A DNA stretch of 34,823 nt from assembly GCA_007132715.1 (NCBI GenBank), contig SLOE01000086.1:1-34823 (forward strand), read 5' to 3'. Origin of the DNA: Bacteroidales bacterium (lineage in GTDB: Bacteria; Bacteroidota; Bacteroidia; Bacteroidales; PUMT01). A program made the translations under genes and the position numbers. Each line of letters starts with the position of its first letter. Position 1 is the stretch's first letter. The notes beneath the pieces were generated by a model that was not told where the DNA came from, made no database searches, and was given only the letters and a program-made list of their open reading frames with translations. Shown in pieces: positions 1-34,823 of this stretch.

Positions 1-804
1 CGCATCTGTAAAGCCACTTTCATTGTTGGACCTGCAGGATCTGTAAAGCTTCCTGACAGGTCCGGGGGCATTCTCCATTGCAAAAGGGTGGGCTGCGAAA
101 TTGAGCAGGTCCAGGTCATTGTAATCGTTGCCGGTGGCCAGCGTAAAGGATCTGTCCACACCCAGCCTGCTGCACAGCCATTCAACCGTATGCCCTTTCG
201 AAACGCCTGAAGGAAAGATCTCTACCCACATGGTCTTTCCATCGAGAGGCGAAGTGGTTCTGACCACCCGCATTGAGTCAAGTCTTTCCCTGATCTCTTC
301 AAGGAGTTCCAGGTTCTCGGGCACAATTGCAAGAAGTTGGCTGGCATGGGTGTAGTTCGGGGGGTCCACCTCAAGGGGAGCCGCAAAGTCACTGTAGAGC
401 TCAATCCTCCGGTGGAAATCATCGTTGCCGCAACTGGCATCATGAAAAAGAAATGCATGATTGTCAGGTACGAGGTCATGCACCATGAAGCTCATTCCTG
501 CCGCGGTCAGAATCTCAATAGCCAGTTTAACATCGGGTTCACGGAGATGCTCCGCGTAGATGAGTTCTCCGCTTTTCAAGTCTATGGCGCCGGCACCTGT
601 AGAGAACACCAGGTAGTCGACCGGGATGCCGGATGGAAGCACCTTTTTTAAACTGAACAAATTCCTCCCGGTGGCAACCACCCTGTGAATGTTTTGTTTT
701 CCCAGCCAATGCAGGGTATCCAGGTCAGTTTCGCTTATTTCTTTACTGTCATTGAGAAGTGTTCCGTCAAGATCAGTAATTACCATGTCGACACGATGTT
801 CCAT
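1..804 (-). CDS. Cof-type HAD hydrolase (partial, 3' end cut off)
   Basis: Open reading frame of 268 codons from the ATG at 804 to the left edge, with no stop in the window, so the C-terminus is missing. Near the N-terminus the protein carries ITDLDGTLLND, the HAD motif I with nucleophile Asp and general-acid Asp. It then has VATGRN (the motif II region), and near the cut end ATGNDYNDLDLL, the GNDxND motif IV that binds Mg2+. This order and the large cap between motifs place it in the HAD-IIB/Cof subfamily, cytoplasmic phosphatases of sugar phosphates or similar metabolites. The family is about 260-290 aa, so only a few residues should be lost. The start lies 7 nt after the metX stop, so the two are probably co-transcribed, although HAD phosphatases have no fixed role in methionine synthesis. 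The substrate cannot be read from sequence. Confidence 0.9.
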   Translation of the reverse strand, partial: MEHRVDMVITDLDGTLLNDSKEISETDLDTLHWLGKQNIHRVVATGRNLFSLKKVLPSGIPVDYLVFSTGAGAIDLKSGELIYAEHLREPDVKLAIEILTAAGMSFMVHDLVPDNHAFLFHDASCGNDDFHRRIELYSDFAAPLEVDPPNYTHASQLLAIVPENLELLEEIRERLDSMRVVRTTSPLDGKTMWVEIFPSGVSKGHTVEWLCSRLGVDRSFTLATGNDYNDLDLLNFAAHPFAMENAPGPVRKLYRSCRSNNESGFTDA

Positions 805-811
805 ACCAAAG

Positions 812-1837
812 TTATCTTTTGTAAAACCTTCCGATCGCAGCCGCTATGCTGTCGGTTTCAATCAGAAAACCGTCGTGGCCGTAAAGTGACTCTATTCCGG
901 AGAAGGTTGCCCCGGGAATTCTTTCTGTCATGAAAAGCTGCTCCCTGACCGGGAAAAGAAGGTCGCTTGATATTCCGATTACCAGTGTCCTGGCCCTGAC
1001 CGATGCAAGCACGGTATCGATAGTACCCCTGTTACGGCCGATATTGTGCGAGTCCAGGGCATTTAACAGTCTCATGTAGGAGAAGGCATTAAACCTCTTT
1101 ACAAGTTTATGACCCTGGTAATCCTGGTAGCTCATTGCCCTGAATCCGGATATTTTGTTGTTGTCGGTATCGGACTGTGTTTTGAGATAGGTCTCGTAAT
1201 TCCTGTAACTCAGCAGGGCTATGGAACGCGCTGCCACCAGTCCCCGTCCCCCGGCATCAGGATGGTTATCATTCCATGTCTGGTCGGCCATGATGGCCAG
1301 CCTTTGGGACTGGCTGAATGCTATGCTCCAGGGGGAAGCTTTGGCATGATTTGCTATGCAGACAAGGTGTTCGTGGATACCCGGGTTCATAATTGCCCAT
1401 TCCAGAGCCTGGTGCCCGCCTGTGGATCCGCCAAGTACAGTGTGAATTGTCTCAATCTGAAGATGCTTTCTGAGAAGCTCGTGAGTATTTACCAGATCCC
1501 TGATGGTGAGCTCGGGAAATGAATGGAACCAGGGCTTGCCGTTACGGGGATTTGTTGAAAGGGGGCCTGTTGACCCGTAACATGAACCTATCTTGTTGGC
1601 GCATACTATAAAATGATCGTCAGGATTATAGAAACGGCCCTCACCGACCAGTCCCTTCCACCAGTCTGTCACATCAGAATTGGCAGTAAATGCGTGGCAA
1701 ACCCATATTACATTGTTCCTTCCCGGATCGTAATTGCCGTATGTGTGATACGCGATATCAACAGAGGGCAGTGTTTCTCCCGACTCCAGATGTACCGGGC
1801 TTTCGTGATGATATACTTTTAACTGTCCGACTGCCAT
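812..1837 (-). CDS. metX: Homoserine O-acetyltransferase (alpha/beta hydrolase fold)
   Basis: 341 aa. MetX transfers an acetyl group from acetyl-CoA to L-homoserine, the committed step into methionine via direct sulfhydrylation. The sequence shows the family features in order: the oxyanion-region segment VCHAFTANSD (about residues 46-55), GSCYGSTGPLS (about 84-94), and the nucleophile elbow LGGSTGGHQALEW with the catalytic Ser at residue 138. The Asp-bearing SSDLLFP and the terminal GHDGFLIE with the catalytic His follow. The length is slightly below the usual 350-380 aa but the family core is complete. The elbow reads GGSTGG rather than the common GGSMGG. Acyl preference (acetyl or succinyl) in this family cannot be settled by eye. 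A convincing sigma-ABfr-type promoter lies immediately upstream. The HAD gene follows with a 7-nt gap. Confidence 0.92.
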   Translation of the reverse strand: MAVGQLKVYHHESPVHLESGETLPSVDIAYHTYGNYDPGRNNVIWVCHAFTANSDVTDWWKGLVGEGRFYNPDDHFIVCANKIGSCYGSTGPLSTNPRNGKPWFHSFPELTIRDLVNTHELLRKHLQIETIHTVLGGSTGGHQALEWAIMNPGIHEHLVCIANHAKASPWSIAFSQSQRLAIMADQTWNDNHPDAGGRGLVAARSIALLSYRNYETYLKTQSDTDNNKISGFRAMSYQDYQGHKLVKRFNAFSYMRLLNALDSHNIGRNRGTIDTVLASVRARTLVIGISSDLLFPVREQLFMTERIPGATFSGIESLYGHDGFLIETDSIAAAIGRFYKR

Positions 1838-1847
1838 TTTTTGTGTT

Positions 1848-1880
1848 CAAAAATAATGCAAAGATTTTTTAAAAACCAAA
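1848..1880 (-). promoter_or_regulatory. Bacteroidota-type promoter for metX
   Basis: Read on the minus strand: a -33 box TTTG (plus positions 1877-1880), a 21-nt spacer, and a -7 box TATTTTTG (1848-1855) that fits TAnnTTTG exactly. Only 10 nt separate the -7 box from the metX ATG, so the predicted leader is very short, about 4-7 nt. Confidence 0.7.
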
Positions 1881-1934
1881 GAGTTCAGTTATTGCTAAAG
1901 TTAATTAATTGTACCAGTATATGCCGCGTGTGGT

Positions 1935-1942
1935 TATATTTG
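1935..1942 (+). promoter_or_regulatory. -7 box in front of the deacetylase-like gene
   Basis: TATATTTG matches TAnnTTTG and ends 4 nt before the ATG at 1947. A TTG (1909-1911) lies 23 nt upstream, a poor -33 match. If functional, transcription would start at or next to the start codon, giving a leaderless mRNA. It is divergent from the metX promoter. Confidence 0.45.
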
Positions 1943-1946
1943 TACT

Positions 1947-3263
1947 ATGGCAGAGAAAACCATTCTTCTCTATTCACCTTTACTGACCCCCCGGTTGCAG
2001 TATGCAGGAAGGCATATTGGGTCAATGCTGCCGGGTGCCGTTATGGATCTGACTTCATCAAGGGATGAAGCTGTTGCCTCATCCGGTCCGGTTATAAATT
2101 ATTCGGCAGAACCTGTCGAGGGTGCTTTGAATGTAATGCCGAGCGGACTCCTGGGGGAGAGCGGAGTGAGACCCCTGGATGTAGTGCCGGCCGGTCTTGG
2201 CGGGAGGACCGTAATCTTCCCTTCTCCCGGAGGAGATGATCTTGGTTTTGATATCTTTTCGGCTGCTTTTTACATGCTGAGCCGTTACGAGGAATACCTT
2301 CCAGCCGGCAGGGACAGGCATGGGCGCTTCCCCTGGCAGGAAAGCATGGCCTGCAGGTACGGCCTTTCATGGGAGCCTCTGGTAGACCATTGGGCCGGAA
2401 TGTTAATGGAGGCGATATCACAACGGTATCCGGCCGTTTCTTTCCCCGAAAGGGAATTCAGGTTCATACCCACAATAGATGTGGATGTCCCCTGGGCATA
2501 CCGTAACAGGGGTTTGATAAGGACAATCGGAGGTTTTGCAAAAGCAGCGGCCACCGGGAATGTTGCTGACCTGAAAACGCGTTACAGGGTTCTGTTCAGA
2601 GGATGGGATGATCCATATGACACCTACGACCGGATCAGGATGATACACAGTGAATACGGGGTCACACCGGTATTCTTCTTCAGTGCAGGCAGCTACGGCA
2701 GGTTTGATAAGTCGGTGTCGCCGCAAAATAAAGAATACAGAAGGCTCATAATGGACATTTCGGCAGGCTCTGAGTGGGGAATTCACCCGTCATACCGGTC
2801 TTTCGGTCAGCCTGAACGACTGGACATGGAGATGGAAACGCTTGCCCGTATTACCGGCGAGGCCCCTGTCCGGAGCAGGAACCACTATCTCAGGTTTTCA
2901 TTCCCTGAAAGTTGCAGGATGCTTGATGCTGCAGGGATAAGAGAAGATTATACCCTTGGCTGGGCTGAAATGACCGGTTTCAGGGCGGGCACCTGTACCC
3001 CCTTCCCGTTCTACGATCTTGAGAGAGAAGAGGCCGGGAGTCTGACCTTGTTCCCGTTCCAGGTGATGGACGGCACCCTCTGTGATTACATGAAACTGGA
3101 TTCTGGAGAAGCAGCGGTACACGGATCAGAGATCGCAGCAAGGGTCAGGCAGACCGGCGGCACGCTTGTTACACTATGGCATAATGAAACATTCTCTGGA
3201 CAGGGCAGATGGAGAAATTGGGAAAAAGTATATCTTGAGATCATTAAGACCGCAATGGGATGA
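1947..3263 (+). CDS. Polysaccharide deacetylase-like protein with DUF7033-type N-terminus
   Basis: 438 aa, no signal peptide visible. The C-terminal half resembles the NodB/CE4 carbohydrate esterase fold. IPTIDVDVPWA (about residues 169-180) gives the DxD-type motif 1, and WGIHPSYRSF gives the His-containing motif 2. SRNHYLRFSFP matches the arginine loop, and LVTLWHNETFS near the end matches the motif with the catalytic His. In classical NodB proteins motif 2 is HxxxH; here the second His position is Arg (HPSYR), so metal binding may differ. From memory, the N-terminal half belongs to the Bacteroidota-restricted DUF7033 region. The stop codon overlaps the next gene's start (ATGA), so the two are translationally coupled. 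The likely job is modification of an envelope glycan or its precursor; the substrate is unknown. Confidence 0.75.
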   Translation: MAEKTILLYSPLLTPRLQYAGRHIGSMLPGAVMDLTSSRDEAVASSGPVINYSAEPVEGALNVMPSGLLGESGVRPLDVVPAGLGGRTVIFPSPGGDDLGFDIFSAAFYMLSRYEEYLPAGRDRHGRFPWQESMACRYGLSWEPLVDHWAGMLMEAISQRYPAVSFPEREFRFIPTIDVDVPWAYRNRGLIRTIGGFAKAAATGNVADLKTRYRVLFRGWDDPYDTYDRIRMIHSEYGVTPVFFFSAGSYGRFDKSVSPQNKEYRRLIMDISAGSEWGIHPSYRSFGQPERLDMEMETLARITGEAPVRSRNHYLRFSFPESCRMLDAAGIREDYTLGWAEMTGFRAGTCTPFPFYDLEREEAGSLTLFPFQVMDGTLCDYMKLDSGEAAVHGSEIAARVRQTGGTLVTLWHNETFSGQGRWRNWEKVYLEIIKTAMG

Positions 3264-4180
3264 GAAAGGAGATCAGACATATACCTGCCGGTATGATAAA
3301 CCGGGATGAGTGGGATGGCTGGGTTAGGGCGACTGCAAACAGGCGGATATCCGCCTGTTCTATGTTCCTTGATATCTTCGCTCCCGGCTGGGGTGCGCTG
3401 GTTTTGGGCAGCGGTGATGCGATCATGCCACTTACAGTCAACAGGAAATGGGGCATTAGCTATCTTTTCCAGCCTGTTTTTGTTCAGCAGCTTGGCATTT
3501 TAATGAAAGATGCCGGCGTTGATTATACGGACCTTTTTCTGGAAAGAGTATCTTCAACTTACAGGTTCTCTGATATAGCCCTGAATGAAATGAACCATCC
3601 TGACGCGGGAAGGTACCATTGTATGAACATGACCAACTACCTGCTCAAGCTGGACCGGTCATATGATGAACTGGTTCAGGGATATGACACGAACACCCTG
3701 AGGAACATAAGAAAGGCAGTCCGGCTGGGAGTTTATCTCAGACCACATGAGCATGTTAACGAAGTAATCAGGCTTTTCGCACTTAACGGCAGAAAGCTCT
3801 ATCCCAATATCAGGAGTATCAGCTACAGCCGGCTGGAGGCGGTCCTTGAAAGGGGCCTTTCGGATGGTTTTGTTGAAATAAGGGGTGCATTCTCCTCCGG
3901 CGGTGAACTTATTGCAACACTATGTATGCTTGCTGATTACGACAGGTATGTTTTTTTCTTTTCTACCAATACCCTCGAGGGAAGAAATACCGGTGCAATG
4001 TTCCTGCTTGTGGACAGCTTTATTAAGCAATATTCCGGAAGCGGCAGGACATTTGATTTCAACGGATCTGTTAATCCCGGAATGGCCCGGTTCTATAAGG
4101 GGTTTGGCTCAAAGGCCGCAATATACTGCAGGATCAGGATAAACAAGCTGCCGTTTCCGTTCCGCCTGCTTAAACGATAA
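3260..4180 (+). CDS. FemAB/GNAT-like acyltransferase
   Basis: 306 aa, cytoplasmic. The protein has the two-lobed look of the FemAB/GNAT superfamily: an N-terminal lobe ending near WGISYLFQPVFVQQLG, then YDTNTLRNIRKAVRLGV and an acetyltransferase-like C-terminal lobe. In that lobe FVEIRGAF, LIATLCMLADYDRYVFFF and FDFNGSVNPGMARFYKGFG correspond to the strand and helix blocks typical of such proteins. FemAB enzymes use aminoacyl-tRNA to add amino acids to peptidoglycan, and relatives acylate sugars; which applies here is unknown. The ATG overlaps the upstream deacetylase stop by 4 nt, so the pair probably acts on the same substrate. The protein ends 21 nt before the convergent ftsE stop. Confidence 0.7.
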   Translation: MRKEIRHIPAGMINRDEWDGWVRATANRRISACSMFLDIFAPGWGALVLGSGDAIMPLTVNRKWGISYLFQPVFVQQLGILMKDAGVDYTDLFLERVSSTYRFSDIALNEMNHPDAGRYHCMNMTNYLLKLDRSYDELVQGYDTNTLRNIRKAVRLGVYLRPHEHVNEVIRLFALNGRKLYPNIRSISYSRLEAVLERGLSDGFVEIRGAFSSGGELIATLCMLADYDRYVFFFSTNTLEGRNTGAMFLLVDSFIKQYSGSGRTFDFNGSVNPGMARFYKGFGSKAAIYCRIRINKLPFPFRLLKR

Positions 4181-4201
4181 CCTGCCTGGCAGGCTGTGCT
4201 G

Positions 4202-4918
4202 TCATTCCATAAGGCTTGTGAAGTCTATCTCCTCAGAATGATCAACTTCTGTGGCTTTGCTCTGCTCACATTTGATCGTCCTTGCCGGAAATTTCTTAAG
4301 AAGCGGATAGTTGTGGGTTGCCATAAGAACCGCCCGGCCACTGCTGCTGATCTCAAGCAGAAGCTTCAGGATATCTTCCGAATTCTCAGGGTCAAGATTC
4401 CCGGTCGGTTCATCGGCAAGGATAATATCAGGGTTGTTAAGGAGCGCCCGGGCTATGACCACACGCTGCTGTTCGCCGCCTGAAAGCTGGTGTGGCATCT
4501 TGTATCCCTTGTAGCTGAGATCAACCCTTTCAAGGACCTCAACAATACGGTCGTTTATCTCTTTTTTGTTCTTCCAGCCGGTGGCCCTGAGGACAAATGA
4601 GAGGTTGTCATATATATTCCTGTCACCCAGAAGCTGGAAATCCTGGAAAACAATGCCCAGTTTCCTCCTGAGGTAAGGAATATGCTTTTTTCTGATCTTT
4701 CCCAGGTCGTATCCGGCAACCAGCGCACTTCCTGATCTAAGGGGGAGTTCGGCATTTATGGTCTTGATAATGCTTGTTTTACCGCTTCCTACTTTACCTA
4801 TAAGATACAGGAATTCTCCCTTATTGACGCTGAAAGATACTTCCGAAAGAACCAGGTTGTCTCCCTGGAATATATTTACCTTGTTAAGATCGATGATCAG
4901 GTCAAGTGACATGGCCAT
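4202..4918 (-). CDS. ftsE: Cell-division ABC transporter ATPase FtsE
   Basis: 238 aa ABC ATPase. Walker A GKVGSGKT is at residues 41-48, the Q-loop is VFQDFQLL, the signature is LSGGEQQR, Walker B plus D-loop is [11 protein letters not shown], and the H-loop His is in MATHNYPLL. The short single-domain length and the GKVGSGKT form are what I associate with Bacteroidota FtsE, which pairs with the membrane protein FtsX to control peptidoglycan hydrolases at the septum. No ftsX is in the window, so a related lipoprotein-type ABC ATPase cannot be excluded. The start could be Met1 or Met3 (ATG at 4918 or 4912). It is divergent from the TPR gene and convergent with the FemAB-like gene. Confidence 0.85.
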
Positions 4919-4964
4919 TAGAGATATTTATTATCAGTCCGCCCGGCTCGAGCTTGCCGTTAAA

Positions 4965-5035
4965 TGTGCTTACCGTTTTCTGCCGGCAGTTGTGCTTACC
5001 GTTTTCTGCCGGCGGTTGTGCCACATTGCCGGCAG
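4965..5035 (+). repeat. 26-bp tandem duplication with GC-rich palindromes in an intergenic gap
   Basis: The 4919-5246 gap (328 bp) contains no convincing gene. It holds two adjacent 26-bp units, 4965-4990 and 4991-5016, identical at 25 of 26 positions. A degenerate third partial unit begins at 5017. Each contains a TGCCGGC core: CTGCCGGCAG at 4980-4989 is a perfect palindrome, with variants at 5006-5015 and 5026-5035. The rest of the gap is AT-rich leader DNA for the TPR gene. Confidence 0.7.
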
Positions 5036-5194
5036 GTTAACCGTGCACGCAAGGCTCCTGAGGGGGGTGGCTGATCGTCAACAGGCAGCTAAAATAATTA
5101 TTTTTTATGAGGAGCAGCAGAATATTCAGTTAAAATATCAGTTATTGTTAATTAAAATGCCCCCTTAAAAAGGGCTGTCAAAGATTATAAATTG

Positions 5195-5202
5195 TATTTT
5201 TG
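5195..5202 (+). promoter_or_regulatory. -7 box upstream of the TPR gene
   Basis: TATTTTTG fits TAnnTTTG and lies 44 nt before the ATG at 5247. No good TTTG is seen at the expected -33 spacing, so this is a partial match. Confidence 0.4.
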
Positions 5203-5246
5203 GCAGAGCAAGTCAAAAAATATAAATAACAACCTATACAGAACCG

Positions 5247-8200
5247 ATGACCAGGATTGCTTTACAACTGTTATTGGCAGCTTTCACCCTCTTTTTATTC
5301 TCAAATACGGCAAGCGGACAGAAACCCCTGATCTATGACAATGACGATCTCTCTTTTGTCCGTGCCATGGATCTTTTCAGCAAGGAGAAATACGGAGCTG
5401 CTCAGAAGCACTTCCAGAGAGCCATAGATCAATATGAGGGTATGAATACTGTGCTCAGTTCAAAGGCCGGGTACTATGCGGCACTTTGTGCTATCGAACT
5501 GTTTAATGATGATGCCGAGTATCTGATGACGATGTTCGTGAGCAATAACCCTGAAAGTATTCATCTGAACGATGCACACTTTCATCTTGGCAGATTCTAT
5601 TACAGGAAAAGGAATTACAGGAGGTCATCTGACTGGCTGGAGGCTGTCAGGCATGAATATATTGCAGAAGACCTGAGGGATGAATACTTTTTTATGCTCG
5701 GATACGGTTATTTCATGAGAAATGAGTTTGAACGGGCATCCAGGGCTTTCTTTGTGATAACTAACCGGGATTCTCCATATGCGGCCCCGGCAACTTATTA
5801 CTACTCCCATATAGCCTACACTGACGACAACCTGGAAACTGCATTGCGCGGTTTCCTTACCCTGAGGGATGATGAAACGTTCAGCGGGATAGTTCCCTAT
5901 TACATTATCCAGATATATTACAAGCAACGCAGGTATGATGATGTAATTGAACATGGCCCTGATCTTTTGGAGGTGGCCGTATCAAGACGAGTTGCAGAGA
6001 TAGCCCGGATCATAGGGGAATCGTATTACCGGAGGCGCCAATACAATGAAGCCATTAAATACTTCGAGATGTTCATGGGCAGAACCGGAAATATTTCCCG
6101 GGACGACAGGTACCAGCTGGGATATTCCTACTATCAGACCCAGCGGTACGAAGAGGCTGCCGCAATGTTTGAACTTGTTGGCGGCAGTGATGACATGCTC
6201 AGTCAGAATACCAATTACCACCTGGCAGACTGCTACATCAGGCTTGGAGATAAGCAGAAGGCAAGAATGGCATTTTCATCTGCGTCCAGGGTTGATTATG
6301 ACAGGGCCATACAGGAGGACGCGCTGTTCAATTATTCTCTTCTTACTTTTGAGATAGCCTATTCGCCCTTCAATGAGGCGATAAACGGTCTGAACAGGTT
6401 TATTGAACTGTTTCCCGACTCCCGGAGGATTGATGAGGCATACAACTATCTGGTAATGGCTTATATGAATACCCGGAATTACCGGGAAGCACTGCGGTCT
6501 ATCGAAAAGATAAGCTCACCTACCAATGAGATCAGAAGGGCATATCAGCGGGTTGCTTACTTCAGGGGACTTGAACTATACAGTAACCTGCGGTTTGAAG
6601 ATGCAATAAAGCTATTTGATATGTCACTTCATAATGCCCAGTTCAACCAGGTCATCGCTGCTCAGGCATATTACTGGAAAGGGGAGGCGCATTTCAGGCT
6701 TGGGAGGTACGGTGAGGCTGTGAGGAACTATAACCGCTTCCTGCTTTCACCTGGTGCATTTGAACTGGATGAATACAATATTGCTCATTACAATATGGGC
6801 TATGGTTATTTCAGGAACGGTGACTATCAGAATGCAGTATCCTGGTTAAGGAGATATATTAACCTGACAGGTGAGGCAAACTCAAGAATGGTCGGAGATG
6901 CCCTGAACCGGTTGGGAGACGCATACTTTATCCTGTCAAATTATGAAACTGCCATTGAGTATTATGAAAGATCGGTGAGAAACGGACAGGCCAACAGGGA
7001 TTATGCATTGTTCCAGAAAGCTGTTGCATCAGGTCTCCTTAACAGGACCAGCGTCAAAATAGAGGTTCTTAAGCAGCTTATTGATGATCACCCGGGATCT
7101 TCCTATTTTACAGATGCCCTGTTTGAGCTTGGAAATGCCCATATGACAATCCGGACACCTGCCGGTGCAATCCCTTTTTACAGTAAGGTGGTAGATGAAT
7201 TTCCGACCAGCACCTACGTGAGCTCAGCACTTCTTCAACTGGGACTGATTGAATATAACCGGAACCGGAATGAGACCGCAATCGGATATTACAAACAGGT
7301 GGCTGAAGGTTTTCCCGGAACTCCCGAATCGAGATCAGCACTTGCAGGGCTTAGAAACATATACCTTGACATGAATGATATTGATGCGTATGTTGAATAT
7401 ACCAGGACATTGGGTGATTTTGCAACCGTAACTATTTCAGAACAGGATTCTCTCACCTACATGGCAGCTGAAAACCTTTATATGGCAGGAAACTGCCGTC
7501 AGGCAACCGAGAATTTTGGTCGTTATATTGAACAGTTCAGAAACGGAAGCTTTATTCTGAATGCACATTTTTACAAGGCAGATTGCCATTACAGGTTAAA
7601 TGAGTATAAAGAAGCACTGGAATCGTATAATTTTGTCATCGGAATGTTCAGGAATACATTTACCGAGCAGGCGCTTCTCGGTGCATCTTCGATCAATTTC
7701 AGCAATGGAAACTATAAGGATGCCCTCAAAAACTATGAGGAACTTGAACGTATTGCTGAAATGACATCAAACCTTCTGATAGCAAGGAAGGGGCAGATGA
7801 GATGTAATTTCATTCTTGGGAACCATGAAGCAGCAATTAATGCGGCTACCAGGGTGCTTTCAGCTGAGGATCTTCCTGAAGAGTTGATACGGGAAGTGCG
7901 TTTTACCATGGGTAAGGCCTATATGGCTGGTGGACAGTATGAGCAGGCGATGAATGAATTCAGGGGTGTTGCAGGGGAAGTTACCAGCAGTGAAGGTGCC
8001 GAATCAAAATACAGGTTAGCCGAGCTCTACTTTCTGCAGGGCAACAATGAACATGCTGAGAAGCAGATATATGAGTTCGTGGCAATGAATACGCCGCATC
8101 AATACTGGATGGCCATGGCCTTTATACTGCTGGCAGATATTTATCATGATCTTGGCGATGTTTTTCAGGCAAGACATACCCTTCAAAGCATCCTTGACAA

Positions 8201-8327
8201 TTATGACATTACCGATGACGGAATATTGTCAGATGCACGGAAAAGGCTTGTTGCAATTGAACAGCGCGAGGAGATGGTTCCCGAACGGGAGGCTGATACC
8301 CTTGAGATCAGATTGCAAAACCAGTAA
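5247..8327 (+). CDS. Large exported tetratricopeptide-repeat protein
   Basis: 1026 aa. The N-terminus has a Sec signal peptide: a short basic start, a hydrophobic stretch LLLAAFTLFLF, then a site near ASGQ. The mature protein is almost entirely TPR helices. Repeated units of about 34-38 residues show the small-residue/aromatic pattern, for example YGAAQKHFQRAI, YNEAIKYFEMF, YETAIEYYERSV, YKEALESYNFVI and YEQAMNEFRGV. I count roughly 20 or more units. No enzymatic domain is visible, so it is most likely a periplasmic or outer-membrane-associated scaffold. The barrel gene starts 26 nt after its stop on the same strand, which suggests an operon and a physical partnership at the outer membrane. 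Its precise role is not known to me. Confidence 0.88.
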   Translation: MTRIALQLLLAAFTLFLFSNTASGQKPLIYDNDDLSFVRAMDLFSKEKYGAAQKHFQRAIDQYEGMNTVLSSKAGYYAALCAIELFNDDAEYLMTMFVSNNPESIHLNDAHFHLGRFYYRKRNYRRSSDWLEAVRHEYIAEDLRDEYFFMLGYGYFMRNEFERASRAFFVITNRDSPYAAPATYYYSHIAYTDDNLETALRGFLTLRDDETFSGIVPYYIIQIYYKQRRYDDVIEHGPDLLEVAVSRRVAEIARIIGESYYRRRQYNEAIKYFEMFMGRTGNISRDDRYQLGYSYYQTQRYEEAAAMFELVGGSDDMLSQNTNYHLADCYIRLGDKQKARMAFSSASRVDYDRAIQEDALFNYSLLTFEIAYSPFNEAINGLNRFIELFPDSRRIDEAYNYLVMAYMNTRNYREALRSIEKISSPTNEIRRAYQRVAYFRGLELYSNLRFEDAIKLFDMSLHNAQFNQVIAAQAYYWKGEAHFRLGRYGEAVRNYNRFLLSPGAFELDEYNIAHYNMGYGYFRNGDYQNAVSWLRRYINLTGEANSRMVGDALNRLGDAYFILSNYETAIEYYERSVRNGQANRDYALFQKAVASGLLNRTSVKIEVLKQLIDDHPGSSYFTDALFELGNAHMTIRTPAGAIPFYSKVVDEFPTSTYVSSALLQLGLIEYNRNRNETAIGYYKQVAEGFPGTPESRSALAGLRNIYLDMNDIDAYVEYTRTLGDFATVTISEQDSLTYMAAENLYMAGNCRQATENFGRYIEQFRNGSFILNAHFYKADCHYRLNEYKEALESYNFVIGMFRNTFTEQALLGASSINFSNGNYKDALKNYEELERIAEMTSNLLIARKGQMRCNFILGNHEAAINAATRVLSAEDLPEELIREVRFTMGKAYMAGGQYEQAMNEFRGVAGEVTSSEGAESKYRLAELYFLQGNNEHAEKQIYEFVAMNTPHQYWMAMAFILLADIYHDLGDVFQARHTLQSILDNYDITDDGILSDARKRLVAIEQREEMVPEREADTLEIRLQNQ

Positions 8328-8353
8328 TACAGAAAATTAATATTCTTTCTAAA

Positions 8354-10033
8354 ATGAGCGATCTAATGAACATGTCCGTATTCAGGGTACATTTGCCGGC
8401 AGCGGTATTATCAGTGATTGCACTTTTACCCGGGGTACTTAATGCCCAGGAAAGGATTGACCGGGAGGTAGTGGTTGTAAGGCCGTTTGAACCTGCCGTG
8501 ACTGAGGCAGCCAAGATCAATATCCTGCCGTCCCTGACAGACACACTTAGCGTGACACCTGTATTCAGCTACTCTATACTGCCCACACCACTGGCTTCCG
8601 ACTTTGATGTAGAGCCTATTACCCCGGCCAGGATGTCGGCCGAACCGGTATCAAAGCTTTATGGAAGCTACCTGAGCCTTGGTTTTGGGAATTATGTGAC
8701 ACCTTACGGAGAGCTGAGTATAAATAATCTTCGCCACAACAAATTCAGCGGGGGACTATACCTTAAACACCTGTCGTCCCAGGGAAGGCTGAAACTTGAG
8801 AATGATGAAAAGGCTCACTCACAATATGCTGATAATGAGATGTTGTTTTACGGAAAAAGGATGGGACGCAGGAGTGTGCTGTCTGGCGAAGCCGGACTTA
8901 ATTCCAGCAGGTTCAATTATTACGGATATGATACCCGGGTTGACACTCTGCTTGCAGAGGAGGACATAAGTCAGCAATTTCTTGCGGCCAATGGCGGTAT
9001 AAGGTTTAAATCGACCCATACAGATTCAAACCATCTTAACTATGATGTCTCGGTTGATTACCAGTATTTTCAGGACCGGCTCCATGTCCAGGAACATGGA
9101 TTATCATTCAGGTCATCTATTGACAGGTTCGTCCGCAGCCAGGTCTTAGGTGCCGAACTGGGGGTGGATTATTACAACAATACATTCTTCACCGACACCT
9201 CCAACGTCGTTCTCCGTTTCAGTCCGTGGTTCAACAAGGCTGACGACGAATGGGAGGTTTTTGCCGGGTTTCATTCATATTATGACCAGATGGGCGAGGG
9301 ATCCAAATTTTATTTCCATCCAAGGGCCAGCCTGCAGTTCAGTATAATTCGCAATTATGTCATTCCTTATGTAGGTATAGACGGTAATTTGAATATCAAC
9401 CACTACAGCAGTACCGCCTACGAGAATCCGTTCATTGTTCCCGGACTGTTTGTGCGGAATTCAAATACGAATATGGATATTCATACAGGGGTCAAGGGTA
9501 ATTTTACCAGGGATATATCATTCAATTTCAGGGTTTCATATATTGTACATGATGATAAACACTTCTTTATAAATGACAGCACCGGCATTATTGGGAACCA
9601 GTTTTCGGTTGTATATGATGATGTGGAAATTCTGACCTATTCTGGTGAGGTCGGTGCTGACATATCTGACCGGATCAATTTAATGGCACGGGTAAATTAC
9701 AGGAATTTTGAGATGAAACGTCAGCAATATCCCTGGCACATACCCTCACTGGACATGAAGCTTTCAGCCGGCTATAATCTCAGGGACAAAATACTTCTTA
9801 ATGCCGATGTGTTCTACATAGGGAGGCGGAATGCAAAACCCTTCGGGATGGATGACGGGGCAGTTGAACTTCCCGGAATTACTGATTTAAACCTCAGGCT
9901 TGAATACAGGTACAGCAGGATTCTCTCCGGATTTCTTCGTCTGAATAATATTGCGAATGTGAGGTACTACAAATGGAATAATTATCCTGTACAGGGTTTT
10001 ACACTTAAAGCAGGGTTTACCTACTCTATGTAA
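8354..10033 (+). CDS. Outer-membrane beta-barrel protein, TonB-receptor-like without plug
   Basis: 559 aa. A hydrophobic signal segment ends at LNAQ. The start may be Met1 (8354), Met5 (8366) or Met7 (8372); Met7 gives the most compact signal peptide. A short periplasmic N-terminal region (EVVVVRPFEPAV) is followed by alternating amphipathic strands rich in Tyr, Phe, Gly and Asn, such as YLSLGFGNYVTPYGELSIN, LNLRLEYRYS and GFTLKAGFTYSM at the end. This is a typical outer-membrane barrel. The size is about that of a TonB-dependent receptor barrel, but no TonB box or plug domain is recognisable, so calling it a transporter is not justified. It is probably co-transcribed with the upstream TPR protein, and the two may form an outer-membrane assembly. 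Confidence 0.8.
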   Translation: MSDLMNMSVFRVHLPAAVLSVIALLPGVLNAQERIDREVVVVRPFEPAVTEAAKINILPSLTDTLSVTPVFSYSILPTPLASDFDVEPITPARMSAEPVSKLYGSYLSLGFGNYVTPYGELSINNLRHNKFSGGLYLKHLSSQGRLKLENDEKAHSQYADNEMLFYGKRMGRRSVLSGEAGLNSSRFNYYGYDTRVDTLLAEEDISQQFLAANGGIRFKSTHTDSNHLNYDVSVDYQYFQDRLHVQEHGLSFRSSIDRFVRSQVLGAELGVDYYNNTFFTDTSNVVLRFSPWFNKADDEWEVFAGFHSYYDQMGEGSKFYFHPRASLQFSIIRNYVIPYVGIDGNLNINHYSSTAYENPFIVPGLFVRNSNTNMDIHTGVKGNFTRDISFNFRVSYIVHDDKHFFINDSTGIIGNQFSVVYDDVEILTYSGEVGADISDRINLMARVNYRNFEMKRQQYPWHIPSLDMKLSAGYNLRDKILLNADVFYIGRRNAKPFGMDDGAVELPGITDLNLRLEYRYSRILSGFLRLNNIANVRYYKWNNYPVQGFTLKAGFTYSM

Positions 10034-10128
10034 CATTCATCTTGTCAGCGCCTTAATGTGTTTGTTATTTGTTGAAAAGTAAGACTTTTAGCCGGGCGCT
10101 TTTCCGGGAATCTTTGCTTAATTTTTGT

Positions 10129-10136
10129 TATATTTG
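10129..10136 (+). promoter_or_regulatory. Candidate -7 box for gyrB
   Basis: TATATTTG fits TAnnTTTG, 81 nt before the gyrB ATG. The nearest TTTG (10113-10116) is only 12 nt upstream, so the -33 element is not convincing. The 184-bp gap holds no gene. Confidence 0.35.
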
Positions 10137-10211
10137 TTGGATTTAAAAAACATTGGATGGTTTTTTAAAATACTTTGATATTGTGTGTGTTGTAATTGAT
10201 GAATTTAATAA

Positions 10212-12200
<1,989 letters not shown>

Positions 12201-12317
12201 GCAGCCACCTGATAAAATCAGCCTGCCAGTCCGCCAACATTCTTATGTCCCGCTATCCCTGCAGGCACAGTAAAGTAACTGATCCTGTCACTGTCGCTTT
12301 ATATATCGGGACCTGCC

Positions 12318-12348
12318 CTTGCCACTTTTAGGGATAATATTATTTTTG
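12318..12348 (+). promoter_or_regulatory. Promoter abutting the M20 gene start
   Basis: CTTG (12318-12321), a 19-nt spacer, then TATTTTTG (12341-12348), matching TAnnTTTG. The ATG at 12353 follows after 4 nt, so the transcript would be leaderless or nearly so. The rest of the 152-bp gap after gyrB shows no gene. Confidence 0.5.
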
Positions 12349-12352
12349 TATT

Positions 12353-13792
12353 ATGGTTGGACGATTTGCAATACTGTTTTTATTCTTCTTTTTTTGTGGT
12401 CCCTGCAAGGTCATTCCTGCTGAAGGGAACGATAGTGTGCCTTATTCAGCTGAGTTGCTGAGCCGTTATATCAGACATGCCTCAGTTACCGGTCATGAGA
12501 GGATGGCAGGTCTTTTCTTTTCAACAGTTGCCCGGCAGATGGGTTTCCATGTGGAGATTCTTACCGATGAACCTGCCAGTTTTAATTTCACAGCATCATT
12601 ATATCCGCTCTCTTCAGGCAAGCCCAACATCGTGCTGCTGAATCACATTGATGTTGTTCCTGCCGGGGGAAATGGAGATTATACCTATCCGCCCTTTTCC
12701 GGCACCATTTCCGGCGGGAAGATATGGGGACGAGGCGCAATAGACAACAAGGGAATGGCAGTTATGCAACTAATGGCAATGAAGGATTACCTGGACGCTG
12801 CATCCGCTACTGATCTGCCTTTCAATGTAACGATGCTCTCTGTTTCAGGTGAGGAGACGGGTGGACATACCGGGGCCATGATCATTGTTGAAAATTTCAT
12901 AGATCTTATAAATCCCGTAGTTGTATACGGAGAGGGTGGGTCAGGTGTGCCCGATGTGCTGAAAAGGGAACCGGACAGGAAACTTTTCGGGATATCAACA
13001 GCCTTTAAGCGAAGTCTCTGGATTGAACTGAAACTTACGATGACAACAAGCGGGCATGGTTCGGTGCCGCCTTCCAGTTACGTGGTACAGGATAAAATCC
13101 AGGCGCTTAACCGTCTTGCCGAAAGAAACAGAAGGATCATTTTTTCAGAGTCAACCCGCAATATGTTCTATGAACTGGGCCGGGTGGAGGGAGGGTTGCG
13201 CGGACTGGCGCTCAGGAACCTCAGGTTGTTCAGGCCTTTCGTTGTACCTGCAATGAAAAGGGAGGAGGTAGTATATGCATTGATAACCAATACCATAACA
13301 ATAACGGCTATCAATACGCCGGAGGGTCCTCCAAATCAGATACCACAGGAGATAAGAGCAATTCTTGACTGCAGGCTGCTGCCGGAGACTGATGTTGATG
13401 AGTTCCTTGACAAGATCAGGAGATCGCTTGGCAACAGCAAGGTAGAGATGACTGTAATCAGGGAGGGTATCCATGCTCCGCCCACCCGGGTAGACGAATA
13501 CTATGAATACATGAAGGAGGCGCTTCTCAGGGTATATCCCGGATCGGGTGTTATCCCCGTACTTGCGCCGGCATCGAACGACAATAATTATTTCAGGGCA
13601 CTGGGTATACCAACATACGGCATATTACCCATATTATTACCCTTGCATCTGCTTGAAACTATTCACAACGTCGATGAGCGACTGCCTGTTGAGGCACTCG
13701 AAGAAGGAACCGGCGTTTACCGGGAATTGATTGGGGTGCTGATTGAATCGGGATACGGAATAAGTGATGATTTGAATTTAACTGACCAATAA
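12353..13792 (+). CDS. Exported M20-family amidohydrolase, PM20D1-like
   Basis: 479 aa with a hydrophobic N-terminus (FAILFLFFFF) ending near IPAEG, so it is probably periplasmic. All di-zinc M20 residues are present: LLNHIDVVPA (His98, Asp100), GRGAIDNKG (bridging Asp131), SGEETGG (catalytic Glu167 and ligand Glu168), YGEGGSG (Glu194) and the C-terminal IHNVDERLP (His438). SGHGSVPP (His235) lies in the dimerisation domain. M20 enzymes cleave peptide or amide bonds at a free carboxylate. The spacing and tail remind me of the PM20D1 group, which acts on N-acyl amino acids, but dipeptidase activity is equally possible. It is followed 4 nt later by the GH3-like synthetase, an adjacency that suggests a shared substrate class. 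There is no Shine-Dalgarno sequence, and a promoter lies directly before the ATG. Confidence 0.85.
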   Translation: MVGRFAILFLFFFFCGPCKVIPAEGNDSVPYSAELLSRYIRHASVTGHERMAGLFFSTVARQMGFHVEILTDEPASFNFTASLYPLSSGKPNIVLLNHIDVVPAGGNGDYTYPPFSGTISGGKIWGRGAIDNKGMAVMQLMAMKDYLDAASATDLPFNVTMLSVSGEETGGHTGAMIIVENFIDLINPVVVYGEGGSGVPDVLKREPDRKLFGISTAFKRSLWIELKLTMTTSGHGSVPPSSYVVQDKIQALNRLAERNRRIIFSESTRNMFYELGRVEGGLRGLALRNLRLFRPFVVPAMKREEVVYALITNTITITAINTPEGPPNQIPQEIRAILDCRLLPETDVDEFLDKIRRSLGNSKVEMTVIREGIHAPPTRVDEYYEYMKEALLRVYPGSGVIPVLAPASNDNNYFRALGIPTYGILPILLPLHLLETIHNVDERLPVEALEEGTGVYRELIGVLIESGYGISDDLNLTDQ

Positions 13793-13796
13793 GCAA

Positions 13797-15293
13797 ATGA
13801 ACTTGTTAAATTTTTCAGCCAGGGTGGCTGCCAGGTTTTCAGTTAAGCGCACAGATGCATGGAAGAGCAAGGCGGTTGAGATGCAGGAGAGGGTCCTCAG
13901 GCAGCTCCTGCGCAGGGGCCGGGATACTGACTTCGGGCGAGATCATTCATTTACTGTAATTAGATCATACGAACAATTCAGGGATTTTGTGCCGGTAAGG
14001 GACTATGAGGGTCTCAGGTCATATATAGGAAGGATCAGGCTAGGACACAGGAATGTCCTGTGGCCCGGTCGGCCCATCTATTTTGCAATGACGTCAGGCA
14101 CTACATCAGGTGGTAAATATATTCCGATCACCCGCGATTCAATTCCCAACCACATAGGATCTACAAGGCTGGCGCTGTTGAACTATATACGGAAGACCGG
14201 CAACGCAGGGTTTGTCGACGGAAACTACATATTCCTCTCAGGCAGTCCCCTGCTTAAAGATGAGAACGGCATCCCTTCAGGAAGGCTTTCAGGGATAGTT
14301 AATCATCATATTCCGTCTTACCTGCAGCGTAACCAGTTGCCAACATGGGAGGTTAATTGTATAGAGGACTGGGAAAGGAAGCTGGATGCGATAGTTGATC
14401 AGACAGTTGACAGGAACATGACACTGATAAGCGGCATTCCTCCCTGGGTGGAAATGTATTTTGAAAAGCTTATCCGGCGGAGCGGCAAAACCTCCATAAA
14501 GGAGATATTTCCGGAGTTCTCTCTATTTATTTACGGTGGTGTGAATTTTGAACCCTACGAGGGAAAATTCAGGAAACTCATAGGTGGTGAGCATGTTGAT
14601 CCTTTGGAGACATTTCCTGCCTCAGAAGGATTCATGGCATTCCAGGATGAGTTTCCTTCCGAGGGATTGCTTCTTATTCCCGATGCCGGTATATTTTACG
14701 AATTCATACCCCTGGAAAAATTCAACGACGATAAGCCTGAGCGCATACCGCTTGAAGGAGTTGAAACCGGTGTTAATTATGTACTGATACTCAATACAAA
14801 TGCCGGCATGTGGGGTTATAATATAGGCGATACGGTTAGGTTCGTTTCGAAAGATCCTTACAGGATCCTGGTTACAGGAAGGGTGAGCCAGTTTACTTCA
14901 GCATTTGGTGAGCATGTAATTGCCGAGGAGGCTGACTCAGCTATTGTTGAGACGTGCAGTAAGACCGGTGCAAGAATATCTGAATTCACTGTTGCGCCGT
15001 TGTTTGATAACCTGGGAGGCAAACCCTGTCACGAGTGGTTTATTGAGTTTGAAGAACTGCCTCCTGACATGGATGCGTTTTCCGGCGAACTGGACAGCCA
15101 GATGAGGCGCAGGAACAGTTATTACAATGACCTGATTAAAGGAAACATTATTCAGTCGCTTGTTATAAGGGTTGTGCCTGTAGATGGTTTTGCAAGGTTT
15201 ATGAACTCAATAGGCAAGCTGGGAGGACAAAACAAGGTGCCCCACCTGAGAAACGACCGGGAGATGGCAGATATCCTGAAAACATACCTTTAG
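13797..15293 (+). CDS. GH3-family acyl-acid amido synthetase
   Basis: 498 aa, cytoplasmic. GH3 proteins adenylate a carboxylic acid and join it to an amino acid through an amide bond; plant members act on auxin and jasmonate. Recognisable motifs are the nucleotide-binding FAMTSGTTSGGKYIPIT (about residues 97-113), IYGGVNFEPYEGKF, ETFPASEGFMAF (position of the YxxxE-type motif), and GYNIGDTVRF with LVTGRVSQF for the hinge. It ends in LGGQNKVPHL, typical of bacterial GH3 proteins. The start is 4 nt after the M20 stop, so the genes form a tight two-gene unit. Bacterial GH3 substrates are largely unknown, so the acid and amine cannot be named. An acyl-CoA-ligase-like role is a less likely alternative. 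Confidence 0.85.
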   Translation: MNLLNFSARVAARFSVKRTDAWKSKAVEMQERVLRQLLRRGRDTDFGRDHSFTVIRSYEQFRDFVPVRDYEGLRSYIGRIRLGHRNVLWPGRPIYFAMTSGTTSGGKYIPITRDSIPNHIGSTRLALLNYIRKTGNAGFVDGNYIFLSGSPLLKDENGIPSGRLSGIVNHHIPSYLQRNQLPTWEVNCIEDWERKLDAIVDQTVDRNMTLISGIPPWVEMYFEKLIRRSGKTSIKEIFPEFSLFIYGGVNFEPYEGKFRKLIGGEHVDPLETFPASEGFMAFQDEFPSEGLLLIPDAGIFYEFIPLEKFNDDKPERIPLEGVETGVNYVLILNTNAGMWGYNIGDTVRFVSKDPYRILVTGRVSQFTSAFGEHVIAEEADSAIVETCSKTGARISEFTVAPLFDNLGGKPCHEWFIEFEELPPDMDAFSGELDSQMRRRNSYYNDLIKGNIIQSLVIRVVPVDGFARFMNSIGKLGGQNKVPHLRNDREMADILKTYL

Positions 15294-15307
15294 GCGGTTC
15301 TTTCTTT

Positions 15308-16417
15308 TCAGGTTCTCCTGAGTATCCAGAGTCCGGCAGTTTCATTTTCCCTGATCCGGTTTATCCAGGATTTTGATCTTTTGCGGGATCTTTCCGGAAC
15401 TTTTCCGGTGATCACATCCGCAACAGAGAAATGACCGCTGGCAGATACAGCAGTTTCGACCGGGTTTTTTTCCGTTAAGCCGGCAATGACTGCATAGTCA
15501 GAAAAAACCACTGCAACAGTTCCACCGGGCTCAGTGTTTTCTGCCGCAGCAGCAAGGAATTCCTCAAAAAAGCCCTCTTCGTAATAAATGCCCTTGTCTA
15601 TTATGTTACTGGATGACCCCGGTATCCAGGGCGGATTAAAAAGGGTTAACCCGCAGCCTTTACCCCGTGTCCGGTTCTCTTTGCCAAAAAATGACGCCTG
15701 TTCGGCAGTTAACCGGCTTCTAAGTCCCATACGCCCGGCATCAATTATGGTACTGAATATTGCATTGGGGTTTATGTCAGTGGCACGGACCGATCCGGCG
15801 CCGTGTTTGAGGGCCATAAAACCCATTATTCCGCATCCCGTACCTATATCTGTAACATGTCTGAACATTTTAATGCTTTTATGCAACCAGTTGTCCAGTA
15901 GCATAAGATGTGCCGTGCGCACAGGGAAATAGACACCGTAGAAGGGATGTAACCTGTGGTCAAGTACCGGGTATTTTACGCCGTTCACAAACCATTGCCA
16001 TGCGCCGTTCATGCCGAGCAGATCGGGCAGAGAGATCAGGAACTCACTTTTACCGGAGTAAAAAGCTTTAAGCCAGGGATTTGACGGAGCTTTATCCATG
16101 TCCGGTTTGTGATCTTTGACCCTGATCATGATATGGCCTGCCCTTGCTGCCAGCTTTTTCCTGTTAAGTCTGGAAGATGAGTGATCATTGACCGGGTATT
16201 CGTGTGAGGTCTGTTTTCTGAGCCAGGAGTAAAAAGCCAGTGCTGTTGCAAAACTGCCTTGAATCACTTTGTATTCTCCTGCTTCGATATCCCTGAGGGC
16301 CCGTCCGTATTTCATACCTGCCCTGAACGGGGCTGTTCCGTCAGGGCCTGATCTTATTTCCGGTCTGATAATACCGGAAGGAATTTGAATTCTGTGCTGC
16401 ATCGCGTCATAGTCCAT
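15308..16417 (-). CDS. Class I SAM methyltransferase with NPPW motif
   Basis: 369 aa. The C-terminal half is a Rossmann methyltransferase: VTDIGTGCGIMGFMAL (SAM-binding motif I), VRATDINPNAI (acidic loop motif II), then LFNPPWIPG with NPPW at residues 261-264. The (N/D)PP(Y/F/W) motif marks enzymes that methylate an amide or exocyclic nitrogen, such as PrmC/HemK (glutamine) and RsmC-type or adenine methyltransferases. The first 180 residues are basic and match nothing I recognise. The target could therefore be protein, RNA or DNA. It is convergent with the GH3 gene (14 nt) and divergent from the CHAT gene. Neighbours do not identify the substrate. Confidence 0.8.
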   Translation of the reverse strand: MDYDAMQHRIQIPSGIIRPEIRSGPDGTAPFRAGMKYGRALRDIEAGEYKVIQGSFATALAFYSWLRKQTSHEYPVNDHSSSRLNRKKLAARAGHIMIRVKDHKPDMDKAPSNPWLKAFYSGKSEFLISLPDLLGMNGAWQWFVNGVKYPVLDHRLHPFYGVYFPVRTAHLMLLDNWLHKSIKMFRHVTDIGTGCGIMGFMALKHGAGSVRATDINPNAIFSTIIDAGRMGLRSRLTAEQASFFGKENRTRGKGCGLTLFNPPWIPGSSSNIIDKGIYYEEGFFEEFLAAAAENTEPGGTVAVVFSDYAVIAGLTEKNPVETAVSASGHFSVADVITGKVPERSRKRSKSWINRIRENETAGLWILRRT

Positions 16418-16552
16418 AAAACACAGGGGTTGTTATTTAAATGAAGCCGGCATGGGTTATGTTATTTGCCCTATATTCATTACTTTTATAAGGTTCATTT
16501 ATCAGACGGTTACCGGATCCGGGCTTTCTGAATAAAGATCCCGGCCGTGATG

Positions 16553-16581
16553 CAAATTTAATAACTCCGGTACTAACCAAA
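16553..16581 (-). promoter_or_regulatory. Candidate promoter for the NPPW methyltransferase
   Basis: On the minus strand: TTTG (16578-16581), a 17-nt spacer, and TAAATTTG (16553-16560). The spacing is at the short end. It would give a leader of about 130 nt and it lies just in front of the CHAT gene start on the opposite strand. Confidence 0.4.
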
Positions 16582-16592
16582 AAACTGCAACT

Positions 16593-19478
16593 ATGAGAAA
16601 GCTTCTGCCGGTTATTATTGTCATATTTTTTCAGTTTGAAGTTGCTCCTGCACAGATACTGCGCCAGATCATCGATGCTGGCAGGGACAGGGTAGTGGAT
16701 GCCCTTAAGGATGAGGCTGTAAACCAACTGAGAAAGTCTTATGAAGAGTACGATCAGACAGAGTTTAACTATGCGGTATCATTCAGTGACAATTCAGGGA
16801 TGTTCGAGTCACAGGAAAGATACCGCAAACTCCAGAGAGTGCTGCTCTTTGTACTGACACCCGAGAGCTATGCGGACAGGTCTCCGGCTGAAAAGGCAGA
16901 GGATCTTAACCAGGCGGGTGAGATGTTCTATGCTTCGGGACGGTTCAGATCGGCTGAGCTTTCGTTTAACAGTGCTCTCGAAATTTACAGGTTTAACAAT
17001 ATGTATCCCTCAAAGGAGGCTGCAAGTGTCATAAGTAACCTTGGATTGCTGCACCATGCAACCGGCAGGTACGGCAGCGCCGGAGACCTCACTGTTGAAG
17101 CCATGGAGATGCGGGCCCGCACTGTTGCCGATGAGAGCACGCTTGGAGCATCCTACAACAATCTTGCAGTGCTTTACAAGGATATGGGAAGATATGCCGA
17201 GGCCCAGGAATATTATGAGAAAGCAGTTGAGAACATATACAGGTACCAGGGAGGGAACTCTGTGCCCTACGCAATTGCACTGAATAACCAGGCGATTTTT
17301 TACCAGGTTACAGGGCGGTATAATGAAGCTGAAGAATTGCTTACAAGGGCGGTGGAGGTGGCTTCCGGCCAGCTCGGTGAAAGATCGGCAAATTTTTTGA
17401 GAATGAAGGTTAACCTGGCATTATTGTACCAGCTTCTGGAGGAGTATGATGAGGCGGAAAAAATTTATCTTGAGGCTCTGGCTGCAAAGCGCAGACGCCT
17501 GGGAGCCGGACACCCCGACTATGCAGTTATGCTGAGGAACATTGCATCACTTTACATGGTTACGGGAGAAATGGACAAGGTTGAGGAGAATCTGGTCAAT
17601 GCACTGGATATATACAGGCGGAGACTGGGCAGGGATAATCCACATTATGCTGCCACCGCCTCGGAGCTTGCTGGTTTCTATCTCATGACCGGGAATACCG
17701 GAGCAGCATTGCCTCTGCTTGAAGAAGCGCTGGAAATTGAAAAGGAATCACTGGATGATCATCATCCAAATCATATCAGCACTATTGAGCGAATGGCCGT
17801 GCTGAGGTGGCAGGAAGGAGATTATCAGGATGCATATGAGTGGTATACGAGGGTGCTTGATCGTCACCTGCACCAGATAGACAGACATTTCCCCGCCATG
17901 AGCGATACGGAGAAGGCCAGATTCTGGGCAAGGATACAACCGCGTTTTATCAGGTTCAATTCATTTTCAGTTGATGCGGAAGATCACATTGACGGTATAT
18001 CCGGCGACATGTATGATTACCATATTGCTGTCAAGGCTCTTTTGCTGAACGCCACCACAAGGGTGAGGAACCAGATCCTCAGCAGCGGCGACAGTGAACT
18101 GGTGGGCAGATTCAGGGAATGGCTGGATATCAGGGAGTACCTTGCGTACCTGTATACTTTGCCAAGGGAAGATCTGGCAGAGGATAACATAAACATGGAT
18201 TCACTTGAGAATGAGGCAAACAGGATGGAGCGGGAGCTGTCAAGAATGTCCGATGCGTTTGAGGAGGGGTACTCGACCCGCAGGGTTTCATACAGGGACA
18301 TAGCAGATGCGTTGTATGACAATGAGGCTGCCATGGAGATCATCCGTTTCAGGAGATATAATTACCTCAGGCCCGATACTCTTGTATATTACGCATCGCT
18401 GGTGGTTGACCGCGATATGGATCAGCCCTCAGTTACTGTATTCAGGAACGGCAATGAGATGGAAACAGTATATGCTGCCGAATACAGAAGGATAATGGAA
18501 CGGGCACTTGAAGATGACGATCTTGGGAAAATATACTGGGGAGAGCTGTCATCGGTCACCGAAGGCTATTCTGATTTATACATATCGCTCGACGGTGTTT
18601 TCAACCAGATCAACCTGCTGACCCTTAAAGATGAAGATGGAAGTTACCTGATAGGAAAAATGAGGATGTTCTATGTGCCGAACACAAGGATAATTGCGGA
18701 ACAGCCACGTCAGGATCCGGATGCTTTCAGGGGAGAGGGATATGCCGTACTTGTCGGTGATCCCAATTATTCGCTTGGAGTGGACTGGGACCTTGTAACC
18801 ACTATGCCTCTGCCCGAATTGCCGGGGACACGTGAGGAGGTTGAGATCATTGACAGGCTTTTTACTTCCGCGGGATGGAATACCTCGGTTTACCTTAACG
18901 ACATGGCAACCGAAACAAACATCAGGAGGGTCCGGAGCCCCGATATTCTGCATGTGGCTACTCACGGATTTTTCCTTGATGATATTGATGCAGGATCCGG
19001 TGAAACGGTACTTGGGATTGAACCGGAAAAGGCTGTTGAGAATCCCCTGTTGCGGAGCGGACTGATGCTTGCAGGAGCTGACAATACTATACAGCAGATA
19101 GGTACCGTTAATATTGCAGATGGTGATGACGGGATATTGAATGCTTATGAGGCGATGCTGCTTGACCTCTCTTCGACCCGGCTGGTTGTTCTGAGTGCAT
19201 GTGAAACCGGGCTGGGGGAGGTGATCAACGGTGAGGGTGTTTACGGACTTCAGCGGGCGTTCCAGGTAGCAGGATCGGGGACTGTCATATTAAGTCTCTG
19301 GCAGGTGAGCGACGAGATAACCCAGATGCTGATGTCGGAGTTTTACAGGAAATGGCTTGAAAAAGGTGATAAAAGCATTGCCTTCAGGGAAGCCCAGCTA
19401 TCAGTAATGGAGAATTACAGCTCACCGTTCTATTGGGGTGCTTTCGTGATGATCGGTAACAGGGCTCCCGCCAGGTGA
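16593..19478 (+). CDS. Exported TPR-CHAT protein (caspase-like protease fold)
   Basis: 961 aa. The signal peptide (LLPVIIVIFF...APA/Q) directs it out of the cytoplasm. Residues about 103-430 form eight TPR units of about 42 residues of the kinesin-light-chain type, for example YNNLAVLYKDMGRYAEAQEY, with linkers such as LGAGHPDYA. A helical linker follows, then a CHAT domain from about 640 to the end. In it ILHVATHGFF holds the catalytic His791 and LVVLSACETGLGE the catalytic Cys870. ILSLWQVSD and the final YWGAFVMIG are also CHAT hallmarks. CHAT domains are clan CD cysteine proteases, related to caspases and separase; some cytoplasmic ones are activated by partner proteins in defence systems. 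This one has an intact dyad but is exported. Targets and activator are unknown. A SAM methyltransferase gene follows after 49 nt. Confidence 0.88.
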   Translation: MRKLLPVIIVIFFQFEVAPAQILRQIIDAGRDRVVDALKDEAVNQLRKSYEEYDQTEFNYAVSFSDNSGMFESQERYRKLQRVLLFVLTPESYADRSPAEKAEDLNQAGEMFYASGRFRSAELSFNSALEIYRFNNMYPSKEAASVISNLGLLHHATGRYGSAGDLTVEAMEMRARTVADESTLGASYNNLAVLYKDMGRYAEAQEYYEKAVENIYRYQGGNSVPYAIALNNQAIFYQVTGRYNEAEELLTRAVEVASGQLGERSANFLRMKVNLALLYQLLEEYDEAEKIYLEALAAKRRRLGAGHPDYAVMLRNIASLYMVTGEMDKVEENLVNALDIYRRRLGRDNPHYAATASELAGFYLMTGNTGAALPLLEEALEIEKESLDDHHPNHISTIERMAVLRWQEGDYQDAYEWYTRVLDRHLHQIDRHFPAMSDTEKARFWARIQPRFIRFNSFSVDAEDHIDGISGDMYDYHIAVKALLLNATTRVRNQILSSGDSELVGRFREWLDIREYLAYLYTLPREDLAEDNINMDSLENEANRMERELSRMSDAFEEGYSTRRVSYRDIADALYDNEAAMEIIRFRRYNYLRPDTLVYYASLVVDRDMDQPSVTVFRNGNEMETVYAAEYRRIMERALEDDDLGKIYWGELSSVTEGYSDLYISLDGVFNQINLLTLKDEDGSYLIGKMRMFYVPNTRIIAEQPRQDPDAFRGEGYAVLVGDPNYSLGVDWDLVTTMPLPELPGTREEVEIIDRLFTSAGWNTSVYLNDMATETNIRRVRSPDILHVATHGFFLDDIDAGSGETVLGIEPEKAVENPLLRSGLMLAGADNTIQQIGTVNIADGDDGILNAYEAMLLDLSSTRLVVLSACETGLGEVINGEGVYGLQRAFQVAGSGTVILSLWQVSDEITQMLMSEFYRKWLEKGDKSIAFREAQLSVMENYSSPFYWGAFVMIGNRAPAR

Positions 19479-19527
19479 TTTGAAATCGGCGGCTGTCCGT
19501 AATGAATAATATATATTTTCACACGCA

Positions 19528-20124
19528 ATGAGAGAATTCTGGGAGGAGAGGTACAAAAACAGGGATTATGTTTACGGAGACAAACCCAATGTCTTTTTCA
19601 AGACCTTCATTGATGGGGTGGAGCCCGGCAGAATACTGCTGCCGGCTGAGGGTGAGGGCCGTAATGCCGTTTATGCAGCCAATAAGGGCTGGGAAGTTAA
19701 TGCATTTGATTTCAGCCTGAATGCAAGGAAGAAGGCTCTTGAACTTGCTAGGAGGGAGGGTGTGAGCATTGAGTACCTTGTAGCAGATATTGAGTTTCAT
19801 GAGCTTGGTGAAGAGATGTATGATGCAATAGCACTTATACATGTTCATTTCATGCCCGGGAACAGATCATACATCCATAAGAAGCTTATAAACTCGCTTA
19901 AGAAAGGCGGGTTCTTCATACTGGAGGCCTTCTCCAGAGGACAGCATAAGTATGACAGCGGGGGACCGGCTGAAAAATCGATGCTGTATGACATCGTCGA
20001 GCTGAAGGAGGACTTCAGGGATCTTGAGATAGAGACATTATACAAGCAGGAGGTTGACCTGGATGAGGGGGTTTGCCACAGGGGACCGGCCAGCGTAATA
20101 AGGCTGGTGGCCTTTAAAACTTGA
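19528..20124 (+). CDS. Small class I SAM-dependent methyltransferase, TehB-like
   Basis: 198 aa, cytoplasmic. ILLPAEGEGRNAVYAANKGW is a motif I variant: the usual glycine-rich loop reads PAEGEGRN, as in TehB/thiopurine-type small methyltransferases. VNAFDFSLNA is motif II, and YDAIALIHVHFM is motif IV. The N-terminus MREFWEERYKNRDYVYG is the common opening of this group, which methylates small thiols, tellurite or halides. The substrate here is not predictable. It is 49 nt downstream of the CHAT gene on the same strand and could be co-transcribed, but cytoplasmic and exported products make a shared pathway doubtful. It is convergent with dapF. Confidence 0.82.
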   Translation: MREFWEERYKNRDYVYGDKPNVFFKTFIDGVEPGRILLPAEGEGRNAVYAANKGWEVNAFDFSLNARKKALELARREGVSIEYLVADIEFHELGEEMYDAIALIHVHFMPGNRSYIHKKLINSLKKGGFFILEAFSRGQHKYDSGGPAEKSMLYDIVELKEDFRDLEIETLYKQEVDLDEGVCHRGPASVIRLVAFKT

Positions 20125-20139
20125 AACCTGCCCGGGGAT

Positions 20140-20940
20140 TCACCATGCCCTGAGACTCCCGGAATCGGTCATACCGTCGAAAACATGTTTTGCGGGACCG
20201 GTAAGCCAGATATCCGTATAGTGGGACTGGTCTTTCCTTCTGAAGCTGACTTCAAGAGAACCCCCGGGGGTGCGGACTTCCACTGTATGGGCAGGCAGGT
20301 CACTGTCAATCCTGGAACAGATAGCAGCTGCAACCGATCCGGTCCCGCAGGAGAGTGTCTCATTCTCAACACCTCTTTCATAGGTCCTGACCCGGATTGC
20401 TTTGTCATCGTGCCCGACAAAATTTACATTGATTCCCCTTTCGCCAAAATTTCCGTTGTACCGTATCTTTCTGCCCTCAGCAACCACATCGTATTTATCC
20501 GGATCGGTCACAAAACATACATAATGCGGCGAACCTGTATTCAGAACAAATGCATTGCCGTCCTTATCAATTCCGGAAACATCCTGCATCCTCAGGTGTA
20601 TGAGCTCTTTTTCACCGATCCTTGCATGGTGGGGGCCGTCAATTCCTGAAAAATGTGCATCCTGTCCCGTCAGGCCAAGCCTGTTTGCAAAATGCACAAG
20701 GCAGCGCCCCCCGTTTCCGCACATTGTTGCTTCCCTGCCGTCTGAATTGAAGTACCGCATGTGAAAATCATAACCCTCGCGGACTTCCAGCAACATAAGT
20801 CCGTCTCCTCCAATTCCGAAATGCCTGTTACACAGGCTCCTGATCAATCCCCCATTCTCTGCAGGAAATCTGCCCGAACGGTTGTCAATAACAATGAAAT
20901 CATTTCCGTTGCCGTGATATTTGCTGAATTTGAGCTCCAT
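20140..20940 (-). CDS. dapF: Diaminopimelate epimerase
   Basis: 266 aa. DapF converts LL-diaminopimelate to meso-diaminopimelate for lysine synthesis and peptidoglycan cross-links, without a cofactor. The two catalytic cysteines are in place: Cys74 in ATMCGNGGRC and Cys198 in ENETLSCGTGSVA. The N-terminal KYHGNGNDFIVID and the substrate-binding GERGINVNF are also characteristic. Length and start agree with the family. It has its own divergent promoter shared with the HtrA upstream region, and no co-directional neighbour in the window. Confidence 0.95.
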   Translation of the reverse strand: MELKFSKYHGNGNDFIVIDNRSGRFPAENGGLIRSLCNRHFGIGGDGLMLLEVREGYDFHMRYFNSDGREATMCGNGGRCLVHFANRLGLTGQDAHFSGIDGPHHARIGEKELIHLRMQDVSGIDKDGNAFVLNTGSPHYVCFVTDPDKYDVVAEGRKIRYNGNFGERGINVNFVGHDDKAIRVRTYERGVENETLSCGTGSVAAAICSRIDSDLPAHTVEVRTPGGSLEVSFRRKDQSHYTDIWLTGPAKHVFDGMTDSGSLRAW

Positions 20941-20984
20941 GACTTCCGGTTTGTCAGCGATTTTAAATTTTTTTAACCCGACGA

Positions 20985-21018
20985 GTTGGCATGTTGCCGG
21001 TATCAGGCACTATTTTTG
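20985..21018 (+). promoter_or_regulatory. Candidate promoter for the HtrA gene
   Basis: GTTG (20985-20988), a 22-nt spacer, and TATTTTTG (21011-21018), a full TAnnTTTG match. It leaves a leader of about 145 nt, with no gene seen in it. The -33 box is imperfect. Confidence 0.4.
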
Positions 21019-21032
21019 CTTAAGATATGATA

Positions 21033-21063
21033 CAAATTTACCTTAAAAAATGCCACAGGCAAT
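21033..21063 (-). promoter_or_regulatory. Candidate promoter for dapF
   Basis: Minus strand: ATTG (21060-21063), a 19-nt spacer, and TAAATTTG (21033-21040). The leader to the dapF ATG at 20940 is about 90 nt. It is divergent with the HtrA promoter; their boxes are only 14 nt apart. Confidence 0.5.
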
Positions 21064-21167
21064 ATATACTGATTGTGGCGGGCTGATTTTAAAACAAAAA
21101 AGGATAAAGAGAGTTTATTAATCAGCTGATTGTTTTAATTTTTAATTGCAAAAAAAATACTTGAGTT

Positions 21168-22613
21168 ATGAAGATCAAAAGCATTATTATAAACATCGTT
21201 ATTGCAGTGATATCGGCACTTGTCGCAGTATATGCGTATACAAGGATTGCCGGGCCCGTAACCGAAGTAGTCACTTTCAGGGAAGACCGGCCCACATGGT
21301 TCACAAACCTCCCCGATGATTTTGAGGCTGACAAGTTTGACTTTACCCATGCCGCCGAGAAGACCGTCCACGGTGTTGTTCACGTAAAAGTGACCTCATA
21401 CAGGAGGCAACCACAGTTCCAGCGCCGGCAGGATCCTCTTCATGAATGGTTCTTCGGACCCCGACAGGAACGGGAGCCGCAGCCGGTAACCGGGTTCGGG
21501 TCAGGTGTTATTATATCCGAAGACGGCTATATTGTGACCAATTATCATGTTATTGAGGATGCAACCGAAGTTGAGGTAGTATTAAATGACCGGCGCAGCT
21601 TTACTGCGTCAATAAAGGGCTCCGATCCCAATTCGGATATAGCTCTGCTAAAAATAGAAGCAGAGGGGCTGCATTACATTGAGTTCGGCGATTCCGATCA
21701 GCTCCGCCTGGGTCAATGGGTCCTTGCAGTGGGCAATCCTATGAACCTTACATCAACTGTAACAGCTGGAATAGTTAGTGCCCGGGGCCGTACGGTTGGG
21801 ATCTTCAGTGACCGCGACATGCCGATCGAATCATTCATACAGACAGATGCAGCCGTTAACAGGGGTAACAGCGGTGGAGCACTGGTGAACCTGAGGGGAG
21901 AACTGGTAGGCATACCCACCCTTATTATGTCGCCGACAGGTGCATATGCAGGTAACTCGTTTGCCGTACCGGTCAGCATTGTTAAAAAGGTTGTCGAAGA
22001 TATCATTGAGTTTGGTGAAGTCCAGAGGGCAGTACTTGGTGTACAGATAGAAGAGCTGTCTGCCGAGATTGCTAGGGAAAACAATATTGAGACACTTAAC
22101 GGAGTTTATGTTACCGGGATCTTTGAGGAGGGCGCGGCCAAAGAGGCCGGTATCAGGGAAGGCGATGTGATACTGAGAGTTAACAATGTGACTGTGAACA
22201 GTCCCGCCGAGCTGCAGGAGCAGATAGCACGCTACCGGCCCAATGACAGGGTAAATATTTTAATAAACCGTAACAACAGAACGCAACAAATTACGGCCAC
22301 TTTACGTAATCTTGAGGGCCGGACGGAGATAGTGAGGCCGCAGGAGACTTTTCTCGGAGCCAGGTTCAGGCAGGTGCCCGAAGAGCTCAGAAGGGAGCTC
22401 AACATACAGGGTGGTGCACAGATAACAGACCTGAGGCCGGGTAAATTCATGTCAGCCCGGATTAGGGAAGGCTTTATAATAACCTCCATCAACAACAGGC
22501 CCGTGAATTCACCGTCCGATTTAAAAGAAATGCTGGATGGGCATGAGGGAGGCGTTCTCGTGGAAGGTGTTTATCCTGATGGTACTGTTGCCTATTATGC
22601 ATTGGGTCTTTAA
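21168..22613 (+). CDS. HtrA/Deg-family periplasmic serine protease
   Basis: 481 aa. A hydrophobic segment at residues 6-23 without a clear cleavage site suggests a DegS-like membrane anchor, although a cleaved signal is possible. The trypsin-like domain holds the full triad: His127 in TNYHVIED, Asp157 in NSDIALLKI and Ser235 in NRGNSGGALVN. Two PDZ domains follow, at about 275-370 (including GVYVTGIFEEGAAKEAGI) and 385-481 (including GAQITDLRPGKF). HtrA proteases degrade or sense misfolded envelope proteins. A Q/R-rich loop before the His (residues 79-105) corresponds to the LA loop and is short. The gene ends 38 nt before a strong intrinsic terminator, which isolates it from rpoD. Confidence 0.93.
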   Translation: MKIKSIIINIVIAVISALVAVYAYTRIAGPVTEVVTFREDRPTWFTNLPDDFEADKFDFTHAAEKTVHGVVHVKVTSYRRQPQFQRRQDPLHEWFFGPRQEREPQPVTGFGSGVIISEDGYIVTNYHVIEDATEVEVVLNDRRSFTASIKGSDPNSDIALLKIEAEGLHYIEFGDSDQLRLGQWVLAVGNPMNLTSTVTAGIVSARGRTVGIFSDRDMPIESFIQTDAAVNRGNSGGALVNLRGELVGIPTLIMSPTGAYAGNSFAVPVSIVKKVVEDIIEFGEVQRAVLGVQIEELSAEIARENNIETLNGVYVTGIFEEGAAKEAGIREGDVILRVNNVTVNSPAELQEQIARYRPNDRVNILINRNNRTQQITATLRNLEGRTEIVRPQETFLGARFRQVPEELRRELNIQGGAQITDLRPGKFMSARIREGFIITSINNRPVNSPSDLKEMLDGHEGGVLVEGVYPDGTVAYYALGL

Positions 22614-22651
22614 CCTTGACGGCTGTATGAAATACCGGTAAAGGAACATCC

Positions 22652-22677
22652 AAGACCTGCAATAGCAGGTCTTTTTT
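22652..22677 (+). terminator. Intrinsic terminator after the HtrA gene
   Basis: Perfect 9-bp stem AAGACCTGC / GCAGGTCTT with loop AATA, followed by a T run. Confidence 0.9.
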
Positions 22678-22708
22678 AACGTTTATTCAAATAGGTTTCC
22701 CTGGATAG

Positions 22709-22740
22709 GTTGAAATTAATTATTAATTGCCTTAAATTTG
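22709..22740 (+). promoter_or_regulatory. Promoter of rpoD
   Basis: GTTG (22709-22712), a 20-nt spacer, then TAAATTTG (22733-22740), fitting TAnnTTTG. The predicted leader is about 18 nt. The gene for the primary sigma factor thus carries a site of the type that factor itself reads. Confidence 0.6.
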
Positions 22741-22753
22741 CTATTATTTTTAT

Positions 22754-22759
22754 AAGGAG
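22754..22759 (+). promoter_or_regulatory. Shine-Dalgarno-like AAGGAG before rpoD
   Basis: AAGGAG lies 3 nt before the rpoD ATG. Such sequences are uncommon in this window, where most starts have AT-rich leaders. Confidence 0.5.
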
Positions 22760-22762
22760 AGA

Positions 22763-23623
22763 ATGAGACAGCTAAAGATCACAAAATCAATTACCAACAG
22801 GGAGAGTGCTTCGCTAGATAAGTACCTTCAGGAGATTGGCAGGGAAGAGCTTATCACTATTGAAGAGGAAGTTGATCTTGCCCAGAGGATAAGACAAGGC
22901 GACAAGGAAGCCCTGGAAAAGCTTACAAGGGCAAACCTGCGCTTTGTGGTTTCCGTTGCAAAACAGTATCAGAACCAGGGGCTTAGTCTCCCCGATCTGA
23001 TAAATGAAGGAAATCTTGGGTTGATAAAGGCTGCCGAGAAGTTTGATGAGACCCGAGGGTTCAAGTTCATCTCTTATGCTGTCTGGTGGATAAGGCAATC
23101 AATTCTGCAGGCGCTTGCCGAGCAGTCACGTATTGTCCGTCTTCCCCTCAACCAGGTGGGCTCCCTTAACAAGATAAATAAGGCATTTTCAAAATTCGAG
23201 CAGGAGTTTGAACGCACACCGTCACCGGAAGAGCTTGCAGAAATTCTCGAGCTGCCAAAGGAGAAGGTCAGCGATACCCTCAGGGTGTCGGGCAGGCACC
23301 TGTCGGTTGACGCACCCTTTGCCGACGGAGAGGAGAACTCCCTTCTCGACGTGCTGATAAACAATGATTCGCCGAATGCCGACAGGGCATTGCTGAATGA
23401 ATCACTTGGCAAGGAGATAGAACGTTCGCTTGCCACACTTACCGAAAGGGAAAGGGATATCGTAAGGTATTTCTTCGGTATCGGTGTTCAGGATATGACA
23501 CTTGAAGAGATAGGAGAAAGATTCGGGCTTACCCGTGAGAGGGTCAGGCAGATCAAGGAGAAGGCCATCAGAAGGCTGCGCCATACCTCAAGAAGCAAGC
23601 TGCTGAAAAGCTATCTTGGATGA
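22763..23623 (+). CDS. rpoD: Primary sigma factor RpoD (sigma-ABfr type)
   Basis: 286 aa sigma-70 factor without region 1.1. Region 1.2 is [14 protein letters not shown]. Region 2 has [20 protein letters not shown] and [13 protein letters not shown], which melts and recognises the -7 element. Region 3 includes [13 protein letters not shown]. Region 4 ends in the helix-turn-helix [20 protein letters not shown] for the -33 element. This compact form is the housekeeping sigma of Bacteroidota, consistent with the TTTG / TAnnTTTG sites seen around the window. The gene is monocistronic, with its own promoter and a terminator 26 nt after the stop. Confidence 0.94.
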
Positions 23624-23649
23624 TTTTAATAAAAAAGAGTTACATTTAG

Positions 23650-23673
23650 GGCGGAATTTATTCCGCCTTTTTT
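23650..23673 (+). terminator. Intrinsic terminator after rpoD
   Basis: Stem GGCGGAA / TTCCGCC with loop TTTA, followed by six T. Confidence 0.9.
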
Positions 23674-23760
23674 GTTTTTCCTTCCGGGGAAGTGAACGTA
23701 AAACTTTCTTTACCACTATCGCTGCAGTCAAACCTGTTTTAATAAATCCATGTTCAAAGT

Positions 23761-25401
23761 ATGAAGAGCTTCTTATTACCGTTAATGGCGTTTATCCTGA
23801 TCCTTGCCATTCCGTTGTCGCTTTACGGCAGGGATGACTACCCTGACCATGACCGGCTTGCCGCCCGTCTGAAAAGCCTGGAGGCTGATTATCCGCAGTA
23901 TGTCTCGTTACAGTCACTTACACAAACGGCAGGGGGAAAAGATATATGGGTCCTGTCCATAGGGACGGATAACCTGTCTGACCGCCCTGCCATTGCCGTG
24001 GCAGGGGGTACTGAAGGAGACCATCTGCTTGGTACTGAGCTGGCACTCAGGTTTGCCGGGATGCTGCTTAAGGAGACCGTTAGCGGGAAAACCGGTAGTT
24101 TGCTTGATTCTGTAACTTTCTATGTGTTTCCCGATATGACACCTGATGCCGGGGAACAATATTTCTTACCCCTCAAATATGAGCGCAAGGGGAATGCCAA
24201 TTCCTCTTACACTGACCGTTACGGGAATGCGATAGATCATCCCTACACCGATCTCAACAATGACGGCATGATAACCCTGATGAGGGTAAGGGACCGGAAT
24301 GGTGATTGGATACCTCATCCGGATGACGACCGGGTTATGGTGAAGGCAGACAAGGGAATTGGAGAGACAGGAAGATATAGTGTATATCCCGAAGGTGTAG
24401 ACCTGCTGAAAGATGATAGATGGACCGAGGCAGGTGTGAATTTCAACAGGAATTTCTCCTTCAAATTCCCCAATTTTACCAGCGGCGCAGGTGAACATGC
24501 AGTGTCTGAAGAGGAGAGCCGGGCTATTGCGTCATTCCTGTTTGATGCGAAGAACGTATATGCTGTGGTCTCTTTCGGATCTGCAAACAATCTTACTGAG
24601 CCACTCAGCTACAATGAGCGTGAGGCATCAGGCCGCATCATTACCGGAATACTTGAGGGAGATGCCAGGGTAAACCAGATGGTGAGCCGGAAATATAATG
24701 AGATCACGGGCGATATCTCAGGCCCTGCGGCAGCCGGCAGTGACGGCGATTTTTTCCAGTGGGCGTACTTTCATTACGGCAGGCACAGCTTCAGTACACC
24801 CGGCTGGAGCTTTCCCCGCGAACAGCCGGGCAACGGAGGGAGAAGGAGCAGAAGTGAACGGGATGACTGTCCCGCTCTACACTTCCTTAAATGGGCCGAT
24901 GAACAGGGGATTGATGACGTCTTTATACCCTGGGAGAGTGCTGTTCACCCCATGTTCCCCGGAAAGGAAATTGAGGTTGGAGGTATCAGACCTTTTGCAA
25001 TGAAGAATCCCCCCTTTGAAATGACTGCAGATATTGCCACAAGCCATTACAGGTTCATATTGGCGCTTGCTGAAATGCGACCTGAAATCAGGATCAGGAA
25101 TGTTGAAACCGAAGTACTGGGGAGGGGTGTGTACCGAATTACTGCCGATATTGTCAACTCAGGTATACTGCCTACTGTATCAGAACTTGGTGAAAGGGTC
25201 AGGTGGGTTCAGAAGACAGTGGTAAGGCTGGAGACAGATGAGGGCCAGGAAACGCTGAGCGGAAACCGTATAGAGGTGCTGGACGCTGTACAGGGAGGGA
25301 AAACAGAAACCCGCAGCTGGCTGATAAAGGGCCGTGGCAGCGTAAAACTCAGGGCGGGAGCTGAGAATACAGGGTTTGACGAGGTCATTATCAGGCTGTA
25401 G
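23761..25401 (+). CDS. M14-family protein with rearranged active site (probable pseudo-peptidase)
   Basis: 546 aa with a Sec signal peptide (LLPLMAFILILAIPLSLYG). It aligns by eye with the next gene across the metallocarboxypeptidase domain (GKDIWVLSIG, TDLNNDGMITLMRVRDRNGD, NFNRN). At the zinc-ligand site, where the neighbour has HANE, this protein has EGDH (residues 85-88): the His and Glu positions are swapped. At the third-ligand position (neighbour SYHNTGG) it reads SFGSANN, giving Gly273 instead of His. At the catalytic Glu position (neighbour FTNELM) it reads FSTPGW, giving Pro347. The substrate-binding Asn-Arg pair survives (NFNRN), while the Arg after NPDG is lost. There are no stops or frameshifts, so it is a maintained gene. 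It is probably a non-catalytic binding protein or an enzyme with altered chemistry. Confidence 0.8.
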   Translation: MKSFLLPLMAFILILAIPLSLYGRDDYPDHDRLAARLKSLEADYPQYVSLQSLTQTAGGKDIWVLSIGTDNLSDRPAIAVAGGTEGDHLLGTELALRFAGMLLKETVSGKTGSLLDSVTFYVFPDMTPDAGEQYFLPLKYERKGNANSSYTDRYGNAIDHPYTDLNNDGMITLMRVRDRNGDWIPHPDDDRVMVKADKGIGETGRYSVYPEGVDLLKDDRWTEAGVNFNRNFSFKFPNFTSGAGEHAVSEEESRAIASFLFDAKNVYAVVSFGSANNLTEPLSYNEREASGRIITGILEGDARVNQMVSRKYNEITGDISGPAAAGSDGDFFQWAYFHYGRHSFSTPGWSFPREQPGNGGRRSRSERDDCPALHFLKWADEQGIDDVFIPWESAVHPMFPGKEIEVGGIRPFAMKNPPFEMTADIATSHYRFILALAEMRPEIRIRNVETEVLGRGVYRITADIVNSGILPTVSELGERVRWVQKTVVRLETDEGQETLSGNRIEVLDAVQGGKTETRSWLIKGRGSVKLRAGAENTGFDEVIIRL

Positions 25402-25474
25402 ACCAGACAACCGGTGACCATCATTCCTGTCAGCCCTTAACGATTTACTGATAAAAATTTTAACCTGCTGAATT

Positions 25475-27226
25475 ATGCAAATCACATTGAAAAAAGGTAT
25501 TACCACAATTCTTTCAGCCATCCTGATCGCCATTACATGTAACGGGCAGGAAGAGGTGACTGAGCATTTCTTCAAGGCTTCAGGAACCCCCGTCAACCCA
25601 GAAGTGCAGGTGGCGTGGAACCGATATTATACAAATGAGGGGCTGCTCGGGATATACCGTGAACTTGAAAGGGCCCATCCATCGCTTGTCAAACTTGAAT
25701 CGATCGGTAAGTCATTTGAAGGCCGTGATATATGGGTGCTTACTGTCACCAATCACAAAAACAGGTATCACGGCGACAAACCCGGGTTCTGGATCGACGG
25801 CAATATTCACGCAAATGAGATCCAGTGCAGCGAAATAGCACTTTACACAGCATGGTATCTTGCTGAGAATTACGGGCAGAACAGGTTCATTACCGGGCTT
25901 ATGGATGACAAGGTCTTTTACATTGCTCCCACCATTAATCCCGACGGAAGGCATAATTATATGCATGAACCGAATACCGTCAACAGTCCCCGCTCCGGCA
26001 CCATACCCCTTGACGACGACGGCGACGGCGAGGCTGCCGAGGACGGGTTTGACGACCTGAACAATGACGGGCATATAACCCAGATGCGAAGGAGGTGCGA
26101 GTTTGGCGAATACCGTGAAGATCCTGACGATCCAAGGAGGCTGGTGCGTGTCCGGCCCGGGGAGAGAGGTGAATTTGAGCTTCTGGGCTGGGAAGGAATT
26201 GACAGGGACGGCGACGGACGCATCAATGAGGACAGGATCGGTTACTATGATCCCAACAGGGACTGGGGATGGAACTGGCAGCCTGACTATGTGCAGAGGG
26301 GTGCCTATCATTACCCGTTTGCCTTGCCTGAAAACAAGGCTGTAAGGGATTTCATACTCTCCAGGCCGAACATAGCGGGAGCACAGTCCTATCATAATAC
26401 GGGCGGGATGATACTGCGCGGACCGGGGGCTGCCGAAGATGAACGGCTGATGAGGCCGGTCGACAGGAGGGTTTATGATGCCATTGGCGAGCTGGGGGAC
26501 AGATTGCTTCCCGGGTACAGGTACCTGGTTCTCTACAGGGATCTGTATACCGTATATGGTGGTCAGATTGACTGGTTCCATTTCAACAGAGGCATATATA
26601 CATTTACCAATGAGCTGATGACCAGTTATCTCTATTTTTATGAGCAGTATGAGACACGGGATGACAGTCAGCGGGCACAATTCGATTTTGACAGGTACCT
26701 GCTGTTTGAAGATGCATTCGTTCCATGGGAAAAATATGACCATCCCCAGTTCGGAGAAATTGAGATAGGAGGGTTCAAGAAGAACTTCGGGAGAATTCAT
26801 CCCGGGTTCATGTTTGAGCAGGATGCTCACAGAAATATGGCATTTACCCTGCATCATGCATACCATACCCCACAGCTCGACATACATGAATTCACTGTAA
26901 ATGATCTGGGTGCCGGTCTTAGCGAGGTGATCACAGTTATTTCAAATTCGCGCCTTATTCCCACCCACAGTGGTATTGATGTTGAAAACAATATTGAGAG
27001 GCCTGACTATATAACCCTTGAAGGTGGGGAGGTACTGGCAGGAATGAAAGTGCATAACAGGGACCTGAATATTGCAGAAGAACAAAAGGTGAATCCTGCG
27101 CGGATGGAGATCGCGAATATACCCGGAATGGGACTGGTAACCGTAAAATGGATCGTGGAAGGCGGTCGCGATTACAGGGTCACAGTTGACAGTGCAAAAG
27201 GAGGGAGGTTCACCCGTGAATTCTGA
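25475..27226 (+). CDS. Exported M14 zinc carboxypeptidase
   Basis: 583 aa with a signal peptide ending near TCNG. Zinc ligands are His112 and Glu115 in DGNIHANE, with the third ligand His307 in SYHNTGG. The catalytic Glu380 is in FTNELM. Substrate-side residues are Arg159 (NPDGR) and Asn261-Arg262 (DPNRDWGWNW). The domain is therefore complete. Two acidic loops (about residues 180-199 and 242-253, with DDDGDG, DLNNDGH and DRDGDGRINED) look like Ca2+-binding DxDxDG loops inserted in the catalytic domain. A C-terminal all-beta region of about 130 residues follows. Substrate may be peptide or a gamma-D-Glu-type cell-wall bond; this is not decidable here. It lies 73 nt downstream of its degenerate paralogue, probably in the same operon. 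Confidence 0.9.
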   Translation: MQITLKKGITTILSAILIAITCNGQEEVTEHFFKASGTPVNPEVQVAWNRYYTNEGLLGIYRELERAHPSLVKLESIGKSFEGRDIWVLTVTNHKNRYHGDKPGFWIDGNIHANEIQCSEIALYTAWYLAENYGQNRFITGLMDDKVFYIAPTINPDGRHNYMHEPNTVNSPRSGTIPLDDDGDGEAAEDGFDDLNNDGHITQMRRRCEFGEYREDPDDPRRLVRVRPGERGEFELLGWEGIDRDGDGRINEDRIGYYDPNRDWGWNWQPDYVQRGAYHYPFALPENKAVRDFILSRPNIAGAQSYHNTGGMILRGPGAAEDERLMRPVDRRVYDAIGELGDRLLPGYRYLVLYRDLYTVYGGQIDWFHFNRGIYTFTNELMTSYLYFYEQYETRDDSQRAQFDFDRYLLFEDAFVPWEKYDHPQFGEIEIGGFKKNFGRIHPGFMFEQDAHRNMAFTLHHAYHTPQLDIHEFTVNDLGAGLSEVITVISNSRLIPTHSGIDVENNIERPDYITLEGGEVLAGMKVHNRDLNIAEEQKVNPARMEIANIPGMGLVTVKWIVEGGRDYRVTVDSAKGGRFTREF

Positions 27227-27252
27227 CCGGGTAAAAATGTTTTGCTGTCTGG

Positions 27253-27660
27253 TTATAATCGGCCAGGGTTGTCTCCTTCAACCTCTACTGGCACCATTTT
27301 GAAGGGTATTTTCAGGATTGACGCGTAATCCTCGCCGGATTCAAGCATTTCAAAATCATCCTTTTCATAATACCAGTGTATCAGCACCGGGTTACCCTTG
27401 TTATGATATGCCTCAAGCTTCTTGAAAATCCCGAACAGGTACCTGGATGTACTGGTATTGAAATACTCAAGGTTCACATGCAGGTCGGTTGTGCCTTCCC
27501 GTGCTTCTTCAACATACTGTTCAATCCATTTGAGTATGGGCTCATAGAAGCTGATTGTGTCCTCGGGAATTGACCGGCCCTCAAATTTCAACTGCCTGCT
27601 GCCCGGATCAAGGCTTATATATGGCGTCTTCTTTTCGCCCTGGATGATTAGTTTTTCCAT
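27253..27660 (-). CDS. SiaC-family (DUF1987) regulatory phosphoprotein
   Basis: 135 aa from the ATG at 27660; the frame extends 14 codons further upstream, but that extension does not resemble the family, which starts with a short strand then TPxIxxD. Visible features are KTPYISLDPGSRQLKFEGRS, PEDTISFYEPILKWIEQYV and the YFNTSTSRYLFGIFKKLE block. In Pseudomonas SiaC the equivalent block holds the phosphorylated Thr that controls binding to the diguanylate cyclase SiaD. Thr69-Ser72 are the candidates here. No SiaA phosphatase, SiaB kinase or SiaD gene is in the window, so partners must lie elsewhere. The gene follows uvrB on the same strand with a 126-nt gap. Confidence 0.82.
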   Translation of the reverse strand: MEKLIIQGEKKTPYISLDPGSRQLKFEGRSIPEDTISFYEPILKWIEQYVEEAREGTTDLHVNLEYFNTSTSRYLFGIFKKLEAYHNKGNPVLIHWYYEKDDFEMLESGEDYASILKIPFKMVPVEVEGDNPGRL

Positions 27661-27786
27661 ACAAATATGTATATAATCCACCACCGTCGCCCGTGATTGC
27701 AAAGCAGGGCGATTTCCCTACTAAACTACAAATTAATTTTTATATAAAAAACTTTTGAATGAAAATGAGTTGGGGGTCGCTGATTA

Positions 27787-29784
27787 TCAGGATTTTTTAC
27801 TTGCGATCAGTTTCTCAAGCTCAGACACTTCATCCCTGTATCTTGCAGCAGTCAGGAAGTCAAGCTCTGCGGCGGCTTTTTCCATGGCACTGCGGGTCCT
27901 TGCAATTGCTTTCTGAAGTTCTTCTGAGTTCATGTAGCGGACTACCGGGTCGGCTGCAATATCAATTTTTTCGGGGTCGGTATACTTCCTTACCTTCTTC
28001 AGCGATGTTCTGCTTGATTTTACAATCTGTGCGGGGGTAATATTATTATCCCTGTTGTATGCAAGCTGCTTTTCCCTCCGCCTTGAGGTCTCATCAATGC
28101 TCTGTTGCATCGACCGGGTCATGGTATCTGCATACATGATCACTTTCCCGTTGATGTTCCTTGCAGCTCTTCCGGCCGTCTGCGTGAGCGATCTGGCTGA
28201 CCTGAGAAAACCTTCCTTGTCCGCGTCCAAAATAGCCACCAGCGATACTTCGGGGAGGTCGAGGCCCTCCCTGAGAAGGTTTACCCCTATCAGCACGTCA
28301 AAGTCCCCTTCACGCAGACCTTCCATTATCTCAACCCTTTCAAGCGTATCGATATCTGAGTGGATATACCTGCAGCTTATGTTCATGCCGGACAGGTACC
28401 TGGTAAGTTCCTCGGCCATCCGCTTGGTAAGTGTTGTTACCAGTACCCTTTCGTTTTTAGCTGCCCTGCTGTTAATCTCTCCCATCAGGTGGTCGATCTG
28501 ATCAGGGCTGGGATGCACCTCAATTGCCGGTTCCGGAAGTCCGGTCGGCCTGATCACCTGTTCAACAATCACACCTTCGCTCTTCTCCAGTTCATAGTCC
28601 CCGGGGGTAGCGCTGACAAAAATTATCTGGCCGGTTACCTGCTCGAACTCCTCGAATTTAAGTGGCCTGTTATCTATTGCTGCCGGCAACCGGAAACCGA
28701 AATCGACAAGGTTTTTCTTTCTGGAATAATCCCCGCCGTGCATTGCCCGTATCTGTGGCAGTGTAACGTGACTTTCGTCCACTACAGTGATGAAGTCTTC
28801 CGGAAAATAATCAAGCAGGCAGAAGGGCCTGGTACCGGCCGCTCTGCCGTCAAAATACCTTGAATAGTTCTCGATACCGGAACAGTACCCCAGTTCCTTT
28901 ATCATTTCTATATCATACTCAACCTTCTGTTTCAATCTTTCCGCCTCGAGCTTCCTTCCCTGGTCCTCGAAAAATATGACCTGCTCTACCATATCATCCT
29001 GGATGTTCCTGATTGCCTGCTGCATCCTTTCGCGTGTCGTAACGAATATATTCGCGGGGTAAACAACTACACTCTCTTTCTGTTCACCAGCCGATCCTGT
29101 GAGTGGATCAAGGATGCTGATCTCCTCTATTTCATCTCCCCAGAATATGATCCGGTATGCAAAGTCGGCATAGGCCGGAAAGACATCAACCGTGTCGCCC
29201 TTTACCCTGAATTTACCGTGGTTGAAATCAATTACGGTTCTCGAATAGAGACTGTCCACCAGTCTGCGCAGCAACTGGTTTCGGTTTATTACCTGCCCTT
29301 TTTCAAGCCTGATGGTGTTACTGTGAAAATCATCAGGATTACCAATACCGTACAGGCACGATACCGAAGATACAACTATCACATCGCGTCTTCCCGAAAG
29401 CAGTGACGATGTGGTGCTGAGTCTCAACTTTTCGATCTCATCATTGATAGACAGGTCTTTCTCTATGTAGGTGTCTGTCACCGGAATGTAAGCCTCCGGC
29501 TGGTAATAGTCGTAGTAGGAGACGAAATATTCGACTGCATTATTTGGGAAGAACTCCCTGAATTCGGCATACAGCTGTGCCGCCAGGGTCTTGTTGTGGC
29601 TGAGAACCAGTGTGGGGCGCTGCAACTTTTCGATCATGTTGGCAACTGTGAAGGTTTTGCCCGAACCGGTAACACCCAGCAGGGTCTGGCAGCGGGTGCC
29701 GTTCATGATCCCTTCGGTAAGCTGCCTTATTGCTTCGGGCTGATCACTGGTAGGAACAAATCCTGATACGATCGAGAATTCCAT
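27787..29784 (-). CDS. uvrB: Excinuclease ABC subunit B
   Basis: 665 aa. UvrB is the damage-verifying helicase-like subunit of nucleotide excision repair. Walker A is GVTGSGKT (residues 37-44). The beta-hairpin that clamps DNA is [12 protein letters not shown]. The DEAD-box-like motif is [11 protein letters not shown], and the motif VI region is QTAGRAARN. The C-terminal UVR coiled-coil that contacts UvrC runs from about residue 625 to the end ([20 protein letters not shown]). Length and order are standard. The divergent neighbour is the mutarotase gene. No promoter of the TAnnTTTG type was found immediately upstream. Confidence 0.96.
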
Positions 29785-29927
29785 AAAAGTTACGGATAGA
29801 GGGGGACTTAAAATTAACCGGACTTTTTATGCAAAGAAACTATAAATTATATATATTGCCATGCCATGCCTTGCTTTTCCCCGTAAGGATAATAAAAAGG
29901 CAAGGCATAAATGTAAACTCAAAAAAG

Positions 29928-31085
29928 ATGAATAAAACCAGTATTAACAGATGCTGCATAACGGCCTGGGGATTTATGACCCTTATAACTCTGCTGCTTT
30001 CTGGCGGATGCGGACAGGCGGGCAGCCCAAAAAATGAGGAGGTAATGAAGATTGAAAAAAGAATTTTCGGGCAAATGCCTGATGGAAGAGAGGTCCATAT
30101 ATTCAGGCTTGAGAACAGTAACGGCATGGTTGCCGAAATTACCAACTATGGCGCTATTGTAACATCGCTCGAGGTGCCCGACAGGGAGGGTGAGCTTTCT
30201 GATATTGTTCTCGGCTTCGAAAGCCTCGATGAATACCTGGGTGAACACCCCTATTTCGGTGCTGTTGTGGGCAGGTATGCCAACAGGATCGCCGGTGCAC
30301 GGTTTGAGCTTGACGGAAATGAATACCGGCTTGCTGCCAATGATGGTAATAACCACCTTCACGGCGGGATCGGGGGATTTGACAAAAGGGTATGGGACTT
30401 TGAGATCCTGACTTCGGAGGAGGGAGCCTCAAGGCTTCTTCTTACCTATCTTAGTCCTGACGGTGAGGAGGGATATCCCGGCAACCTGCAGGTGAGCGTG
30501 ATTTGCGAGCTGAATGACAACAATGAGCTGAGGTTTGAGTTCATGGCAGAAACAGACAAGGCCACGCCTGTCAACCTAGCCCATCACGGCTATTTCAACC
30601 TGAACGGTGGTACCGGCCCCGTTCTTGATCATGAGCTGCAGATAAATGCCGTCCGGTTTACCGGGGTCAACGACGAGCTTATCCCCACAGGAAAGCTGCT
30701 TCCGGTTGACGGTGGTCCTATGGACTTCAGGGATATGAAGCCGGTAGGACGCGATATTGCCGGAGTGCCAGGGGGATATGATCACAATTACGTCCTTGAC
30801 GGTGATGAGGGAGAGCCCGGTAAGGCGGCTGTACTTTATGATCCGGCAAGCGGGCGTCAGATGGAGGTGCTTACAACGCAGCCCGGCGTGCAGCTTTATA
30901 CCGGAAATTTCCTTGACGGTACCATCACCGGCAGGGAAGGGGTGGTATATGGCAAATATTGGGGATTGTGCCTGGAAACCCAGCATTTTCCCGATTCTCC
31001 AAATCAGCCTTCATTTCCGAATACGATACTCCGTCCTGGCGAAGAGTACAAGCACACTGCTGTATACAGATTCTCGGCAAGGTAA
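29928..31085 (+). CDS. Galactose mutarotase (aldose 1-epimerase), lipoprotein form
   Basis: 385 aa from the ATG at 29928. The frame is open back to 29829, but only this start places a lipoprotein signal at the N-terminus: a hydrophobic stretch LITLLLSGGC with the lipobox SGGC, so the mature protein is membrane-anchored outside the cytoplasm. GalM interconverts alpha- and beta-anomers of hexoses. Family residues are visible: GRYANRIAGARF, NHLHGG (first His), LAHHGYFNL (catalytic His), YDHNYVLDG, and LCLETQHFPDSPNQP with the catalytic Glu. No sugar-transport or galactose-pathway gene is adjacent, so the substrate context is unclear. It is probably transcribed alone. Confidence 0.9.
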   Translation: MNKTSINRCCITAWGFMTLITLLLSGGCGQAGSPKNEEVMKIEKRIFGQMPDGREVHIFRLENSNGMVAEITNYGAIVTSLEVPDREGELSDIVLGFESLDEYLGEHPYFGAVVGRYANRIAGARFELDGNEYRLAANDGNNHLHGGIGGFDKRVWDFEILTSEEGASRLLLTYLSPDGEEGYPGNLQVSVICELNDNNELRFEFMAETDKATPVNLAHHGYFNLNGGTGPVLDHELQINAVRFTGVNDELIPTGKLLPVDGGPMDFRDMKPVGRDIAGVPGGYDHNYVLDGDEGEPGKAAVLYDPASGRQMEVLTTQPGVQLYTGNFLDGTITGREGVVYGKYWGLCLETQHFPDSPNQPSFPNTILRPGEEYKHTAVYRFSAR

Positions 31086-31134
31086 GCTAACAGTCATGCT
31101 ACCGGATTTGGCCGGAGCACTACCGGGGCTTGCA

Positions 31135-31155
31135 GGGGGACGGTAACCGTTCCCC
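31135..31155. other. Hairpin between convergent galM-like and proS genes
   Basis: GGGGGACGGT / ACCGTTCCCC inverted repeat with one G-T pair, followed by AAAAAA on the plus strand. The A run replaces the T run of a standard terminator on the plus strand, and on the minus strand the T run precedes the stem, so termination by it is uncertain. No gene lies in the 105-bp gap. Confidence 0.4.
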
Positions 31156-31190
31156 AAAAAAGTGTTTCTGAAATGCCGGAAACATCACGG

Positions 31191-32666
31191 TCAGTATGCT
31201 TTGGCAAAGATCACCCTTTGTGACGAAGGTTTGCCGGTAACCATGCATTTGCCCTCTTCCTTTTCAGATTCGAGGGGTATGCAGCGAATCGTCGCCCTGG
31301 TTTCGTTGCTGATCTTTTGCTCTGTCTCGCTTGTTCCGTCCCAGTGGGCCAGGATGAAACCGCCTTTGGTTTCCACTTTCTCTTTGAACTCATTGTAGGA
31401 GTCAGCCCTGAATGTATTGGCCTCCCTGAAATCAAGAGCCTTTCTGTATATGGTCTCCTGGATCTCATCCAGCAGTTCCTTAATCCTGTTCTCTATTCCC
31501 TCCACAGGGTACACGTTCTTTTCGAGTGTGTCCCTTCTTGCCAGCTCTATGGTTCCTTTTTCCAGGTCACGGGGACCGATTGCAAGTCTCACCGGAACTC
31601 CCTTCAGTTCATACTCTGCAAATTTCCATCCCGGCTTGTGGGTATCACGGTCATCGTACTTCACTGTTATTCCGTTTGCAGTAAGCTTTCTGGTTATCTC
31701 CTCCACTTTGGCGCTGATCATCTCCAGCTCTCCGGCTTTCTTGTATATAGGCACAATAGCGACCTGAATGGGTGCCAGCCTGGGAGGAAGGATAAGTCCC
31801 TTGTCATCCGAATGGGCCATAATGAGCGCTCCCATAAGCCTTGTGGATACACCCCATGAGGTTGCCCATACATATTCCAGCTTACCTTCACGGTTAAGGA
31901 ATGTCACATCAAATGCCTTCGCAAAGTTCTGCCCCAGGAAATGGGAGGTACCCGACTGAAGGGCCTTGCCGTCCTGCATAAGAGCTTCTATAGAATATGT
32001 TTCAACCGCCCCTGCAAACCTCTCGTTTTCTGTTTTAGTCCCCTGGATAACCGGCATTGCCATCCAGTTTTTTGCAAATTTTGCATAGATATCCAGGATC
32101 TTCATGGTCTCTTCCATTGCCTCATCCTTTGTGGCATGAGCGGTATGACCTTCCTGCCAGAGGAACTCGGTAGTTCGCAGAAAGAGCCTGGTACGCATTT
32201 CCCACCTGACGACGTTTGCCCACTGGTTAATCAGCAGGGGCAGGTCCCTGTATGACTGGATCCAGTTTTTGTAGGTGTTCCAGATAATGGTCTCAGAGGT
32301 TGGCCTTATTATAAGCTCTTCCTCCAGCCTGGCTGTTTCATCAACTTCAATGCCCTTTCCCGAAGGAGAGTTTTTCAGCCTGTAATGTGTTACGACTGCG
32401 CATTCCTTGGCAAAACCTTCAACATGATCAGCTTCCCTGCTTAAAAATGATTTGGGAATAAACAGCGGGAAATAGGCATTGGAATGCCCGGTATCCTTGA
32501 ACATCCTATCCAGAACCGATTGCATTTTCTCCCAAATGGCATATCCGTAGGGTTTAATAACCATACAGCCCCTTACCGCAGAATTTTCTGCCAGTCCTGC
32601 CTTGATAACCAGGTCATTGTACCATTGAGCGTAATCTTCTTTTCTGCTGGATAAAACTTTAGCCAT
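31191..32666 (-). CDS. proS: Prolyl-tRNA synthetase, eukaryote/archaeal-like type
   Basis: 491 aa class II synthetase that charges tRNA-Pro. The catalytic core contains [16 protein letters not shown], motif 2 around [20 protein letters not shown], and motif 3 [21 protein letters not shown]. The anticodon-binding domain starts near [11 protein letters not shown], and a C-terminal zinc-domain-like tail follows. The absence of the long editing insertion of bacterial-type ProS, together with this motif set, identifies the short form. That form occurs in Bacteroidota and a few other bacteria. The start at [17 protein letters not shown] is typical. It is divergent from the lipoprotein pair. Confidence 0.95.
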
Positions 32667-32759
32667 GATTGATATTTGGTATGGAATTTGTTAAAAATAC
32701 TTTAATTGAAAACGACGCAATTTAAATATTTTTCTGCACATTAAACCGGCAAAAGGGTC

Positions 32760-33482
32760 ATGAAAGCAAATTTTTGGTTCAACGGCAAAAGTGCTGTAAA
32801 CATTATTCTTGCTGTAGCTCTTGTTGCAGGTGCCTGTTCGGCCGGAACTTCAATTTCCGCCGGCGATGATGGCAACCTTACCGGGACTGACTGTGGTCCG
32901 GATCCTGCTGCAGGAACAGTGAATAATGAAAACTTCCGGGTTGACGGGAGAAAAGATGTGTTTATTCCGGTCAGAGGCGAACGCTACGCCTTTCATGAAT
33001 ACAATGTGACACCGTTTGATACGGTATGGTTTGAGGAGTATTTTGTCGTGGGAAGAGATACGGTTTTCTATGAGGAGTTTTATCATCCGAACTACAAATA
33101 TGCATACCAGGAGTATAATTTAAGCCCAAATGATACAATATGGTTTGATGATTACTTTGTTGTGGGCAGTGATACCATAGTTTATGACCAGTTATACAGA
33201 AAGGACCCTGAATTTATCTCCGCCATAGGTTTTTACTTTGGCATACCCTATTTCAGCTTTTTTATTCCGGTTTATCCGTTTGGGTCAATCGAACAGTTAA
33301 TCGAAGATTATAAACAGCTCGGAGAGGAGTTTAAAATATACAATTATCAGTACTACATGCCTGATCCGCCTGCAATTGGCGTGTCAAGAACCTTGCCGGA
33401 AGATCCTGACCGTCACCGCAGAAGGTTTATCCGATTATCAGTGCTGTCAGCGGCATTGATTGCTTTATCAGCTTTGCCCTGA
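32760..33482 (+). CDS. Lipoprotein with two copies of an unnamed DT-F-VVG-DT module
   Basis: 240 aa, no family recognised. The lipoprotein signal ends at VAGAC, so the lipidated residue would be Cys26. Two tandem modules of about 34 residues follow at about 76-109 and 115-148. The first carries EYNVTPFDTVWFEEYFVVG and the second EYNLSPNDTIWFDDYFVVG, each followed by (R/S)DT and a Tyr/acid-rich tail. A hydrophobic region (IGFYFGIPYFSFFIPVYPF) comes next. The C-terminus has an Arg cluster (HRRRF) followed by a 16-residue hydrophobic end, LSVLSAALIALSALP, which looks like a tail anchor or possibly the result of a past frameshift. The next gene shares its N-terminus (MKAN...AGACS.GT..S.G.DD) and one module, so the two are paralogous by partial duplication. 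Function unknown; an envelope role is inferred only. Confidence 0.75.
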   Translation: MKANFWFNGKSAVNIILAVALVAGACSAGTSISAGDDGNLTGTDCGPDPAAGTVNNENFRVDGRKDVFIPVRGERYAFHEYNVTPFDTVWFEEYFVVGRDTVFYEEFYHPNYKYAYQEYNLSPNDTIWFDDYFVVGSDTIVYDQLYRKDPEFISAIGFYFGIPYFSFFIPVYPFGSIEQLIEDYKQLGEEFKIYNYQYYMPDPPAIGVSRTLPEDPDRHRRRFIRLSVLSAALIALSALP

Positions 33483-33583
33483 TAAAATATATATATTTAC
33501 AGGCAATTGGTATAGATTTTGTTGTTAATCCAGTGAGACATTAAATAAAGATTGAATAAAGAATTTCATTAAATAAAAGAATC

Positions 33584-33590
33584 GGGAGGT
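33584..33590 (+). promoter_or_regulatory. Strong Shine-Dalgarno before the second lipoprotein
   Basis: GGGAGGT lies 5 nt before the ATG at 33596, the clearest ribosome-binding sequence in the window. It fixes this start. Most other genes here have none. Confidence 0.55.
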
Positions 33591-33595
33591 CTGTC

Positions 33596-34823
33596 ATGAA
33601 AGCAAATGTTAAGATATTGATGGTTGTGGCTCTTACAGCAGGAGCCTGTTCATCCGGGACCCATCTCTCGACCGGGTATGATGATCTTTATTATACGCCC
33701 GGTGACGAGCCGGTAGCAACAGTTACCGAAGTGACCAGGGAAGTTGTCCCGGAAAGGGATACCCGGGTGGTGAATGCTGCAGCACAGCAGGATGTAAGGT
33801 ATGCCTGGGAGGAATATGGCGTTACTCCCAATGACACGATATATTTTGAGGATTTTTATGTTGTGGGCAGGGATACCTTTGCATACGAACAGGTTCATCA
33901 TGCGCAGCAATATTACGCTGATGGGCATGTTTCAAACATCTATAATATATATGATCCGAATCAGTACTACTGGTCCACCAGGATGAGAAGGTTCCATTCC
34001 GATTACTATTACGGCGGGTATTACGATCCGTTCCATACCGATTTTTACTGGCGCAGTCTTAACCGTTACCACTTCGGGATTTCCTGGGGCTGGCACAGTC
34101 CGTTTTACTCACCGTTTCACTATTCACCGTGGCATTCATCGTTTTATTACGGATACTCACCATGGCATTACAGCCCGTGGAGGCATAATTACCATTGGGG
34201 CTGGTACGGGATGCATTATCCTTACTATGGCCGTTATGCATGGTATCCTCACACCTACTGGGGTCACTACGGTTATTACGGCTATGCCAGTCCTGTAAGG
34301 GGTGTTGCCTATCATACAGGTCACCGCCGTGCCTCAGGTACTTATATAGGAGCCGGAAGAGGTGGCGGGATTGGAGGGTATACACCTTCAGGAGTTACCG
34401 GTGCCTATGGAAGGCGTACCGAAACCACAGCCGCGCCGGGTAGCCGGCGGACCGACGGTACCGGTGTAAGTCAGACAGAAACCGGTTCGGACAGAAGGGC
34501 TGCAGTGGGGACAACAACACGGCCCGCTGAAACAGGTACCCGTCCGGCAGGTACGACCACCCGTCCGGCAGGCACGACCACCCGCCCGGCAGGCACGACC
34601 ACCCGTCCGGCAGGCACAACCACCCGCCCGGCAGGCACGACCACCCGCCCGGCAGGCACGACCACCCGCCCGGCAGGCACGACCACCCGCCCGGCAGGCA
34701 CAACCACCCGTCCGGCAGGCACGACCACCCGCCCGGCAGGCACGACCACCCGTCCGGCAGGCACGACCACCCGCCCGGCAGGCACGACCACCCGTCCGGC
34801 AGGCACGACCACCCGCCCGGCAG
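33596..34823 (+). CDS. Repeat-rich lipoprotein, paralogue of the preceding gene (partial)
   Basis: 409 codons to the right edge, no stop, so the 3' end is missing. Lipobox TAGAC gives lipidated Cys18. One copy of the shared module is at about 69-102 (EEYGVTPNDTIYFEDFYVVG, then RDT). Residues about 105-235 are extremely rich in Tyr, Trp, His and Gly with repeated SPW/SPF units (for example YSPWHSSFYYGYSPWHYSPW). A Gly/Thr/Arg segment then leads into a tandem array of the heptapeptide GTTTRPA, 13 full units before the sequence ends. The array is positively charged and probably disordered. It may form an extended surface stalk or bind polyanions, but there is no homologue I can name. It starts 113 nt after the preceding gene and is likely co-transcribed. 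Confidence 0.85.
   Translation, partial: MKANVKILMVVALTAGACSSGTHLSTGYDDLYYTPGDEPVATVTEVTREVVPERDTRVVNAAAQQDVRYAWEEYGVTPNDTIYFEDFYVVGRDTFAYEQVHHAQQYYADGHVSNIYNIYDPNQYYWSTRMRRFHSDYYYGGYYDPFHTDFYWRSLNRYHFGISWGWHSPFYSPFHYSPWHSSFYYGYSPWHYSPWRHNYHWGWYGMHYPYYGRYAWYPHTYWGHYGYYGYASPVRGVAYHTGHRRASGTYIGAGRGGGIGGYTPSGVTGAYGRRTETTAAPGSRRTDGTGVSQTETGSDRRAAVGTTTRPAETGTRPAGTTTRPAGTTTRPAGTTTRPAGTTTRPAGTTTRPAGTTTRPAGTTTRPAGTTTRPAGTTTRPAGTTTRPAGTTTRPAGTTTRPAGTTTRPA
34550..34823 (+). repeat. 21-bp coding minisatellite, (GTTTRPA)n
   Basis: Thirteen head-to-tail 21-bp units from 34550 to 34822, continuing beyond the window. Two imperfect forerunners, GTTTRPA and ETGTRPA, precede it at 34508-34549. The units differ only at three positions: the Gly codon in unit 1 (GGT), ACA for ACG in units 4 and 8, and CGT for CGC in units 1, 3, 8, 10 and 12. 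All changes are silent. The high identity means copy number is likely to vary and could be misassembled. Confidence 0.95.

Follow-up and report, generated by a model that had tools for sequence, protein, structure and literature searches.

A dead M14 carboxypeptidase paralogue co-inherited with an intact M14 carboxypeptidase in Bacteroidota

The window analyzed here, a stretch of 34,823 nucleotides from a Bacteroidales bacterium (contig SLOE01000086.1), contains two M14 genes in tandem on the forward (+) strand, to which all feature coordinates in the window refer. The upstream gene, P1 (23761..25401), encodes an M14 pseudo-carboxypeptidase of 546 aa, and the downstream gene, P2 (25475..27226), an intact M14 carboxypeptidase of 583 aa; both frames are open and are separated by 73 bp. 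P1 is composed of an N-terminal hydrophobic, signal-like segment, an M14 domain (residues ~25-440) and a C-terminal beta-sandwich (~443-546). The two proteins share 26% identity over most of their length (BLAST, E 4e-33), are aligned by hhalign with a probability of 100% in profile-profile comparison, and match Pfam Peptidase_M14 with 74.2 bits for P1 and 142.2 bits for P2, the cut-off being 21.6 bits. A search of NCBIfam returned no useful family. The AlphaFold model of P1 (mean pLDDT 82.8) matches carboxypeptidase T (VIA Z 27.0, rmsd 3.2, 282 residues) and carboxypeptidases A and B (Z about 25-26), and both sequence profile and fold place P1 in the M14 superfamily. While P1 has the same fold as carboxypeptidases A and T (Z 25-27), both P1 and P2 differ from these enzymes in having additional acidic loops of calcium-like type and a beta domain at the C-terminus. 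The acidic DxNxDG loops, which resemble calcium sites and are retained in both proteins, are predicted to bind metal, presumably calcium; one of them, the DxNxDGxI loop DLNNDGMI (P1 residues 164-171, 24250..24273), is common to P1 and P2. N-terminal hydrophobic segments are found in most orthologues of P1 and P2, and both proteins are likely exported.

P2 has kept the complete set of residues of an active M14 peptidase. These are H112 and E115, the first two zinc ligands (HANE, residues 112-115, 25808..25819); H307, the third ligand (SYHNTGG, 305-311, 26387..26407); the general base E380 (FTNELM, 377-382, 26603..26620); the Asn-Arg pair N261-R262 (26255..26260), and Y358. They correspond to H69, E72, H196, E270, N144, R145 and Y248 of carboxypeptidase A and are conserved in nearly all relatives: among 121 P2 proteins, the first two ligands and the Asn-Arg pair are kept in 121/121, the third His in 119/121 and the general-base Glu in 120/121. 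As in carboxypeptidase A, the equivalents of the zinc ligands, the general base, Tyr248, Arg145 and Ile/Leu255 are thus retained, and P2 is predicted to be an active M14 carboxypeptidase. At the position of I255, P2 has Ile or Leu, which in known M14 enzymes goes with hydrophobic C-terminal residues.

In P1, the same positions are occupied by other residues. The sites of zinc ligands 1 and 2 (HANE in P2) read EGDH (residues 85-88, 24013..24024), the third-ligand loop reads SFGSANN (271-277, 24571..24591) with Gly in place of His, and FSTPGW (344-349, 24790..24807) carries Pro in place of the general-base Glu. E85 and H88 lie opposite H112 and E115 of P2 in the BLAST, hhalign and MAFFT alignments alike, while G273 faces H307 and P347 faces E380 in the MAFFT alignment, so that the column-matched motifs are EGDH, NR, SFGS and FSTPG in P1 versus HANE, NR, SYHN and FTNEL in P2. 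In contrast to carboxypeptidases A and T, the catalytic set is gone: the zinc ligands of active M14 enzymes (H69, E72 and H196) are replaced by E85, H88 and G273, and the general base (E270) by P347.

This loss was followed across 116 P1-clade proteins, drawn from 80 loci at 43-77% identity (one genome per species; the best 80 of 148 matches, all from Bacteroidota in the broad sense) and from 395 surveyed genomes of this phylum. HxxE was found at the ligand sites in 0/116 of these relatives. The third-His position is Ser in 58, Gly in 55 and another residue in 3, and never His; the general-base position is Pro in 103, Gln in 7, Asp in 2 and another residue in 4, and never Glu. What the P1 clade conserves is inactivation itself and not the ExxH motif.

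The original prediction had started from this motif, proposing that the first two zinc ligands had been exchanged (HxxE to ExxH). The motifs which it quoted for both proteins are exact and in register, and the fold-level match of the P1 model gives no hint of a true HxxE elsewhere in P1, in agreement with the sequence register. The exchange itself did not hold, as the pair varies. Among 115 relatives (one of the 116 being gapped at these two columns), it is Glu..His in 64, Lys..His in 13, Ser..His in 8, Glu..Glu in 7, Asp..His in 3 and Glu..Asp in 3, the other 17 including Ser..Tyr. The first site can also be Lys, Ser, Asp, Ala, Met or Leu, and the second Glu, Arg, Asp, Gln, Ile, Tyr or Thr; SADH and SGEY are found at the EGDH site in the window's own family. 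Among the 546 columns, those of E85 and H88 come about 250th and 227th in conservation, which is average. In the P1 branches that diverge deepest, Glu already occupies the first site in most cases, with Ile, Gln, His, Ser, Arg or Asp at the second; the reversed look is therefore one of several outcomes after loss of the site. ExxH is the commonest of these outcomes, a coincidence rather than a ligand exchange, and a conserved reversed zinc motif is ruled out by the varying residues in the orthologue columns. The metal site of new geometry, which had also been put forward, is not supported because both residues vary across orthologues. We regard as very unlikely that the ExxH pair forms such a site, or that the old fold of P1 has acquired a new catalytic function: Glu..His is indeed the commonest pair (64/115), and strong conservation is seen for D330, Q333, H338 and R341, which lie in the old pocket or close to it, but both ligand positions vary even within the window's own family, and no conserved residue stands in for the third His in the alignment.

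The most conserved stretch of P1, GDFFQWAYFHYGR (residues 329-341, 24745..24783), is aligned with the S1' pocket wall of carboxypeptidase A, and residues 326-352 (GDFFQWAYFHxGRxSFSTPGW) have a mean of 0.41 bits against 1.23 bits for the whole protein. Similarly, the old third-ligand loop has a mean of 0.62 bits against the same 1.23 bits, and N277 within it is nearly invariant in orthologues. D330, Q333, R341, R292 and H429 are each nearly fixed in P1, with a different, near-fixed residue in P2. The walls of the former active site are thus among the best-conserved parts of P1. P1 is under strong purifying selection: its dN/dS between relatives is 0.015-0.09 (synonymous sites being almost saturated where the compared sequences are more distant), and that of P2 is similar or lower. 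P1 hence has the three traits that define an M14 pseudopeptidase: the M14 fold, lost catalytic residues and a gene kept by selection.

P1 is almost always found with P2. At 79 of the 80 loci (the best 80 of 148 matches), P2 lies directly downstream of P1 on the same strand, and at the 80th the contig ends 23 bases past P1. The gap ranges from -1 to 147 bp and is mostly below 20 bp, start codons having been chosen by rule. None of the genes flanking the pair in the window (encoding an HtrA-like protease, a sigma factor, UvrB and others) is found at more than 2 of 78 loci, and general synteny was therefore rejected as the cause of the adjacency; upstream neighbours of the pair are common to Cyclobacteriaceae-like relatives. 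In the phylum sample of 395 genomes, 37 have P2, and 36 of these also have P1 (counting G326, which has the C-terminal part of P1 at a contig start), while the other 358 have neither (Fisher p about 2e-50, uncorrected for relatedness). In G135, the exception, P2 sits right where a contig begins. In a class sample of 295 genomes, both genes occur in the same 10, and in the window's own family P1 was found in 5 genomes and P2 in 4, the contig of the fifth, G406, ending inside P2. In three genomes (G192, G562 and G651), P1 and P2 are at separate places and both are retained, so that co-retention does not reflect linkage only. G092 carries two complete P1-P2 pairs. In the genus to which the window belongs (G398-G409), the pair has a patchy distribution: neither gene is present in 11 of 13 genomes, many of them incomplete. 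Two P2-type genes stand behind a single P1 at some loci (L004 7435-11037, L015 6520-10491 and L016 7677-11223), where the live partner has been duplicated and the dead one has not.

These observations bear on the remaining parts of the original prediction. That P1 is a maintained pseudo-peptidase beside an active M14 enzyme is borne out by the catalytic set being always gone, by purifying selection and by co-occurrence even where the genes are unlinked. It had proposed to look for orthologues with a conserved EGDH always next to an intact M14: they nearly always adjoin an intact M14 gene, but EGDH is not conserved. It had also taken random residues at these sites as a sign of simple decay; this largely applies to the two residues, yet conservation is high in the remainder of the cleft, and decay therefore does not follow. 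The notion that P1 represents a pseudogene copy of P2 in decay retains next to no probability: the catalytic residues are gone, as it would have it, but full-length open P1 frames are present in nearly all genomes, dN/dS is low, and P1 and P2 are co-retained across the phylum. Simple decay was rejected on dN/dS and co-retention.

The history of the pair was examined in a maximum-likelihood tree built from 27 P1-P2 pairs together with 9 further M14 proteins. P1 and P2 each form a clade (support 100/99 and 98/89, respectively), with nearly identical branching order inside. P1 and P2 distances are correlated at 0.85, whereas none of 2000 permutations exceeded 0.48, P1 distances being ~1.6x P2 distances; the matching trees partly reflect shared species history. 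Probably, a single ancient split inside M14 took place, after which the dead and the live proteins travelled together. Another M14 group (L128, L129, L130 and L199) is placed with P1 in the tree, on long branches, and a sister relationship between P1 and P2 is not certain.

In many Bacteroidota, the dead P1 is kept, and only with an intact, usually adjacent sister, which suggests that both work as one machine. We consider it probable that P1 is an ancient dead M14 paralogue and the obligate partner of the active, presumably exported P2; most likely, the two form a heteromeric peptidase to which P1 contributes the non-catalytic subunit. In such a peptidase, P2 would take off C-terminal residues, with an Ile/Leu specificity position like that of carboxypeptidase A. 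P1 would physically associate with P2, and its altered cleft (GDFFQWAYFHxGRxSF and N277) might hold the substrate or shape and limit access to P2, a role which by analogy would resemble that of the dead alpha subunit of mitochondrial processing peptidase, or of TldE in TldD/E. Tentatively, the pair could be the first obligate two-subunit M14 carboxypeptidase, found across Bacteroidota, in which the rebuilt cleft of the dead subunit selects the substrate for the live one.

Co-occurrence of P1 and P2 would also be expected if both acted successively on one substrate without contact. P1 might then be a stand-alone peptide or glycopeptide receptor built on the old cleft, belonging to the pathway of P2 and co-inherited with it. 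Conservation of the former cleft with a new residue set and co-inheritance even in the three genomes where the genes are unlinked speak for this alternative, which we nevertheless judge rather unlikely, the very tight, mostly short-gap adjacency and the 1:1 match of the trees fitting a complex at least as well. Distinctly improbable is a role of P1 as an inhibitor, chaperone or propeptide-like guard, assisting folding of P2 or holding it inactive until export; P1 lies upstream of P2 and is likely co-expressed with it, and the fold common to both would permit dimer-like capping, but acting purely as a chaperone or inhibitor would not in itself account for conservation being highest at the walls of the former active site.

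Compared with known systems, the heteromeric reading has precedents outside M14. In a review of metallopeptidase pseudoenzymes, five M14 pseudopeptidases are described, all eukaryotic (PMC11266112). These proteins, AEBP1/ACLP, CPXM1, CPXM2, domain III of carboxypeptidase D (CPD) and yeast Ecm14, have, like P1, an M14 fold with substituted active-site residues and are, like P1, maintained by selection (PMC11266112; PMC7706225). Among them, only domain III of CPD has a physical link to active M14 domains, being fused with them in one chain, whereas P1 is encoded by a bacterial gene of its own that is inherited together with a single active M14. The residue set of P1, Glu/His/Gly-Ser/Pro, matches none of those in the review (PMC11266112). 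Closer in organization are mitochondrial processing peptidase alpha/beta and the prokaryotic M16 two-gene operons, in which dead and live metallopeptidase paralogues are paired like P1 and P2 and the dead subunit is required for substrate binding (PMC11266112). Similarly, TldD/TldE is made of two paralogous subunits with a metal site in only one, and both are needed for activity (PMC5810440). P1 and P2 are likewise paralogues that are co-encoded and co-inherited. The M16 pairs and TldD/TldE (the latter of another family as well) are unrelated to P1-P2 in fold, and their heterodimers have been proven and solved, respectively, while that of P1-P2 is proposed here. To our knowledge, no M14 heteromer of this kind is known. 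Searches of open-licence PubMed Central papers, which give weak evidence of absence, returned no bacterial M14 pseudopeptidase and no M14 dead-live pair of separate genes. Dead-live subunit pairs are known for M16 and TldD/E, and none was found for M14 carboxypeptidases. Retained jointly over deep divergence, and also where the genes have separated or been duplicated, P1 and P2 offer a clean natural test of why a dead enzyme is retained, a question directly testable with two genes.

A few loci depart from the common arrangement. In G116 (L115 1716-3364), P1 is split into two overlapping frames of 192 and 365 aa, by either a frameshift or an assembly error, and adjoins two intact P2-type genes. 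In G326 (L119 499-2229), one of two tandem P2-type copies is without the third His (YLN versus YHN), HxxE and the general-base Glu being still present; the zinc site may have been lost here for a second time and more recently. Finally, L128, L130 and L199 are M14 proteins of Bacteroidota with HSGE and the Glu but with MDTRV at the third-ligand loop; the third His is not evident in L128 and L130, both of which were checked, and the group may represent a second altered M14 type.
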